The notes beneath the pieces were generated by a model, which was not told where the DNA came from, searched no databases, and saw only the letters and a program-made list of their open reading frames with translations. A DNA stretch of 61,730 nucleotides, from contig JAFPZX010000043.1 in assembly GCA_017417055.1 (NCBI GenBank), positions 1-61,730 on the forward strand, read 5' to 3'. Below are positions 1 through 61,730 of this stretch, in pieces (the stretch's first letter is position 1; each line of letters begins with the position of its first letter). The translations under genes and the position numbers were made by a program. This stretch comes from Anaerolineaceae bacterium. Lineage in GTDB: Bacteria; Chloroflexota; Anaerolineae; Anaerolineales; Anaerolineaceae.

Positions 1-318
1 ACCCTGCACGATGGCATAGAGCTGCCGGGGTGTAAATTCATTCTGTTTGAAAGGCCCGTACGTCCGGTCAATGAAGCAGCGCAGCTGTCCGGTCAGGTTA
101 TGCCAATAGAGCGGAGAACCAATGATGACTGTGTCAGCTTCACGGATCTTCCCGATGACCTCCATGAACTGGTCATCATCGTATTGCTGCCCGTAACTAT
201 AGATCTTATATTCCGTAAGGTTCACAGTCTCATACTCATGGCCTTTCAGCAAAGCTTCTGCCATTTTGGCCGTGTTTCCGTTCGGGTTCGGACTGGCATT
301 GATAAACAGATATTTCAT
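1..318 (-). CDS. Flavodoxin-like NAD(P)H-dependent FMN reductase, clipped by window edge
   Basis: Only the first 106 residues are present; the gene runs off the left edge. It starts MKYLFINASPNPNGNT, and the Ser/Asn/Gly-rich loop at residues 8-16 is the FMN-phosphate-binding loop of the flavodoxin-like fold. Residues about 65-85 (IIGSPLYWHNLTGQL) match the second flavin-contacting loop of the NADPH-dependent FMN reductase/NAD(P)H quinone oxidoreductase group. A soluble flavoprotein oxidoreductase is inferred; the substrate cannot be told. An AAAGGGA ribosome site lies upstream of the ATG. The aldo/keto reductase gene ends 11 bases upstream, so the two probably share a transcript as a small redox pair. 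Confidence 0.8.
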   Translation of the reverse strand, partial: MKYLFINASPNPNGNTAKMAEALLKGHEYETVNLTEYKIYSYGQQYDDDQFMEVIGKIREADTVIIGSPLYWHNLTGQLRCFIDRTYGPFKQNEFTPRQLYAIVQG

Positions 319-329
319 TGACTGTCCCT

Positions 330-1193
330 TTAGTGAATGTTCATTCCGAGTACCATTTTGACAAACATCGGGTCGTCATGATTCACGAGTTCACTGTGGC
401 CCAGGTCTTTCGCCGCGACAGCAGCCATCTCTTCTTCGGTCAGTTCAAAATCCCAGATATCGATATTCTGCTTCATGCGTTCCACATGGACAGACTTCGG
501 GATGATGGAGACCCCGCGCTGAGCATTCCATTTCAGCACAACCTGAGCAGCACTCTTGCTGTATTTATTACCGATTTCAACCAGCTCCGGATCGGTGAAA
601 ATGCCGTGTTTGCCTTCTGCGAGCGGTCCCCATGCCTGCGGAGCAACGCCATAGGCTTTCATATTCTCGATAGCAGCTGCCTGAACAAAAAAGGGATGCA
701 GTTCAACCTGGTTGACAGCCGGTATCACTTCCACATTTTCACAGAAATTTGTCAGGATCGCCGGATAGAAGTTGGCCACACCGATCGCTTTGGTCAAACC
801 TTCTTTATACGCTTTGGTGATGCCGCGGTAAGCCGCAAAATAGTCACCCATCGGCTGATGGAGCAGGACAAGATCAACATAATCCATGCTCAGCTTTGCA
901 AGTGACGTTTTCACCGCTTCGTAAGCAGTTTCTTCATTTTTCTGATCCTGTACCCATACCTTGGTGGTGATGAACAGTTCTTCACGTGTTGTCAGTCCGT
1001 CTGCAATTGCCCGTGCAGCTCCTTTACCCAGCGCTTCTTCATTCATATAGGCCGCAGCTGTATCAAGAAGTCTGTACCCGGTCTTTATTGCGTCATAGAC
1101 GACCTGTTCACACTGCGCTGCATCCGGGATTTGAAAAACTCCAAACCCTTCCAACGGCATTTTCGCTCCTGTATTCAATGTGATGTATTCCAT
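330..1193 (-). CDS. Aldo/keto reductase
   Basis: Cytosolic NADPH-dependent carbonyl reductase of the AKR superfamily, 287 aa, close to the usual length. The catalytic tetrad is visible: Asp44, Tyr49, Lys78 (in ITTKVW) and His112 (in LVLLHQP). The C-terminal part has the IPKSVHVERMKQN coenzyme-phosphate segment. It resembles the 2,5-diketo-gluconate/methylglyoxal reductase subgroup, but the substrate is not predictable. An ATG at 1205 is possible, but GGAGG just inside that extended frame sits 6 bases before the ATG at 1193, so I chose 1193. The clipped flavodoxin-like gene follows 11 bases downstream in the same direction. Confidence 0.9.
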   Translation of the reverse strand: MEYITLNTGAKMPLEGFGVFQIPDAAQCEQVVYDAIKTGYRLLDTAAAYMNEEALGKGAARAIADGLTTREELFITTKVWVQDQKNEETAYEAVKTSLAKLSMDYVDLVLLHQPMGDYFAAYRGITKAYKEGLTKAIGVANFYPAILTNFCENVEVIPAVNQVELHPFFVQAAAIENMKAYGVAPQAWGPLAEGKHGIFTDPELVEIGNKYSKSAAQVVLKWNAQRGVSIIPKSVHVERMKQNIDIWDFELTEEEMAAVAAKDLGHSELVNHDDPMFVKMVLGMNIH

Positions 1194-2034
1194 GTTTTCC
1201 TCCATTTTGTCTTACTGAGATATTTATCAATATCGATTGGCTGACCTGTTTGATCGTTTCCATCAATGATTCATATTTTACGAAGAACCATCGAAAAAGT
1301 ACAATGCCGATACAACATACTGTTATAAATGAAACGTATACTGAAAGAGCCGCAAAACAGATAAGGAGTACGTAAAATTTTCCGATGAGAGAAAATCAAT
1401 ACCGGCTTGTCATAATGAATGTGGCACCTGACAATAACCGGTGCCTGCTCTGCCACTCCCATACAAAGAAGCGTATTATATGTGGCTCTCTATCTTATTT
1501 TGAGTAAAACTTCGGTAAATATTTGTATCGTTTGGAAAAACAAAAAAAAACGCATATCAGCTTCTTTTCAGACACCGATATGAGATAAATGAAGTAGAAG
1601 AGCTTCAACAGTAATTATGTTTTTCTAACAGTTTGTCTGATAATTTTCCAAAATTTTTTAAAGTATAATAGAAAAACGATTTACGAGGAAAAATATGGAT
1701 TTTCAGGGAGGCAGACGATTAACTTACGAATACGCCATTCCTTACAAGAAATGGGAATTCTATACGGTGTAAACCACTTTCAAGCAAAAAAAGCTTTGAT
1801 ATAATATTAGAAAATATTATATCAAAAATGCAGGTTCGGCCTACTATATATAGTTTAATGAAAACTATAGTTACTTGTAGAAAGTAACATTGAACCTTAA
1901 CAAATTGGAATGGATTTTTTTACCCACGATTTCTACCACGATTTCAGGGAAAAAATATCTGGCAATATAAAATATTTTTGCAGTTTTACGACTAAAGCAG
2001 CAATAATCAGTACCGATTTGAACCTGTTAAATCC

Positions 2035-2090
2035 CGAGGGGGACGGCTCATAACCCGCAGGACATTGGCTCTAGTCCAATCCCCGCTATG
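2035..2090 (+). pseudogene. Degenerate tRNA-Met-like 3' half
   Basis: The segment has a CTCATAA anticodon-like loop (CAT anticodon), a variable-loop-like AGGAC, a 5-bp T-stem ATTGG/CCAAT and an acceptor-like CCCCGCTA end, in tRNA order. The T-loop reads CTCTAGT instead of TTCGANT, the anticodon stem is mismatched, and no D-arm or 5' acceptor strand is visible upstream. It is therefore probably a tRNA remnant of the kind left at integration sites, not a working tRNA. Confidence 0.35.
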
Positions 2091-2162
2091 AGAAAAATGG
2101 TGCCTAATATAAGAATTGTATTTTTTATAAATTATTTTCTGACTTGAGATTTTTTTATCGAT

Positions 2163-2203
2163 GAAAACCGCATATCAAATTCTGCAGCTGATATGCGGTT
2201 TTC
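2163..2203. repeat. Perfect 15-bp hairpin
   Basis: GAAAACCGCATATCA (2163-2177) pairs perfectly with TGATATGCGGTTTTC (2189-2203) across an 11-base loop. The T-rich 3' arm gives it terminator character in the plus direction. No gene ends just upstream, so it may be the terminator of a lost gene. A related GCATATCAGCTT word occurs near 1551. Confidence 0.6.
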
Positions 2204-2486
2204 TGTGGAAGATTCTGTCTTTGGTTAATCATGATGTTTCTAACAACATTTCTAACAAATTTTCAAACATTTTCAAAAGAAAATCTCAAAAAATATCGTT
2301 TTTCGAGGAAAAATACGCCATTTTTTCTGTTTTCATACGATTTCATTACTCGAAAGATATCCCTTACATGGAAAACTATAAACGCAGATCTCATTTTGAT
2401 TACTTCAGATCACTCCAATATCCATATGCAGGAACAACGGTGAATGTTGATGTTACACAAGCACACAAATACAGCAAAAAGAATAA

Positions 2487-3113
2487 TTGCTCTTTTTATT
2501 TAACGATACTCCCACTGAAGATTTTCATCTAAATGCCATGTCCTACATGTGCAATGATGTTCTGGATGTCATCAATTACGCCAAAGAAACGTACGGTACC
2601 GAGAAAGTCGGAGCCATGGGATACTCCATGGGCGGACGCATCGTTTCACAGATGCTCATCGAAGATATGATTAAATTCGATTCTATTGTCTTCGTGGCAC
2701 CGGCTGTTTCCCTCGCTGATATGGTTATCATGTTTGGCGGACAGGAAAACTATGACATGATGAAAGAAACAATTAAGGGAACTGATAAGATGTATCCCTT
2801 CCCCGGCGCATATAGTGAACAGCTTCTCTCCAATGAATTCTTCAATGACCTGGAAGCTTATGGAGAGGATATGGCCGAACTGGCTGCTGCGAAATACGAT
2901 GGCAATTCTCTGACCATCTATTCCACCAATGATTCCATCGTAAGACCTTCTGTATCACAGAAATGTACAGATGCATTCGGTTCTACTGTCATCACAGAAA
3001 GCATCCTGGATCACTCCTATAACTTCTATGGACAGGATCCTGCCACAGTCGATGCTTTGAACACCGCAATTGTGAGCTTCTTCACTGCAGATCTTGCGAA
3101 AAAATCTTTCTGA
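2487..3113 (+). pseudogene. Alpha/beta hydrolase, 5'-truncated
   Basis: The readable product has the nucleophile elbow GYSMGG (Ser47), a late acidic segment (YSTNDSIV) and a final His (LDHSYNF), as in serine alpha/beta hydrolases. The first strands and the oxyanion HG motif are missing. Family-like sequence begins at about residue 8 (DTPTEDFH); the preceding residues look like chance sequence, and there is no good ribosome site. About 80-100 N-terminal residues, probably including a signal peptide, seem lost at a junction near 2508. It is probably non-functional and lies at the edge of the decayed stretch. Confidence 0.6.
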
Positions 3114-3210
3114 ATAATATTTAATTGTTGGAGAAGGTGCCTCAGGAATTATGAGACATCTTCCTCTATATTCAGCATAATAACAATAGAAAATTTTATT
3201 TTGGAATTAA

Positions 3211-3942
3211 TTAATCCTCTAATAACTGACGGATCAGCTGTTCTCGATGATTTATGAACATTGATGTAATTTGGTAACTTCCTGTTTCCTCATATTCTAC
3301 CGGATGAATCAAACCGTCATCAAAGCTCAGTATTTCCGCACCTGGAATTGCAGTCAGAATTGGTGAATGTGTGACAATTATAAATTGAGCGCCTGCCTGA
3401 GCGGAGCGGTAAATTTCGATAAACATGGTGAGCTGCCGCTGAGGAGAAAGAGCAGCTTCAGGTTCATCGATCAGATTGAGACTGTGCGGGCGGAAATTAT
3501 CCTGGGCTGTCTCCAGAAAACTTTCGCCATGTGATTTCCGATGTAAATGTTTCGCTTTTGATTGGTCCTCTTCCGTATATTCTTCTTCTTTTGTCGCTAC
3601 GTTGTAGAAACTTTCAGCTCTGAGAAAATAGCCCCATTGTGTTTTTACAGGTCCTTTGAAAAGTCTTATAGCTTGATAGAGCTCGGAATGAGAATCAAAG
3701 GTTGAAAAATTGTAATTCTTTGTACCGCCTTCAGGATTAAATCCATAGGCAATAGCGATTGCTTCCAGCAATGTCGATTTCCCGCTTCCATTTTCGCCGA
3801 CAAAAAAGGTTATCGGCTGATGAAATTTCAGGTTTTCCAGGCCGTTGATTGCCGGAATATTCCGAAGATAGCTTTCAGGAGATATCCTTCGCCAGTCTAT
3901 AGAAAGTCCGCTGATTGGCAATGGGCTGATCATATCAGTCAT
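3211..3942 (-). CDS. AAA-type ATPase (COG3910-like, ABC/SMC fold)
   Basis: 243 aa. Walker A is GENGSGKST at residues 49-57; the ABC-ATPase Walker B is LNLIDEPEAALSP at about 155-167, followed by the IIVTHSP switch His. No membrane partner is encoded nearby, so this is not a transporter. The arrangement matches small stand-alone predicted ATPases of the COG3910/AAA_15 type, related to RecF/SMC heads, whose role is unknown. Upstream (3943-3965) there is a TATATG box about 10 bases before the ATG and no clear ribosome site. The MBL-fold gene ends 76 bases away in the same direction. Confidence 0.82.
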   Translation of the reverse strand: MTDMISPLPISGLSIDWRRISPESYLRNIPAINGLENLKFHQPITFFVGENGSGKSTLLEAIAIAYGFNPEGGTKNYNFSTFDSHSELYQAIRLFKGPVKTQWGYFLRAESFYNVATKEEEYTEEDQSKAKHLHRKSHGESFLETAQDNFRPHSLNLIDEPEAALSPQRQLTMFIEIYRSAQAGAQFIIVTHSPILTAIPGAEILSFDDGLIHPVEYEETGSYQITSMFINHREQLIRQLLED

Positions 3943-4018
3943 CTTTACTCATATAAAGCTTCATATAAAGTGGGAACAGTCCCTTTCCTGGACTGCCCTT
4001 TGATTGTAGCTTTGGTCA

Positions 4019-4603
4019 TTATTCCAATTCAATTGTTTCTCCGTAATGCATGCGCAGCAGGTTTTCCGGTGTGAATTTCATAGGATCGGCATCAAAAAAG
4101 TGCATCGGCGTATTGTGCTTGGCTCCGATCAGATTTGCACATTCCGTGGCTTCTTCCGGACCCATGTTATAAACACCGTCGATCGGGAAGAACGCGTAAT
4201 CGATATTCTTGTCTTTCAGAGCAGCCATTTCCGGGATCATTGAGGTATCCCCCGGATGGTAAACCTTAATCCCGTCAAAGGTCAGCACATACCCGACCGT
4301 GTTATCCGGATGGTGGTTCTGATTACCGCCGGCAGCAACCGTTTCGATCTTTACACCCTTGATATCGAAATTATTATGGCTCAGATCCGGATTCAGCGTC
4401 TGCGCCACTCGCAATACAACACAGTCATCCTTCTGCGTCACCTTTTCGATCACATTATGGTCAAAGTGCTCATGCGTTGACAAAACGATATCGGCCGGAT
4501 CAGTGTAATCACCGTCATAATACGGATCAATATAGATGACCACGCCTTCCGCGGTCTTGATTTTCATGGAAGCATGTCCGATCAAAGTCAATGTTGGTTT
4601 CAT
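4019..4603 (-). CDS. MBL-fold metal-dependent hydrolase
   Basis: 194 aa metallo-beta-lactamase-fold protein. The metal motif HxHxDH is THEHFDH at residues 43-49; further metal ligands are likely in VYHPGDTS and in the terminal MHFFD segment. It resembles the small YtkL/UPF0173-like hydrolases, which are cytosolic with unknown substrates. An upstream in-frame ATG (4633) exists, but AAAAGGGGAT sits 6-7 bases before the ATG at 4603, which I take as the start. Confidence 0.85.
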   Translation of the reverse strand: MKPTLTLIGHASMKIKTAEGVVIYIDPYYDGDYTDPADIVLSTHEHFDHNVIEKVTQKDDCVVLRVAQTLNPDLSHNNFDIKGVKIETVAAGGNQNHHPDNTVGYVLTFDGIKVYHPGDTSMIPEMAALKDKNIDYAFFPIDGVYNMGPEEATECANLIGAKHNTPMHFFDADPMKFTPENLLRMHYGETIELE

Positions 4604-4672
4604 ATTTATCCCCTTTTCTACCAGTAAAAACAAATATCACTTGATCAAAAAAATAAACATCCTGCTGAATGT

Positions 4673-6286
4673 TCATATTTCTGCATTTTGTTTATCTACA
4701 CGTATTATTTTGCAGGTATGTTTTCTTTTACCCGCCGGAGCATCTTTATCATAATTGATTCCGACGAGTAAAATCTCACACCCATAATACCGGAAAGCAT
4801 CCGGATAATTTTGGCGGAGAATCTGATCAATCGCACCGTCAGCGGAGAGATTCCACTTCAATTCAATAACGAGAATCGGCCAATCAGAATCACGTTTCGG
4901 CAGGTAAACAACATCCGCATATCCTGAACCGGCAGGCAATTCCTCCCATTGCAGATAATGGTCACGGTAAGTATAATACGCAAGTTTGATAACACTGCGC
5001 AAACTATCCTCTTTGTTATAATGCAGAGGAGCGGTTTCTTCTTCATGAATCTTTTCGATTTGCGCTCCAACAGCTTCCTCATTTTCATGAATCGTATCCA
5101 GGAACAACTGATCACTCTCCGCCAAACGCTTTAGCGTTTCAGCATGATTTACATCCCGGATGGATTTTTGAAACTCCAGCCGGATTTCTTCATTAGGAAT
5201 CGTCACTGTCTGGCTTTCTGAATTGTAAGCCAGATACCCCAGATGAATCAGCAGCGTAAGTACATCATCTTTATTTCGGAAAGTTGTCAGATCATTGGCG
5301 AAACCCTTTGTATCGACTTTTACATCCACACCGCCGATCAGTTCAGCAATCGTTTTTGTCAGACCATTGTAATCCTGGCTGATATATCGCATCAGACCTT
5401 CCGACGCGGAAGTTTCTGTCCAGAAAGAATCAAAATCATCATTTTCAATAGCGATCATGACAGAATTCGGATTATAAACAGAGCCAACATCTTTGAATGT
5501 ATATCCATCATACCACTGCTTCATGGTTTCAAAACTGACTTTGTTCGTCTCACACAAATTCCGCACTTCCGCCTCTGTAAAACCAACATATTCGCCGAAT
5601 TTGCGTGGTTTGATCATTGTATATTCCTGAAAATCGGAAATTGCGGATTGCGATCCATCCTTTTTGATGGGGAGAATGCCCGTCATATAAGCAGAAGCAA
5701 TGGCAGCAGGCGTAAAATTGTTGTTTTTAAACCAGCCTCTGAGCAGATTAAAATAGCGGTCCTGTGCCTCCGGATCCTGCTGCGTTTCCCGAATCATCGC
5801 ATCCCATTCATCAATAATAAAGATGATTTTCGTTCCCGTTTGTTTGACAAGTGCCAGCAGACATTCATTTATCGATGAATAACACTCAAGATCGGGATAA
5901 AGCGAAACAACATCAGCTGTCAGTGCATCGGTTATCATAACGGGAACATCTTTAAGAGAAATTCCCCGCGCTTTCGCCGAAGACACAAATCCGCTGATAT
6001 CCAGATTGATCACATGATACTGATTCAGGTGAAATTTGTATGTCGGATCATCCGCTATTGCATACGAATCAAACAACGCAGCGGAATTGCAGCTTTTGTC
6101 ATAATAAGCGCAAAGCATTTGAGCAGCATAAGATTTTCCGAAACGTCTGGGACGGCTGACACAGGTAAGGTTCCTGCTGGTACCGATAAGGGGATTCAGC
6201 AAAGCAATCAGCCCGGTTTTGTCGACATAATTACTCTTGATAATTCGTCTGAATCCTTCATTCCCCGGATTTAAATAAATTCCCAT
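4673..6286 (-). CDS. AAA-ATPase-like/PD-(D/E)XK nuclease family protein
   Basis: 537 aa. The N-terminal half is an AAA-ATPase-like domain (PF09820 type): it opens with VDKTGLIALLN, has a P-loop-like SRPRRFGKS at about residues 43-51 and an acidic IIFIIDEWD Walker B. The C-terminal part is a PD-(D/E)XK-type nuclease fold (PF08011 type) with Asp in GYADVVYLP and the ExK pair in LVIELKWN. The family is abundant in anaerobic gut bacteria; its role is unsettled, with defence or mobile-element associations suggested. GGAAAGAG precedes the ATG. It is divergent from the HAD gene. Confidence 0.85.
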   Translation of the reverse strand: MGIYLNPGNEGFRRIIKSNYVDKTGLIALLNPLIGTSRNLTCVSRPRRFGKSYAAQMLCAYYDKSCNSAALFDSYAIADDPTYKFHLNQYHVINLDISGFVSSAKARGISLKDVPVMITDALTADVVSLYPDLECYSSINECLLALVKQTGTKIIFIIDEWDAMIRETQQDPEAQDRYFNLLRGWFKNNNFTPAAIASAYMTGILPIKKDGSQSAISDFQEYTMIKPRKFGEYVGFTEAEVRNLCETNKVSFETMKQWYDGYTFKDVGSVYNPNSVMIAIENDDFDSFWTETSASEGLMRYISQDYNGLTKTIAELIGGVDVKVDTKGFANDLTTFRNKDDVLTLLIHLGYLAYNSESQTVTIPNEEIRLEFQKSIRDVNHAETLKRLAESDQLFLDTIHENEEAVGAQIEKIHEEETAPLHYNKEDSLRSVIKLAYYTYRDHYLQWEELPAGSGYADVVYLPKRDSDWPILVIELKWNLSADGAIDQILRQNYPDAFRYYGCEILLVGINYDKDAPAGKRKHTCKIIRVDKQNAEI

Positions 6287-6336
6287 TCACATGCTCTTTC
6301 CGGTTTTCACCCAATACAAAACCGATATAAACAAGG

Positions 6337-6370
6337 TATAATTAACACTATATTTGAAGTATACTTCAAA
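6337..6370 (+). promoter_or_regulatory. TATAAT box with adjacent 18-bp operator-like palindrome
   Basis: TATAAT at 6337-6342 is followed, over the expected start site, by a perfect 18-bp palindrome TTTGAAGTATACTTCAAA (6353-6370), in the divergent region between the AAA/nuclease gene and the HAD phosphatase. The placement just downstream of a -10 box fits a repressor operator for the plus-strand HAD gene. No cognate regulator is encoded next to it. Confidence 0.55.
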
Positions 6371-6419
6371 AATTGACAGACTTACAGAATTCCGCCAGGA
6401 AAAATCAAAGGAGCAGGGC

Positions 6420-7223
6420 ATGATCGATCCGGGACAAATTAAGGCACTCTTTTTCGACATAGACGGCACACTTGCTCGGTCCGATACTCACACGATTCCG
6501 CAACCTCATGTCGAGAGCTTCAAACTGCTCCATGACAAAGGATATAAATTGTTCATCGCCACCGGGCGGGATCTTTACATTCATGAAGAAGAACAGATCC
6601 TTGAACCGGTAAAGCCATATCTAACCGGATTTGTGGATGTCAACGGACAGCACTGCGCTCTTGCAGACGGTACGGAAATTTCGCTCCATCCCATCCATAA
6701 TGATGATTTTCTGCCGCTGCGGAAAGCCTGCGAGGATCATCATCTTGCCATGCTCTACCGCGTCGGGCATGTCAACCATCTGACGGAATTGACCTTCCGT
6801 GTCGTGCGGTACTGGAAAAAAATGGGACTGGATATTCCTGAGATCCGTCCAATGGCTCCCGATATCATCGATATCCCGAAGCTCTGCATCCATGCTTCTC
6901 CGGAAGATGAAGCCCAATGGCTTGCTCCGCACATGAAGCACACCTGGACTGCCCGCATCACAGAGGACCTGATCGATTTGATCCCCAACGGGGTCGGGAA
7001 AAGCACCGGAATGCGGGATGTTTGTGCTTATCTCGGTATTCCGATTGAACAAACCATGGCGTTTGGAGACGGACAAAATGATTTGGATCTGATGGAAGCT
7101 GCCGGGATTGCCGTAGCCATGGAGAACGGGGCAGAAAATGTCAAAGCGCTTGCAGACTTCGTAACGCTGCCGCCTGAACAGGCCGGCATCACCCACGCAC
7201 TGAAGCACTTTAGACTAATCTGA
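6420..7223 (+). CDS. Cof-type HAD-superfamily phosphatase
   Basis: 267 aa. HAD motif I is FFDIDGTLARSD near residue 10, motif II is FIATGRD, the motif III region is GVGKSTG, and motif IV is AFGDGQNDLDLME. The large C2-type cap between motifs II and III places it in the Cof/YidA subfamily, which dephosphorylates sugar phosphates and related small molecules in the cytosol; the substrate is not predictable. The start at 6420 is chosen because AAAGGAG lies 8 bases upstream; an in-frame ATG at 6354 falls inside the operator palindrome and has no ribosome site. Confidence 0.9.
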   Translation: MIDPGQIKALFFDIDGTLARSDTHTIPQPHVESFKLLHDKGYKLFIATGRDLYIHEEEQILEPVKPYLTGFVDVNGQHCALADGTEISLHPIHNDDFLPLRKACEDHHLAMLYRVGHVNHLTELTFRVVRYWKKMGLDIPEIRPMAPDIIDIPKLCIHASPEDEAQWLAPHMKHTWTARITEDLIDLIPNGVGKSTGMRDVCAYLGIPIEQTMAFGDGQNDLDLMEAAGIAVAMENGAENVKALADFVTLPPEQAGITHALKHFRLI

Positions 7224-7389
7224 TCACAGCTCCACGGTCAACGGTGTCCCCATCTTTTAAACGAAAGGCAGCTGTTCAGAACATATACAGTCAATTAATT
7301 CGAACAGTCCCCTTTGACTCAGAAATCAGTCTGCAGTGACAGTCCCGGCATTGAACAATTAAACCAAAGTTTCTGAAAGAGAAATCACT

Positions 7390-8121
7390 ATGAAAAAAAT
7401 CTTGTATGGCTTCTTTTTACTTTTTATAATATCTCACAGAAATGCATATGCGGATCCAACTGAACAGACGAACATAAATGAAGCCCATGCAAAACTCTCC
7501 GGCATGGAAATCGATTATTGGCTTTATACACCCGAAACCGTCAGTGGGGATATGCCTTTGATCGTGTATCTGCATGGCGGGACATCCAAAGGGAATGACC
7601 TGGACCTCCTCATAAAACGGGAAGGATTCCCTCAGTACGTAATACAGGGAAAACTCAATATCCCGGCTTATGTGATCATGCCACAGGCACCGGAAGAAAT
7701 TCGTTCCTGGAATGAAATCGGCAATCAGATTGTCGAATTGGCAGCCATCACTGTGGATCAATACCCGATCGATTCGGGCAAAATCTCACTAACCGGGCAC
7801 AGTATGGGCGGTATCGGCACATGGGAAATTGGCTTTGCGCATAAGGACTTTTTTTCCCGAATCGCACCGCTCAGCGGAACGATCAGTAAACGTCTGCAGT
7901 CGGCAATCAGTGAACTCACGATACCCGTATGGTCGATCATCGGAAGTGATCCTTCAGACCAAAACGCTTTCAGCAGCAACACTTCGATTTTTCCTCAAAT
8001 AGAAAAGAATAATCCAAACGCGCGATTGACGATTATGGAAGGTGCTAAACATTGGGAAGTCGTCAAAGCCTATCTTCAATACGACATAATCAATTGGCTC
8101 ATCGGATCTGATACTCAATGA
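7390..8121 (+). CDS. Secreted alpha/beta hydrolase (esterase/PHB-depolymerase-like)
   Basis: 243 aa with a signal peptide at residues 1-21 (hydrophobic core then NAYA). The oxyanion region is VYLHGGTS (about 59-66), the nucleophile elbow GHSMGG has Ser138, an acidic residue is likely in IGSDPSD, and the catalytic His is in GAKHWEVV. This fits secreted esterases of the prolyl-oligopeptidase-like/feruloyl-esterase-like group; the substrate is unknown. It is followed by a terminator-like hairpin at 8146-8181 shared with the convergent peptidase gene. Confidence 0.85.
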   Translation: MKKILYGFFLLFIISHRNAYADPTEQTNINEAHAKLSGMEIDYWLYTPETVSGDMPLIVYLHGGTSKGNDLDLLIKREGFPQYVIQGKLNIPAYVIMPQAPEEIRSWNEIGNQIVELAAITVDQYPIDSGKISLTGHSMGGIGTWEIGFAHKDFFSRIAPLSGTISKRLQSAISELTIPVWSIIGSDPSDQNAFSSNTSIFPQIEKNNPNARLTIMEGAKHWEVVKAYLQYDIINWLIGSDTQ

Positions 8122-8145
8122 ACCGGTATAGATCAGAATAAAAAA

Positions 8146-8181
8146 ACAGGGACAGCTCCGCATCTGCGAAACTGTCCCTGT
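8146..8181. terminator. Bidirectional hairpin between convergent genes
   Basis: ACAGGGACAG (8146-8155) pairs with CTGTCCCTGT (8172-8181). It lies between the ends of the convergent esterase and M16 peptidase genes and belongs to the GGGACAG-type dispersed hairpins of this window. Confidence 0.6.
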
Positions 8182-8191
8182 ATATCAAATA

Positions 8192-11100
8192 TTAATAACC
8201 GGACCTAGCGCCAAACGCGCCGAAAAGGCCCTCGACCAGTGACATCAGATCGTTTCCGGAAGAACCGGTATCAGATGTTCCGTCTGATCCCATGGCATCG
8301 GAAAAGACATTTTGCAGCCATCCGCCGACATTTTCCTGACTCAGCTGGCTCGTCAGGCTATCCCACAGAGAATTCCAGCTATTCAAAGTCGCTTCATCGC
8401 TGATATATTTACTCAGGTCAGTGACACTCAGCCCTTCGAGCATTTCAGAAATTTCAGCCTCGGACCAATTATCATTCATGAAAGAACCGACCAGTTCATA
8501 GACCTTTTCCTGATCAACATTGCCGTTCTCATCAGTGAATTGATCGATCACATAATCTACCAGGGAGCGCAGGTCATTTTCATCCATGTTTGCGAGCATC
8601 GCTTCGATTTCTTCCGGGCTCAGCTCAGCAATAACAGCAAGCAGCTCTTCATCAGAACCGGCAGCGGGTTCCGCAGCCGCAGGTGTTTCAGCTGTAGATT
8701 CAGCAGCAGTGGTTTCAGCAGCAGGCTGTTCAGCCGCTGTATCAGTGTTCATCAGGTTATAGTTGATGTAATCATACAGCTCCACGTTGGCTTCGATCAT
8801 GGACTTTCCACCTGCGGTGGCACGTGCAGCCTCTTTGGATCCGATAAAGTCATACAAATCGACATATTTCTTGATATCTTCAGGTGTGAAGGCCTTAATA
8901 TCGCGGATCTTGCGCATGGTGCTTTCGTAAGAATCAAACCCGATCACCTGGTCGCTGACACCCGACATCGCCGCGCTGAAAAATCCGATCGGGGTAGTCA
9001 GATCGCCGTAAACAGAGGTGATGTAACCGGCAAGTTCGGACTCACTGATTTCCAGGTTCCGCAGGAAATCACCGGCAGTCTCATAAACACCAAAGGTTTC
9101 GGAAACTTTCGGGTCACGGTAGGAATACATCCCTGTGATATAATCAGCAGTCACGAAAGTGTAACCACCATAAGCACTGTTCTTAACGCGCAATTCAGGA
9201 TAAAGCAGCTTATCATCGACTATTTTTTCAACGACACGCAAACCGCCGTCATCCATATCAAATCCGAATTTCGTAAAGTCAGCAGCAGCGATATTGTAGA
9301 CAACATTGCCGCCGGAAACGATGGCTGTATGCAGCGGAACCGCGTTGATTGATGCGGCTAAATCCACCGGTTCATAAACGCTGTCGGAGAAATTATTGAT
9401 GAGGTTATATCCCAGAGCAGCGGAACGCATGATGTTCTCGGAATTACCCACCACCGTCAGGATCGCGTTATTTTTGTTCAGGATCATGTCGCGGAAAATG
9501 TAGAACTTCGCAACCAGGACATCCATTTCCGCATCCGTATATTTGGAGAGCTTATTCCAATAATCCATCTGTGCTTCGGTATTCGTATAATACCTATATT
9601 TTGCCATATCCGAGTATTGAGATGCAGCCGCCTGAATACTATAGGCAAGACCATTTGAATCCATGTGCATCTGGTTGGTGGCATAATTCTGCGCCGCATC
9701 CGCACGGATAAAGTCATAATCACTGAAATCGGTGTTCCACAGAATTTCCTCGAGCAGCGCAAAGCTGTCTTCCAGTGTTTCCGGCAGAGCGAACCAGCTG
9801 GCCTCGAAATAATTCTCCATCTTACGGGTTTCTCTGTTCTGGAAATTGTCATTAAACATGGTCATTGCCATGCTGACATTTGCCATCTTCGCCGGCAGTT
9901 CTTCACGGGTGTAAAGATCCGTACCGAGTCTTCCCAGAAGCGAGGTATATTCAATGAAATCGAACAGATCTTCAAAAGGCACCGCAGAGGTATCGGTTCT
10001 GAGACTCACGCGGATCAGCGGGGATTCGATTTCGGAAGTAATCACACGAATACCGCCGATATTCGTTTCAGAAGCCTTCTTGTATGATATTTCTTCCGGC
10101 AGGTTTTCAACACTCAGCGCGTTCAGCGATTCCGGCATGGTGATGGCGTTGCTTTCCTCAATGAACTGATGGTAAGCTTTTGTCTGTTCAACCAGAGCGT
10201 TCACTTCCTCTTCGCTCATAGCAGCCTTCATCTCATCCAGCTTCGCGCGCAGGGCCGCGTCATTTTCTTCCTTCAGTCCCGGAGCAGGAACCGTGACAGC
10301 CACCACAGCTGTATCCAGATTGCTCCAGTACTTGCGGGCAGTCTCGTTCAGGTTATCAACAGTCACGAGTTCTTTGAAATTCGCTTCAAAATCAGCAGCG
10401 TTTTTCCAGGCATCCCGATCGCCGAAAATCGACCAATAAACCGCCATGTTCTGGGAAAGGTCCAGATAAACAGAGGAAGAATCCAGGCTCATCAATTCAT
10501 CAAACTGGTTTCTTACCAACATGGCATTCAGTACTTCTTCGTTGACGCCATCTTTCAGCAGCGCTGCCAAAGCATCATCACAGATCGTTTTGAAAGTTTC
10601 TTTTTCAGTTTCATCAATGCTGGTAGCAGCGAAAACCAAAGCCACTTTTCCTTCCGGATCCCAGCTGGTTGACATGGAAATGCTGGCTTCCGGCAACTTT
10701 TCGCGAGCCATACGCTGCAGCGGGGAGGATTCATCATTCATATAATTACAGACATAATCCAGCACTTCCATGTCATTGTAATCGTTGATTTCAAAAGGCT
10801 GACCGTAACGGATAATCGCTGCCTTTTCAGTCGGCGTACCGGTTTCGACCGCATACTGGAAGGTCTGATCATAATAACCGGGTTCGAGCGGTTTGTAATT
10901 GGTATCCTCAATCGCCACTTCTTTATAATCAAACTGGCTCAGAAAATCATTGTCCAACAGTTCCAGGAAACGAGGCAGATCCAGGTCACCGGTCAGGTAC
11001 ATGGTGGCGTTGGACGGGTGATAGTAGGTTTCATGGAATTCGCGCAGCGCTTCAAGGGTCAGGTCCGGGATATAAAGCGGATCGCCGCCGGAAACGGTGG

Positions 11101-11761
11101 TGACGTAGCTGCCCGGCCAGATCATGCGGTTGTAGTTGTAGTTTGCCCAGCGGGACTGGCTCAGAGCGCCCAGCATTTCAGAATAAACCACACCCTGCAG
11201 ATTGATCTGACCTTCCGGATCATCCAGCTCATAGCGGTAAGCTTCCCGCATCATGGCGTAGGGATTTTCGATCGCCAGTGGATGGGTTAGCCCGTTCATG
11301 TAGTAATCCACATATTGATAGAGCTGATCTTCCGAAGTGGAGGCCATCGGATACATGGTATAAAACTGCCCGGTCATCGCGTTCAGGAAGGTGTTGGAAG
11401 TCTTGGCGCTCATTTCAAAAAAAGTGTTGGCGCCGGGATACTTATCATTACCACCCAGAGTGGCATGTTCAAAGACATGCGGCATACCGGTGTTGTCATT
11501 GATGGGTGTGCGGAACGCCATCATATAGGAACGGTCGATGTTGTCGTTCGCCAGCCAATAGAGCACGGATTTGGTTTTCTCATGTTCCAGCTTGACAACA
11601 GCCGTGTCATATTTCCCCCAACGGGAAATTTCAACAACTTTGAAGCCGTTCAATTCCGTTCCCACTTCGGGAATACCAAATTCAGTAGGTTCCTCCGCGA
11701 ATACCGGGAGCACCATCAGCAAGAAAATTGCTGTGAACATAAGTGATAAAAATTTCTTCAT
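8192..11761 (-). CDS. Secreted M16-family metallopeptidase (PreP-like)
   Basis: 1189 aa with a signal peptide at residues 1-22 (cleavage near VFA-EE). The inverted zinc motif HVFEH is at residues 95-99, followed by the AKTSNTFLNAMTGQF segment typical of the M16C presequence-protease/insulinase group. The core, to about residue 1030, is the length of a four-domain PreP clamshell that degrades unstructured peptides. The C-terminal about 150 residues are an extra region: an Ala/Glu/Pro/Thr linker followed by acidic helical repeats (EELLAVIAELSPEEIEAM and similar) and a Gly/Ser tail. A peptide-scavenging role outside the membrane is inferred. AAGGG precedes the ATG. Confidence 0.9.
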   Translation of the reverse strand: MKKFLSLMFTAIFLLMVLPVFAEEPTEFGIPEVGTELNGFKVVEISRWGKYDTAVVKLEHEKTKSVLYWLANDNIDRSYMMAFRTPINDNTGMPHVFEHATLGGNDKYPGANTFFEMSAKTSNTFLNAMTGQFYTMYPMASTSEDQLYQYVDYYMNGLTHPLAIENPYAMMREAYRYELDDPEGQINLQGVVYSEMLGALSQSRWANYNYNRMIWPGSYVTTVSGGDPLYIPDLTLEALREFHETYYHPSNATMYLTGDLDLPRFLELLDNDFLSQFDYKEVAIEDTNYKPLEPGYYDQTFQYAVETGTPTEKAAIIRYGQPFEINDYNDMEVLDYVCNYMNDESSPLQRMAREKLPEASISMSTSWDPEGKVALVFAATSIDETEKETFKTICDDALAALLKDGVNEEVLNAMLVRNQFDELMSLDSSSVYLDLSQNMAVYWSIFGDRDAWKNAADFEANFKELVTVDNLNETARKYWSNLDTAVVAVTVPAPGLKEENDAALRAKLDEMKAAMSEEEVNALVEQTKAYHQFIEESNAITMPESLNALSVENLPEEISYKKASETNIGGIRVITSEIESPLIRVSLRTDTSAVPFEDLFDFIEYTSLLGRLGTDLYTREELPAKMANVSMAMTMFNDNFQNRETRKMENYFEASWFALPETLEDSFALLEEILWNTDFSDYDFIRADAAQNYATNQMHMDSNGLAYSIQAAASQYSDMAKYRYYTNTEAQMDYWNKLSKYTDAEMDVLVAKFYIFRDMILNKNNAILTVVGNSENIMRSAALGYNLINNFSDSVYEPVDLAASINAVPLHTAIVSGGNVVYNIAAADFTKFGFDMDDGGLRVVEKIVDDKLLYPELRVKNSAYGGYTFVTADYITGMYSYRDPKVSETFGVYETAGDFLRNLEISESELAGYITSVYGDLTTPIGFFSAAMSGVSDQVIGFDSYESTMRKIRDIKAFTPEDIKKYVDLYDFIGSKEAARATAGGKSMIEANVELYDYINYNLMNTDTAAEQPAAETTAAESTAETPAAAEPAAGSDEELLAVIAELSPEEIEAMLANMDENDLRSLVDYVIDQFTDENGNVDQEKVYELVGSFMNDNWSEAEISEMLEGLSVTDLSKYISDEATLNSWNSLWDSLTSQLSQENVGGWLQNVFSDAMGSDGTSDTGSSGNDLMSLVEGLFGAFGARSGY

Positions 11762-12173
11762 TCATTTACCCTTTCTTTGTAATAATTCAGACAGGAAACC
11801 CAGGTTTCTCCCTGCAGCATTACAGCCAGCGTGGCAGATGTGCATTCGGGATACTTTCCGGATCCTGAATAATGACAACCCAGTAGATCATTCTTCACGG
11901 ACCATCTTATTTCACAAAAAAAAACACTGATTAATTCCGTGAAAGCCGAGAGACCAGTCCAGTACTACACGCAAAACCGTCTCCGGGCTGCAATCAATCA
12001 GTGCTTTCCTGATAAAAAAGGATACACCGACCGGGCTTAATAAATACCAATCGACTAAAGATTATATATCATTTCAAAAATAAATAATAAATAATTCAGG
12101 AGAGTTATTATTCTGAACCTGTAATGGCATGCTGAATTAATCAGCGTTTCCATAGCTGCTGTACTTTACGATG
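11762..12173. other. Intergenic stretch, no gene seen
   Basis: About 410 bases between the divergent M16 peptidase and metallophosphoesterase genes. I see no reading frame with homology and no RNA gene. It presumably holds both promoters; the plus-strand -10 box is at 12174-12179. Confidence 0.5.
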
Positions 12174-12179
12174 TATAAT
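12174..12179 (+). promoter_or_regulatory. -10 box of a probably leaderless gene
   Basis: TATAAT ends 8 bases before the ATG at 12188, so transcription should begin at or next to the start codon. No ribosome site is present. Confidence 0.5.
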
Positions 12180-12187
12180 GGTATATC

Positions 12188-12937
12188 ATGAGTTTGTTTG
12201 CTATCGGAGATCTGCATCTTCACTTTCAATCGGAATTGAAAGCGCCGGGACAGCTGCATGACCCGGTATGGAAGAATCATGAAGAAAAGTTCCGTGAAAA
12301 CTGCAGCCGGTTGATCCGGGAAGATGATACACTGGTCCTTGTCGGAGATCACTCCTGGGGAAAGAAGCTTTCCCAATGTGAACAGGATCTGCGTTATATC
12401 GCCGCGCTGCCGGGACGGAAGATCCTGACCCGCGGAAATCATGACATGTTTTGGGAAGCAAAGAAAACCGCTGAACTGAACAGACAATTTCAACCGGAAC
12501 TGACTTTTCTGCAGGATGGTTACGCTGTTTACCATGACTACGCGCTGGTTGCAACAAAAGGGCATACCTTTGAAGGACCGTTTTATCTGAACCGCGTCAG
12601 CAGGCAGATCATCGGATGGGATGAGACAGCTGAAGAACATTCGAAAAAACTTGTCGCAAGGGAACTGATCCGCCTCCGCACTTCTTTTGAATTGGCGAGG
12701 CAGGACGGCTTTCGGAAGTTCATTATGTTCCTGCATTATCCGCCGACGAACATTCTGGAAAAACGCAGCGGCTTTACGGATATCGCAGAGGAATATGGAG
12801 CGGAACAGGTGATTTATGCCCACAGTCACGGGGAAAGCCGTTTTCATGACAGCATTGAAGGCACGTTCCGGGGAAGACTATACCGGCTGGTTTCAGGTGA
12901 TTATCTGAGGTGGATTCCCTTAAAATTACTGGAGTAA
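12188..12937 (+). CDS. Calcineurin-like metallophosphoesterase
   Basis: 249 aa. The dinuclear-metal motifs are in order: GDLHLHF (Asp8, His10), VGDHSWG, RGNHD, and late His residues in FLHYPPT and YAHSHGESRFHD. It belongs to the predicted phosphohydrolase group with an N-terminal AIGDLHL motif. The substrate is unknown; cytosolic. The GD..GD(H) pattern has a His where GDxx(D/N)W is common, but the fold signature is otherwise complete. No Shine-Dalgarno is seen; the gene appears leaderless. Confidence 0.88.
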   Translation: MSLFAIGDLHLHFQSELKAPGQLHDPVWKNHEEKFRENCSRLIREDDTLVLVGDHSWGKKLSQCEQDLRYIAALPGRKILTRGNHDMFWEAKKTAELNRQFQPELTFLQDGYAVYHDYALVATKGHTFEGPFYLNRVSRQIIGWDETAEEHSKKLVARELIRLRTSFELARQDGFRKFIMFLHYPPTNILEKRSGFTDIAEEYGAEQVIYAHSHGESRFHDSIEGTFRGRLYRLVSGDYLRWIPLKLLE

Positions 12938-13032
12938 AAATTTTTTCTGTCCGCATGGAAAAACACGAAATCATAACTGATACTCATAATAAAGGAGTTT
13001 TCCGGAGTATCGGAGAATAAAGGAGAAAAGAT

Positions 13033-13446
13033 ATGGACATCAATATGGATCAGGCAAAAAGTGTGCTGGAAAACGCCGCAAAACAGGCAGAAGGTATTCT
13101 GAATGACCCGTCTCTGGTAGACAACATTCTGATGCAGCTCGAAGAAAAACTGAAACAGGTTCCTGCCATTGGCGAAACTCTTTCGGATCTGCCGCTGATG
13201 ATCGCTATGATCAAGGGATACATCACAAAACAATACGATCAGGTTTCCCCTAAAGTCATTGCATTAATGCTCGGATCGTTCATCTACCTTGTGAAAAAAG
13301 ATGATCTGCTGCATGACAATATTCCTGTACTGGGCATCGCTGACGACATTGTAATTGTCGGATTGGCTCTGAAACTTTGCAATAAAGAGCTGACTGACTT
13401 TTCAGAATGGAGAAAAGCGCAAAACGGTTCCACAGCCAATGCTTAA
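13033..13446 (+). CDS. YkvA-like DUF1232 protein
   Basis: 137 aa. The C-terminal half (about 62-120) is a DUF1232 domain: a YDQVSPKVIALMLGSFIYLV helix, then the acidic DDLLHDNIPVLGIADDI motif typical of YkvA proteins. These are small membrane-associated proteins of unknown function. The N-terminal half is amphipathic helix. A strong ribosome site (AAAGGAGAA) precedes the ATG. The flavoprotein gene begins 38 bases after its stop, in the same direction. Confidence 0.8.
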   Translation: MDINMDQAKSVLENAAKQAEGILNDPSLVDNILMQLEEKLKQVPAIGETLSDLPLMIAMIKGYITKQYDQVSPKVIALMLGSFIYLVKKDDLLHDNIPVLGIADDIVIVGLALKLCNKELTDFSEWRKAQNGSTANA

Positions 13447-13484
13447 ACGCACTATACAGATCAACACATTTCTCAAAGAATGAT

Positions 13485-14120
13485 ATGATGAGTAAAAAAA
13501 TTATTGCTGTCAATGCCGGACCACGGAAGGGTTGGAACACAGATACTTTGATCAATGAGGCGATAAAAGGTGCTGAATCCGCCGGTGCCGAGGTATCAAA
13601 GTTTGATTTGTTCCGTCTGGAGCGTTACACGGGCTGTATCTCCTGTTTTGGCTGCAAGAAGGAAAAATACAAAGGGCACTGCATCAATCGGGACGGACTC
13701 ACTCCTGTGCTGGACGCCATCAGGGAATCGGACGGATTGATTATTGGCTCGCCAAATTATCTTTCCGAAGCTACGGCCTCTTTTCGTGCGCTTTACGAAC
13801 GGCTGATTTTTCAAAACCTTACCTATAATGTACAAAAGCCCTGCTGCAATGAGCATTTTATCCCGGTACTGCTCATCATGACCAGCAATGCACCGGATAC
13901 AGCTTATACCCGACTGGTACAGAATTATCAGCAGACGCTGAGCCGTTTTGTGGGCCCGACTGATGTTCTGATCAGCTGTGATACGCTGCAGCTAAAGGAT
14001 TACAGCAAAACAGACTGGGAATGGTCTTTATTTGACACTGAAGCAAAACAACGGCGGCATGAGACTGTCTTCCCACAGGAATGTGCTAAAGCCTTTGAAA
14101 TGGGTGCAGCACTGGTGTAG
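13485..14120 (+). CDS. Flavodoxin-family FMN-binding oxidoreductase with Cys cluster
   Basis: 211 aa flavodoxin-like NADPH-dependent FMN reductase. It has the FMN loop NAGPRKGWNTDTL near the N-terminus, GSPNYLSEATASF as the second flavin loop, and a CISCFGCKKEKYKGHC segment typical of the iron-sulfur flavoprotein-like subgroup of anaerobes. Whether the cysteines bind a cluster cannot be told. Two adjacent ATGs (13485 and 13488) are possible; the ribosome site is weak (AAAGA). The gene ends at a shared terminator with the convergent acetate-CoA ligase. Confidence 0.85.
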   Translation: MMSKKIIAVNAGPRKGWNTDTLINEAIKGAESAGAEVSKFDLFRLERYTGCISCFGCKKEKYKGHCINRDGLTPVLDAIRESDGLIIGSPNYLSEATASFRALYERLIFQNLTYNVQKPCCNEHFIPVLLIMTSNAPDTAYTRLVQNYQQTLSRFVGPTDVLISCDTLQLKDYSKTDWEWSLFDTEAKQRRHETVFPQECAKAFEMGAALV

Positions 14121-14137
14121 CGATAAATCAAAAAAAA

Positions 14138-14168
14138 CTGAGGACGGCACAAATGCCGTCCTCGTTTT
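14138..14168. terminator. Bidirectional intrinsic terminator
   Basis: GAGGACGGCA (14140-14149) pairs with TGCCGTCCTC (14154-14163) around a CAAA loop, with A-rich and T-rich flanks. It serves the flavoprotein gene and the convergent acetate-CoA ligase gene. Confidence 0.85.
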
Positions 14169-14189
14169 ATTTCAGGTTATGAAATTCTC

Positions 14190-16310
14190 TTATTTCGCTT
14201 TGAGGATGATGCGGGCATCGACGACCTTCAGGCCCTTACCCTGTTCATAGAGCATGACCGGGTTGGCGTCGGATTCCTTGACCTCATCGCGCAGGTCCCA
14301 AATCATCTGGGAATATTTTGCGATGGTTTCAGCCATGGCTTCGCGGTCGCGCGGGGCTTCACCACGGGCACCGGCAAGGATCTTCGCAGCGCGGATTTCT
14401 TCCTGCATCTTCATACCCTGGGCCTTGGAGACCGGGGCGACGCGGAAGGTGACGTCCTTCAGGACTTCGACGAAGATACCGCCCAGACCGAACATGACGG
14501 TCGGACCGAAGGCTGCATCGTTGATGGAACCGAGGATGATTTCGGTACCCAGCGGGGCCATTTCCTGGATGGCGATACCGTGAATGTTGGCATCAGCCTT
14601 GTAGTTTTTGGCATTTTCCATGATCTTGCGGAACCATTCGCGGACCATGTCATCGTCTTTGACGTTGACTTTCACGCCGCCGGCGTCGGATTTGTGAAGG
14701 ATGTCAGGGGAGACGATCTTCATAACGACAGGGTAGCCTGCCTGGTGAGCCAATTTAACAGCTTCATCTTCTGTCTTTGCAAGCAGAGTGGTGGTGGCAT
14801 TGAGGCCATAAGCCTTGAAGACCTCTTTTGCTTCGACTTCCGTCAGAGCGTCACGGCCATCGGCACGGGCAGCGTTGATGATGGACAGAGCCTTTTCGCG
14901 GTCCACTTCGTAGGTTTCAGCGCTGTCAGAAGCTTTGGCAGCCTGCAGACGGGCATACTGGCGCAGAGCAGCAATGGCGCTGATGGCGCGGGCAGGATCG
15001 TCATAAGCCGGGATGCCGTGATCGGACAGCCAGCGCATGGCAGTAGCGCAGCGTTCGCCGCCAACGAAGGAAACGGTGATCGGTTTGTGAGCCAGGATTT
15101 CCGGACCGGCTTCTTCGATCGCGCCGTAAATGCCTTCAGCGATTTCCTGCGGGTTGGTAACAGCGGTTTCGCAGTAAAGAACGGCCATACCATCGGTCCA
15201 TTCGTGTTTCAGACCGAAAGCGATGCATTTCTTATAGCCTTCGAGGCCTGCACCACCGGTGATATCGACAGGGTTCTTTGCGGAACCGAATTCCGGCATG
15301 TAGTGCTTCATTTCAGTTTGCATTTCCTTGGGCAGGAACTGGAGCGGAACACCAAATTTTTCAGCAGAGTCAGTTGCCAAAACACCGACGCCGCCGCCAT
15401 TGGTGACGATAACGAGGTTGTCGCCTTCCATCGGGGGCTGCAGTTCAAATGCCTGGGTGACATCGAAGAGGTTGTCCAGATCAGTAGCCTGAATCACACC
15501 GGCCTGTTCAAAAGCGGAACCGTAAACTTTTGCGGCACCGGCCAGGGAACCGGTATGGGAAGCGGCAGCGGCTGCACCGTGAGCGGAAACACCGGACTTC
15601 AGAGCGATGACAGGTTTCTTGGAGTTTTTGCAGACTTCCATGAAGCGGCGGCCGTCTTTCAGACCTTCGATGTAAAGGGCTGTGCAGCGGGTAGCCGGGT
15701 CATCTTCCAGCCATTCGATGATGTCAGCGAAGTCGACATCAGCCATGTTGCCAAGGGAGAACAGTTTATCGAAACCAACACCGCGGAGGTAGGTACCGGC
15801 ATCCAGGGCGATGAGCAGAGCACCGGACTGGGAAATCAGAGCGCCGTTGCCGGGAAGCGGAAGAACCGGGGCAAAGGAAGCGTTCAATTTATCGGAGTTT
15901 GACAGAGAACCAATGATGTTCGGTCCGAGCAGACGCATACCGTACTTGCGGCAGGTCTCGACCAGTTTGTTTTCAGTTTCATGGTCGCCAACTTCACCAA
16001 AACCGGAGGTAATGACGGAAACGCCTTTTACGCCGGCTTCGCCGCACTGTTCAATCGCGCCCAAAACGAGATGAGCGGGAACAGTAACAACTGCCAAATC
16101 GATCTTGTTTTTGAGTTCAAGAACGCTGGTATAAGCTTTGAGTCCCTGGATTTCAGGTTCTTTCGGATTGATCGGGAAAATGACCCCTTCGTACTTACCG
16201 TTTTTCAATGCTTCAACGACAGAATAACCAATCTTACCGGCTTTGTTGGAAGCGCCGATAACAGCTACGCCCTTCGGTCGGAAAAGACCGTTTAAAGCTT
16301 CTTTATTCAC
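14190..16310 (-). CDS. acd: Acetate--CoA ligase (ADP-forming), fused alpha and beta subunits
   Basis: 706 aa. Residues 1 to about 460 are the alpha part: CoA-binding Rossmann domain (GVAVIGASNKAGKIG), then the ligase domain with the catalytic His in AAASHTGSLAG (about 250). Residues about 480-706 are the ATP-grasp beta part (KEVFKAYGLNAT, VVMKIVSPDILHKSDAGGV, the second conserved His region). The enzyme converts acyl-CoA, ADP and phosphate to acid, CoA and ATP, a substrate-level phosphorylation step in anaerobic fermentation. The start is GTG with AGGAG 8 bases upstream. Confidence 0.93.
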   Translation of the reverse strand: MNKEALNGLFRPKGVAVIGASNKAGKIGYSVVEALKNGKYEGVIFPINPKEPEIQGLKAYTSVLELKNKIDLAVVTVPAHLVLGAIEQCGEAGVKGVSVITSGFGEVGDHETENKLVETCRKYGMRLLGPNIIGSLSNSDKLNASFAPVLPLPGNGALISQSGALLIALDAGTYLRGVGFDKLFSLGNMADVDFADIIEWLEDDPATRCTALYIEGLKDGRRFMEVCKNSKKPVIALKSGVSAHGAAAAASHTGSLAGAAKVYGSAFEQAGVIQATDLDNLFDVTQAFELQPPMEGDNLVIVTNGGGVGVLATDSAEKFGVPLQFLPKEMQTEMKHYMPEFGSAKNPVDITGGAGLEGYKKCIAFGLKHEWTDGMAVLYCETAVTNPQEIAEGIYGAIEEAGPEILAHKPITVSFVGGERCATAMRWLSDHGIPAYDDPARAISAIAALRQYARLQAAKASDSAETYEVDREKALSIINAARADGRDALTEVEAKEVFKAYGLNATTTLLAKTEDEAVKLAHQAGYPVVMKIVSPDILHKSDAGGVKVNVKDDDMVREWFRKIMENAKNYKADANIHGIAIQEMAPLGTEIILGSINDAAFGPTVMFGLGGIFVEVLKDVTFRVAPVSKAQGMKMQEEIRAAKILAGARGEAPRDREAMAETIAKYSQMIWDLRDEVKESDANPVMLYEQGKGLKVVDARIILKAK

Positions 16311-16540
16311 GATTAACTCCTATAAATTGTTTAATGAATGAACAGGCCTGTCGGACCCATTTATCCCTTTAATTTTTACAAAAATATTTTAACACTTAAT
16401 TCAGAAAAATAAACTGATTTAAGCATATTTTTTCATGAAATTACTCATTTTTTCCCGTAACAAAGGTCATAAAAAAGAAAAACGTATCCGCTTTGTCAAT
16501 ATTTTGTTCATTTAATACCATGACTGTAATTTTTTCTTGA

Positions 16541-16546
16541 TATAAT
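16541..16546 (+). promoter_or_regulatory. -10 box of a probably leaderless gene
   Basis: TATAAT ends 7 bases before the ATG at 16554; no ribosome site lies between them. Confidence 0.5.
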
Positions 16547-16553
16547 TTTTCCC

Positions 16554-17279
16554 ATGTTTATAGAACTTGGCGTCGCAAAACAGGAAAGGGTCAGCATGCC
16601 TGACAGTGACGAAACCACGGAAATCATTGAACGTCCTTCCGGTGGTGAGTCTATTATTTATTGCAACGGAAAACGCAACGGTCAGCCAAACAAGACCATT
16701 TCCTCGATCATTGTAAACCGCGTTTTGGAAAAGGTCGCGGAAAATTTTCGTGACAGCACCGCAATCAAAAGTGTCTCCGACCAGATATACAGGGAACATT
16801 CCGGCCACATCTGCGGCGACTTGTGCATGATTTCAACGGATTTTCAATCTGAAACAATTGTTGTCAGCCGCTGTACAAACGTGCCGGTGTACTTCTACCA
16901 GCGCGGCTTTATGGACTCCTGGCACACGCCCGCGGAACAGATCGGCGCTGTTAAGGTGCTGCATCCCTCCATTACCGAAATTCCGATGGAACCGGGTACA
17001 ACGATCCTTATGCTTTCTGAGGGTGCGCTGAATGCAGGGAAAAACACCATGGAAGCTGACGAGATTGAAGACCTGATTTTGAGCACGATTGAAGAAAGCA
17101 GCGAATTTACGGCTGACAACATGGCAGAATTCTTTTTAAAGCGCGCCATCACCCTGGACAGTTATAAACCGCAGGAAGACATGACCGTGATCGTACTTAA
17201 AGTATGCAGTGATTCGCCTTCTTTTTCCAGAAAAATATTCCTCACCTGTCCGGTTCCAAAATATCAGTCAATTTATTAA
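16554..17279 (+). CDS. SpoIIE/PP2C-type serine phosphatase-like protein
   Basis: 241 aa. The C-terminal three quarters follow the PP2C/SpoIIE pattern: GDLCMISTDF near residue 88, an asparagine-containing central strand (RCTNVPVYFY), EPGTTILMLSEGALNA, and a terminal PQEDMTVIVLKV that matches the DDMT(V/I)VV end of the family. The metal-binding Asp residues are only partly obvious, since DGL/DG(V/I) is replaced by EGAL, so activity may be altered. No sensor domain is attached. A role in reversing Ser/Thr phosphorylation is inferred; its partner is not visible here. Confidence 0.65.
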   Translation: MFIELGVAKQERVSMPDSDETTEIIERPSGGESIIYCNGKRNGQPNKTISSIIVNRVLEKVAENFRDSTAIKSVSDQIYREHSGHICGDLCMISTDFQSETIVVSRCTNVPVYFYQRGFMDSWHTPAEQIGAVKVLHPSITEIPMEPGTTILMLSEGALNAGKNTMEADEIEDLILSTIEESSEFTADNMAEFFLKRAITLDSYKPQEDMTVIVLKVCSDSPSFSRKIFLTCPVPKYQSIY

Positions 17280-17635
17280 TAAAAAAGCAGTCAGGGAAAC
17301 GCTGATTCATTCATACAAACAAGGGCCAAATGCGGACAATCACCGCATGTGATGCCGACTCCGTATGGTACGAGCTTTGCTCGATTTGGATTCGGAGCCG
17401 GAGCTGCGCCCCTGACCGGGGCAAGCGGAAAACGTCCCCATTGTTCCACGAGGCGGTGTTTTCCTATCATTCAATGTCTGGCAGGTGGCAGCATTGTTTT
17501 CTTATTGAATTTACCATCCATTAACAATAACTTTTATTATTTCCAATTTCCAATTTCTGATTTTTCACCTCCGTTTGGCATTATTCTTGCACATTGTAAT
17601 ATAAATGACAAGGTTAGAGAATTGGGAGGGAGCCT
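17280..17635. other. Intergenic stretch with nested hairpins
   Basis: 355 bases. It holds hairpin ATGCGG/CCGCAT (17334-17349), a structured element resembling those in the peptide cluster (17353-17410), hairpin GCCCC/GGGGC (17408-17422) and short AATTTC-type word repeats near 17540-17565. No gene is seen; GGGAGG at the end is the ribosome site of the next gene. Confidence 0.55.
17353..17410 (+). repeat. Nested-hairpin element, distant copy
   Basis: CTCCG (17359-17363) pairs with CGGAG (17393-17397). Inside are a TATGGTA spacer, the hairpin CGAGC/GCTCG (17371-17383) and a GGATTC closing word, then GGAGCTGCGCC downstream. The order matches the copies at 47703-47810 and 48344-48450, although the stem sequences differ. 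Confidence 0.45.
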
Positions 17636-18112
17636 ATGGATATTTTAAATCTCGTGAACAAACTGGAAGAACTTTTTAGCCAGGGACGTTCCTTACCCTT
17701 CACGCACAATGTAATCATCAATGAAGACCAAATGATCGATCTTATCGATCAAATGCGCATTTCCATTCCGGAAGAAATCAAGCGTTCCCAACAAATCATC
17801 GCACAGAGGGACCGCATCCTCGCACAGGCAAAAGATGAACATGACCGCATGATGGAAATCGCCAATGAAAAACGCGAACAGCTGATATCCGCGCACGAGA
17901 TTTCTGTGGAAGCCTCAAACCGGGCAAAGCAGATCATTTCTCAAGCACAAACCGAAGCTGATGTTATCAAGCAGGAAGCCGACAAATACGCGCTTGCGTC
18001 ACTCAAGAAACTTGAAATCGAAATGGAGCGGTCTATCGCTCAGGTTCGCAACGGTATCAAAACGCTTGAATATAATCCGGATGATCCGGATAACAGGAAT
18101 AATAACGAATAA
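17636..18112 (+). CDS. Conserved coiled-coil protein (ATP synthase b/DivIVA-like helix)
   Basis: 158 aa, highly charged and almost entirely helical. The N-terminal INLEDxxxLIDQMR-like region (NEDQMIDLIDQMRISIPEEI, about 25-45) is followed by a long coiled coil rich in Glu, Ala, Lys and Gln (about 45-145). It matches a small conserved family of gram-positive and Chloroflexota genomes annotated as ATPase or hypothetical; no catalytic motif is present. A cytosolic structural or division-related role is only a guess. GGGAGG lies 7 bases before the ATG, and a terminator follows. Confidence 0.65.
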   Translation: MDILNLVNKLEELFSQGRSLPFTHNVIINEDQMIDLIDQMRISIPEEIKRSQQIIAQRDRILAQAKDEHDRMMEIANEKREQLISAHEISVEASNRAKQIISQAQTEADVIKQEADKYALASLKKLEIEMERSIAQVRNGIKTLEYNPDDPDNRNNNE

Positions 18113-18147
18113 ACTTTCTTCATATTTCTCTTGAGTTTTTCTATCTT

Positions 18148-18185
18148 CCGAACCGCGGCCTGATGTGTCGCGGTTTCGGTTTAAC
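18148..18185 (+). terminator. Terminator after the coiled-coil gene
   Basis: CCGAACCGCG (18148-18157) pairs with CGCGGTTTCGG (18169-18179; one bulged T), followed by a short T-containing tail. Confidence 0.6.
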
Positions 18186-18540
18186 AAGCATTGATTAATC
18201 AAGTTTCGGGGACGGTTCATTCTGATTTGTTCTATATCACTGCCACATTTTTAACAAAAAGCAATGGAAAACATTGACCTTTTTATGAAATAGCAGTGCT
18301 AACTCTGGATATAAGTTAGGATATAGAATAAAGGCGATAGTGCAGCCTGGGTCGGTTATGATTTCGGCTGCGTGCTTTTAAAGTGTGCAGTGTTCAGCGT
18401 TTAGAGCACAATTAATTATTAGAAGTGAGAAGTGTCTGGAGCTGCTCCTTGTATACGCTCTGTGAATGTACACTTTTTTTCAAGCCTTTTGGCTTGTATT
18501 TAGAAAAGTTTGCGGTATACTATTTATAAAATAAGTATAA
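18186..18540. other. Gene-free leader region
   Basis: About 350 bases upstream of the riboswitch-like leader. It contains a GCAGCC/GGCTGC hairpin near 18341-18371 followed by T residues, the small hairpin CAAGCC/GGCTTG near 18480-18496, and word-type repeats (AGTGTGCAGTGTTCAG, GAAGTGAGAAGTG). A TATACT box near 18517 may be the -10 of the importer operon. No gene is seen. Confidence 0.45.
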
Positions 18541-18543
18541 GTT

Positions 18544-18644
18544 TGTTTCCGAGTCCCTCCACCTAAGGGAGTTCTATGGCAGAGGGACCGATGAGCCGTA
18601 TTGGAAACGGTGCGACTTTCCGTGTTTGAGAAGGAAACGAATCT
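18544..18644 (+). promoter_or_regulatory. Structured leader resembling the Moco/tungsten-cofactor riboswitch
   Basis: A closing stem GTTTCC (18545-18550) with GGAAAC (near 18633-18638) encloses a long hairpin GTCCCTC/GAGGGAC and a second arm CCGT..ACGG carrying TGGAAACGG. The TCCGAG, GGGACCGATGAGCCG, GGAAACGGTG and GAGAAGGA words in this order resemble the molybdenum-cofactor RNA motif (RF01055) as I remember it; I could not compare it with the covariance model. It precedes an importer operon of the type that carries molybdate in some bacteria (MolBCA), which fits. Confidence 0.55.
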
Positions 18645-18645
18645 T

Positions 18646-18703
18646 ACACACAGCAGGAATGCTGCTGTGTGTGGTTTGCGTTATCCTTCCTCATTGAGGG
18701 CAT
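18646..18703 (+). promoter_or_regulatory. Expression-platform hairpins before the importer operon
   Basis: An 11-bp hairpin ACACACAGCAG/CTGCTGTGTGT (18646-18672) lacks a U-run. It is followed by CCTCA TTGAGG, which pairs the GAGGG ribosome site of the permease gene with an upstream CCTC. This would let the upstream leader control translation by hiding the ribosome site. Confidence 0.45.
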
Positions 18704-18707
18704 TTTG

Positions 18708-19700
18708 ATGAGACAGCGCAAGCCGATTATGATTCTCCTGATCTTTACTGCCATACTGGCAGGACTTTTCCTGTTTTCCTTCATTCTGGGACATTATGAC
18801 GTTCCGCTGCAGGAAGTGGTCCGCATTCTTTTCACGGGCACCAGCGATGATCCGCGAATGTTTGCCGCGATATCCAATATCCGTTTGCCCCGCATCGTGA
18901 TGGCCTGTCTGGTTGGCTGTTCGCTTTCCTCGGCAGGTGTCTCTTTTCAATCTGTCTTTCAAAATCCCATGGCCAGTCCTGATATTCTTGGCGCTTCTTC
19001 CGGTGCCTGTTTCGGGGCAGCCCTGGCGATTTTGCTGAATTTTTCCCATACCGGCATCACATTGTTTGCTTTCCTGTTCAGTCTGCTGAGCATCGTACTG
19101 GTTTACGTAATCGGCAAAGCTTCCCGCAGGAACCGGGTTGTGGCGATTTTGCTGGCCGGGATGATGGTCAGTTCTCTGTTTTCCGCCGGGACATCCTATA
19201 TCAAGCTGGTGGCAGACCCAGGCAATCAGCTCCCTGCTATCACCTATTGGCTGATGGGTAGTCTTTCCGGAACACGAAAGAGCGACATCTCATTTGTGAT
19301 CTGGCCGATGTTGATTGGACTGGTTCCCTTACTGCTGCTGCGCTGGCGCATCAATCTTCTAACGCTCAATGAAGAAGCTGAAACGATGGGCGTCCACACC
19401 GGCAGGTTGCGCCTTGTTGTTATCATCTGTGCTACGGTCCTGACCGCTGCAGCTGTTTCCGTCAGCGGTATGATCGGATGGGTTGGACTCGTGATCCCGC
19501 ATCTGTGCCGGAAACTGGTTGGAAATGATTGCCGCTGGCTTTTCCCTGCTGTGATGATCTTCGGGGCGATCTTCCTGTTGCTGGTGGATAACGTTTCGCG
19601 GAACCTGCTGCCGGTAGAAATCCCGATCGGGATCCTGACAGCTTTTATCGGCGCACCTTTTTTCATCTTCCTGATGACGAGAAAGGAGAGCGGTATATGA
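18708..19700 (+). CDS. FecCD-type ABC importer permease
   Basis: 330 aa with about nine to ten membrane segments. FecCD-family marks are RLPRIVMACLVGCSLSSAGVSFQ near residue 60, NPMASPDILGASSGA (about 90-104), and GWVGLVIPH near 260, which contacts the ATPase. It is the permease of a type II importer for an iron complex, cobalamin or oxyanion such as molybdate. Together with the riboswitch-like leader a molybdate or tungstate role is attractive, but the permease alone does not decide it. I start at the ATG at 18708 (GAGGG ribosome site). It overlaps the ATPase gene by 4 bases. Confidence 0.9.
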   Translation: MRQRKPIMILLIFTAILAGLFLFSFILGHYDVPLQEVVRILFTGTSDDPRMFAAISNIRLPRIVMACLVGCSLSSAGVSFQSVFQNPMASPDILGASSGACFGAALAILLNFSHTGITLFAFLFSLLSIVLVYVIGKASRRNRVVAILLAGMMVSSLFSAGTSYIKLVADPGNQLPAITYWLMGSLSGTRKSDISFVIWPMLIGLVPLLLLRWRINLLTLNEEAETMGVHTGRLRLVVIICATVLTAAAVSVSGMIGWVGLVIPHLCRKLVGNDCRWLFPAVMIFGAIFLLLVDNVSRNLLPVEIPIGILTAFIGAPFFIFLMTRKESGI

Positions 19701-20455
19701 TCCAGGCAGAGAACCTCTGTTTTTCCTATGGAAGCCGTCAGGTTTTGCAGAATGTTTCATTTGAGACGGAAAAGGGTGATTTTTTAGCAGTCCTCGGTCC
19801 CAATGGCGTCGGGAAAAGTACGCTTTTCCGCTGCATGTTGGGTATTCTGAAGGGATATACCGGTGTAATTCGTGTCGATGAGCAGGATATCAGGACACTT
19901 TCGCGGCAGCAAATGGCCGGGATGATGTCCTACATCCCGCAAAAACACGGGACCGCTTTCGCTTATTCTGTGTTGGATACGGTGCTGATGGGTACGACAC
20001 ATGAATTAGGAACATTTTCCGCTCCGAAAGCGAAACAAATCGCACAGGCTCAAACCGCCCTGTCACGGGTTGGGATTGCAGACCTCGCGGATCGAAAGTT
20101 TACGGAACTTTCAGGCGGGGAGCAGCAGATGGTGATGATCGCCCGGGCTTTGAGCCAGCAGGCTGGATTGCTGATGATGGACGAACCGACTGCTTCTTTG
20201 GATTATGGCAATCGGGAAAAGATTCTGTCACTACTGAAGGATTTGACCGGACAGGGTTATACCGTAATTCTTTCGACACACGACCCGCAGCATGCTCTTT
20301 CGTACAGCAATAAGGTTCTGGCATTGAAAGACGGACATGTCGAAGCATACGGGAAAACTTCAGATGTCTTGACGAGTGAATTGCTGCAGAAACTGTATGG
20401 GATTCATGCCGTGATCGTTGATACGCCTTACGGGAAACTTGCCGCAGCTGTGTAA
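19697..20455 (+). CDS. FecE-type ABC importer ATP-binding protein
   Basis: 252 aa. Walker A is GPNGVGKST near residue 35, the Q-loop is YIPQKH, the signature is LSGGEQQ, Walker B is LLMMDEPTASLD and the switch is STHDP, all intact. It powers the neighbouring permease, with which it is translationally coupled through an ATGA overlap. Family position is next to BtuD/FecE/MolC. Confidence 0.93.
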   Translation: MIQAENLCFSYGSRQVLQNVSFETEKGDFLAVLGPNGVGKSTLFRCMLGILKGYTGVIRVDEQDIRTLSRQQMAGMMSYIPQKHGTAFAYSVLDTVLMGTTHELGTFSAPKAKQIAQAQTALSRVGIADLADRKFTELSGGEQQMVMIARALSQQAGLLMMDEPTASLDYGNREKILSLLKDLTGQGYTVILSTHDPQHALSYSNKVLALKDGHVEAYGKTSDVLTSELLQKLYGIHAVIVDTPYGKLAAAV

Positions 20456-20497
20456 ACCGGGCGAGCAGGAATGACTTTTTGTTGTTATGGAGGAAAT

Positions 20498-21538
20498 ATG
20501 AAAAAATTCTCTTTATTGATCGTTGTTGTGCTGCTTTTGGCGGCTTTCTCTTCGGTTAATGCCGAACGGGAGTTTGTGGATTCCACCGGACGGACGGTTG
20601 TTGTCCCGGATAAAATCGAAAAAATTACTGTTTCCGGTCCAATGACGCAAATTATCCTTTTCGCACTCTGTCCGGAAAAGCTTGTGGGAATATCCTCCGC
20701 ATGGGATGAGATCGCGGAACAATACATTCCTTCCGAATATATTCATCTGCCGATATTAGGCCAGCTTTATGGGGGAAAAGGAGAATTAAATCTTGAAACT
20801 TTGCTCTCTTCCGGTGCGCAGGTGGTCCTGGATGTCGGTGAGTCAAAAAAGTCTATTCGGGAAGATATGGAAGCACTTCAGGAACAGACCGGACTGCCAT
20901 TTCTCCATATTGATGCCTATACTGAAAATATGGGTGATGTTTATCGCATGCTCGGTGATTTGCTGGGAGAGGGAGAAAAAGCTCATATGCTTGGTGCCTA
21001 TTGCGACGATATCTATGCCCGTATGACGGAACTGGCCGATTCGGTTGATAAAGTGAATTTACTGTATATCACCGGTGAAGGGCAGAACGTTATCGCTCAA
21101 GGATCTTACCATGCGGAGATCATTGATCTGCTGGCGAACAATCTGGCCGTAGTGGATGAACCTTCCTCCAAGGGAACCGGAAATGAAGTCGATATGGAAC
21201 AGATCCTCGCCTGGGATCCGGATTACATCCTTTTTGCTCCGAATTCGGTTTATGACTCTGTCTCGGATGATCCGGTGTGGCAGACACTGCACGCAGTTCG
21301 GGATGGGAATTATGCTGAGGTGCCTTTCGGTCCGTATAACTGGATGGGGTTCCCGCCTTCTGTTCAGCGGTATCTCGGAATGTTGTGGATGGGTGCGGTG
21401 CTTTATCCGGACGCAGTGGATTATGACCTTTATGAAGAGGTTCATAATTATTACGACATGTTCTATCACTGCGACCTAAGCGAAGCCCAATTCGAAGAGC
21501 TGATGGAAAACAGCCGGCTGCTCATTCCGGCAGAATAG
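20498..21538 (+). CDS. Periplasmic-binding-type ABC substrate-binding protein
   Basis: 346 aa with a signal peptide (core LLIVVVLLLAAF, cleavage after VNA near residue 22); there is no lipobox Cys. The two-lobe TroA/BtuF-like fold is indicated by the FVDSTGRTVVVPDKIEKI start and the LETLLSSGAQVVLDVG and WDPDYILFAPN segments. It captures the ligand of the FecCD-type importer. A ribosome site (GGAGG) supports this start. The DSTGR..VPD opening is common to siderophore, cobalamin and molybdate binders, so the ligand is uncertain. Confidence 0.9.
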   Translation: MKKFSLLIVVVLLLAAFSSVNAEREFVDSTGRTVVVPDKIEKITVSGPMTQIILFALCPEKLVGISSAWDEIAEQYIPSEYIHLPILGQLYGGKGELNLETLLSSGAQVVLDVGESKKSIREDMEALQEQTGLPFLHIDAYTENMGDVYRMLGDLLGEGEKAHMLGAYCDDIYARMTELADSVDKVNLLYITGEGQNVIAQGSYHAEIIDLLANNLAVVDEPSSKGTGNEVDMEQILAWDPDYILFAPNSVYDSVSDDPVWQTLHAVRDGNYAEVPFGPYNWMGFPPSVQRYLGMLWMGAVLYPDAVDYDLYEEVHNYYDMFYHCDLSEAQFEELMENSRLLIPAE

Positions 21539-21539
21539 A

Positions 21540-21572
21540 AATCTGAAATCTGAAATCAGAAATCAGAAATCA
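21540..21572. repeat. Heptamer word repeat (GATTTCT/AGAAATC)
   Basis: Short tandem copies of GAAATC(T/A) follow the importer operon. The same word fills gaps at 54735-54862, 60055-60092 and parts of the gene at 60095-61369. Confidence 0.6.
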
Positions 21573-21597
21573 GGACGGTTCCTTTTATTCATTGAAT

Positions 21598-21635
21598 GGG
21601 ACAGTTTCGTACTGCCGGAACTGTCCCGGTTTTTA
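21598..21635 (+). terminator. Terminator of the importer operon
   Basis: GGGACAGTT (21598-21606) pairs with AACTGTCCC (21619-21627), followed by GGTTTTTATT. It is one of the GGGACAGTT-type hairpins of this window. Confidence 0.75.
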
Positions 21636-21670
21636 TTATTAGTGTCGGTTTTTCATCCACGTGAGCTTTG

Positions 21671-22516
21671 TTATGCCTTGTCAACTGAGCCAAAGAGGGT
21701 GATCTTTTCGCGGACGACAGCTTTCATAGCTTCGATTTCGTACGGAATCAATTCGCTGAGGAAGCGAGCACCTTCCTTCAATCCTTTTTCGATGCCGGTT
21801 TTCCCTGCGCGGTCAATGTCGGTGAAGATGTTGACTTTGCAAACTCCGCGTCTGGCAGCTTCCTGAAAATCAGAATCAGAAAGTCCGGATCCGCCATGGA
21901 GAACAAGCGGAACGCCGGTTTTCTGCGCAATTTCGGTGATGCGGTCAAAATCCAATTTCGGTGGGAATTTGTAATCCCCATGAGCATTTCCTACAGCTAC
22001 AGCCAGAGCATCGACACCGGTTTTCTGCACAAAGTCCAGCGCCATATCCGGGTCGGTATAATAGTCCTCCGGTTTGGCAAGCTTCCCTTTGCCTTCATTG
22101 TCGCCGACATGGCCCAGTTCTCCTTCAACCGTGACATCCATGGCATGGCAGATTTTCACCATCTCAGCCACATTCGCCAGATTTTCTTCATATGATGCCG
22201 TGGAGCAGTCGTACATGATAGAAGAATAACCAAAGTTCAATGCTTCCATACATTTATTAAAGGTCAAGCCATGGTCATAATGAACCGCTACCGGTACATT
22301 GGCTTCAGCTGCCATCGGAAGCAGAAAGTCCGCCACCCGGTCCAGCCCCATTTTCGGCAGCAGAATTTCTGCTGTTCCGACGATCACCGGAGCGTGCAAC
22401 GCTTCCGCTTCTTCAATCACTGCGCGGGCCATTTCCACATTTACCGTGTCGAAAAAACCGACGGCATACCCGTCCAGACGGGCATTTTCCAGCATATCTT
22501 TCATATTTACAAGCAT
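21671..22516 (-). CDS. Class II fructose-bisphosphate/tagatose-bisphosphate-type aldolase
   Basis: 281 aa class II (zinc) aldolase. Metal ligands are visible in VHYDHG, EGELGHVG, NAHGDYK and LVLHGGSGL; the final NIFTDID binds phosphate. Cleaves a ketose bisphosphate to dihydroxyacetone phosphate and an aldehyde. It begins 6 bases after the PfkB-kinase stop with AAGGAG, so kinase and aldolase are one unit, as for tagatose-6-phosphate or a related sugar phosphate. Which sugar is not decided by sequence. Confidence 0.88.
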   Translation of the reverse strand: MLVNMKDMLENARLDGYAVGFFDTVNVEMARAVIEEAEALHAPVIVGTAEILLPKMGLDRVADFLLPMAAEANVPVAVHYDHGLTFNKCMEALNFGYSSIMYDCSTASYEENLANVAEMVKICHAMDVTVEGELGHVGDNEGKGKLAKPEDYYTDPDMALDFVQKTGVDALAVAVGNAHGDYKFPPKLDFDRITEIAQKTGVPLVLHGGSGLSDSDFQEAARRGVCKVNIFTDIDRAGKTGIEKGLKEGARFLSELIPYEIEAMKAVVREKITLFGSVDKA

Positions 22517-22521
22517 AATTC

Positions 22522-23637
22522 TTACTCCTTAACCTTCCATCCGGCAGCGATCCGCCGGTTCAATTCATCCAATTGCAGCAGCCCGCCGAGAGCGTCGTAA
22601 CTGCTTACCGAAGCCGCTCCTTCTGCGGCTGCCAGTTCTGTACATTTTTGCGGGGAATATCCACGCAGAACGCCGGAAAGGAATGCCGCAATGCTCAAAT
22701 CTCCGGCACCTGTTCCGGAGCGGACGATTTCCGCTTCAAAACAGGGCTGCTTTCCATCCTGATTTACCCATATTTCCGGGTCAAATTTCAGATTAGTCCC
22801 AATCGAGGCAATTCGTTCTGTCCCGGCTGTTTTATAGTACATTCCTGAAGTTCCGCATTTGATCAATACCGCCGCACAGCCCATGGCAATGCATTTTTCA
22901 GCTAACGGTTTGGCGTAAAGGGTCATATCCAACCCTTCTGTAATGTCTTTGCCGGATTTGTTCAATTTCGCCCAGGTTTCCTGATCCAGTATCCAGCAGA
23001 GTTCTTCAAAGCTTGGTACAAAAAAATCAACGAAGGGCAGCGTTTTTTGCAGAATCAATTCCCAGTCTGCCTGTCCCGCGGGACTATGTGGGTCAATTGC
23101 TGCCAAATCGAGACTTGATGCAATCCCTTTTTCTTTAATCCTTTGGAACATGGTGCTCAGCTCTTCTCCGTTGTCGCTATACATCCGTTTCATAATGGGC
23201 GGATACCCGAAATGGAATAAAGCGGAACCTTCGATTTCGTCCCATGGAATATCAGCAGTGGAAAATGTGTCATTAGCGCCGGGATCGTGGAGAAATATGC
23301 GGTCTATACCCGGTACAGCCAACACTACAGTGTAGGATGTGGATGCATTGTTTTCTACAATAAGTCCGCCTGCACCATAGGATTGGAATATATCCCGGAT
23401 CATGTGACCGAATGCATCGTCGCCGGTTTTCCCCATCAGCCGGACATCATTTCCCAGTAATTTCATCGCCAGTCCGGTGTTAGCTACGGCACCACCGGTG
23501 TTGATTTGAACATTGTTCATATGGATCAATTTTCCCGGTTCCAAAATATCGGTGATTTTTTCATATTTCAGTTGTTTGGCAAAAACCGGTGTAATATCAA
23601 TACATACATGTCCGGCACAAATTACTTTTTGTTTCAT
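22522..23637 (-). CDS. PfkB-family carbohydrate kinase
   Basis: 371 aa ribokinase-fold enzyme. The N-terminal NTGGAVANTGLAM segment (about 46-58) is the first PfkB signature; the C-terminal RSGTGAGDLSIAAFLSG contains the anion hole and catalytic Asp of GAGD. Cytosolic; phosphorylates a sugar or sugar phosphate. Its coupling with a class II aldolase suggests a 6-phosphate kinase acting before aldol cleavage. A GGAGGAAG ribosome site lies before the ATG. Confidence 0.88.
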   Translation of the reverse strand: MKQKVICAGHVCIDITPVFAKQLKYEKITDILEPGKLIHMNNVQINTGGAVANTGLAMKLLGNDVRLMGKTGDDAFGHMIRDIFQSYGAGGLIVENNASTSYTVVLAVPGIDRIFLHDPGANDTFSTADIPWDEIEGSALFHFGYPPIMKRMYSDNGEELSTMFQRIKEKGIASSLDLAAIDPHSPAGQADWELILQKTLPFVDFFVPSFEELCWILDQETWAKLNKSGKDITEGLDMTLYAKPLAEKCIAMGCAAVLIKCGTSGMYYKTAGTERIASIGTNLKFDPEIWVNQDGKQPCFEAEIVRSGTGAGDLSIAAFLSGVLRGYSPQKCTELAAAEGAASVSSYDALGGLLQLDELNRRIAAGWKVKE

Positions 23638-23649
23638 ATTCTTCCTCCT

Positions 23650-24366
23650 CTACTGCAGGTCCTCTGACCGGAAGCAGATAATTCCGGATTTCCGCTGATG
23701 AGGCATGTACAGCGGAAAATCATCTCTGCCGGTTTGTATCACCTTGCCGGATAAAAATTCATCTGTCAACACAGAAGGGTCTTCATCACGGCTGTAGCAT
23801 CTGAAAAACGTGCGGACGTCTTCGAAACTGCGGAAAGGCTGCCCAAATTCCAGCGATATTTCTTTCGATTCAAATGGAATCTCTTCTGATTGTAAAACCG
23901 TTTTCATGTGTATATAACCATCAAATCCTGCGGGATATTGACCGACAGAAAAACGATGCGTGGTGTAGTTTTTTTTGATGACGACCGCGGTTCCTTTGCA
24001 CTGCGCCTTTACAATTTTCAGAATATCTTCCGTTTTTCCAAAATAACAAAAAATCATTCCGTCATAGGGAACCTTTGGCGGATTGAGGTGGATATCTCCA
24101 TTGATAATGTGAATATTGTGTATGTTCCGTTCTTCGCAGTGACGCCAAAGGACTTCAATTGCCTGAGTTTTTATGTCTATTGCGGTAATTTCCGATATCG
24201 TGTCAGCAAGTGCAATGGAAAGGTCGCCCAGTCCGGAGCCGGCGTCACAGAGCCTTGTTACGCCTTTGAGATAAGGCTGAATGATCTGAGCGAGACTGCG
24301 GTGATAATTCCCGTATGCGGAGGCATCTATCATGAAGCGGATCATGTCTTCAGTCCAGCGGTACAT
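23650..24366 (-). CDS. Class I SAM-dependent methyltransferase
   Basis: 238 aa. Motif I is LCDAGSGLGDLSIAL (about 39-53), the acidic motif II is ITAIDIK, and a motif-IV-like GMIFCYFGK follows, giving the Rossmann methyltransferase fold. The acceptor is unknown. Its start overlaps the 3' end of the NTPase gene by 17 bases, and the PfkB kinase begins 12 bases after it, so the four genes form one operon. The last about 90 residues are not recognisable as another domain. Confidence 0.8.
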   Translation of the reverse strand: MYRWTEDMIRFMIDASAYGNYHRSLAQIIQPYLKGVTRLCDAGSGLGDLSIALADTISEITAIDIKTQAIEVLWRHCEERNIHNIHIINGDIHLNPPKVPYDGMIFCYFGKTEDILKIVKAQCKGTAVVIKKNYTTHRFSVGQYPAGFDGYIHMKTVLQSEEIPFESKEISLEFGQPFRSFEDVRTFFRCYSRDEDPSVLTDEFLSGKVIQTGRDDFPLYMPHQRKSGIICFRSEDLQ

Positions 24367-24838
24367 TTTCCTCCATGATCGTTATCAGTTCGAACTCCGG
24401 GAACAATATCCTGAAAGCGTCCAGACAGGCGGGACGAATGACGACATATGCAGTTTTGTAACTGCCTGATTTGAGCGTTTCAAATGCTTGTGTATATCCC
24501 TCGTGTTTATCAAATTCCAGCGGTCCCAGCTCATCAATGAACAAAATGTCGCACGGACAGGAATTTGTGAGCAGTTCATTTCCCCATTTGATCGTTTCCG
24601 GATCGATTTGCCAGCAGCCAATGGTGCCGCCTTCTGAGACACGTTTTCCACAGAAACGCTGTTCGCCTGAAGCCGCATCCAATGTATAAAATCCAGTTTT
24701 GATTCCGTTCTCGCAGATTGCCGGGGTAAGAAATCCGCCGGTTTTCAGTCCGTTGAATTTTGCTTTTTCCAGGAGATGAGCACAATATCTGCTTTTTCCG
24801 GATCCCCTTTCGCCTGTGATTACCAAAATTTTGTTCAT
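24350..24838 (-). CDS. THEP1-like nucleoside-triphosphatase
   Basis: 162 aa P-loop protein. Walker A is TGERGSGKS (about 8-16), followed by GLKTGGFLTPAI, and Walker B is ILFIDELGPLEF, which matches the NTPase_1/THEP1 (PF03266) family. A small cytosolic NTPase of uncertain role; relatives often sit beside cofactor-linked genes. I start at the ATG at 24838, since residues upstream lack family similarity. A TATAAT box (24845-24850 on the opposite strand) ends 6 bases before it, so the operon mRNA may be leaderless. Confidence 0.8.
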   Translation of the reverse strand: MNKILVITGERGSGKSRYCAHLLEKAKFNGLKTGGFLTPAICENGIKTGFYTLDAASGEQRFCGKRVSEGGTIGCWQIDPETIKWGNELLTNSCPCDILFIDELGPLEFDKHEGYTQAFETLKSGSYKTAYVVIRPACLDAFRILFPEFELITIMEENVPLD

Positions 24839-24844
24839 GAAATA

Positions 24845-24850
24845 ATTATA
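24845..24850 (-). promoter_or_regulatory. -10 box of a probably leaderless operon
   Basis: TATAAT on the minus strand ends 6 bases before the ATG at 24838, with no ribosome site between. Confidence 0.5.
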
Positions 24851-24948
24851 TAAGGAAAATGGATACGGTAAAGAGGAAGAATGATAAATTTCAGGCACTG
24901 ACCTGTTGCAAAGTGTCTGCTGATTACTGACCATAAACAGCAAAAATA

Positions 24949-24957
24949 TGCTATAAT
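24949..24957 (+). promoter_or_regulatory. Extended -10 promoter of the gyrase A-like gene
   Basis: TGCTATAAT is an extended -10; the CTGACC near 24927 could be a weak -35. The transcript would have a leader of about 25 bases with the GGAGGC ribosome site. Confidence 0.55.
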
Positions 24958-24987
24958 GGGAGCCTTGGAGATAAGAACGGAGGCGTT

Positions 24988-27555
24988 ATGGAAAATACGG
25001 AACGCGGAATCAGACAAGTTGATATTGATAAGGAGATGCAGCAATCCTATCTGGATTATGCGATGAGCGTGATCATTTCACGTGCACTGCCGGACGCCCG
25101 GGATGGGTTGAAACCGGTTCAGCGCAGGATCCTGTATGCGATGTACGATATGGGGATTCGGCCGGAACTTCCTTATAAAAAATCCGCCCGTATTGTCGGT
25201 GAAGTACTCGGTAAATATCATCCGCATGGTGACGCGGCAGTTTATGATGCCATGGCGCGTCTTGCGCAGGATTTTACAATTCGCTATCCGCTTGTCGATG
25301 GGCAGGGAAATTTCGGTTCGATTGACGGCGATCCCCCGGCTGCCATGCGTTATACGGAAGCGCGTCTTGATAAAATCTCCATGGAGATTCTGAAAGATAT
25401 TGACGAGGAAACCGTTGGGTTCACCGGAAATTTCGATGACACATTGAAAGAACCGGAAGTGCTCCCTTCCATCGTTCCGAATCTTTTGGTCAACGGTGCC
25501 AGTGGTATCGCGGTAGGTATGGCAACAAACATTCCTCCTCATAACCTTGGAGAAGTCTGTGACGCAGTTATTTATCTGCTCCAGGAATGGGAGCATTATG
25601 ACGATATCACCGTTGAAGATCTGATGAAATTTGTCAAGGGTCCGGATTTTCCAACCGGCGGTATTGTTGTATTGGAAGACGCGAGAAATGAACTCGTCTC
25701 TGCCTATGCCACGGGACGCGGACGTCTGATGGTCCGCGGCAGGGTTCATCTGGAAGATATGGGCAGAGGCCGCAGCCGTCTGATTATTACCGAAATTCCT
25801 TATCAAATCAATAAGACCGGTTTGATTGAGCGCATCGCTCAGTTGGTTCGTGACGGGATTATCGAAGGTATTGCTGACCTGCGTGATGAATCGGATCGGC
25901 AGGGAATGCGTGTCGTAATCGAACTTTCCAAAGCCGCGGATCCTGAGGCTGTTTTGCGGGATTTGTATAAGCGGACGCCTCTTCAAACTACCTTCGGTAT
26001 CATTTTACTGGCTTTAGTTGATAACAAACCGCGGGTGCTGAGTCTCAAAGAAGCTCTGCGCGTATACGCTGATCATCAATTGGAAGTGATCCGCCGAAAG
26101 ACCGAATTTGAGCTTGCTAAAGCGAAAAAGCGTGCTCATATTTTGGAAGGACTTCTGACTGCAATTGATAATTTGGACGAGATCATTCACATTATCCGGT
26201 CCTCTGAAAATGAAGCCGCTGCACGGGATGCCATCATGGCTCGATTTGATTTGGATCGCGAGCAGACTCAGGCTATCCTGGATATGCCTTTGAAGCGATT
26301 GACACATCTGGAATATGACAAACTTCTTGCGGAACTTCAGTCGTTGAGACAGGCAATTCAGGAAATGGAAGAGTTATTAGCCTCTCCGCTGAAGATGCGT
26401 GAATTGCTGGCTTCCAAACTTCGTGACCTGATGCAAACCTATGGTGATGCCCGCCGCACACAGATTGCTTTACTGGGAGAAGGTATCTCTTCCAAGGAAA
26501 TGCTGACGGCAAACGCACTGATTCAGGCAGAGGATTGTTTCGTCGGGTTGACGCGTGACGGGAAGATTGGTCGGGTCGAGGTTGGAACTGTCAAACAACG
26601 CGGCTTTGCCATTCCGGAATGGATCGTACGCTCTGATACCCAGCAAACGGTCTATGTGGTGAGTGAGACCGGGAAAACCTGTGGCTTATACGTCGAAACG
26701 CTGCCGAAGGTGGATGATTTCTCTGCCGGAATTGATTTTGCCTCTGTTTCCGGATGGGCTGAAAATGAAAAACCGGTCACGATTTTTACCATGCCATCGC
26801 GTGAGAAAATGGATGAAAAGGCGTCTGTGATAACTGTTACGGAAAAAGGGATGCTCAAGCGTTCTCTGGTCAGTGATGTTCCATTTGCTTCCTCTCAGTC
26901 ATTCAATTTATGTAAAGTCAATACCGGAGACCGATTGTTGTGTGTGCTTGTCAGCCCTTCGGAAGCTTCTGATATTATGCTGGTGACCCGGAACGGGATG
27001 GGAATTCGCTTTGGGCAGGATGATTTGCGTCCGATGGGGCTTGTCGCTGCCGGAGTGAACGGAATCAAGTTCAAAGGTGACGACACTGTTGTTGGTGCTT
27101 CTATGGTAACAGAACAGGATAGCAGCTGCTTTGTTTTAAATGACTGGTCCTTAGGACAGATTGCTGTAGCGGATTTCCCAAAACAGGGCCGTTATGGACA
27201 GGGTGTGATTGCGCTGCGGCTGAAAGAAAATACGCGTGTTGTGGGCTTTTTCACGATGAGTACCAATAATGCGATGCTTTATGTTCGCTTTGGTACGGGA
27301 CGGTTCCGATCTCTGAAACCTTCTGCCGCAAAGCCCGGACGCAGAGCGCGTTCCCTTGAACCGGTGACACAGAACCTCCTGCATGAAGCGACCGGTGTGA
27401 TCTGGCTGCCGATGGATGATATGGAAGAGGAAAAAACAGAAAAAGCTGCTGCTGAAAAACCAGGGAAAAAGGATATTTCTGCTGAAATGAAGTCCGGTGA
27501 ACCGAATAATCCGGGAAGTGAAGGCTCATCACCGGAACAGGCCTCACTGTTTTAG
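24988..27555 (+). CDS. gyrA: DNA gyrase/topoisomerase IV subunit A
   Basis: 855 aa type IIA topoisomerase breakage-reunion subunit. It opens [18 protein letters not shown]; the catalytic Tyr122 is in AAMRYTEA, at the same position as in E. coli GyrA. The quinolone-region motif is [12 protein letters not shown], with Ala at position 83 and Asp at 87. The C-terminal beta-pinwheel blades follow (about 500-800), but no QRRGGKG GyrA-box is visible, only [10 protein letters not shown] in the first blade. An acidic Lys/Glu/Pro tail ends the protein. gyrA is the default name; parC is possible. The ribosome site is GGAGG. Confidence 0.85.
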
Positions 27556-27581
27556 AAAAGAGCTGTTTTATTTCGTGAAAA

Positions 27582-27639
27582 GCAAAAGGACCTGTTTTTG
27601 TCGACTCAGGCTTGAGTCTATAGATCAGGTTCCTTTTGC
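27582..27639. repeat. Dispersed hairpin with GACTCA loop word
   Basis: GCAAAAGGACCTG (27582-27594) pairs with CAGGTTCCTTTTGC (27626-27639; one bulge); the loop holds GACTCA/TGAGTC. It lies between the convergent gyrA and AlgJ-like genes and probably stops both. The same CCTGTTTTTGT(T/C)GACTCA word is in the hairpin at 36943-37005. Confidence 0.65.
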
Positions 27640-27698
27640 CTGAGTCAACGGAAAATAGCGTTGATCAACGTTTCTTTAGATATTTTTTATGCATTTTA

Positions 27699-28778
27699 TT
27701 AGTGCACACCATCAAGCAGGAATGGAAGATTGCGTTCTACAAGCATAATGACAACGTAATCCGGATTCTCTTCTTCAAGATCAATGAGATACAAGTCTCC
27801 ATATGTGATGAACAGGATGTCCTTGATATCATGGATGGCTGAGCGGATATAATATTCCGCAAAGGAGTCTCCGATAACCAGGACTTTTTTGTGCAATTCC
27901 GAGTGGGGATCATCGTTCGTAAAGCGCTGAAGGTTTCCATAGTTAATTGTCTGTGTTTTGTAGATCCCGAGACCGTCATCAAATTCCATTTCAATCGCAT
28001 TCGGTTCAGAAAACCGGTCTGAAAGTCCGAGCATTCCGGCAAGGTCAAGTCCACTGCTTTCGTAGTGATGGTACTGCGGTTCTGTCTTGCTTTCATCTGA
28101 GCCGGTGAAGGCTGATTTGATTTGCCGAGCAGCAAACCATCCGCCGAGATCATTCCAATGAGTGTCTGTTTCAAAATAGAGCGGGTAGTCTGCAAGAAGG
28201 TTTTGAAAATCGCTTTTCGGATACAGAACCGGATAAGTCAGATGGTTTTTAAGGTAAGCACTCAGCTGATCAGCCCTGCTTTCATTGGAGACTCTTCGGA
28301 TAGCATCGGGCATTAAACTGTTGTAGACCTGTTCTTTGTCGGGCGCAATGAAAAAAAGGCATTTTGTATCGGATTCCTGCATGTAGTCAAAAAAATTTCT
28401 CAGATTATCAGTAATCGACTGAAGTTCCTCTTCGGTAAACCGACTGAGCCCTTTGTAATTATCAACGGTTTTCCTATAAAACAAGACGTCTTCTTTTCCT
28501 CGGATCACATCTGATTGTGTGAAATCCAATCCGCTTTGCAGCTGGAACCCACGGAAAAGTTCGATAAACTGGTTCTTAAAGGGCAATGTATCGGAAAGCC
28601 AATCTTCAAAACGTTTTGGCCAGGAGGAAAAGTTCTGTCGGTTCAGTTCAGGAAAGCCCTCTATTGTTTTATTTTCGGTGTTTGTGTAACCGATCTGCTC
28701 CCGGAACAAAGTAAAGATCGGAATTGGTGCGAAAGTCAGCAGAATGAAAAAAGCCAGAAAGATGTGTTGTTTTTTCAT
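27699..28778 (-). CDS. AlgJ/AlgX-like polysaccharide O-acetylation protein (DHHW family)
   Basis: 359 aa. One N-terminal membrane or signal segment (about 5-25) precedes an extracytoplasmic SGNH-like domain with TDTHWNDLGGW (the Asp/His pair of the family) and VIGDSFAEYYI (the nucleophile Ser block). It acts with the MBOAT protein encoded just upstream (6-base gap): MBOAT passes acetyl groups across the membrane and the AlgJ/DHHW-type protein transfers them to a surface polymer. The polymer is unknown; no polymerase genes are nearby. Confidence 0.8.
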   Translation of the reverse strand: MKKQHIFLAFFILLTFAPIPIFTLFREQIGYTNTENKTIEGFPELNRQNFSSWPKRFEDWLSDTLPFKNQFIELFRGFQLQSGLDFTQSDVIRGKEDVLFYRKTVDNYKGLSRFTEEELQSITDNLRNFFDYMQESDTKCLFFIAPDKEQVYNSLMPDAIRRVSNESRADQLSAYLKNHLTYPVLYPKSDFQNLLADYPLYFETDTHWNDLGGWFAARQIKSAFTGSDESKTEPQYHHYESSGLDLAGMLGLSDRFSEPNAIEMEFDDGLGIYKTQTINYGNLQRFTNDDPHSELHKKVLVIGDSFAEYYIRSAIHDIKDILFITYGDLYLIDLEEENPDYVVIMLVERNLPFLLDGVH

Positions 28779-28784
28779 GTTATC

Positions 28785-30191
28785 CTAAAACCTGAAGTAA
28801 ATAAAAGGATTATGTGCCGCATTGGCAAGCATGACAATGGAAAGAAAAAGACAGCCGATTGCGACTGTTCCCCCGAGAATCTCTGACATCGTTGGATGTT
28901 TTTTTCGCAGGTATTCTGTGATCTGTGATCCAAAACCGAAAGACAAGAGTATGCTTATGATGAATATCAGGATCGTTAGCGGATCAACGATTTCAGAAAA
29001 ATTCCAATTTCCGGTGTCTGTTAGCTTAAACATTTGTTTCAGCTGAGCAGCTGCCATGGACAGGTTGTCAGCTCGGAAGAGCACCCATCCAATGCAGACG
29101 ACAAACATGGTGTAAACGTGTGACAATATTGTATTTATTCTTGAATTTTGTTTTTTTGAAGGAACAAAGCGTTCAAGAATCAAAAAAAATCCGTGAAACA
29201 TTCCCCATGCGACAAAATTCCATTGCGCTCCATGCCAGAGCCCTGTGGTAAAAAAGACAATCAGGAGGTTTATTCCGGTTCGGACGGTTCCTTTCCGATT
29301 CCCTCCGAGAGGAATATAGAGATAATCCCGGAACCAGGTTGAGAGGGAAATGTGCCATCTCCGCCAAAATTCGCGGATAGAGGTGGAAATATACGGGAGG
29401 TTGAAGTTTTCGCGGAATGTGAATCCGAATACATTCGCTAATCCGATTGCCATGTCAGAATAGCCGGAGAAGTCAAAATAGATCTGAAGTGTATAAAAAA
29501 CCGCAGCTGTCCAACACAACAGAGCAGAGAGATCATTTATCGGGTGACTTAGAATCTCGTCCACCGCGTATCCCAGTGTATTTGCGAGGAGTACCTTTTT
29601 CGCCATTCCAAAGCAGAACCGTTTGAGTCCGAGGACTGTTTTATCAAGTGTCAGTGTTCTGTTATGAAGTGAGTCACTGATGTCTTTATATTTGACGATT
29701 GGACCAGCAATTAATTGTGGGAAGAAGGATATATATAAAGCGAGATCGGTCCAGGAACGCTGAACCACAATTGTTCCACGGTAGAGATCAACGATGTAGG
29801 ATATAGCCTGAAACGTATAAAATGAGATTCCGATTGGCAGGGATATTTTCCGCAGCGGTATGAATTCCGAATGGAGCAGCGAGTTCAGTGATTCCGCAAA
29901 AAAATTGAAATATTTAAAATAACCCAGGAGCAGCACATTACCGGTAACAGCAATGGCTGTAAGAAGTTTCCTTTGCCGGGTATTGTTTTGCCTGTCAATC
30001 AGTAATCCGCAGGCATAATTTAAAGATATAGTCAGCAACAGAAGAACGATATATTTCGGTTCTCCCCATGCATAAAAGAGCAGACTCATGACAAGCAGGA
30101 ACAGATTGCTGCCCTTTTTTTGTGTGAGGATCGCTCCTGTCAATACAATCGGAAGGAAGATCCATAAAAATGGAAAGGAACTGAAGACCAT
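28785..30191 (-). CDS. MBOAT-family membrane O-acyltransferase (AlgI-like)
   Basis: 468 aa, about ten or more membrane helices. The family core is LPIGISFYTFQAISYIVD (about 120-140), FDFSGYSDMAIGLANVFG, and the histidine motif TTGLWHGAQWNFVAWGMFHG with the catalytic His in GLWHG. It accepts an acyl group on the inner side and moves it outward for surface-polymer acetylation. The gene lies between the FGE-like lipoprotein gene (27 bases upstream) and the AlgJ-like gene, all in one direction. Confidence 0.9.
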   Translation of the reverse strand: MVFSSFPFLWIFLPIVLTGAILTQKKGSNLFLLVMSLLFYAWGEPKYIVLLLLTISLNYACGLLIDRQNNTRQRKLLTAIAVTGNVLLLGYFKYFNFFAESLNSLLHSEFIPLRKISLPIGISFYTFQAISYIVDLYRGTIVVQRSWTDLALYISFFPQLIAGPIVKYKDISDSLHNRTLTLDKTVLGLKRFCFGMAKKVLLANTLGYAVDEILSHPINDLSALLCWTAAVFYTLQIYFDFSGYSDMAIGLANVFGFTFRENFNLPYISTSIREFWRRWHISLSTWFRDYLYIPLGGNRKGTVRTGINLLIVFFTTGLWHGAQWNFVAWGMFHGFFLILERFVPSKKQNSRINTILSHVYTMFVVCIGWVLFRADNLSMAAAQLKQMFKLTDTGNWNFSEIVDPLTILIFIISILLSFGFGSQITEYLRKKHPTMSEILGGTVAIGCLFLSIVMLANAAHNPFIYFRF

Positions 30192-30218
30192 ATCTTTCTA
30201 AGCTAAACTTGTGTCAGA

Positions 30219-32042
30219 TTATTCGATGCCATCCGTGAGCACACAGCGGAAACCGATATAATAATTCGGTGTTGCCGCGTGTCCGCGATAAGTCGTCTGA
30301 AGGGATTCAAGATAATTGCCTTCCTCCGCAGGAGCTGCGGAACCACCTCGGATCACATGGTCTTCACTTTCCGGAGTGTATGATCCGGATACCCATTCCC
30401 ATGCGTTGCCGGCCATATCGAGTACTCCGTAAGGGCTGGCTCCTTTTTCAAATGATCCGACCGGTGTCAGATCATAGGTAAGCCCTGGAATGTTCGCGAG
30501 CAGATTGTCTATGTTGGGTTCCTCATCACCCCATGGGTAAATCCGATTGTTATTGCCTCGGGCAGCTTTTTCCCATTGGGATTCATTGGGAAGTGCTCCT
30601 CCCAGCCAGCTGCAGTATCGCTGCGCCTGACGGTAGGTGACATAGGTAGCGGGATAGTCTGCATAGGTGATATCTTCAAGATCCATCAAGTCTGTCACGC
30701 TGCAGGTACCTGCGTCGGCGCATTCTTTGTATTGTGCGTTGGTAATTTCTGTCCGGGTAATCCAATAATTGTCGAGGCGGGATGCTTCTTTATTGTCTGA
30801 TCCGGGTGTAAATTCGTCTGCGGGTACGTAAACCATGTCAACACCATTCATGGTTTTAATCCGTACCTCAATAACTTCCTGCTCTATGGGTGTTTCACCT
30901 TCATCAGCTGCAGGTTCTTTTTCGAAGGATTCTTCGTTTGAATTATCCGTGTTTATCAGATTTGCGGAAGCTTTATCCGTAATGTCTGATGTATTATCAT
31001 TTGCGGTTATCTGCGTTTGATTTGTTTCAGTTATCTGATGTTCTGGCGAGATTTCTGTTGAGACAGATGCATTAGCTGTATTCATTATGTCGTTGATTTG
31101 TGTTTGAAGTGTTTCTTTTTCAAATTTGAGGGCGTCAATTGCCGCTGAGGCTTCAGCCAATGCCTGCTCTTTTTCAGTTATCGCGTTTTGCAGCTCCGCG
31201 TTAGAACCGGTAAGTTCTTTGATTGAACTGTTTTTTTCATCAAGCTGTGCCTGCAGTTCTTCTTTTTCACTGTTGAGTTTGCCGATGAGTGTATCTTTTT
31301 CTTCCAGCTGTCCGTCCTTTTCTGATAATGAATCCTGAAGAGTAGTGTTAGAACTTGTGTGCTCTGTGATGGTGTTCAGATTATCATCGATTTGTGTTAG
31401 AAGAGCTTCATTTTCGATTTTAAGAGCTTCGAGAGCTCCGGAAGTTTCTGCAATTTGCTGTTCATTTTCTGCAATGGTGTTTTGCAGCGAAGTATTTGCA
31501 GTTGAAAGCTCGTTTATTTCATTGTTGGCTTTGTCAAGTTGTGATTTAAGATCGTCATTTTCATTGCTGAGCGCATCAATTGCAGCGGCAGCTTCGTCCA
31601 ATGCCTGATCTTTTTCTGAAGCTTGTTCCTGCAATTCTGTGAGTTTTTGTGTTGAGCGATTCAAATTTTCAGAAGTTTCTTCAAGTTCTGCTGAAATTTT
31701 CTCCTTTTCTGTCGCAATGTTGTCTAATAGGTCTGTGGTTTCTGATAATTTTGCAGTATTTTCATCGTATTTCGTCTGTAATTCCGTATGCTCGTCGGTC
31801 AGGGTATTTAATTGCTCCGTTGTTTCAGTAAGGATAGATTCTTTTTCCTTTATTTCTTTCTCTAAAGTGTTTTTTTCATCAGAAAGTTTTTGAACCTGTT
31901 TTTCAGCTTCTGCTAATTGTGATTGAAATGCTTCTATTTCTTCCGCAAATTGCTGTTCAATCATGGCAACTTTTTTACTGCTGCAGCCTGTGACTGAAAA
32001 GATCAAGAAAAAAATAAATAAAGCCCGGGTTATTTTTTTCAT
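30219..32042 (-). CDS. Coiled-coil lipoprotein with C-terminal FGE/SUMF1-type domain
   Basis: 607 aa. A lipoprotein signal (VTGC, Cys near residue 20) is followed by a long coiled coil of Gln, Glu, Lys and Leu (about 25-330) with repeating EKE.LQTQI and TSLQNTIAE-like blocks, a Thr/Asn/Ser linker, then a formylglycine-generating-enzyme-like domain (about 395-605). The domain has the usual MVYVPADEFTPGS start, ITRTEITNAQYKEC, QWEKAARG, YPWGDEEP, GNAWEWVSG and RGGSA...GFRCV. Such domains often serve as binding scaffolds. First gene of the acetylation operon; GAGGAG ribosome site. Confidence 0.8.
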   Translation of the reverse strand: MKKITRALFIFFLIFSVTGCSSKKVAMIEQQFAEEIEAFQSQLAEAEKQVQKLSDEKNTLEKEIKEKESILTETTEQLNTLTDEHTELQTKYDENTAKLSETTDLLDNIATEKEKISAELEETSENLNRSTQKLTELQEQASEKDQALDEAAAAIDALSNENDDLKSQLDKANNEINELSTANTSLQNTIAENEQQIAETSGALEALKIENEALLTQIDDNLNTITEHTSSNTTLQDSLSEKDGQLEEKDTLIGKLNSEKEELQAQLDEKNSSIKELTGSNAELQNAITEKEQALAEASAAIDALKFEKETLQTQINDIMNTANASVSTEISPEHQITETNQTQITANDNTSDITDKASANLINTDNSNEESFEKEPAADEGETPIEQEVIEVRIKTMNGVDMVYVPADEFTPGSDNKEASRLDNYWITRTEITNAQYKECADAGTCSVTDLMDLEDITYADYPATYVTYRQAQRYCSWLGGALPNESQWEKAARGNNNRIYPWGDEEPNIDNLLANIPGLTYDLTPVGSFEKGASPYGVLDMAGNAWEWVSGSYTPESEDHVIRGGSAAPAEEGNYLESLQTTYRGHAATPNYYIGFRCVLTDGIE

Positions 32043-32133
32043 AGGTACTCCTCTCTGATGGACATATCATTAATTCAATTTTTACCAAATTAATCTTATC
32101 ATTATTTTTATAAAAATTTCAGTATTCCATGTA

Positions 32134-32167
32134 AAAAGGACTGCCTTTGTCTGTTGGCAGTCCTTTT
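32134..32167. terminator. Terminator after the parvulin-lipoprotein gene
   Basis: AAAAGGACTGCC (32134-32145) pairs with GGCAGTCCTTTT (32156-32167). In minus orientation it follows the stop at 32189 and ends in a T-run. Confidence 0.8.
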
Positions 32168-32188
32168 CGCTAATGCAGGTTAGATGCG

Positions 32189-35100
32189 TTATTTATTTTC
32201 CGCGTCATTATTGATGATATAAGCCAGGTTTTCCTGTTCAGTATTTTTGATCCCAGCTTCGTCATCATTCTGTTCTGTATTGCGGATCGTCAGTTCTTCA
32301 TCATCTTCCGAAACAGTTTGATCTGTATTCGTGTTATCAGTCTTTTCGTCTTCAGTCTCTTCTTCATCAGAGATAATATGGAATGTCGGAATATCCGGAT
32401 TTTGAGCTTCCGGATCTATCACAACAGGTTCGAAAGCCGGTTCCAACGGAACAAGCGGGAGCCAGACTTCGGGATAGGACTCTACATTATATTTGGCCTG
32501 CAATCCCTGATACCACTCATCATAAACTTCGTTTTGAGCTGCCTGTAATGCTTCATCTTCCATCGGACGAATTTCCTTGCCATCAGAAGCAATGATGTGC
32601 CATCCAAAGCTGCTTTTTACAGGTTCACTGATTTCACCTGGTTCAAGTGCAAATGCCGCATCTTCAAATTCACTGACCATAACATTCCGACCGAACCAGC
32701 CGAGAGCGCCGCCCTGATCCTTGTTACCGGTATCTTTTGAATATTCCGCTGCCAGGGCATCCCATTCCTCGCCTGCGTTCAGTTTTTCAAGCAATTCTTT
32801 GGCTGTTTCTTCGTCTTCAACAAGAATGTGGCGTGCGTTGACCATTTCTTCTTCGAATACACGTCCTTCCAGCAGTTTTTCAACGACCTTGTTTTCAAGA
32901 ATTCCATTGCGGACGTATTCACGGAAGAATTCATAGGAAATTTTTCCATTGAAGGAGACTGAAAGATCCATGTTGATATATTCTTTGAATGCTTCCTCGT
33001 CTGCGTCATCATTACTGATGTCGGTATCAAGATTGAATGAATCCAGTCCCAGAGAGTTTTCCGCTTCAGCGGTTTCTTGTCCATAACCGAAATTTACCTT
33101 CATCTGGTCAACAGCTTCTTTGTTTGTCGCTTCCAGTCCCATTTCAGCTGCTTCATGGTTGAGCATTTTGAAATAAGCCAGCTGATTGATTGTAGATGAA
33201 CCTAATTCCTGTCTTCCCTCTTCAGATAACAAATTTTCGTAATATGCGTTTACATCATCCAGCGGCAGACCGAACATGGCGTAGTATTGTGCATACTGAT
33301 TATAAGATGAAAGAATCTGGTAGCGGTTGAAGACTGCCATTTCAGCAAATTCATCAGCTTTGATTTCATTGCCGTCAACCACAGCGACGACATCAGAATT
33401 TACCACAGATGAGGCAGCCTCAGCTTCCGGAGCAGTATCAGCCGTTTCTTCTGAGGCGGAGATTTCAGAAGAAGTTTCGGCACCTTCAGATGTTTCCGAT
33501 ACGATAGCAGTTGATTCTGCTTCAGTTTCCGCAGCGGCAGTATTTTCGTTGACGGATTCCGTTCCCTCTGATTTTTCTGTGTTTTCTTCAGCAGTTGTTT
33601 CTGCATCGGAAGATTCAGCCTGAGAGTCAGCAATTACTTCTGTTTCGGACGCTTCAACCGGTGTTTCAGCAATAGCTTCAGTATTTGATTCTTCAACCTG
33701 CGAATCCGCAGCTGTTTCATCGTCAGTCGCTTCACTCGTTGATTCAGCTGCTTCTTCAGTATTTGATTCTTCAACCTGTGAATCGGCAATTACTTCATCA
33801 GAATTTTCGGTTTGAGCTGTTTCTTCCGTATTTTCAGGAACAGTGAATTCCGGGGCCATCGGAACCGCATCCATCCAGACTTCCGGATATGACTGGATGT
33901 CATGCTTGGAACGCAGACCAAGAGACCATTCATCATAAGCGGCATTTTGCGCTGCTTCCAGTGCCGCACCGCTGAGGGGACGAATTTCTTTGCCGTCACT
34001 TGCGATAATATGGAAACCATAATTTGTCTGCACCGGTTCGCTGATTTCACCCGGTTCGAGCGCAAAGGCAGCGTTTTCAAATTCTGCTACCATTTCGCCA
34101 CGTCCGAACCATCCAAGGCTGCCGCTGTCGTCTTTGTTAGCAGTATCAAGAGAATTTTCGCTTGCGAGTGCAGCCCAATCTTCGCCTGCTTCAAGTCTGG
34201 CAAGGATGCTTTTTGCGGTCTCTTCATCAGCTACAAGAATATGCCGCGCATTGACCATTTCGGCTTCAAAGGTACGCTGTTCCAGCTCAGTGGCGAACAT
34301 GGTGTTATCGATCAGAATATTGTGAGCGTATTCTTTGAGAAAATCAAAACTGACCAGACCGCCGTAATTCTGTTCAAGAATAGACTGGGCAAATGAACGA
34401 AAAGCCTGATTTTTGTCATCTTCTCCGGTGGTTGCGATTGGATCAACATTGAATGAATCCATACCCATCGGCCCTTCTACATTCGGATCTGGATCTTCAT
34501 AGCCGAACATGCGCTTCAATTGAGCATATACTTCTTCATCTGTGAATTCGATACCGGCTTTTTCTGCTTCCTTACGCAAAACCTTGTCGTAGGTCAGTTG
34601 GTCAACAGCTTCTGTACCTAACCGTTCTTTTCCGCCTTCTCCAAGGATGGAAATCATTTGAGCATTCAGCGTATCAAGCGGCAGACCGTACATGCTGTAC
34701 ATCTGGGCGTATTGATTGTACTGGTTCAAATACTGATAGCGATTGAAGGTAGTCATCTGAACAAATTCATCAATACTGACACCTTCGTTATCAACGCTGG
34801 CTGCGTAGCTGCCGTCATTGATGAATGCAGCGACTTCGGTTTCTGTTACGACTACTTCAGTTTCCGCAGCAGGTTCTTCAGCCGTAACAGCGGTTTCGGT
34901 TTCTGCTTTGTCTGCTTCAGTTTCCGCAGCAGGTTCTTCAGCCGTAACAGCGGTTTCGGTTTCTGTTTCGACTGCTTCAGTTTCTGCAGCAGGTTCTTCA
35001 GCCGTAACAGCGGTTTCGGTTTCTGTTTCGACTGCTTCAGTTTCTGCGGCAGGTTCTTCAGCCGCGGCAGCGGTTTCGGCTTCTGCTTCGACTGCTTCAG

Positions 35101-35431
35101 TTTCCGCGGCAGGTTCTTCAGCTGCGGCAGCGGAGTCAGTTTCTGTTTCAACTGCTTCGGTTTCCGCAGCAGGTTCTTCAGCTGCGGCAGCGGTTTCGGT
35201 TTCTGTTTCAGTTTCCGTACCTGTTTCCTCTGTCACGACAACATCGGCAGTTTCGGTTTCAACAACCGGAGAAACCTGTTCCTCTGCGGCTTCAGTTGGA
35301 ACGGCTGTTGGTTCTTCTACAGTCGGCGCGACTGTAGCGGTAGGAACAACGGTCTGCCCGGAACAGCCAACCATCAGCAAAGCGAAAATAGAAATTAATG
35401 CAATAGTGATAGTTTTTTTATTGAAAGACAT
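32189..35431 (-). CDS. Tandem parvulin-type peptidyl-prolyl isomerase lipoprotein
   Basis: 1080 aa. A lipobox LMVGC (about 20-24) anchors it outside the membrane. Low-complexity Ala/Glu/Thr/Pro repeats (about 50-205) follow. Two SurA/PrsA-like modules are then separated by a second Glu/Ser/Thr-rich linker; each has an N-terminal helical part and a parvulin domain starting VNARHILV and containing LGWFGRG or LGWFGRN...ALEPGEISEPV and FG(F/W)HIIASDGKE. Both catalytic His positions are kept. Likely a foldase of secreted proteins. I start at the ATG at 35431 (AGAGG upstream). The long duplicated architecture is unusual. Confidence 0.88.
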   Translation of the reverse strand: MSFNKKTITIALISIFALLMVGCSGQTVVPTATVAPTVEEPTAVPTEAAEEQVSPVVETETADVVVTEETGTETETETETAAAAEEPAAETEAVETETDSAAAAEEPAAETEAVEAEAETAAAAEEPAAETEAVETETETAVTAEEPAAETEAVETETETAVTAEEPAAETEADKAETETAVTAEEPAAETEVVVTETEVAAFINDGSYAASVDNEGVSIDEFVQMTTFNRYQYLNQYNQYAQMYSMYGLPLDTLNAQMISILGEGGKERLGTEAVDQLTYDKVLRKEAEKAGIEFTDEEVYAQLKRMFGYEDPDPNVEGPMGMDSFNVDPIATTGEDDKNQAFRSFAQSILEQNYGGLVSFDFLKEYAHNILIDNTMFATELEQRTFEAEMVNARHILVADEETAKSILARLEAGEDWAALASENSLDTANKDDSGSLGWFGRGEMVAEFENAAFALEPGEISEPVQTNYGFHIIASDGKEIRPLSGAALEAAQNAAYDEWSLGLRSKHDIQSYPEVWMDAVPMAPEFTVPENTEETAQTENSDEVIADSQVEESNTEEAAESTSEATDDETAADSQVEESNTEAIAETPVEASETEVIADSQAESSDAETTAEENTEKSEGTESVNENTAAAETEAESTAIVSETSEGAETSSEISASEETADTAPEAEAASSVVNSDVVAVVDGNEIKADEFAEMAVFNRYQILSSYNQYAQYYAMFGLPLDDVNAYYENLLSEEGRQELGSSTINQLAYFKMLNHEAAEMGLEATNKEAVDQMKVNFGYGQETAEAENSLGLDSFNLDTDISNDDADEEAFKEYINMDLSVSFNGKISYEFFREYVRNGILENKVVEKLLEGRVFEEEMVNARHILVEDEETAKELLEKLNAGEEWDALAAEYSKDTGNKDQGGALGWFGRNVMVSEFEDAAFALEPGEISEPVKSSFGWHIIASDGKEIRPMEDEALQAAQNEVYDEWYQGLQAKYNVESYPEVWLPLVPLEPAFEPVVIDPEAQNPDIPTFHIISDEEETEDEKTDNTNTDQTVSEDDEELTIRNTEQNDDEAGIKNTEQENLAYIINNDAENK
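34851..35210 (-). repeat. Six tandem 60-bp repeats coding for 20-aa Glu/Thr/Ala units
   Basis: The unit GGTTCTTCAGC(C/T)G(T/C) with flanking TTTCGGTTTCTG recurs with exact 60-base period through 34851-35210, and is translated to AEEPAAETEAVETETETA-type 20-mers. Copies differ at a few positions. Length polymorphism by slippage is likely. Confidence 0.9.
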
Positions 35432-35567
35432 TATATAAACCTCTTTTCCTGTCAATTAAACATTACTTCAATTTTACCGTTGATTTGTTAACATTCTCTA
35501 AAAGTTTTATAAATTGTGAAAGTTCCCTGTTTTCCATGATTTGTCCGTAAAACCGCAAAATCTCATG

Positions 35568-35573
35568 TAAAAT
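35568..35573 (+). promoter_or_regulatory. -10 box of a probably leaderless kinase gene
   Basis: TAAAAT ends 5 bases before the ATG at 35579. No ribosome site is visible. Confidence 0.45.
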
Positions 35574-35578
35574 GATAC

Positions 35579-36925
35579 ATGGGAGAGAAAAAATTGAATT
35601 TCAGCGGTATTTGTTTATCCTGTTTTCAGCACACAGGCGGATTGAATCCATGTCCGCATTGTGGTGCTGATGCTGCTCATATACAAACCAGTCTCCAACA
35701 CATCACACCCGGAACGATCCTCAATCAAAATTATCTGATTGGAAAGGCATTAGGCCAGGGCGGATTTGGCATCACCTATATCGGATGGGATTTGAATGCC
35801 TGGCGGATCGTTGCCATAAAAGAGTATTACCCCTCAGGTCTGGTGACACGCGAAAGAGGCCTTGTTGTTACACCCATCGACGAGGACGCCAAAATAAAAC
35901 TGAAAAAAGGAGTTAATCAATTCTTCAAAGAAGCTTTGGTTCTTGGCAGTTTCAATACACATCCCAACATTGTCAACGTTCTCCATTTTTTCCGTCAAAA
36001 CAATACCGCCTATATCGTTATGGAGTATATCAATGGCAAGTCTTTGAAGGATTATCTGCTTGCAAGAGGCGGATCGATTTCTTTTACAGAAGCAATGCAG
36101 ATCCTTTGTCCGATTATGCTTGCTTTGGATGATTTACATCATACCGGCCTGATTCATCGCGATATAGCCCCTGATAACATCTATTTAACAGTAGATGGAC
36201 ATGCCAAATTACTGGACTTTGGCGCGGCACGCTTCAGCATTGGTGAAGAAACCCAAAATGCTGCTTCTGTAATCAAGCCGGGCTACGCTCCGCTTGAACA
36301 GTATTCCGGCAGCGGAACGGAACAGGGATCCTGGACGGATGTGTATGCCATGGGAGCTACGTTTTATCGTGCATTGACAGGAAAAGTTCCGACCGCCGCT
36401 TCGGATCGGGCGATGGGCAAAGCTCTTCAAAGTCCGCGTGAGCTTGGCGTGAATATACCCGAACCTGTGGATAAAGCAATCATGCACGCGATGAATATGA
36501 AACCCGAGGAGCGTTATGTTTCAATGCGTTTGTTTGAGCAGGATATTGAACACGCGGCAGCTGATGAAAAAAGAGCCGAGTCAGCAATGGAGATGCCTCT
36601 TTTCTCAAAGCCGCAAAGTCCGTGGCCCCGGCAAACTATGCCGATGCAGGGGCCCCAGCCGTTTGTTAATCCGCAGCCTTATTCTTCCCTCAACGTTCAG
36701 CAGAACATATATCAGGGTACCGGTCTAAACCGGGAGCAGACTTTTCTAAATGTCCCCGTACCAGCTCCGGCTCCTCAACCTTATTTATTTCCGCAGCATG
36801 TGCCGATTTCTCAGCCAATTCTGTACGAAGAAAAAAAGACAGAACCGGGTTTTTTTGAATGGACTTACAAACACTTTCGTAAAAAGCTTCGAAAATTTGT
36901 CAGAAAATACACAAAGAAAAAATGA
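35579..36925 (+). CDS. Hanks-type Ser/Thr protein kinase
   Basis: 448 aa. A short Cys-containing zinc-ribbon-like start (CLSCFQHTGGLNPCPHCGA, about 11-29) precedes the kinase domain: glycine loop GQGGFGITY, Lys in IVAIKEYYP, catalytic loop IHRDIAPDNIYL (Ala replaces the usual Lys, as in other bacterial HRDISPEN kinases), and DFGAAR for the Mg loop. The domain spans about residues 45-310; the C-terminal part is Pro/Gln-rich, with a basic end, and no membrane helix is seen. It is divergent from the parvulin lipoprotein. Confidence 0.88.
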   Translation: MGEKKLNFSGICLSCFQHTGGLNPCPHCGADAAHIQTSLQHITPGTILNQNYLIGKALGQGGFGITYIGWDLNAWRIVAIKEYYPSGLVTRERGLVVTPIDEDAKIKLKKGVNQFFKEALVLGSFNTHPNIVNVLHFFRQNNTAYIVMEYINGKSLKDYLLARGGSISFTEAMQILCPIMLALDDLHHTGLIHRDIAPDNIYLTVDGHAKLLDFGAARFSIGEETQNAASVIKPGYAPLEQYSGSGTEQGSWTDVYAMGATFYRALTGKVPTAASDRAMGKALQSPRELGVNIPEPVDKAIMHAMNMKPEERYVSMRLFEQDIEHAAADEKRAESAMEMPLFSKPQSPWPRQTMPMQGPQPFVNPQPYSSLNVQQNIYQGTGLNREQTFLNVPVPAPAPQPYLFPQHVPISQPILYEEKKTEPGFFEWTYKHFRKKLRKFVRKYTKKK

Positions 36926-36942
36926 CTTCTGATATTCCAAAT

Positions 36943-37005
36943 GAGTCAAAGCGACCTGTTTTTGTTGACTCAGAATTGGGGCAACAGAACAGGTCGCTTT
37001 GACTC
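36943..37005. terminator. 18-bp hairpin with GACTCA loop word
   Basis: GAGTCAAAGCGACCTGTT (36943-36960) pairs perfectly with AACAGGTCGCTTTGACTC (36988-37005). It lies between the convergent kinase and htpG genes. It is a member of the dispersed CCTGTT/GACTCA family. Confidence 0.75.
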
Positions 37006-37069
37006 GGTACCGAATAGTTATAAAGAATTGTTACTGAACTGTTACTGTTCAGAATAAACACATTTGAGA

Positions 37070-37123
37070 AATGGTGACAGTTCCCATTGTTTCTGTTCAG
37101 AACACATGTGAACTGTCACCATT
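37070..37123. terminator. 14-bp hairpin of the dispersed GACAGTTC family
   Basis: AATGGTGACAGTTC (37070-37083) pairs perfectly with GAACTGTCACCATT (37110-37123), just downstream of htpG. Confidence 0.7.
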
Positions 37124-37140
37124 GCCGCTCATTCATGAAA

Positions 37141-39015
37141 TTACTTTTCCAAAAGCTTCAGCATCAAATCCTGCAGCCGTTCCAGCATAGCAACCTGATC
37201 CGGCGCTTCACCATCCATGATCATTGCATCATCATAGATTTGAGCGATGATCTGGTTCCGCAGTGCTTCGTCCTGACATGCCGCAGCCTTTTGGATCAAC
37301 GCATGATCCGGGTTCAGCTCCAGAACCTTCTTCGGTGCAGTATATTCCTGCTGCATGGCTTTATAGATGCGCTGCATTTCCTGTGGAATCGCTCCTTCGG
37401 ATTCAACCAGACGTGCCGGGGAGGAAACCAGGCGATCCGTGGTACGTACGGCGCTGACACGTTCCCCAAGCGCGGACATAAACAAATCTGTCAAAACTTT
37501 GTTTTCAGGAGTTTCTTCCTTCTTTTCCGCTTCCTTGTTTTCACTGTTCTCGTCAGTGGATTTCGCTGGTTCCTTTTCCTCACCTTCGGAAGCTGCATTG
37601 ACAAATTCGCAGTCCTGATATTTCTGAAGAGCTGTCATAACAAACGGATCATAAACCTTGTCCAGCAGCAGAACATCGATGCCATCTTTGCGCAGTTTTT
37701 CTGTGTGCGGGCTGTTCCGAAGGGTTTCCAGATTATCACCGAGAACGTAATAAATTTTCTTTTGATCCGGTTTCATTTCCTGGAAGTAATCTGAGAGCGA
37801 ATGCCATTCCATACCGTGATTCATCGTGTGAAAACGCAGCAGCGGTGTCAGGCTCTCTTTTGCATCCGGTTCGGTAATGATCCCTTCGCAGATAAAGTCA
37901 CCAAAACTCTTCCAGAACTTCACGTATTCTTCCGGATTGTCTGTTCCCCATTTCTTCAGCATATCTGTGACTTTTCCGGTAAGGATCTTACGGAGCGTGG
38001 CGATAATACGATTCGCCTGCATGGTCTCACGGGAAACATTCAGCGGAATATCTTCTGAATCGATGACACCCTGAATAAAGCGATAATAGCGTGGAAGCAG
38101 GTCCGTGCAGTAGTCCTGGATCAAAACTTTTCTTGCATAAAGCTGCAATCCGTCTTCCCGGCGCAGTGAGAACATGTTTCGTTCGGCTGTGGCAGGAACA
38201 AAAAGCAGCGCATACATCTGAACCGGGGCGTCAATGGATAGGTGAAGCCGCTTGAGCGGTTCATTAAAGTCCATGGTGAAATTCTGATAGAAGGTCTTGT
38301 AGTCCTCATCCTTGAGTTCGCTTGCGGAGGTCCGCCAGATAACGTTTGTCGCGTTGATCTGTTCAGTTTCCTCATTCAGATAAATCGGATAGGGAATGTA
38401 GTTGGAATGTTTGCGGATGATCTCACGGATCTTGTAATCATCTGCGTATTCCTCTGCGTCTTCTTTGAGTTTAATGACGATATCTGTGCCGCGGGTTTCT
38501 TTTTCGGCAGGTCCCACGGTGAATGTGCCAGCCCCATCTGAATGCCAGACAGCGGCGCTTTCATTTTTCTTGTAAGAGCGGGAAGTTACGTCGATGGATT
38601 GGGCAACCATAAAAGCAGCGTAAAAACCGACGCCAAATTGACCGATGAGGTCGGTTATGTTTTTAGCACCGTCTTTCCCGGCATTTTCAAGCAGTGCTTT
38701 TGCTCCGGAATGGGCGATAGTACCGAGATACTCTGTCATTTCATATGCGGTCATCCCGATGCCGTTGTCGCTGACGGTCAGCGTTTTTGCGTCTTTGTCA
38801 ACTTTCACGCGAATTTCCGGAACAGCATCCGCGTCCAAAACGTCGTGGTCAGTCAGCATGTTGAAGTTTAGTTTTGTGATTGCGTCTGATGCATTGGAGA
38901 TCAGTTCCCGCAGGAATACGTCCTTATCTGAATAAATGGAATTGATGAGAATGTCCAACAGCTGCTGGGTCTCTGCTTTGAACGCAATCGGGTTTTTATT
39001 TAAATTTTCTGCCAT
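37141..39015 (-). CDS. htpG: Chaperone protein HtpG (Hsp90)
   Basis: 624 aa, normal for the family. The N-terminal GHKL ATPase domain has FLRELISNASDAI, the N-box region LNFNMLTDHD, DNGIGMTAYEM and GQFGVGFYAAFMV; the middle domain has IDSEDIPLNVSRE and the C-terminal dimerisation domain follows. The region 430-530 is Glu/Lys-rich, as often in HtpG. A cytosolic stress chaperone. An AGGAG ribosome site precedes the ATG. No CIRCE-type element is seen. Confidence 0.97.
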   Translation of the reverse strand: MAENLNKNPIAFKAETQQLLDILINSIYSDKDVFLRELISNASDAITKLNFNMLTDHDVLDADAVPEIRVKVDKDAKTLTVSDNGIGMTAYEMTEYLGTIAHSGAKALLENAGKDGAKNITDLIGQFGVGFYAAFMVAQSIDVTSRSYKKNESAAVWHSDGAGTFTVGPAEKETRGTDIVIKLKEDAEEYADDYKIREIIRKHSNYIPYPIYLNEETEQINATNVIWRTSASELKDEDYKTFYQNFTMDFNEPLKRLHLSIDAPVQMYALLFVPATAERNMFSLRREDGLQLYARKVLIQDYCTDLLPRYYRFIQGVIDSEDIPLNVSRETMQANRIIATLRKILTGKVTDMLKKWGTDNPEEYVKFWKSFGDFICEGIITEPDAKESLTPLLRFHTMNHGMEWHSLSDYFQEMKPDQKKIYYVLGDNLETLRNSPHTEKLRKDGIDVLLLDKVYDPFVMTALQKYQDCEFVNAASEGEEKEPAKSTDENSENKEAEKKEETPENKVLTDLFMSALGERVSAVRTTDRLVSSPARLVESEGAIPQEMQRIYKAMQQEYTAPKKVLELNPDHALIQKAAACQDEALRNQIIAQIYDDAMIMDGEAPDQVAMLERLQDLMLKLLEK

Positions 39016-39207
39016 AAAATTAATTCTCCTGAGTTAACGGAATCTTTCCCGTATATTTTCTGTCGTAATAAATCGGTACACAGCACGTTGGTGTTTCCAT
39101 GGACTGTGCTCAAGTTTCGACCAATTACTATCTTTATTTAGATTATAGTTTTTTTTGACGGTTTTCAATGGATTCTTACAAAATTCTAAGGAAGCATCGG
39201 GACAGTC

Positions 39208-39360
39208 CGTTACTATTCAAGGGATGAGGGGTCGAACCTTTAGGTTCGTCCCCACCACCTTGGATCGGGAGGATCAAAATAACAGGAACATCCATCGGCA
39301 AGATGTGATGGAGACGGGTCTGAAAGTCCGACCCTGTTGGCTGGTGCGTGGATAGTAACG
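39208..39360 (+). ncRNA. Candidate structured RNA or hairpin element
   Basis: An outer stem CGTTACTA (39208-39215) with TAGTAACG (39353-39360) encloses several arms: GGGGTCGAACC (39228-39238) with GGTTCGTCCCC (39243-39253, one mismatch), a GATC/GATC hairpin near 39264-39275, a CATC..GATG arm near 39290-39310, and GGGTC/GACCC near 39317-39334. I do not recognise it as a known riboswitch, SRP RNA or other standard RNA, and the strand is assumed from lspA downstream. A mobile hairpin element is the main alternative. Confidence 0.4.
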
Positions 39361-39421
39361 TCCTGAACTTTTTCTACAACTTTTCATTGGCCTTTTTCAC
39401 GTTTTTTTGTGCAAAAAAAAG

Positions 39422-39427
39422 TATAAT
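39422..39427 (+). promoter_or_regulatory. -10 box of lspA
   Basis: TATAAT ends 10 bases before the ATG at 39438, leaving at most a leader of a few bases. Confidence 0.5.
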
Positions 39428-39437
39428 TGTGTCTGTT

Positions 39438-39962
39438 ATGGAAAAGAAAACCCGAAGAGCAGACGCCTATGCGGAAATGCTGATTATTGCGGCATTTGTT
39501 TTTGCTGTTGACCAGCTGTCAAAATATTGGATTCGGACTCACCTGGCCTTGCGCGAGACCATCACACCGATACCCGCTATCGGCAGCTGGTTCCGGATCA
39601 TCCACTGGAAAAACACCGGAATCGCGTTCGGTTTATTCCAGGGAAATGGCTGGATCCTGACACTGATTGGGATTGCTGTTGTGATCGGCATTATTATCTT
39701 TTCCCGACAGGTTGTTGACGGTCCCGCTTACTGGCGCATAGCCCTCGCACTCGAATTAGGCGGAGCGTTAGGAAATCTCGCGGATCGGCTCAATCCGGAA
39801 CTTGGGTACGTGGTGGATTTTGTCTGGATCGGGGATTTCCCGGTGTTCAACCTGGCTGATTCCGCCATTGTTATCGGCGCCTTTGTTTTGATCATCGGTA
39901 TGATGGTGAATGATTCAAAGATTGGCGGACATCAAACAACAGAAAATCGGGAGGATAAATGA
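39438..39962 (+). CDS. lspA: Lipoprotein signal peptidase
   Basis: 174 aa with four membrane helices. The catalytic Asp pair is in LGNLADRLNPELGYVVDFV and FPVFNLADSAIVIG; KNTGIAFGLF is the usual N-terminal loop of the family. It cleaves prolipoprotein signals after diacylglyceryl addition and thus serves the two lipoproteins encoded in this window. I start at 39438 instead of the upstream in-frame ATG, since family similarity begins here and a -10 box lies just before. Overlaps rluD-type gene by 4 bases. Confidence 0.95.
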   Translation: MEKKTRRADAYAEMLIIAAFVFAVDQLSKYWIRTHLALRETITPIPAIGSWFRIIHWKNTGIAFGLFQGNGWILTLIGIAVVIGIIIFSRQVVDGPAYWRIALALELGGALGNLADRLNPELGYVVDFVWIGDFPVFNLADSAIVIGAFVLIIGMMVNDSKIGGHQTTENREDK

Positions 39963-40876
39963 GTGAAGAAATCATAACGCTGAATTATGAAGGCGATGGT
40001 GCGGAACGTCTGGACCATTTTTTGGCGGATGAACTTTCCGACTATTCCCGTTCCCGTTTGCAAAGCTTTATTAAGGATGGCCGGGTCCGTGTAGATGGTG
40101 AGGCCGCGAAAAAATATGGTCAGGCTTTGGTACCGGGGCAAATGATCACGGTGATCCTTCCGGAAATTCATGAGTCCGGCTTGGTTCCTGAAAATATTCC
40201 GCTGGATATCATTTATGAAGATGAGCAGAGTATTGTCATCAATAAGCCTGCCGGAATGGTCGTCCATCCTGCTGCCGGGCATGAGACCGGAACGCTGGTT
40301 CACGCTGTTTTGGCGCATTGCGATGATTTGAAAGGCTTTGGCGGGGAGATCCGTCCCGGTGTGGTACATCGTCTGGATCGGGATACCTCAGGAATTATCG
40401 TGATGGCAAAAAATGAAAAAGCCCATATCTTTTTACAGGAACAGTTCAAAGCCCGTTCTATTAATAAACGTTATCTGGCATTGGTCGACGGCGCTCCGCC
40501 AACGCCGGCAGGCCGTGTGGAAGCCCCGATTGGACGTGACCCGATCCGCAGGCAGCAGATGGCCATAATGACCGCGGAAAAAGGCCGCGAAGCCGTCACC
40601 GAATATCGGACAGTTCAGAGTTATGTAAAACATACGCTCATCGAGGCTCATCCTCTGACCGGACGTACGCACCAGATTCGTGTTCATATGGCATTCCTCA
40701 AATGCCCAATCGTTGGTGATGTACTTTACGGAAGGCGCAAACAGAGTATTGCCTTGAATCGTCATTTTCTTCACGCATACCGTCTTACCATCCTGCTGCC
40801 GGGACATACCGAGCCGATGACGTTTGAAGCTCCCCTCCCTCAGGAACTACAGGACGTAATTGATAATCTGCAATAG
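39959..40876 (+). CDS. rluD: RluA-family 23S rRNA pseudouridine synthase (RluD type)
   Basis: 305 aa. An N-terminal S4 RNA-binding domain (about 15-65, DHFLADELSDYSRSRLQ) precedes the pseudouridine synthase domain with GVVHRLDRDTSG, the catalytic Asp in HRLDRDTS, then TGRTHQIRVHM. It isomerises uridines in 23S rRNA. The gene name is by length, S4 domain and lspA linkage; RluC remains possible. GGAGG and an ATGA overlap couple it to lspA. Confidence 0.92.
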   Translation: MSEEIITLNYEGDGAERLDHFLADELSDYSRSRLQSFIKDGRVRVDGEAAKKYGQALVPGQMITVILPEIHESGLVPENIPLDIIYEDEQSIVINKPAGMVVHPAAGHETGTLVHAVLAHCDDLKGFGGEIRPGVVHRLDRDTSGIIVMAKNEKAHIFLQEQFKARSINKRYLALVDGAPPTPAGRVEAPIGRDPIRRQQMAIMTAEKGREAVTEYRTVQSYVKHTLIEAHPLTGRTHQIRVHMAFLKCPIVGDVLYGRRKQSIALNRHFLHAYRLTILLPGHTEPMTFEAPLPQELQDVIDNLQ

Positions 40877-41108
40877 TCTGGGGTGTGTGAAATGTGGAGA
40901 GTGAAGTGTGAAGTTAAAATAGAACGTGAGGAATTAAGAGTATTCAGAGTTCAGTTGTCAATAGTCAGTTCCAGCAGCTTCGTATAATGAAACCGGAATT
41001 AGTCTTATTTTCCGTGCAAAAGCTCATTCATTGCGGGACAGTTCCGAAGTAAACATCCCATAGTGGTACGTATCACTCTCATTTTCACCGGAGAAAACCA
41101 CATCCGAA

Positions 41109-41144
41109 AAAAAGACAGTTTCACATCAACGAAACTGTCTTTTT
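41109..41144. terminator. Bidirectional intrinsic terminator
   Basis: AAAAAGACAGTTTC (41109-41122) pairs with GAAACTGTCTTTTT (41131-41144); serves rluD on plus and serA on minus. Confidence 0.85.
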
Positions 41145-41178
41145 GTACCGAAAGAAATGGTAACAATTAATAAAAACA

Positions 41179-41211
41179 TCGGGGATTATTTCTTTATAGA
41201 ATAGTCCCCGA
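41179..41211. terminator. Hairpin just downstream of serA
   Basis: TCGGGGA..TATT pairs with AATA.TCCCCGA across 41179-41211. Second terminator-like hairpin in this gap. Confidence 0.55.
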
Positions 41212-41219
41212 AATTGAAT

Positions 41220-42146
41220 CTATTTATTCACCTGGAACTTCGTGCTTCCCGTCTCGAAGTAATCACAAATCTGCCGGGCGGCGGCAAACCCAGCATTAGC
41301 ATTCGCTTCCGCAGTCTGAGCGCCGGCCTTCTTCGGGGTGAAGAAGAATCTGCCCGGGAATTTTTCGGCAATTTCAGCCTTGTTCTTTGGAGCGACATCC
41401 GCCAGATACACGAAATCTTCACGCTTTTCAAACATTTCGACAATGCCGTCTTCGTCCACTACTTCCGCGCGGGCCGCGTTGATCAGACAGCCATTCTTCG
41501 GCAGGTTGGAAAGCAGCTCATAATTCACCGACTTGATGAGGTTCGGCAATGCCGGAAAATGCAGGGATACATAATCACAGGTCTTGTAGAGTTCGGGAAC
41601 ATCCGTGATGCGCGTCACACCGGCAGCTTCAAAAACAGAATCCGGAACCTGCGGGATATCATAGGCATACACATCCATACCGAAACCCTTCGCAATCGGG
41701 GCAACACAGCGCGCAACGGCACCAAACCCATGCAAACCGATCTTTTTGCCGCGCAGTTCCTTGCCTGTGCTGCCGTCAAAGAAATTGCGTGCCTTGTAGA
41801 CCATCATGCCCATCACCAGTTCTGCGACCGCGTTGGCGTTCTGTCCCGGGGTGTTTTCCACAACGATCCCCTTCGCGGTAGCCGCTTCGAGATCGACATT
41901 GTCATACCCCGCACCGGCACGGACGACCAGCTTCAATTTTGGAGCATGTGCTATCACATCTGCCGTGATTTTATCGGATCGGATAATAATCGCTTCCGCA
42001 TCCGCCACAGCCTCAAGCAGCTGCGCCGGATCGGTATATTTTTCCAGTTTCGAAACTTCATGCCCTTTTTCGGTCAGAATCTTTGTAATTCCCTCAACAG
42101 CAGCCTTTGAAAACGGTTTTTCCGTAGCAATCAATACTTTCGCCAT
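41220..42146 (-). CDS. serA: D-3-phosphoglycerate dehydrogenase, short form
   Basis: 308 aa D-isomer 2-hydroxyacid dehydrogenase. It has an NAD-binding domain (KIGLHGFGAVARCVAPIAK, LINAARAEVVDEDGIVEMF) and the catalytic Arg in VVRAGAGYDNVD plus later Glu and His-region (VAPKNKAEIAEKF). No ACT/ASB regulatory domain follows, so it lacks serine feedback by that route. The partner serC lies 33 bases upstream, giving the first two steps from 3-phosphoglycerate to serine. Start at 42146 from AAGAGGTG and the MAKVLIAT start. Confidence 0.9.
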   Translation of the reverse strand: MAKVLIATEKPFSKAAVEGITKILTEKGHEVSKLEKYTDPAQLLEAVADAEAIIIRSDKITADVIAHAPKLKLVVRAGAGYDNVDLEAATAKGIVVENTPGQNANAVAELVMGMMVYKARNFFDGSTGKELRGKKIGLHGFGAVARCVAPIAKGFGMDVYAYDIPQVPDSVFEAAGVTRITDVPELYKTCDYVSLHFPALPNLIKSVNYELLSNLPKNGCLINAARAEVVDEDGIVEMFEKREDFVYLADVAPKNKAEIAEKFPGRFFFTPKKAGAQTAEANANAGFAAARQICDYFETGSTKFQVNK

Positions 42147-42178
42147 ATCAGACACCTCTTTTCTCTTACGTCTTACGT

Positions 42179-43246
42179 CTAATGCGCAGCATCCCAATCA
42201 TGGATCGTCGCGATCAGCGCGTCAACGCTTTCCATCGGCAGCGCGTTGTAGCAGGACGCACGGAAACCGCCGACCGAACGGTGACCCTTGACGCCAACCA
42301 GACCGCGTTCCTTAGCAAGTTCGAGGAAGTCCGCTTCCAGATCCGCATATTCCTCCTTGAGGCGGAAGCAGATGTTCATGCGGGAACGGTCTTCCGGATC
42401 CGCAACAGTGGGATAAAAGGTCTTGGAGTTCTCCAGGCAGTCATACACCTTTGTGGAACGGGCAATGGCGCGCTTTTCCATTTCCTTCACGCCGCCTTCC
42501 GCTTCCATCCATTCCATGGTCTTGAGCGCTGTGAAGATCGGCAGCACCGGAGGCGTATTATTCATGGAGTTCTTCTTGGCATGAACGCGGTAATCCGCCA
42601 TGGTCGGGACCGGACGGCAGACAGCTTCATTCATGAATTTATCGTTGATGATAACGATGGTCACACCGGCAGGAGCGAAGTTCTTCTGCGCACCGCCGAA
42701 GATCATCGCGTATTTAGAAACATCCACCGGGCGGCTGAAAATATCAGAGGACATATCCGCGATCAGCGGGACCGGGCTGTCCATATCCTTGCGGATCTCG
42801 GTACCTTCGATGGTGTTGTTGCAGCAGATCTCAAAATAATCAGCATCCGTCGGGATGGTGTAATTTTTCGGGATATAGCTGTAATTTTTGTCTTTGGAAG
42901 AAGCGACGACATCCACTTCACCGTAAAGCTTCGCTTCCTTAATGCCGCCAAGCGCCCAAGTGCCGGTGTCCAGATAGGCAGCTTTTTTGTTCAGGTAGTT
43001 GTAGGGGATCACATAAAACTGGGTGCTGGCACCGCCGCCGAGGAAAATCACGTGATAGTCATCCGGAATATCCAGGAGCCGCTTGGCAGCCGCGACCGCG
43101 CCATCCATCACCGCGTCAAAATCTTTGGAACGATGAGAGATGGAAAGAATCGAAAGTCCGCCAAAATCCTGAATGGCTTTGACAGTTTCGTTGATCGCGT
43201 ATTCGGGCAGCACCGCCGGCCCGGCATTGAAATTATGTTTCTTCAT
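42179..43246 (-). CDS. serC: Phosphoserine aminotransferase
   Basis: 355 aa fold type I PLP enzyme of the SerC family: [11 protein letters not shown] start, [21 protein letters not shown], the PLP Lys in [15 protein letters not shown], and a final [21 protein letters not shown]. It transaminates 3-phosphohydroxypyruvate with glutamate. AGGAGGG lies 6-7 bases before the ATG at 43246; an upstream in-frame ATG is not used. In operon with serA. Confidence 0.95.
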
Positions 43247-43419
43247 AACAAACCCTCCTGATTGTAGTTGATTCAAAATACAGGCAGTTTCCTGCCCGGA
43301 ATAAAATCTTATCCTGTATTTATTTTAGCCTAAATCATGATTAAAGTACCGTGACGTTTGTCATGCAATTGTCATTTGTCTGACAATTAAAAATCAAACC
43401 GGAATAAATCGGAAGGGAC

Positions 43420-44325
43420 TTAGAAAACAGGTTCAGGAACAGTCTTCTTCTCATTGAATTTAGTAAGGAGTTCTGCAGCCTTTTCGTAATCAGCAATTGT
43501 CTTATTCAGGAAAGTGCAGGCTTCAGCAGTCGTTACATTGAAACGTTTCGACAGCATATTTACATTTTCTATTAACTGCTCTGCATCTCTGTATTCAATT
43601 CTTTCGTTAGCATATTCTTCCGCGTATTCTTTAGCATATTCTTCCGCGTATTCTTTAGCATATTCTTCCGCGTATTCCTGCATCATTTTGGACATGATAC
43701 TGCTCATTTGTTTACTCCCTTCTTCGGTATGTTTATAATATCTGATTTGCTTTGACGCTTCCGGAAATTCATTGTCGGAAAAATCATTTTCACGAAAATG
43801 AGTCATCAATCTTGCTGTTTTCGTTCCATCATTGATTTTCGCATTCACAATAATGCGATGCAGCCCATCATCAATAACTTTTCCGGTTTCCCTTATCACA
43901 GAATCAATATTGCACACAGTTTTATCTGTATCAAAGAGATCAAACTCAGTAATATAGATAACATATACCTCAACAACATCCCGAAAATCCGTACCTTTCG
44001 ACGTATGCCGCGCGGTTATGGCAGATGCATTATAACGTATTCTGCGATAATGATCATCACTATCCATCCGCTGAACTTCAACATTGATCTGTTTTCCGTC
44101 AGCTGTTTCACATAAGACATCAAGACGAACACCTCTTCCTACTAAATTCGGGATGCTGTCCTGAGCTGTAACACTGATCACTTTCAACGAATCATCGCCT
44201 AAAATCGTCCGAATCAACTCCTGACAGGCGTCTTTGTCCTGATACATTAAATTGAATAACAAATCGTCTATCGGACGGAACATCATCACATTTTGAACAT
44301 TCGGCTGTTTCGTTTTCATTTTCAT
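43420..44325 (-). CDS. Rpn/PDDEXK_2-family nuclease or transposase-like protein
   Basis: 301 aa. The PD-(D/E)XK core is near residues 55-85 (GRGVRLDVLCETADGKQINVEVQ: Asp, then ExQ in place of ExK), typical of the Rpn/PDDEXK_2 group. The C-terminal half carries tandem EYAEEYAK-type repeats (about 210-235) built from 24-base units, which can vary in copy number. Function is unclear; some members promote RecA-independent recombination. A near-identical paralog lies at 52286-53149. A TATGAT box ends 6 bases before the ATG, suggesting leaderless expression. Confidence 0.88.
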   Translation of the reverse strand: MKMKTKQPNVQNVMMFRPIDDLLFNLMYQDKDACQELIRTILGDDSLKVISVTAQDSIPNLVGRGVRLDVLCETADGKQINVEVQRMDSDDHYRRIRYNASAITARHTSKGTDFRDVVEVYVIYITEFDLFDTDKTVCNIDSVIRETGKVIDDGLHRIIVNAKINDGTKTARLMTHFRENDFSDNEFPEASKQIRYYKHTEEGSKQMSSIMSKMMQEYAEEYAKEYAEEYAKEYAEEYANERIEYRDAEQLIENVNMLSKRFNVTTAEACTFLNKTIADYEKAAELLTKFNEKKTVPEPVF

Positions 44326-44331
44326 ACTTAT

Positions 44332-44337
44332 ATCATA
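44332..44337 (-). promoter_or_regulatory. -10 box of Rpn-like gene
   Basis: TATGAT on the minus strand, 6 bases upstream of the ATG at 44325. Confidence 0.4.
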
Positions 44338-44426
44338 CCATAAAAAATTGCTGCTGATTAGACTCCGACAAACACTTCAAAAAAACAGATCAGATGCGCT
44401 CCTTGTATTGTAAAGTTATGATCAAA

Positions 44427-45542
44427 TCAGAACTTCTTCAGCGCTTTCAGCTCAGCGGTCAGACGTGCGCGGCGTTTGAACACACCTCGCAGCAGTCGAA
44501 AAGGAAGCAGGAACGGGAGCAGTATCTTGTGACGATAGAAAAATGTATTGTAATTTTCAATCTGTTCCATTGTCGGGAAAATGCGGTTAAAAATATACCG
44601 CCATTTACCGCTTTTACCGCCGCCTGCTTTGCTGATCTTGTTCCCAACACTGTGTTGAACAGTTCCATAGGTTCCTGAGCTAACTATATAGACAAGCATC
44701 TCCAGTTCATCTTCCGTCAATTCTTTTCCATTGAAAAGATCAAGAGAAAGACTGCGAAAATGGCTTTCAAATTCAGAGACTCCAAGCTTTTCAAGCTCTC
44801 CGGTGACCTTTTTCATATCCGGTGATGTTTTTTTCAGAATCACGTAAACATCCAGCAGAGAACGCAGTCCGGTACCACTGATGGAGTAATGCTTATACGC
44901 ATGAGCAAGAATAAAAACATAAAAATCTTCAGGAGTAAAATGCCAGCCGAATAGATTGTCCGGATCCTTAATCAGCCATTCTTTCACATTACTGTAATAC
45001 TCAGCAATTGCCCTGTCAAAAGCTGCCTCAAACAATAACCAGTGCATTTCAAAAGTCAGCACCGGATTTTTATAATAGTGATCATGTTTGCCGTCCTTCT
45101 CTTTTCCCTCCGTAAATCCAAGTCCAAGCATGATTTCACGCACGTCATCTCTTCGGGCAGGTTCAAAGAGAATATCATGATCACTGAATTCGCGCATCCC
45201 GTATTTGGGGTAAAGATCCTTGACCAGAGCGCCTTTTAACGGCATATACCAGATGCCGTTTTCCTCCATTTTTTCCAGAACCGCCTTTTTTTCCTTGTCG
45301 AACAAAGCAGTTTTCCGTATTGATCGTGCAATGCGCAAAGAGGAACGCTCGTCACGAACCCCGGCAGACTCCAGCGCCATTGCAGCCGCCGCGTCAAGCA
45401 TATGCCGGCTGGACTCCCGGTAAACCGCATCCAAATCCATCGCCGCCACCCGTTCCGCGTCAGGACTTACTTCATTGACCGCACATCCAAGCAGATAAGC
45501 CAGATTAAAAACCGTTTGTAAATTAATTTCTGATGTTTCCAT
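44427..45542 (-). CDS. Nucleotidyltransferase-fold protein of the peptide cluster (PF14907 type)
   Basis: 371 aa. The middle part (about 90-200) has MPLKGALVKDLYP followed by MREFSDHDILFEPARRDDV, the Gly/Ser and Asp-x-Asp pattern of the NTP_transf_5 (PF14907) family, and KNPVLTFEMHWLLFE downstream. Members occur with peptide-modification clusters that contain PqqD and HPr-kinase-like proteins, as here; a nucleotidyl or other group transfer on a peptide or small ligand is inferred. Last gene of the cluster; it begins 29 bases after the ABC exporter. Confidence 0.75.
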   Translation of the reverse strand: METSEINLQTVFNLAYLLGCAVNEVSPDAERVAAMDLDAVYRESSRHMLDAAAAMALESAGVRDERSSLRIARSIRKTALFDKEKKAVLEKMEENGIWYMPLKGALVKDLYPKYGMREFSDHDILFEPARRDDVREIMLGLGFTEGKEKDGKHDHYYKNPVLTFEMHWLLFEAAFDRAIAEYYSNVKEWLIKDPDNLFGWHFTPEDFYVFILAHAYKHYSISGTGLRSLLDVYVILKKTSPDMKKVTGELEKLGVSEFESHFRSLSLDLFNGKELTEDELEMLVYIVSSGTYGTVQHSVGNKISKAGGGKSGKWRYIFNRIFPTMEQIENYNTFFYRHKILLPFLLPFRLLRGVFKRRARLTAELKALKKF

Positions 45543-45571
45543 TTTTTATCTTTTTCCCTGACCGCTGACCA

Positions 45572-47209
45572 CTAAAAAGCCACCGTCTTATCGCAAATCG
45601 CCAGTGCCGCCTTGCGATGGGTAACAATAATCACTGTCTTGTCAGTGAGAGAGCGGAGGTTTTCCAAAAGCTGCTTCTCCGTCACGTCATCCAGTGCGGA
45701 CGTTGACTCATCCAGCAGCAGGATTGGCGCGTCGGAAAATATCGCCCGCGCAATGGCGAGCCGCTGCATCTGGCCCTCCGAAAGTCCCGAACCTCGTTCA
45801 CCGAGAAGCGCATCCGGATCCGTGACAAACTCATCCGCACAGGCGACTTGCAGGGCATGTTTCAGCCGGTTCTCATCCCCTGCTGCCTCCGGTTCCGCAA
45901 AACTGACCACCTCGCGGATCGTTCCGGTCATCAGCGCGTTCCCCTGCGGGACATAAGCAAAAAGCCGCCGCCATGAAGCATCCAACGGCAGCTCTCCATC
46001 AGAGGAAAGCAAACGAATTTCACCGGCATCCGGCGGATACATCGCCATCAACAGCTTCAGTACCGTGCTCTTCCCGCAGCCGCTGTGTCCTGTGAAAGCA
46101 ACCGTTTCCCCTTTATGAATTTCCAGGGAAAAATCTTTCAGAACAACAGGCGATCTTTCCTCTGTTTCATAGGTGAAAGCGATATCACGCAGCACAATTG
46201 ACGCAAAGGAATCACGATAAAACCGGCGGATCTCTTCCTCACCGCGGGCTTTCCCGTCATCAGCAAAAGTCTCGGCATCCATCAGCCGTTCCGCACTGGC
46301 GGTCATGGCATACCAGCGGGGCAGATAACCGGAAATGTTAGCGAAGGGACCCTGCACCTGCCCGATGAGCTGCATGACAGCCGTCAGCGTCCCGAAAGTG
46401 ACTGTCCCATGTAAAATCCCGTAAGCGCAGTAAACCGCCCCAATGAGATACATTCCCTGCATCGCGGCTCCGAATCCGATGTTCGCCACATTGGAAAAAT
46501 TATTACGCTTCATCCGGGCAGCTTTATGCTCCGTCATCTTCTCCGCTGCCTGCCGTTCGGTTTGGCCTTCCGCAGCAAAGGATTTGATGAGCATCAGGTT
46601 AGCAATATGCTCCTGGAAAAATATCCGCAGCCGGCCATCGCTTTCCTGAATGTTTTTATGCAATTGCTTGAGCACTTTGCGGAAGCCATAAGTCAGTCCC
46701 GCCAAAGCCAACCCGCCGGGAATCAGGATATAGGCAAACCAGCGGTCGAGCGCGATGATCATGATCAGAGCAGAGACCAGGCGGACAACCGTCCCGATCA
46801 GTCCGGGCAGGATCTCAACGACGCCATTGGCAACGACCGTCGTATCATTCGTCAGCCGGTTCACCCATTCCGCGGTATGAACAGCGGAAACAGCAGAATA
46901 GTTTTTCCGGAGAATATTACTCAACAGCCGCTGTTTGAAGGTATTTTCAATATCAGACCGCGCCAGTTCATAAATCCGGCGGATAAGGGCTGAAATAGCA
47001 AGCTGAACGATCACCAGGCTAATAATGAGGATTATATACCGTCGGAAAGCAGCCGCATTTTTACTGACTGCGCTGTCCACGATATTCCGCAGCAGCAGCG
47101 CATAAAGCACACCGATTCCGCCGTGGATGGCCTGGAGCAGGGTCAACGCAAGGATAAAACCTTTTTTCTTTCCGGTGACGTTCCATAGCCAGTGAATCGT
47201 GTTATTCAT
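45572..47209 (-). CDS. ABC exporter, fused membrane and ATPase domains
   Basis: 545 aa. Six membrane helices (about 15-290) precede the ATPase: Walker A TGHSGCGKST, Q-loop YVPQGN, signature LSEGQMQRLAIARAI, Walker B ILLLDEST, switch VTHRK. No N-terminal C39 peptidase domain is present, so leader removal would be done by a separate enzyme, perhaps the adjacent S26-like protein whose gene overlaps this one by 8 bases. Probably exports the matured peptides. Confidence 0.92.
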   Translation of the reverse strand: MNNTIHWLWNVTGKKKGFILALTLLQAIHGGIGVLYALLLRNIVDSAVSKNAAAFRRYIILIISLVIVQLAISALIRRIYELARSDIENTFKQRLLSNILRKNYSAVSAVHTAEWVNRLTNDTTVVANGVVEILPGLIGTVVRLVSALIMIIALDRWFAYILIPGGLALAGLTYGFRKVLKQLHKNIQESDGRLRIFFQEHIANLMLIKSFAAEGQTERQAAEKMTEHKAARMKRNNFSNVANIGFGAAMQGMYLIGAVYCAYGILHGTVTFGTLTAVMQLIGQVQGPFANISGYLPRWYAMTASAERLMDAETFADDGKARGEEEIRRFYRDSFASIVLRDIAFTYETEERSPVVLKDFSLEIHKGETVAFTGHSGCGKSTVLKLLMAMYPPDAGEIRLLSSDGELPLDASWRRLFAYVPQGNALMTGTIREVVSFAEPEAAGDENRLKHALQVACADEFVTDPDALLGERGSGLSEGQMQRLAIARAIFSDAPILLLDESTSALDDVTEKQLLENLRSLTDKTVIIVTHRKAALAICDKTVAF

Positions 47210-47672
47210 GACGCAGCACCTTTTTCAGCAGCGGCAGCACACCCAAGGTACGGGCTGTTTTCACCGCGAAATTCCGTCCCCGGCGCAGGAAAACCCGCAC
47301 AGGGTAAATGGCGGTCCAAAATCTAACATAACGCCGGTAATTTTTATCGGTCACGGAATAGGTCTTTCCTTTGCGGCGAAATTCTGTCAGCACACCGATT
47401 ACCGCATCTGCCGGGACATGCTCGATCATATAGGTATTGTCCCCGCGGATCAGATACCGGTCACCATCCACCCCGATTACCCGGTGCAGCACATAATCAG
47501 ACCCTCGTTTATATAAAGCGACATCCTGTGGCTCCAGACGTTTTTCGGGCACACGGATCACCACCAGGTCCCGGTTCTGCCGCAGCATGGGTTCCATGCT
47601 CACGCCCCGTGTCCGGTAAACCAACACCCCGTCCCGTTTCAGAATCTCTTCAAACGTCGCTTTTTCCATCAT
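47202..47672 (-). CDS. S26/S24-type signal-peptidase-like serine protease
   Basis: 156 aa. The catalytic Ser25 is in RGVSMEPML; the second block is DVALYKRGSDYVLHRVIG, giving Lys55 and His63 as candidate bases, and RGDNTYMIEHVP is the usual third block. There is no N-terminal membrane helix; the C-terminal part is basic (Arg-rich) and may bind a membrane. Proposed role: cleavage of the precursor leader, by analogy to exporter-linked peptidases; not shown. It overlaps the exporter gene. Confidence 0.8.
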   Translation of the reverse strand: MMEKATFEEILKRDGVLVYRTRGVSMEPMLRQNRDLVVIRVPEKRLEPQDVALYKRGSDYVLHRVIGVDGDRYLIRGDNTYMIEHVPADAVIGVLTEFRRKGKTYSVTDKNYRRYVRFWTAIYPVRVFLRRGRNFAVKTARTLGVLPLLKKVLRHE

Positions 47673-47702
47673 GTGAGGTAACTGTTTAGTACCTGGCGGC
47701 GC

Positions 47703-47810
47703 AGCACACAGTACAGTTTTTTGTGCGGGCTGCCTGCTCTATAAGGTGCGAACTTCGCTCGTTCGATTCAGAGCAGGAGCTTCGCCAACAAAAAACTGTC
47801 CAGGTGTGCT
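47703..47810 (-). repeat. Nested-hairpin element, cluster copy 1
   Basis: Paired arms in order: AGCACAC (47703-47709)/GTGTGCT (47804-47810); ACAGTTTTTTGT (47713-47724)/ACAAAAAACTGT (47788-47799); CCTGCTCT (47733-47740)/AGAGCAGG (47770-47777); inner CGAAC/GTTCG (47749-47765). The internal loops carry GCGGGCTG and AGCTTCGCCA. It fills the gap between the peptidase and PqqD-like genes. Confidence 0.75.
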
Positions 47811-47828
47811 TCGTGCCTTCGCAGTGCT

Positions 47829-48089
47829 TTATTCTTCAATTGCGTTGATGGAGCGCAGCTTTCCGAGAATTTCCGCCACATCCGCAGCAATCGTTTCCCG
47901 CGGAGCATCGTAATTGGCGCACATGGCATCCACGATGGCGGTTTCCGTGGTTTCTTCTTTCAGGCAGTTCACGATGAAGGCCGCGGTTTTGTTGGACCGC
48001 ACGATCCCGCTGAACGCCTCCGCACCTACCGGTACGAGGAACTGCGTATCGTCAATATCCTGTGTAATAAAATCATCTTTCAGTTTCAT
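47829..48089 (-). CDS. PqqD-like peptide recognition protein
   Basis: 86 aa, matching a stand-alone PqqD/RRE domain: a beta-hairpin start (MKLKDDFITQDIDDTQFLVPVG), NKTAAFIVNCLKEETTETAIVDAMCANYDAP, and the helix TIAADVAEILGKLRS. These domains bind the leader of a RiPP precursor and hand it to the radical SAM enzyme, which is encoded just upstream. I start at the ATG at 48089 with GGAAAGGA ahead. Confidence 0.85.
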   Translation of the reverse strand: MKLKDDFITQDIDDTQFLVPVGAEAFSGIVRSNKTAAFIVNCLKEETTETAIVDAMCANYDAPRETIAADVAEILGKLRSINAIEE

Positions 48090-48110
48090 TTGTAATTCCT
48101 TTCCTAAGCA

Positions 48111-48227
48111 CAACGTGGTCTGCCCTGCTGATGCGGCGAAGCCCGCACAGCAGGGCGCAGCTCCTGTCCTGAATTATTTGGACGAAATCCGTTCCTTACA
48201 GGACAGGGTCTTTCGCTGAACACGTTG
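48111..48227 (-). repeat. Nested-hairpin element, cluster copy 2 (two-armed)
   Basis: Outer stem CAACGTG (48111-48117)/CACGTTG (48221-48227) encloses two hairpins: CCCTGCTG (48123-48130)/CAGCAGGG (48148-48155), and CTGTCCTG (48164-48171)/CAGGACAG (48199-48206). In reverse, the second hairpin reads TAAGGAA then an inner stem-loop then AATTC, like copies 1 and 3. Confidence 0.7.
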
Positions 48228-48343
48228 TTGAGTCTTTTCATCAAGGGAATTAATATTCTCAACTACCCTAACACAGCATTACCGTCATCATTTCTGCAGT
48301 CAGCACAACAGCAAATAACAGGCTACCTTTCCTTGGTTCCATA

Positions 48344-48450
48344 CACATCCGTGCAGTCTTTCTGTGCCGGCTGCCTGCTCTGTAAGGAATGAGCTGACGC
48401 TCATAGATTCAGAGCAGAAGCTTCGCCAGCAGAAAGGCAGACCCGATGTG
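48344..48450 (-). repeat. Nested-hairpin element, cluster copy 3
   Basis: CACATC (48344-48349)/GATGTG (48445-48450); CTTTCTG (48358-48364)/CAGAAAG (48430-48436); CTGCTCT (48375-48381)/AGAGCAG (48411-48417); inner ATGAGC/GCTCAT (48389-48404). It keeps the GTAAGGA and GATTC words and the AGCTTCGCCA loop of copy 1 but changes both sides of the stems. Located between the PqqD-like and radical SAM genes. Confidence 0.75.
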
Positions 48451-48455
48451 CTTCA

Positions 48456-49769
48456 TCAGCAGATCGGGGACTCGCCGCCTTCGGACTCCTGTTTCTGTAC
48501 CATGCGTTTGAGGGCGTCTATTGCCATCAGCTCATGGACCTCACGACAGTGTTTGTCCTGCACAGGACAGGCAGCAAAGCTCGTGCAGTCCGGCAGGAAA
48601 GGGCACTTGCGGCACTTTTCCCGTGTACAGTCCACCCGGCAGAATTCGCGCCGTGCAGCCTCATCCGTCACACCATTCCATATGTCGCCAAAGCGGCTTT
48701 CCGCCGGACAATGTTCGCAGGGGTAAAGGCTGCCATCCGGAGTGATGACCACACTGCCGCCATCCGCCATGCAGTGGTTGGTGCGGAAGTTCAGTCCCAA
48801 TCCCAGGAAAGGCGTAGTCCTGAATCCGGCAGCTTCGATGAGCGGACGGACATCCCGGATCTTTTGCCACAATGCCAAATCTCCTTCACTCATACGGACG
48901 TCATTGAGCGGGCAGAAATAAAGCCCGACCTTTTCCTTGTGCGAGATCCCTGCATTCAGGTCATCAAGGAATGCCGGGATGCGATCCCAGTTTTCCCCGT
49001 CCACATTGCAGCGGATGTTGACCGTGATCCCGGCCTCAGCCATGAGGCTCACCGACTCCATCACCTGATGATAATAATCCTCATAACTCCGGTAGTGCTT
49101 GCGGTATTTGTAATCCGGCTCTGCTCCATCCATGGAAATCTGAATGTGATCCAGATGCCAGTCACCGGCCATCTTTTCGATGATTTCCGGGTTGATGAGG
49201 GAGCCGTTGGAGATCATGGAACTTTTATATTCCAGCTCGGCCTCCCTCATGCCTTCGCAAATTCGGTCAATGGTACGCACACCCAGCAGCGGTTCCCCGC
49301 CAAACCAGGACAGTTTCACCTTATCACTGATATGGGTATCGAGGATATAACGGATGGTCTGTTCAACGATCTCCAGCGTCATGGTGACCTGCTTCATGCC
49401 TTCTTCGTAGCAGTAAATGCAGCGGGCATTGCAGCCGAAGGTCGGCAGGATGGTATATCCCCGCACACCCTTCTTTTGGTTGTAGACCCGCACAAGGGAG
49501 GAAATCTGATTATAGTAGGCACACTCGTCTTTCCCTTCAGGGACAAGGAACTGCGCCCGGATCAGATCATCATACCCCTCACCTGCCCGCGCGGAAGAAG
49601 GCAATTCACCCTCAATACACTGCTTCGTCAGGTTGTTAAACACATACCGCTTCTCGCCCTGCTCAAAAGCCAGGACGTACTGGGAAGGAATGTAAGTGAC
49701 AGCGAGCCGAGGTGTAACCGGAGGCAGAAGCTTTGCCAGTGTCTTGTCGGATTTACGTATTTCGATCAT
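48456..49769 (-). CDS. Radical SAM/SPASM peptide maturase
   Basis: 437 aa. The 4Fe-4S/SAM motif CNARCIYC gives Cys113, Cys117 and Cys120. Later blocks are WFGGEPLLG and the SPASM region (about 330-420) with CMADGGSVVITPDGSLYPC and a dense run of Cys (FCRVDCTREKCRKCPFLPDC) for auxiliary clusters. The N-terminal 90 residues resemble a leader-binding extension. It should install thioether-type crosslinks in the Cys-rich precursors encoded just upstream; that is inferred from family and context. A TACAAT box near 49792-49797 (minus) may be its own promoter. Confidence 0.9.
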   Translation of the reverse strand: MIEIRKSDKTLAKLLPPVTPRLAVTYIPSQYVLAFEQGEKRYVFNNLTKQCIEGELPSSARAGEGYDDLIRAQFLVPEGKDECAYYNQISSLVRVYNQKKGVRGYTILPTFGCNARCIYCYEEGMKQVTMTLEIVEQTIRYILDTHISDKVKLSWFGGEPLLGVRTIDRICEGMREAELEYKSSMISNGSLINPEIIEKMAGDWHLDHIQISMDGAEPDYKYRKHYRSYEDYYHQVMESVSLMAEAGITVNIRCNVDGENWDRIPAFLDDLNAGISHKEKVGLYFCPLNDVRMSEGDLALWQKIRDVRPLIEAAGFRTTPFLGLGLNFRTNHCMADGGSVVITPDGSLYPCEHCPAESRFGDIWNGVTDEAARREFCRVDCTREKCRKCPFLPDCTSFAACPVQDKHCREVHELMAIDALKRMVQKQESEGGESPIC

Positions 49770-49833
49770 CTGAATATCTCAAAAAGTAAAGATTGTACAC
49801 AAAGTTGCTATTTACCTGATCTATAATTTTTGT

Positions 49834-49992
49834 TTATCTGGGGTTATCACAGGGAGCATCATCACTACAATCACCACAGGGACCACTATAACCTAAAGTA
49901 CCACCACCACAAGTATTAAGAGTACAACTGGTCAGAATTACATCATTCTGAAAATCCAGAACTTCCATGTTCGGTTTTTCGTACTTTTCCAT
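49834..49992 (-). CDS. Cys-rich RiPP precursor peptide 1
   Basis: 52 aa, too short to find by length alone, but supported by AAAGGAG 9 bases before the ATG and its position directly before the radical SAM gene. The leader-like part (MEKYEKPNMEVLDFQNDV) leads into ILTSC; the core that follows is Gly/Ser/Asp-rich with five Cys (residues 23, 28, 39, 42 and 48 approximately). Leader and ILTSC join are shared with the second precursor. The cores differ. The likely product is a thioether-bridged or otherwise crosslinked peptide. Confidence 0.8.
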   Translation of the reverse strand: MEKYEKPNMEVLDFQNDVILTSCTLNTCGGGTLGYSGPCGDCSDDAPCDNPR

Positions 49993-50090
49993 GATTTTAT
50001 TCTCCTTTCTCAAGAATCTCTGATAAACCTGATGTTTTCATCAGGGTATATCCATTTGATCTTCTGAGCAGGAGAAATGCTCCTATGGAA

Positions 50091-50295
50091 CTACCATAGA
50101 TTCATCATACAAGTATCTGACGGACATCCTGAATCGCCAGTACAAACAGGAATCGAATATCCATCCATATCAGCAAAACCGCATCCACCACAGCTGGTCA
50201 GGATCGCATTCTCACTGCTCAGATCAACAATCTCCATTTGAGGGGCTACATACTGCTCCCCCCCCCCCCCGATTCATATACGCATTAATTTCCAT
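50091..50295 (-). CDS. Cys-rich RiPP precursor peptide 2, interrupted by poly-G run
   Basis: Read from the ATG at 50295 (AAGGAAAGGA 8-9 bases ahead), the frame meets a run of 13 G (50258-50270 on the plus strand as C). With 13 G the peptide stops early after about 23 residues; with 12 (or 15) G it reads EQYVAPQMEIVDL...NAILTSC, aligning with precursor 1, and ends at 50091 with 67 residues and a core holding Cys at CGGC, PVC, GCP and TC. An internal ATG (in QMEIVDL) could give a short 48-residue form. Either a phase-variable switch or an assembly error. Confidence 0.75.
50258..50270. repeat. 13-base poly-C/G homopolymer inside precursor 2
   Basis: Thirteen C on the plus strand (G on the coding strand). 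The only such run in the window. See precursor 2 and findings for its frame effect. Confidence 0.9.
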
Positions 50296-50326
50296 TTTTA
50301 TATCCTTTCCTTATTTCGGCTGCCCG

Positions 50327-50484
50327 GGGGACTGGACCCGGAGGGGCCTGTACCCACTTCATGACATTCCAATGCCACCGAACAGTCGTTAATCCCTCAA
50401 TTCTATTCCTTCAACGCCCGGCAGACGTTTACCATTCCACGGCGTTTGTGAGATGGGTACAGGCCCACGAGCGGTCCAGTCCCC
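50327..50484. repeat. Long imperfect inverted repeat between precursor 2 and HPr-kinase-like gene
   Basis: GGGGACTGGACC (50327-50338) pairs with GGTCCAGTCCCC (50473-50484); after an internal loop GGGCCTGTACCCA (50344-50356) pairs with TGGGTACAGGCCC (50453-50465). About 95 bases lie between, with a weaker inner AACGCC/GGCGTT hairpin. Confidence 0.75.
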
Positions 50485-50495
50485 AATACACTTCA

Positions 50496-51236
50496 TTAAT
50501 TCATTCCCTCATACGCCACTCGGGCGGATTCAGGCGACTGATTACATCCCATTTCATAAAACTTCGCAGAACCAAGCAATCTTTTCTCCATCTCCAATAT
50601 CCGCCGCATCACCGCTGGATCCCGTGAGGTAAAAGCCCGCTTGAAAACCACGCCGAAGGCATCCGCCGGAGCGAGCGGCCGGATCCAATTCGCCTCACCC
50701 CGGGAAAGCGCGATGATGGCTTTCAGCGGAGCCGAAGCGTTCCGGCTCAGGCGATGCTTACCATTCCAGGGCGTCCCGTAAACCAGAACATCATCACCCA
50801 CAAAGCGCAGCAGCGGTTTGTCATCATTGACCATCCAGACCCGTTCACCATACACTTCCCGCCAATATCGGGCATGGGTGCTTTTTCCCGTTCCAGATGG
50901 AGCAGTGAAAAGATAGGCTTCCCCATCCATGCACAGCGCCGAACCATGTATCAGCAGCACATCATAAGCCGTCAAACCTTCCGCGATGAGTGAATGAATG
51001 GCGTTATTCTCCAGATAATGCTCCGCATGCCGGACCGGTTTTCTGCCTTCCGCAAGCGCAATTTGGTCAATGCCAAGCCGCATCCGCTCCATGTCCGCGT
51101 CCATTGGCTCCACTGTGAAGAGCGGGGCTTTTTCCGTCAGGTAATCCTGAAGAAAAGTCCGGTTCTCTTCATAAGAACAGCGGATCTCAATGGGAATTCC
51201 CGCCAGTTCTGCAGTGAAACAAATCCGATGCGGCAT
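50496..51236 (-). CDS. HPr-kinase-like protein of the peptide cluster
   Basis: 246 aa. It has an HprK-type C-domain: an LLIHGSALCMDGEAYLFTA strand, the P-loop APSGTGKST (112-120), then MVNDDKPLL (Asp pair) and a YGTPWNGKHRLS loop. The N-terminal HPr-kinase domain is absent and no HPr is nearby. Such proteins recur in RiPP clusters with PqqD and the nucleotidyltransferase-fold protein; phosphorylation of a precursor peptide or a carrier is an inference. First structural gene of the cluster. Confidence 0.82.
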   Translation of the reverse strand: MPHRICFTAELAGIPIEIRCSYEENRTFLQDYLTEKAPLFTVEPMDADMERMRLGIDQIALAEGRKPVRHAEHYLENNAIHSLIAEGLTAYDVLLIHGSALCMDGEAYLFTAPSGTGKSTHARYWREVYGERVWMVNDDKPLLRFVGDDVLVYGTPWNGKHRLSRNASAPLKAIIALSRGEANWIRPLAPADAFGVVFKRAFTSRDPAVMRRILEMEKRLLGSAKFYEMGCNQSPESARVAYEGMN

Positions 51237-51258
51237 TCATTATCCTTTCATTTTTCCG

Positions 51259-51323
51259 AAGCACGTGCGGGACAGGCACCTTGTGCCGCGGAGCCGGCAC
51301 GAGTGTGCCTGTCCCCACGTGCT
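51259..51323. repeat. Near-perfect 65-base hairpin between HPr-kinase-like and TetR genes
   Basis: GCACGTG (51261-51267)/CACGTGC (51316-51322); GGGACAGGCAC (51269-51279)/GTGCCTGTCCC (51304-51314); inner TTGTGCCG/CGGCACGA. There is no T-run on either side, so it is not a standard terminator. Confidence 0.75.
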
Positions 51324-51332
51324 CCGTATACC

Positions 51333-51977
51333 TCACACCACAAAACGCTGGAGGAGGATGTCGCGGAGCAGCAGCAGTTCCGATTCGGGATCAGATTCCG
51401 GACCGGGCTGATAGACCAGGCCGACCGCATATCGGGTGACAGCTGCCAGCATGATGTGCAGGGTCGCGGAAAACATTTGCTTTTCAGGGAAGTCCGTACG
51501 AAGGCTATGATCCAGCTTTGCCCGTTCATACATCGCATGGAACTGTTCCGCCAGCCCACTGATTATGGCCAAATAAGGTTTCAAAATCTCCGGAAGGACC
51601 TCTTCATTGGCAACATAGACGTTAAAAAACTGGTTGAAGCGCAGAATATCAGCATGGTTTCGGTACACATCAATAAAGGAATCCAGAAAGAATTCAAATT
51701 CCTGTCCGGCATTCATACCTTTACTGACAAGAGCTGCCCTCTGGCGGCTGTTTTCCGCGATGTATTTTTCCCAGACCCGGGTACTGATGGCAAGTACCAG
51801 TTCCTGCTTTGTACTGTAGTAACGGTAAAGCGTCGCGATTCCAACCCCGGCGGCCTTCGCCACATCGTTCATCGAGACCGGATTGATCGTCTTTTCTGCG
51901 AACAGTTTGAATCCTGCATCCAAAATCGTCTCCCGCCGTTCAGCCATCTCCGCAGCGTCTTTTTCCGTATTTCTCAC
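51333..51977 (-). CDS. TetR-family transcriptional regulator
   Basis: 214 aa. The N-terminal HTH (about 25-50) reads SMNDVAKAAGVGIATLYRYYSTKQELV, characteristic of the family; the C-terminal ligand domain is not recognised. The start is GTG (AAGGTGAGAAA ahead). It lies directly upstream of the peptide cluster in the same direction and probably controls itself and the cluster; paired TGATAGT words overlap its promoter. Confidence 0.9.
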   Translation of the reverse strand: MRNTEKDAAEMAERRETILDAGFKLFAEKTINPVSMNDVAKAAGVGIATLYRYYSTKQELVLAISTRVWEKYIAENSRQRAALVSKGMNAGQEFEFFLDSFIDVYRNHADILRFNQFFNVYVANEEVLPEILKPYLAIISGLAEQFHAMYERAKLDHSLRTDFPEKQMFSATLHIMLAAVTRYAVGLVYQPGPESDPESELLLLRDILLQRFVV

Positions 51978-51993
51978 TTTCTCACCTTGATTT

Positions 51994-52044
51994 TGATAGT
52001 TTCTTTATCATGATAGTTATTATATCGCAATAAATTTACTATCA
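51994..52044 (-). promoter_or_regulatory. TetR promoter with TGATAGT operator words
   Basis: A minus-strand TATAAT (52019-52024) is flanked by TGATAGT at 51994-52000 and 52011-52017 and by ACTATCA at 52038-52044. The inverted pair TGATAGT/ACTATCA spans the -10 box, as expected for autoregulation. Confidence 0.55.
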
Positions 52045-52196
52045 CTTTATTTCATGATGGTCAAGGAATTTTCAAGAAACACGGAGTAATTTCTAATTCA
52101 TGTCAAATAAGTCATTGCAGCCAGTTCTGCTGACTCAAAAAGAGTCAACGAAAACAGGCCGCTTGGGCTCAATCTGAAACAAACAGTGTCCCCGAA

Positions 52197-52258
52197 TCAA
52201 TAAATGAAAAGAACCCGCTGAAATAGTCTTGAATCAACAGGTTCTTTTCATTTATTGA
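52197..52258. terminator. 19-bp perfect hairpin downstream of the second Rpn-like gene
   Basis: TCAATAAATGAAAAGAACC (52197-52215) pairs with GGTTCTTTTCATTTATTGA (52240-52258); the loop reads like the CCTGTT..GATTCA family in reverse. Confidence 0.75.
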
Positions 52259-52285
52259 GGTCTCTGGTTTGACATCATTGTGCCA

Positions 52286-53149
52286 TCAGGCATATTCGGC
52301 TTCGGTCTCCTCTGCCTCTGCTCGTTCGATGATTCTCTGCGCTTCCTCGTAATCCGCAATCGTCTTATCCAAAAAAGTGCAGGCTTCCGCCGTGGTCACA
52401 TTGAATCTTTTGGCGAGTTTATCGACATTTTGTACCAAAGTGACGGCATCACGTTCCTTATCACGTTCCTTATCACGCTCTATCACCCAATCATTTATTA
52501 TTTGTTCCATCACGCTGCTCATGGCTTTCGTCCCTTTCTCTGTATGCTTGTAATATCTTATTTGCTTTGATGCTTCAGGAAATTCATTATCTGTGAAATC
52601 CCTTTCCCGGAAATGTTTCATCAATCTTGCGGCTTTTGTACCATCATTGATTTTCGCGTTCACAATGACCCGATGAAGCCCGTCATCGATAAATTCACCT
52701 GTTTCTTTTATCACCGATTCCACATGACAAACCGTTTTTGTTGATTTTGTAATTTCGAACTCTGTTATATAAATTACATACACTTCCACAACATCTCTGA
52801 AATCCGTTCCTTTGGATGTATATCGGGAAGTTATCACAGACGCATTATATCGCATCCTGCGGAAATGGTCATCATTATCCTTCCGCTGAACCTCAACATT
52901 GATCAGCTTTCCGGTCCCTGTTTTACACAGAACATCCAGACGCACACCGCGCCCATAAAGATTAGGCACACTATCCTGCGCGGTCACACTAATCACAGTG
53001 ATCGCATCATCGTCAAGTATCGTCCGGATCAATTCCTGACAGGCGGCCTTGTCCTGATACATCTTGTCCTGATACATTAAATTGAAAAGCAGATCGTCAA
53101 TCGGACGAAACAGCATGACATTCTGAACATTCGGACGCTTGTTTTTCAT
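52286..53149 (-). CDS. Rpn/PDDEXK_2-family nuclease or transposase-like protein (paralog)
   Basis: 287 aa. Same family as 43420-44325 and very similar along the whole length (FRPIDDLLFNLMYQDK, GRGVRLDVLC, INVEVQRKDNDDHFRRMRYNAS, GLHRVIVNAKINDGTK). A duplicated MYQDK insertion and a shorter RDKERDKERDK run replace the EYAEEYAK repeats. It stands at the other side of the peptide cluster and in the same direction. TACAAT ends 6 bases before the ATG (53156-53161). Confidence 0.88.
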   Translation of the reverse strand: MKNKRPNVQNVMLFRPIDDLLFNLMYQDKMYQDKAACQELIRTILDDDAITVISVTAQDSVPNLYGRGVRLDVLCKTGTGKLINVEVQRKDNDDHFRRMRYNASVITSRYTSKGTDFRDVVEVYVIYITEFEITKSTKTVCHVESVIKETGEFIDDGLHRVIVNAKINDGTKAARLMKHFRERDFTDNEFPEASKQIRYYKHTEKGTKAMSSVMEQIINDWVIERDKERDKERDAVTLVQNVDKLAKRFNVTTAEACTFLDKTIADYEEAQRIIERAEAEETEAEYA

Positions 53150-53597
53150 ACCTTTATTGTATCACACATAAACAAACCAGCGCGTATTCTTTTGAACAAG
53201 CAGAGAGCAGAATCCTGATACACAAGAGGACGGTTTTCACAAAATACTTTTTTTACAAATCATCTAAAGATTTTGAATTCCATTATCAACTTCCAAGTTG
53301 TTTACTTTCAAGTTGATAATATCACAACACAAAGAGTATGTCAAAAGGGAATAATTATGTAACTGTTCAGTGTCGGGACTGTCACCGAAGATACATTCTT
53401 GAGTCGAAGGAGACTGTCCGAATCACTCAGCTGCGTTTGCTCTGAACAGTGACTTTACATTATTATTTCAGCAGAATTTAGACATTCTCTTTATTAATAC
53501 TGCATTGATAAAATCAAGTGCCATCTTCAATTATTTCTTACACAAGACTGCCTTTCAAATTAACCGTCTTCGTAAATTCTGCCTTATAATTATTATC
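53150..53597. other. Intergenic stretch between Rpn-like paralog and rsmI
   Basis: About 450 bases with no gene. It has a symmetric operator-like element (53282-53320), GGGACTGTC/GACTGTCC words of the dispersed family (53371-53430), and the TATAAT box (53585-53590) of rsmI. Confidence 0.5.
53282..53320. promoter_or_regulatory. Operator-like inverted repeat
   Basis: ATTATCAACTT (53282-53292) and AAGTTGATAAT (53310-53320) form an 11-bp inverted repeat; a further CAAGTTG lies inside. Looks like a multi-copy binding site for an unidentified regulator, between two divergent genes. Confidence 0.45.
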
Positions 53598-54269
53598 ATG
53601 AACTTGAAAAATGCACTTTACATTGTATCTATCCCGATCGGGAATCCCGACGATATCACACTGCGGGCAATAAAAGTATTGACCGACGTTGACATCCTGG
53701 TCTGTGAAGAGTACCGCAACGGCAGCCGGCTGATGAAGCAGCTCGGCATCAAAGACAAGCAGATCATCACCACCAACGAGCACAACGAATCTCAGCAGAT
53801 CGATACGTTACTCATCGAACTGGCACAGGGAAAAAGCCTCGCGCTGGTTTCTGACTGCGGCACACCGCTCTTTTCCGACCCGGGGCACCGGCTGGTGGAA
53901 GAAGTGATCTCCGCCGGGTTCCAGATCATTCCGGTGCCGGGTGTCTCCGCCCTCACCACCGCTATATCTGTTACCCCGCAGAAACTCACCCGCTATGTTT
54001 TCGGTGGATTCATGCCCCGCGCACCGCAGGACCGGCTCAATGAGCTGAAGAAACTGAAGATGATGCGCCTGCCGGTGATCCTGATGGACACGCCCTACCG
54101 CATGACCAACCTGCTGGAAGACGTGAAAAAAGTCTTCGGGAAAGGGCAGCGCATCACACTCTGCTGTGATCTCACCCTCCCGGGCGAACAGATCATCACC
54201 GCCAGCGTGGAAGAAGTTCTGAAAAAAGTCGGAGGGAAAAAGGCCGAATTCATGCTGGTGATCATGTAA
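53598..54269 (+). CDS. rsmI: Ribosomal RNA small subunit methyltransferase I
   Basis: 223 aa. The tetrapyrrole-methylase fold is clear: IVSIPIGNPDDITLRAI, CEEYRNGSRLM, LALVSDCGTPLFSDPG, PVPGVSALTTAISV. RsmI 2'-O-methylates C1402 of 16S rRNA. It lacks the C-terminal extension of the usual 270-290-residue proteins, ending just after the SAM fold. Start at 53598; TATAAT ends 7 bases before it and no ribosome site is visible, so the message is likely leaderless. Confidence 0.9.
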   Translation: MNLKNALYIVSIPIGNPDDITLRAIKVLTDVDILVCEEYRNGSRLMKQLGIKDKQIITTNEHNESQQIDTLLIELAQGKSLALVSDCGTPLFSDPGHRLVEEVISAGFQIIPVPGVSALTTAISVTPQKLTRYVFGGFMPRAPQDRLNELKKLKMMRLPVILMDTPYRMTNLLEDVKKVFGKGQRITLCCDLTLPGEQIITASVEEVLKKVGGKKAEFMLVIM

Positions 54270-54279
54270 ATCCCCTTAT

Positions 54280-54313
54280 GGGGACGGTTTCGCCTCAGCG
54301 GAACTGTCCCCCG
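54280..54313 (+). terminator. Hairpin after rsmI
   Basis: GGGGACGGTT pairs with AACTGTCCCC (one G-T pair); a member of the GGGACAGTT family, placed just after the rsmI stop. Confidence 0.55.
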
Positions 54314-54393
54314 GGTGAAGAGCCTCCATTTTTTACCCAATTTTATCTCAATTTTCATATAAAAACGAATTTGTCACAAATTTTACAAATTGC

Positions 54394-54422
54394 TTGACAA
54401 ATAATAAGAGGGGGTATAGAAT
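54394..54422 (+). promoter_or_regulatory. Promoter of the tRNA-Ala pair
   Basis: TTGACA (54394-54399) and TAGAAT (54417-54422) with a 17-base spacer, 21 bases before the first tRNA. The clearest consensus promoter in the window. Confidence 0.8.
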
Positions 54423-54443
54423 AATCAAGTCTTCAGGAAACAG

Positions 54444-54516
54444 GGGCCTGTAGCGCAGTTGGGAGCGCGCTTCAATCGCACTGAAGAGGTCGGGGGTTCG
54501 AATCCCCCCAGGTCCA
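54444..54516 (+). tRNA. tRNA-Ala (anticodon CGC)
   Basis: 73 bases, full cloverleaf: acceptor GGGCCTG/CAGGTCC with G3-U70 (the alanine identity pair), D-stem GCGC/GCGC, anticodon stem CTTCA/TGAAG with loop ATCGCAC, T-stem GGGGG/CCCCC with TTCGAAT. 3' CCA is not encoded. Confidence 0.95.
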
Positions 54517-54550
54517 CTTTAGTTGGCTCCTAAGTTGAAGAAGATGTCAT

Positions 54551-54623
54551 GGGCCTATAGCGCAGTTGGGAGCGCGTCTCAATGGCATTGAGAAGGTCGT
54601 GAGTTCGAATCTCACTAGGTCCA
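54551..54623 (+). tRNA. tRNA-Ala (anticodon GGC)
   Basis: 73 bases: acceptor GGGCCTA/TAGGTCC with G3-U70, anticodon stem TCTCA/TGAGA with loop ATGGCAT, T-stem GTGAG/CTCAC. It is 34 bases after the first tRNA-Ala and probably cotranscribed; the D-arm is identical. Confidence 0.95.
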
Positions 54624-54628
54624 CTGAA

Positions 54629-54659
54629 AGCCTCATTCTTGACGAATGAGGCTTTTTTT
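54629..54659 (+). terminator. Terminator after the tRNA pair
   Basis: AGCCTCATTC (54629-54638) pairs with GAATGAGGCT (54644-54653), then seven T. Confidence 0.95.
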
Positions 54660-54734
54660 ATAAAAAGAACAGAGAATGAAGAAGTCAGAATAAAGAATGA
54701 CAAAACGTTAGCATCTGTCACCAGCATCTGTCAC

Positions 54735-54862
54735 CTTGTCATTTCTGATTTCTGATATCCGATTTTCATAAAGAGGATCAGAGAACCAGGAATGAAACAG
54801 CGTTATGATCTGTCGACAATATCCCTGTAATTTCTGATTTCCGATTTCTGATTTCTTATTTT
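54735..54862. repeat. Heptamer word repeats upstream of leuS
   Basis: Several copies of (C/T)(T/C)GATTTC separate the tRNA terminator from leuS; same word as at 21540, 60055 and inside 60095-61369. Confidence 0.65.
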
Positions 54863-54878
54863 TATCGAAGGAGGGGAA

Positions 54879-57338
54879 ATGGAAGAGAAGAAAACCCCCG
54901 TGTATAATTCGAAAGCCATCGAAGAAAAATGGCAAAAAAGATGGGCTGACGATAAGTTGTATGAATCCAATATTGATGAAAACAAGCCGAAGCACTATGC
55001 TCTGACCATGCTTCCCTACCCCTCAGGCAACCTGCACATCGGCCACTGGTATTCCATCACGCCGTCGGATGCACATGCCCGCTATATGCGAATGAAGGGT
55101 TACAATGTCATGTTCCCGATGGGCTTTGACGCTTTCGGTCTGCCGGCTGAAAACGCTGCCATCAAGAATAACATCCACCCGGCATCCTGGACTTTCTCCA
55201 ACATCGACCACATGCGGGACCAGCTGAAGTCCATGGGCGCGATGTTTGACTGGAGACGGGAAATCATCTCCGCCAAACCGGAATATTACCGCTGGACGCA
55301 GTGGTTTTTCCTGCAGCTCTTCAAGCACGACCTGGCTTATCAGAAATATTCCGCCGTGGACTGGTGCCCGACCTGCAACACTACCCTGGCCCGCGAACAG
55401 GTCTGGGGAGATGACCGACACTGCGAACGCTGCAACACACCGGTGATCAAAAAGGATCTGAACCAGTGGTACTTCCGCATCACCAAATATGCTGAAGAAC
55501 TGCTGAACTTTGACGGGATCGACTGGCCGGAACGCGTCCGCACGCTGCAGACGAACTGGATCGGTCGTTCGGAAGGCGCGTCTGTTCACTTCAAACTGGA
55601 AAACGGCGAAGATCTTGAAGTCTTCACCACCCGTCCCGACACGCTCTGGGGTGTGACCTTTATGGTTATCGCGCCGGAACATCCGATGGTCAAAGAGATC
55701 CTGGCGGAAGGGAACCATCCGGAAATTGAAGCCTATGTCGACAACGCCGCACGTTCCTCCGAAATTGAACGTTCCGCTGCGGACCGCGAAAAGACCGGTG
55801 TCTTTTCCGGACGTTACGCCATCAACCCGGTCAATGACAAAAAGATCCCGATCTGGATCAGCGATTACGTCCTGATGGGTTACGGGACCGGCGCCATCAT
55901 GGCCGTCCCTGCCCACGACCAGCGCGACTTTGAATTCGCACGCAAGTTCGGTCTGGATGTGATCGTTGTCGTCCATCCGGATGGCGAAGAACTTCCTGAC
56001 GGAGCCACTATGACCCAGGCAGCCGCCGCACACGGTACCATCGTCAATTCAGGACCGATGACCGGCGTCCCGGGGGATGTTGCCTTCGAAAAGGTCTGCG
56101 AATGGCTGGAAGGAAAGGGCATCGGACACAAGACCACCACCTACCGCCTGCGTGACTGGCTGGTTTCACGCCAGCGCTATTGGGGCGCTCCGATTCCGAT
56201 CATCCACTGCCCGCACTGCGGCGCTGTCCCGGTGCCGGAAGACCAGCTGCCCGTGCTGCTGCCGGATGATGTGGAATGGAAGCCCACCGGTGAAAGCCCG
56301 CTGAAGCTGCACCCGACCTGGAAGAACGTCAAATGCCCGGTCTGCGGAGCGGATGCGGAACGCGATACCGATACCATGGATACCTTCATGTGCTCCAGCT
56401 GGTACCATCTGGGCTACCTGAGCCCGTATTTCGAGACCTATCCCTTCGATAAGAAGGAATACGATTACTGGATGCCGGTCGACGTTTACACCGGCGGCAT
56501 TGAACACGCGACGATGCACCTGATCTACACGCGCTTTTTCCACAAAGCCTGCCGCGATATGGGTATCACAACAGGCAATGAACCAATGCTCAAACTGCGC
56601 AATCAGGGCATGGTGCTGGGTGAAGACCAGCAGAAAATGTCCAAGAGCCGCGGCAACGTGGTCGACCCGGACGCACTGGTTCTCCGATATGGCGCCGACA
56701 CCGTCCGTGCCTACCTGATGTTCTTTGCCCGCTGGGAGATGGGTGCACCGTGGGACTCCAAAGGCATTGAAGGGTCCGCCCGCTGGGTCCGCCGCGTCTG
56801 GAGTATGTTCCTCGAAGGAGCTGAAAAGATGAACTGCGCGGATGCGGAAACGCTGAAAGCCATGCGCCGCAAGGTCCATCAGACCATTACCGCGGTTACA
56901 CGGGACATGGAAGCCTTCCAGTTCAACACGGTCGTCTCCGGACTGATGGAGCTGCTGAATGATCTCGGAAAAGCCAAGTCCGCCGGTGCCATGGGGTCAA
57001 AGGAATGGGATGAAGCCGCGAGCATCTATCTGCGCATGATGGCGCCGGTCGCTCCGCACATTACGGAAGAGATCTGGGATCAGCTCGGCAATCCTTATTC
57101 CATCCACACCCAGCCCTGGCCGGAAGCCGATGCGGCTGCCGCGAAGGATGACGTTGTGACCTATGTGGTTCAGGTCAACGGCAAGCTCCGCGACCGCGTG
57201 GATCTGCCTGCCTCCGTGAGTGATGAAGAAGCGAAAGCGGAAGTCCTCGCCCGCCCGGCTGTCGTGGCCGCTCTGGAAGGAAAAGAACCGAAAAAGATCA
57301 TCATCGTCCCGAAGAAGCTGATCAACATCGTAAAATAA
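54879..57338 (+). CDS. leuS: Leucyl-tRNA synthetase
   Basis: 819 aa, normal for bacterial LeuRS. HIGH motif in PSGNLHIGHW (about 50), zinc-type Cys pairs (CPTCNTT..CERC, CPHCG..CPVCG), the editing domain with DTLWGVTF and GYGTGAIMAVPAHDQRD, KMSKS as QQKMSKSRGNVV, and a C-terminal anticodon part. Attaches leucine to tRNA-Leu in the cytosol. GGAGGGG ribosome site; strong terminator after it. Confidence 0.98.
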   Translation: MEEKKTPVYNSKAIEEKWQKRWADDKLYESNIDENKPKHYALTMLPYPSGNLHIGHWYSITPSDAHARYMRMKGYNVMFPMGFDAFGLPAENAAIKNNIHPASWTFSNIDHMRDQLKSMGAMFDWRREIISAKPEYYRWTQWFFLQLFKHDLAYQKYSAVDWCPTCNTTLAREQVWGDDRHCERCNTPVIKKDLNQWYFRITKYAEELLNFDGIDWPERVRTLQTNWIGRSEGASVHFKLENGEDLEVFTTRPDTLWGVTFMVIAPEHPMVKEILAEGNHPEIEAYVDNAARSSEIERSAADREKTGVFSGRYAINPVNDKKIPIWISDYVLMGYGTGAIMAVPAHDQRDFEFARKFGLDVIVVVHPDGEELPDGATMTQAAAAHGTIVNSGPMTGVPGDVAFEKVCEWLEGKGIGHKTTTYRLRDWLVSRQRYWGAPIPIIHCPHCGAVPVPEDQLPVLLPDDVEWKPTGESPLKLHPTWKNVKCPVCGADAERDTDTMDTFMCSSWYHLGYLSPYFETYPFDKKEYDYWMPVDVYTGGIEHATMHLIYTRFFHKACRDMGITTGNEPMLKLRNQGMVLGEDQQKMSKSRGNVVDPDALVLRYGADTVRAYLMFFARWEMGAPWDSKGIEGSARWVRRVWSMFLEGAEKMNCADAETLKAMRRKVHQTITAVTRDMEAFQFNTVVSGLMELLNDLGKAKSAGAMGSKEWDEAASIYLRMMAPVAPHITEEIWDQLGNPYSIHTQPWPEADAAAAKDDVVTYVVQVNGKLRDRVDLPASVSDEEAKAEVLARPAVVAALEGKEPKKIIIVPKKLINIVK

Positions 57339-57349
57339 TTATCATCACA

Positions 57350-57383
57350 CTGCTGCGGATCACCTTCCGCAGCAGTTTTTTTT
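57350..57383 (+). terminator. Terminator of leuS
   Basis: CTGCTGCGGA (57350-57359) pairs with TCCGCAGCAG (57366-57375), then eight T. Confidence 0.95.
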
Positions 57384-57462
57384 ATGAAAACAGGAATTAC
57401 TTGAAAACGAATGAACTTATGCTAAAATATGAGTTGGATTCGTCTGTAAAGGATAACGGGTT

Positions 57463-58215
57463 ATGAAGAAAGTCTGGGTTATGCTGCCCTGTTACAATGA
57501 AGAAGAGAACATCACTCCGCTGACCGAAAAATGGTTCGAACTGGAGACCCAGTTTTCGGATAAGGGGTATGAGATGTTCGTCGTCTGCATTGATGACAAA
57601 AGCACCGACCGCACCGCAGAAAGGATCCAGTCGCTCACGAAACGATTCCCACGATGCCAGATGCTCCAACATGAACAGAACAAAGGTCTTGGCGGCGTAT
57701 TGAACACGGCATTCCGATATTTCCTCGATAACGGCGCTGAGGGCGATTTGTGCGTACTGATGGACGGTGACAATTCACATGATCCGATTTATTCCCTCAG
57801 CATGCTGCCGAAAATCGATCAGGGAGCAGACGTGGTGATCGCTTCCCGTTACTGCGAAAGCTCCGAGGTGAAGGGTGTCCCCTCATTCCGTCAGTTTCTC
57901 AGCAACGGCGCGGGGATTTTCTACAAACTGCTGCTGGGCGTCAAAGGCGTCAAAGATTACACCTGCGGCTACCGAATGTACACGTACGAAATCATCCGCA
58001 AAGCCCGCGAGACATACGGTGAGGCCATCGCGGAACGCCGGTCCTTCGCCTGCATGATGGAAGTGCTCTATAAACTTTCCCGAATCGGAGCCAAATTCGC
58101 GGAGGTTCCTTTCACCCTGCGTTATGACTGGAAGCGCGGTGCCAGTAAAATGCGGGTATTCAACACGGTGAAAGAAAGCGTCCTGACCGCCATTTCCCTG
58201 CGCTTTCGCTCTTAG
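57463..58215 (+). CDS. Glycosyltransferase family 2 (dolichol-phosphate-mannose-synthase-like)
   Basis: 250 aa GT-A fold: VMLPCYNEEENI start, VCIDDKSTDRT, a DxD-like LMDGDNSHDP, and the QFLSNGAGIFYKLLLGVKGVKDYTCGYRMY acceptor region of the DPM1/undecaprenyl-phosphate glycosyltransferase type. There are no C-terminal membrane helices. It likely moves a sugar from a nucleotide to a lipid phosphate. The ribosome site is AAAGGAT; it stands alone between leuS and the DUF493 gene. Confidence 0.88.
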   Translation: MKKVWVMLPCYNEEENITPLTEKWFELETQFSDKGYEMFVVCIDDKSTDRTAERIQSLTKRFPRCQMLQHEQNKGLGGVLNTAFRYFLDNGAEGDLCVLMDGDNSHDPIYSLSMLPKIDQGADVVIASRYCESSEVKGVPSFRQFLSNGAGIFYKLLLGVKGVKDYTCGYRMYTYEIIRKARETYGEAIAERRSFACMMEVLYKLSRIGAKFAEVPFTLRYDWKRGASKMRVFNTVKESVLTAISLRFRS

Positions 58216-58402
58216 GCAATTCCCTTTTTCTTATAATCTTTTGGTATGCTCTATCAATGAGTCAAAATGACCTTTTATGACTCGTACTGAACAGTTCCCA
58301 TTTTTTAAGGTTTGGAGTAAAATTATATTGATATGCATTTGGCACAGCGCACGTTTCACTGTGATGTGTTCCGAACGCTGACCGGAATGAAAGAGGCAAA
58401 TT

Positions 58403-58738
58403 ATGGAAGAAATCAAAAAAAACGGAATCAACATCGAAATCGATGAGGACAACACCACTCCTGTACCGCAGGATGCTTTTGATAAAGCAGAGCTGAAATT
58501 CCCCTGCGAATTTCCGATTTCCATCATGGGGATGAACGTTCCCGAATATAAGCAGACGATCTTCGCCATCCTGAAAAAACACGTCCCCGAGGTAGAGGAA
58601 AAGAATCTGAAAACAGCCTACAGCGCGAACAAAAAATACTGCTCCATCAAGACAAAGTTCACAGCACAGTCACGGGAGCAGATGGACAAGCTATACGAAG
58701 AGTTGACCGCGCATGAACTGGTAAAGTGGGTGCTCTGA
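58403..58738 (+). CDS. DUF493/YbeD-family protein
   Basis: 111 aa. Residues about 33-110 match the small ACT-like YbeD domain: ELKFPCEFPISIMGMN, FAILKKHVPEV, and the end SREQMDKLYEELTAHELVKWVL with the (V/M)xxxL terminus of the family. Proposed lipoate-related regulator in E. coli; its role elsewhere is unknown. Its stop overlaps the ATG of the L,D-transpeptidase gene (TGATG), so the two are cotranslated. Confidence 0.85.
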   Translation: MEEIKKNGINIEIDEDNTTPVPQDAFDKAELKFPCEFPISIMGMNVPEYKQTIFAILKKHVPEVEEKNLKTAYSANKKYCSIKTKFTAQSREQMDKLYEELTAHELVKWVL

Positions 58739-59844
58739 TGCCGAGCCTGCCGTCCAAAGTCAGCCGACGCGATTTCCTGAAATATGTATCTGCCGGATTA
58801 GGCGCACTGGCTTTCCGTCCATTTTTTCAAACCGACGTACCGGACATCGCAGAACCAAAGGGAAAGGATCGGATCATTACACCGGGAACCGGGAAGGTCA
58901 TCCGCGTGTCAACTGCGAACATCAGCATTTACAAGGAACCCTGGGATGAGAGCCAGATCCTTTATCAGCGTTTCCGCAATGACCTGCTGAACGTTTATTA
59001 TGAAGTGGAATCCGAACACGGACCGGGGTATAACCCGAAATGGTACCGTGTCTGGGGCGGATACGTCCATTCTGCTCATATGCAGGTGGTGGAAACCCGG
59101 CTGAACGAGGTTGACTACTCCGTCAACAGCACGCCGCTGCCGGGCCGTCTTGCGGAGATCACGGTTCCTTTTTCCCAGGCCCGCGTCAACAAAACGGGGA
59201 AAAAATGGGAAGAGATCTTCATGCTTTATTACCAGTCCGTCTACTGGGTCGTCGGCGTCATCAACGGACCGGACGGCCGGCCCTGGTACCGCATCAAGGA
59301 TTCGACCTACGATTACGACTCCTGGGACTATTACGTGCCAGCGGAACATATGCGCATTATTCCCTGGGATGAAGTCGCACCCATCACACCGGAAATTCCC
59401 GTTGAACACAAACACATCGATGTCTCGCTCGGGATGCAGACGATGACCTGCTATGAATATGACGAACCGGTCAAGACGCTCAAGGTTTCAACCGGAATCA
59501 CCAGCGTCAAACGCCCGGGTGTAATTCCCACACAGACGCCAAAAGGGACTTTCAACATCATGAACAAGGTTCCTTCCCATCATATGGGAGAAGGACAGAT
59601 GACCGCAGATCTTGATGCATACGAGTTTCCGGGGACGCCCTGGTGCTGCTATTTTGAACCCAAAACCGGCGTTGCTTTTCACGGTGCCTATTGGCATGAC
59701 AACTTCGGCATGACGATGAGCCACGGCTGCGTCAATATGCCCTGTGATGAGGCCAAATGGCTCTTCCGCTGGGCAAAACCGCTCGTCACCGGAGACATGA
59801 AACGCGAGAACATCGGCTTCGGCACCACGGTTAACGTTATCTGA
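58738..59844 (+). CDS. Tat-exported L,D-transpeptidase
   Basis: 368 aa. The N-terminus has the twin-arginine signal SRRDFLK (RR at residues 10-11) and the hydrophobic core YVSAGLGALAF. SH3-like segments (about 60-190) precede the YkuD catalytic domain (about 220-360) with HGAYWHDNFGMTMSHGCVNM: the catalytic Cys is in SHGCVNM. It crosslinks or anchors at peptidoglycan outside the membrane. Use of Tat, not Sec, for this family is uncommon. The start is the ATG in TGATG. Confidence 0.9.
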   Translation: MPSLPSKVSRRDFLKYVSAGLGALAFRPFFQTDVPDIAEPKGKDRIITPGTGKVIRVSTANISIYKEPWDESQILYQRFRNDLLNVYYEVESEHGPGYNPKWYRVWGGYVHSAHMQVVETRLNEVDYSVNSTPLPGRLAEITVPFSQARVNKTGKKWEEIFMLYYQSVYWVVGVINGPDGRPWYRIKDSTYDYDSWDYYVPAEHMRIIPWDEVAPITPEIPVEHKHIDVSLGMQTMTCYEYDEPVKTLKVSTGITSVKRPGVIPTQTPKGTFNIMNKVPSHHMGEGQMTADLDAYEFPGTPWCCYFEPKTGVAFHGAYWHDNFGMTMSHGCVNMPCDEAKWLFRWAKPLVTGDMKRENIGFGTTVNVI

Positions 59845-59862
59845 AACCCAACCAATTGATTA

Positions 59863-59886
59863 CCCCGGACATCCGGGGATTTTTTT
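59863..59886 (+). terminator. Terminator of the L,D-transpeptidase gene
   Basis: CCCCGGA (59863-59869) pairs with TCCGGGG (59872-59878), then ATTTTTTT. Confidence 0.9.
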
Positions 59887-60054
59887 ACTTATGTTCCGTT
59901 CCGAAACCCCAGCTTCAGCTCTTTATCAAATTCAAACGAAACTCGTACCGAACAGAGCGCTGAAAGATATCTTCCAACGCTTTTTCAAAAAACTATCCAC
60001 TATCCCCTATTGCCTGAAACCTGACAATTACCCACTAAACATTGTCCACTGTTC

Positions 60055-60092
60055 ACTGATTTCTGATTTCTGATTTCCGATTTCTGATTTCT
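60055..60092. repeat. Heptamer repeat array
   Basis: Five or six tandem GATTTCT/GATTTCC units lie between the terminator region and the stop of the next minus-strand gene. Confidence 0.8.
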
Positions 60093-60094
60093 CC

Positions 60095-61369
60095 TCACCC
60101 GCTGTCATGCTCTTCCAAAGCTGCCCGCATTTCTGCTGCCATCTCCGGTTGGAATTGAGCGAAGTCCGGATCAGCGACGAGCTGCCGCATTTCCGTTTCG
60201 GTGAACCCGAGGTAATCCAGATTGTGCAGCCTGCTCCGCATGGACACCCATTCCAGAATTTTGATAAACTCCGGAGGCTCAGGGTTAGTGAGGAGTGAGG
60301 AGTCGGCAGCTTCGCTGTAGTTAGGAGTGAGAAGTGAGGAATGAGGAGTTTGTAGTGATTTCTTCTCTGCTGCCGCATCCTGTTCACTGACACCTGAAAC
60401 CTGACACTCGACACCTGATTCTTGTCCATCGGCTACAGCTTTCTCTTCCTTCTTCATTCTTCCATCTTCATTTTTCGATCTGATTTCCGATTTCTGATTT
60501 CTGATTTCTGATTTTTTCTTGCTGAACTGCTCCCGTACCTTTCCTTCATTTTCAGATGAACGTTCCGGAGAGAATTCTTCATTCTTTATTCTTCCATCTT
60601 TATTTCCGTCGGCCGCTGACTGCTGATTGCCGGCTGCCGGCAACTGTCCACTGACACCTGAACACTGTCCACTGATTTTCGATTTCTGATTTCCGATTTC
60701 TGATTTCGTTTTGATTTCTGATTTCGCAGAAAACGACTTCGCCCGTTGGAAGGCCATCGGTTCGTCGTTCTTATGCATCTCTTTCCCCCAGCTCTTGTCA
60801 GAAAAAGCCAGGCCATGAATAATCGGATTGGAATTTTCTTTACCGAAATAATAATTGTCGCGGTAGTTATAAATCTTCACTTCCGTAGCACGGATCCGCT
60901 CCATCAGGTTGTAGAAACGGTACTCCATATCCAGCAGTCCATCATCGATATTCTGATGTTCGTCCATATATTCCGTAAGCGCCCGATCAAGTTTATTAAA
61001 ATGAAGCGCCGCCATGGTATAAAGATTGGTGGTATTTAACTGCTTAAGCTCCGGAAAATCGTATTTTTTCATTTCCAGCGCGTGCTTTTGCAGACAGCTG
61101 CTGCCGAGAAATTTGATGCCCTTTTCCAACTGAACTAAACTTTTCAGATATTCGGGAGAATGTCGGTTATATTTCCCGGCCAGGTCAAAGACAGCGCTGA
61201 CTTTTTTCCACAGCTTGGCCGTCACATCGCTGAACCCCGTGGCATCCCCCAGGTAATCAGAGATGGACTCGAACGGCAGCGCTCCATCCGCGTCTGAATC
61301 CGCAGACATCGCTTCATTGAGATACGTATTCATCTCGCGCATCAACTCGCCGCTGTTCGTCTCAGCCAT
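60095..61369 (-). CDS. Hypothetical protein with repeat-derived insertion
   Basis: 424 aa, family not recognised. Residues 1 to about 210 are an apparently real helical domain (SISDYLGDATGFSDVTAKLWKKV; YNYRDNYYFGKENSNPI). Residues about 210-365 are low complexity made from the dispersed DNA words: heptamer GATTTCT gives KSEIRNQ-type 7-aa repeats, and AGGAGTGAGG-type words give SSLL(T/P) runs. The last 50 residues (FIKILEWVSMRSRLHNLDYLGFTETEM) look like genuine protein again. Function cannot be predicted. The C-terminal stop touches the next repeat array. Confidence 0.6.
   Translation of the reverse strand: MAETNSGELMREMNTYLNEAMSADSDADGALPFESISDYLGDATGFSDVTAKLWKKVSAVFDLAGKYNRHSPEYLKSLVQLEKGIKFLGSSCLQKHALEMKKYDFPELKQLNTTNLYTMAALHFNKLDRALTEYMDEHQNIDDGLLDMEYRFYNLMERIRATEVKIYNYRDNYYFGKENSNPIIHGLAFSDKSWGKEMHKNDEPMAFQRAKSFSAKSEIKTKSEIGNQKSKISGQCSGVSGQLPAAGNQQSAADGNKDGRIKNEEFSPERSSENEGKVREQFSKKKSEIRNQKSEIRSKNEDGRMKKEEKAVADGQESGVECQVSGVSEQDAAAEKKSLQTPHSSLLTPNYSEAADSSLLTNPEPPEFIKILEWVSMRSRLHNLDYLGFTETEMRQLVADPDFAQFQPEMAAEMRAALEEHDSG
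60290..60350. repeat. AGGAGTGAGGAGT word repeat inside a gene
   Basis: Tandem copies of AG(T/G)GAGTGAGGAGT within the unknown gene; same words at 61394-61488. Confidence 0.7.
60479..60514. repeat. Heptamer repeat inside the unknown gene, copy 1
   Basis: Tandem GATTTCT/GATTTCC units within the coding region of the unknown gene, in frame, since three heptamers equal seven codons. Confidence 0.85.
60675..60727. repeat. Heptamer repeat inside the unknown gene, copy 2
   Basis: Second in-frame GATTTC(T/C/G) array of the same gene; the reading translates to SEIGNQK/SEIKTK-like residues. Confidence 0.85.
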
Positions 61370-61730
61370 CTTTGATTTACCTCCCCTTCCAATAGTTAGG
61401 AGTTAGGAGTGAGGAGTTAGGAGTTTCATCAAGGGTTACCCCTGATTGTGTTATAACTCCTCACTACTCACTCCTCATTCCTAACTGTTAAACAGAGTCT
61501 ACACCCAAACTTCAAAAAAGAAAACGGGCAATGTTGTCCGTTGACTTTTTTCAAAAAGTATGGTAGGAATATAGAACAATTCGTAAATCGGGGCTGTCGC
61601 ACATCTTTTTTATTTTACGGCAGCCATTTTTTGAACTGCCATCAAGAGCATTTGCTTCGCAGTGGTGCGGCGAGCAGCGGGTCTTGCCTGCCTGAGTTCT
61701 GCCCGCACCACGGAGTTTTAGCCGGGGCCG
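61370..61730. other. Right-edge non-coding stretch
   Basis: No gene is seen to the window end. Beyond the word-array hairpin there is a TTGACT box at 61542-61547, a GGCAG/CTGCC hairpin near 61618-61640, and an inverted repeat GTGGTGCGG (61662-61670)/CCGCACCAC (61703-61711) that resembles the cluster hairpins in layout but not clearly in detail. Confidence 0.4.
61394..61488. repeat. Inverted pair of AGGAGT word arrays
   Basis: TAGTTAGGAGTTAGGAG-type words (61394-61424) face their complement AACTCCTCACTACTCAC... (61454-61488) across about 30 bases, so the whole forms a long hairpin just upstream of the unknown gene. Confidence 0.7.

Follow-up and report, generated by a model that had tools for sequence, protein, structure and literature searches.

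A candidate RiPP cluster in which one of two precursors may be switched on and off by a poly-G tract

The minus strand of a draft Anaerolineaceae genome carries two short peptide genes next to a gene for a radical SAM/SPASM enzyme. One of the two is intact, and the other is split by a run of 13 G. Are these short frames true RiPP precursors, or chance reading frames? And, if they are precursors, why is one of them out of frame with its own start codon? The window, by which we mean the whole stretch of 61,730 nucleotides that was analysed, comes from an assembly of 200 contigs (4.4 Mb examined, 85% complete, 5.5% contaminated).

The genes lie in one minus-strand array, and the ORF list together with Pfam and NCBIfam profile scores confirms the inventory and strand given for 44427..51977 in an earlier note on this DNA. 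The array is comprised of a TetR-type regulator with a GTG start (51333..51977; PF00440, 56.3 bits, cut-off 24), an HprK-like kinase, the two short peptides, the maturase, a putative PqqD-type leader-binding protein (47829..48089; PF05402, 55.0 bits, cut-off 23.4), an S26-like protein, an ABC exporter and a PF14907 protein. The maturase (48456..49769) is, judged from its sequence, a radical SAM/SPASM protein, with a CX3CX2C motif (C113-X3-C117-X2-C120) and a Cys-rich C-terminal region. Its Radical_SAM domain scores 73.3 bits (Pfam cut-off 29.5) and its SPASM domain (PF13186) 19.7 bits, slightly below the cut-off of 21.5. C113, C117 and C120 and the C-terminal Cys residues 333, 351, 386, 389, 395, 401 and 408 are invariant in alignment A1 (n=19 with the window protein), which leaves out the L013 maturase, frame-broken in its draft, and the L020 maturase, cut by a contig end. 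Against the PDB, the maturase profile matched 5wgg (E=1.4e-18). The window maturase is below the cut-off for every NCBIfam model displayed. The earlier note had held that a place in the anaerobic sulfatase-maturase clade would undo its reading; that family (TIGR03942) is rejected at 67.4 bits, far below 349.45. The best NCBIfam match is TIGR04463, a family of radical SAM/SPASM RiPP maturases that all 19 members of A1 match at 1e-10 or better, the lowest best E-value among the families compared. At 118.5 bits against a cut-off of 525, the window protein is nonetheless outside it.

A search for maturase orthologues in 147 genomes of the family to which the window belongs, and in 400 drawn from its order, returned the window alone (E 1e-40, 1e-60); the comparison was therefore built on other groups. 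The gene set varies yet recurs in 20 related loci, most of them labelled Clostridia, and where contigs permit the order is TetR, HprK, precursor, radical SAM, PqqD, (precursor), S26, ABC, PF14907 protein. A PqqD gene is 3' of the maturase in 17 of the 20 loci and a kinase is close to it in 10; the S26-like protein is present in 11 (one a fragment), the PF14907 protein in nine, ABC exporter homologues of 53–68% identity in four, and a TetR homologue of 49–50% identity adjoins the cluster in two (L004 and L020). L004 has both its maturase and its PqqD gene whole, and L012, which is from Sarcina sp. DSM 11001, has the maturase and two precursors. The viral contigs searched contained neither relatives of the maturase nor exact matches to the tract pattern described below.

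If the short frames are real, they should share a leader with their counterparts in these loci. A common leader, YxKPxMEVIEL...DVILTS, followed by an acidic, variable, Cys-containing core, is present in at least one precursor in 17 of the 20 loci, at or above the threshold of 34 bits set for a profile built from 20 short leader seeds. The profile retrieves 33 distinct segments, including segments that were not seeds (L014, L055, L061, L062, three in L058, and extra copies in L007, L012, L015, L021 and L023). The leader Lys is conserved in 26 and the Pro in 29 of the 33. This recurrence of one leader shows the short frames to be real precursors and no product of chance. The earlier note had made its case depend on conservation of these frames beside orthologous maturases, and its proposal of a RiPP cluster with a previously undescribed precursor family stands on that conservation; it missed the poly-G tract and the true start of precursor 1. 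Its description of the peptides as Cys-rich holds in part, as the cores contain Cys, but 12 of 34 have only one.

The cores differ from one locus to the next, and spacing between Cys and acidic residues was compared with shuffled sequences in a set of 34 that includes the weak L022 and the later-found L090 and leaves out L015's third segment along with four weak matches, L059, L011, L067 and L046. Of seven spacings, C-X2-[DE] was the only one with P<0.05 (28 observed against 13.0 shuffled, P=0.0005). It is no general rule, since just 15 of the 34 cores contain it. The PapB-type C-X3-[DE] rule was rejected in this set (15 observed against 12.3 shuffled, P=0.23).

Precursor 2 (49834..49992) has no tract. 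Its ATG at 49992 lies inside a listed TTG frame from 50013, and it encodes 52 amino acids, MEKYEKPNMEVLDFQNDVILTS and then a Cys-rich core, with a leader score of 53.5 bits that has to be read with its own membership of the profile seed in mind. Precursor 1 (50091..50295) starts at an ATG at 50295, preceded by AAAGGA as ribosome-binding site and upstream of the listed frame start at 50237. The 13-G run at 50258..50270 splits it. The leader and core, EQYVAPQMEIVDL...TSC..., are open 3' of the tract in another frame, offset by 1 from the ATG; a homologue of precursor 1 is at 7738–7941 of L007. Is the tract real? Long homopolymer runs are error-prone in sequencing, and in a draft of this contig number, completeness and contamination an ordinary RiPP cluster with both precursors always in frame might look the same after a miscount in sequencing or assembly. 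We regard this as unlikely, although it is the strongest of the alternatives. The 13-G run is the only G or C run of at least 10 in 4.4 Mb of the window's genome, in which G runs of at least 8 number four against about 64 expected from the composition of the window, and 0.05 runs of at least 13 would be expected. Furthermore, tracts of 6–9 G are found at the same place in six other precursors from five other genomes, and in four of these, too, the upstream ATG is out of frame with the leader.

In all seven tract precursors an ATG lies 18–33 nt before the run, together with a purine-rich sequence resembling a ribosome-binding site; runs of at least 6 G are absent from 27 of the 33 leader segments. 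As in homopolymer phase variation, tract length sets the frame and more than one frame is found among the relatives: the seven copies, of 6–13 G, have offsets of 1, 0, 1, 2, 1, 0 and 2, in a comparison made between relatives, from draft genomes with one genome per species, in which the count of 13 G could itself be wrong. L090 was located through a search with the tract motif and so is not an independent find. A search for further copies covered one family (308 genomes) and one genus (four genomes); it turned up only the known copies and an interrupted first copy in L007. Clusters with this tract layout are several and patchily distributed.

Two copies, those of L004 (from 7429) and L020 (from 7767), are in frame and five are out (three at offset 1, two at offset 2), and precursor 1 and its out-of-frame counterparts might instead be decaying pseudogenes, the constant precursor alone being of importance. 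The first L007 precursor does appear decayed, its tract interrupted (GGGTGGGG) and its ATG soon followed by a stop. Yet the leader and core are open past the tract in all seven copies, each with its ATG and ribosome-binding-like site, and two of them can be read straight through; we consider wholesale decay improbable, and more so than a miscount. The off state is not certain in L005 and L008, where an ATG abuts the tract in frame with the leader. Homopolymers can also cause RNA polymerase or ribosome slippage, which would give each cell a fixed mixture of frames in place of a heritable switch, and the sequence that follows the tract in L005 and L020 (GGTACTG..CAGTACC) could self-pair. Against this, the offsets fall into all three classes with no fixed or programmed direction, and of the three alternatives it is the one to which we give least credence. 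Taken together, the tract probably switches precursor 1 on and off at random by slippage, as far as its sequence context can tell.

Are such tracts peculiar to the precursors? In nine genomes 43 G runs of at least 8 were counted, four inside precursor leaders and 39 outside the cluster. Of these 39, 14 were inspected by eye and 38 put through a rough frame-break rule, which flagged five. By family, the run in the window's genome at which a glycosyltransferase-2 frame ends exactly (8 G, C157), while a 512-nt frame continues in another register, reads as a clear frame break. A run in the genome of L004 (L106) is likely one too, from a weak Pfam match on one piece only. The flagged runs L133, L099 and L103 may be chance.

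The remaining genes suggest what may become of the peptides. The earlier note had looked to HMM searches; PF05402 and PF14907 scored above their cut-offs, but SPASM fell just short and the kinase (50499..51236) gave only weak NCBIfam matches (ScmC E=0.004, HprK_rel_A E=0.006) and none in Pfam at E 0.1. Despite this, its Walker A (SGTGKST), His and Asp-Asp residues are conserved, with His97 nearly invariant and Lys118, Asp138 and Asp139 invariant in alignment A2 (n=21). Paired by pattern, with no lasso kinase aligned, these are the His-Lys-Asp-Asp of HprK-like RiPP kinases of the PadeK/ThcoK type, and they are consistent with the catalytic motif reported for lasso-peptide kinases in the portions of PMC9266682 compared. 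The C-terminal Ser substrate of that type ends only one of 34 cores. The S26/S24-like protease (47202..47672) scores below the cut-offs for S24 (19.5 against 23.3) and TIGR02227 (27.3 against 47), with SMxP and HR...GD motifs conserved in alignment A3 (n=16). A simple hydropathy scan found no window above 1.6, and because the 19-residue maximum is only 0.97 the protein appears by this measure to have no membrane helix, as the earlier note had proposed; with neither the curated score nor a membrane anchor, it is not assigned to the S26 signal peptidases. The ABC exporter (45572..47209), a permease-ATPase fusion (ABC_membrane 111.1 bits, ABC_tran 99.0 bits), has no peptidase domain among its Pfam matches, in keeping with the C39-free exporter of that note. 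The PF14907 nucleotidyltransferase-like protein (44427..45542; 120.8 bits, cut-off 31.2) has conserved Lys103-Gly104, Arg117 and Asp121-x-Asp123. Kinase, S26 and PF14907 protein profiles gave nothing useful against the PDB except weak signal-peptidase matches.

We think it reasonably probable that the cluster provides one maturase with two substrates, one constant and one switchable by phase variation. The chemistry of the peptides, and any bioactivity, we infer. PqqD would bind the YxKPxMEVIEL leader, and the maturase would join Cys thiols to carbon atoms of the acidic core; as C-X2-[DE] is in surplus, ranthipeptide-like Cys-Asp/Glu thioethers are a first guess. Lasso peptides offer plausible analogies for the steps that the earlier note proposed, from phosphorylation or nucleotidylation to cleavage and export: the kinase may phosphorylate the peptide and the PF14907 protein decorate it further, as reported for PsmK/PsmN of the pseudomycoidin system, the soluble protease would remove the leader, and the ABC protein would carry the product out of the cell. 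Slipped-strand mispairing, by altering the tract length, would in a minority of cells bring start codon and leader into one frame, and so a clone would make product 2 always and product 1 in some cells only. That substrate choice is thus a contingency locus, with isogenic cells differing in their peptide mixture, we put at slightly better than even. If true, the mixture of RiPP products can change within a clone through tract length, without a regulator. Genome mining would miss or shorten such precursors, because the frame is broken in five of the seven copies; the ORF list started precursor 1 too late.

How does this compare with known systems? The PapB/PapA ranthipeptides likewise pair a SPASM maturase with a core containing Cys and Asp, PapB accepting Cys-Xn-Asp with n=0–6 according to the sections of PMC9413430 consulted. 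The window maturase, however, scores 95.3 bits against the PapB cut-off of 340 (NF047865), its peptide family is enriched in C-X2-[DE] and not C-X3-[DE], and its cluster adds a kinase, a protease and a nucleotidyltransferase. The clusters of the lasso peptides paeninodin and pseudomycoidin and those of rumen Butyrivibrio share PqqD/B1, a His-Lys-Asp-Asp kinase and, by annotation, a nucleotidyltransferase (PMC9266682 and PMC7533575, in the parts compared). In the sections of the literature compared, kinase and nucleotidyltransferase have so far been described with lasso peptides. Here a radical SAM maturase takes the place of the B2 and C proteins, Ser is almost never the last core residue, and kinase, nucleotidyltransferase-like protein and soluble S26-like protease are united with that maturase; no paper with HprK, PqqD and radical SAM together was found in the open-access literature. 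Nor was a phase-variable RiPP precursor found there, among the titles and abstract openings of the matches listed, and the portions seen of a P. acnes homopolymer study (PMC4746626) describe no phase-variable bacteriocin. The closest likeness for the switch itself is to the phase-variable genes of Neisseria, Campylobacter and Helicobacter, in which, in the accounts compared, hypermutable G/C tracts, some of them intragenic, switch expression. Unlike those, the gene here is a RiPP precursor, and the bacterium is of a different kind.

All of the genes that the earlier note had named are present on the minus strand, within 44427..51977, as judged from the list of open reading frames and from Pfam and NCBIfam profile scores. 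In the profile search, the PF14907, PqqD, ABC, Radical_SAM and TetR members have strong family scores. The SPASM domain of the maturase (48456..49769, minus strand) is weak, at 19.7 bits versus a cut-off of 21.5, and the S24/S26 profile scores of the protease are also weak and under the cut-off. The maturase is below the cut-off of every NCBIfam model among the 25 matches listed; its top PDB profile match is 5wgg (E=1.4e-18), the SCIFF maturase CteB. The protease keeps Ser25-Met-x-Pro, His63-Arg64 and Gly77-Asp78 in an alignment of 16, and its hydropathy maximum is 0.97 over 19 residues. The Sec11/SipW type is marked by a His that replaces the usual Lys.

One scan of genome contigs found 20 loci with related maturases, 31–74% identical over the best segment. 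Short frames of the kind that had been proposed as precursors are indeed kept beside these maturases, with at least one segment of the conserved leader in 17 of the 20 loci. The leader profile, made from 20 short leader seeds and run on six-frame translations of all loci collected at that stage, gave 33 distinct segments scoring 34 bits or more; with this profile L011 and L022 have weak segments of about 20 bits and L017 has none. The consensus is Y-x-K-P-x-M-E-[VI]-[IV]-[ED], after which come a loop and, in most segments, an end that resembles T-S. With the Tyr and M/E/V positions serving as anchors in the segment comparison, the Lys is found in 26 and the Pro in 29 of the 33 segments. The 34 cores that were listed have a net charge of -1 to -7 and 1 to 7 Cys. 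C-X2-[DE], present in 15 of them, is the sole enriched spacing among seven tested (28 seen versus 13.0 expected, P=0.0005; 20 versus 11.4, P=0.0055, minus the two longest cores).

Precursor 1 starts at ATG 50295 on the minus strand, preceded by AAAGGA. The frame from this ATG enters a tract of 13 G (50258-50270, minus strand) inside the start of the precursor and meets a stop at 50224. Both the core and its leader, EQYVAPQMEIVDL, are read in a different frame. This layout is common to six other precursors: L004 (8 G), L005 (9), the second copies of L007 (7) and L008 (6), L020 (6) and L090 (8). L090 is not an independent discovery because it was found through a tract-motif search; it and L020 share one source genome, G445, where they seem to be two parts of a single cluster. 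Among the seven tract precursors the leader is in frame with the upstream ATG in two (L004 and L020) and out of frame in five, and in L005 and L008 an ATG abutting the tract reads in frame with the leader. In the window and at L004 and L008, the neighbour of the tract precursor is a constant precursor, which has no tract. From these sequence arrangements we infer that the tract precursor is probably switched by phase variation. Counting against this are possible internal starts, the draft state of the assemblies and the lack of a tract in most precursors, 27 of the 33 leader segments having no run of 6 or more G. Directly after the tract, an inverted repeat, GGTACTG..CAGTACC, is present at about 7573-7592 in L005 and 7794-7812 in L020, where it also codes for the leader residues TEQY; L004 has a shorter form. 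This repeat could help slippage.

In the 4.4 Mb examined of the window's genome (85% complete), 4 G/C runs of at least 8 were seen versus about 64 expected from the window composition, and the window tract is the sole run of at least 10. Runs of at least 8 vary by genome, with 9 in that of L004 and 17 in that of L012. Nine genomes have 43, 4 of them in cluster precursor leaders, and the initially analysed 471 kb of loci have 5, of which 4 are in precursor leaders (L090 included). The pattern GGGGGTACTGARCAGTACC, with up to 2 mismatches, occurs at 6 places in 26 genomes; five are tract precursors and the sixth is in a response-regulator-like frame (L085). Is the tract then a marker of the system? 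At an 8-G run in another contig of the window's genome (G000:C157:25413-25420, L160), taken from 39 runs of at least 8 outside precursor leaders, a glycosyltransferase-2 frame (115.4 bits) stops 18 nt past the run and the other frame is open for 512 nt. This is possibly another phase-variable gene. Frame breaks at G runs are thus not restricted to the RiPP cluster. This agrees with slippage being a general device, and it also means that the tract by itself is no marker of the system. In L004's genome a run of 10 G (L106) resembles the C157 case.

Titles of 7 of the 20 loci name a ruminant sample (L006, L008, L009, L010, L014, L015 and L023), and 6 further loci have RUG names, which we take to denote rumen genomes; L012 is from the isolate Sarcina sp. 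DSM 11001. The taxon labels are mostly Clostridia or its families; L009 is labelled Bacteroidales and L021 Planctomycetales. Within the window's own family, a maturase match at 1e-40 was found in 1 of 147 genomes, the window itself only, and in its order at 1e-60 in 1 of 400 drawn genomes. The family of L004's genome has matches at 1e-60 in 14 of 300 genomes, 9 of them above 400 bits; at 1e-90 the families of the L005 and L008 genomes have 1 in 250 and 1 in 247. This patchy distribution suggests horizontal spread. Near the maturase in the 20 loci, several of which are cut by contig ends, tblastn at 1e-4 found PqqD in 17, the S26-like protease in 11 (in one case as a fragment), the HprK-like kinase in 10, the PF14907 nucleotidyltransferase-like protein in 9, a closely related ABC exporter in 4 and TetR in 2. 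L012 has the maturase and two precursors, with no other cluster part within its 17.3 kb. L015 and L021 each have two consecutive kinase-precursor-maturase-PqqD sets in one locus, a tandem duplication of the system. L075 and L078-L082 have homologues of at least two of these parts (kinase, PqqD, protease, exporter, nucleotidyltransferase), and a related maturase was not found there; these genes may thus be a reusable set. In L079 (624-5994), kinase, PqqD, S26-like and PF14907 homologues surround a Polysacc_synt_2 protein, with no related maturase found nearby.

The cluster is flanked by paralogous genes for PF12784 PD-(D/E)XK transposase-family nucleases (43420-44325 and 52286-53149) in the same orientation, 76–85% identical in DNA over matched stretches. 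The GC content is 51% in the cluster versus 46% in the rest of the window, and insertion through recombination between the flanking genes is possible. Within the cluster, an imperfect direct repeat lies either side of the PqqD gene (47718-47794 and 48359-48435; two blocks of 29–30 nt, each 90% alike), an 18 nt inverted repeat (50344-50361 and 50449-50466, 89%) lies between the kinase and precursor 1, and the sequence near 51260-51320 looks hairpin-like by eye.

Since an exporter and a regulator adjoin, we lean towards a putative antibacterial or signalling role for the product. The main text of a Hungate1000 bacteriocin survey (PMC13289728) has no mention of Sarcina, PqqD or phase variation. 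A PapB-type enzyme can join Cys to Asp at varied spacing (PMC9413430). Rumen genomes with lasso clusters have HPr kinase in about 58%, PqqD in about 46% and an uncharacterised nucleotidyltransferase in about 30% (PMC7533575), and PsmK/PsmN offer a precedent in which a kinase step is followed by hexose addition requiring a protein annotated as a nucleotidyltransferase (PMC9266682). The window's HprK-like kinase has no Pfam match at E 0.1. In an alignment of 21 relatives its Walker A, SGTGKST, and Asp138-Asp139 are invariant and His97 is nearly so, and the residues of the window kinase agree with His-Lys-Asp-Asp, a motif reported from lasso-peptide kinases (PMC9266682).
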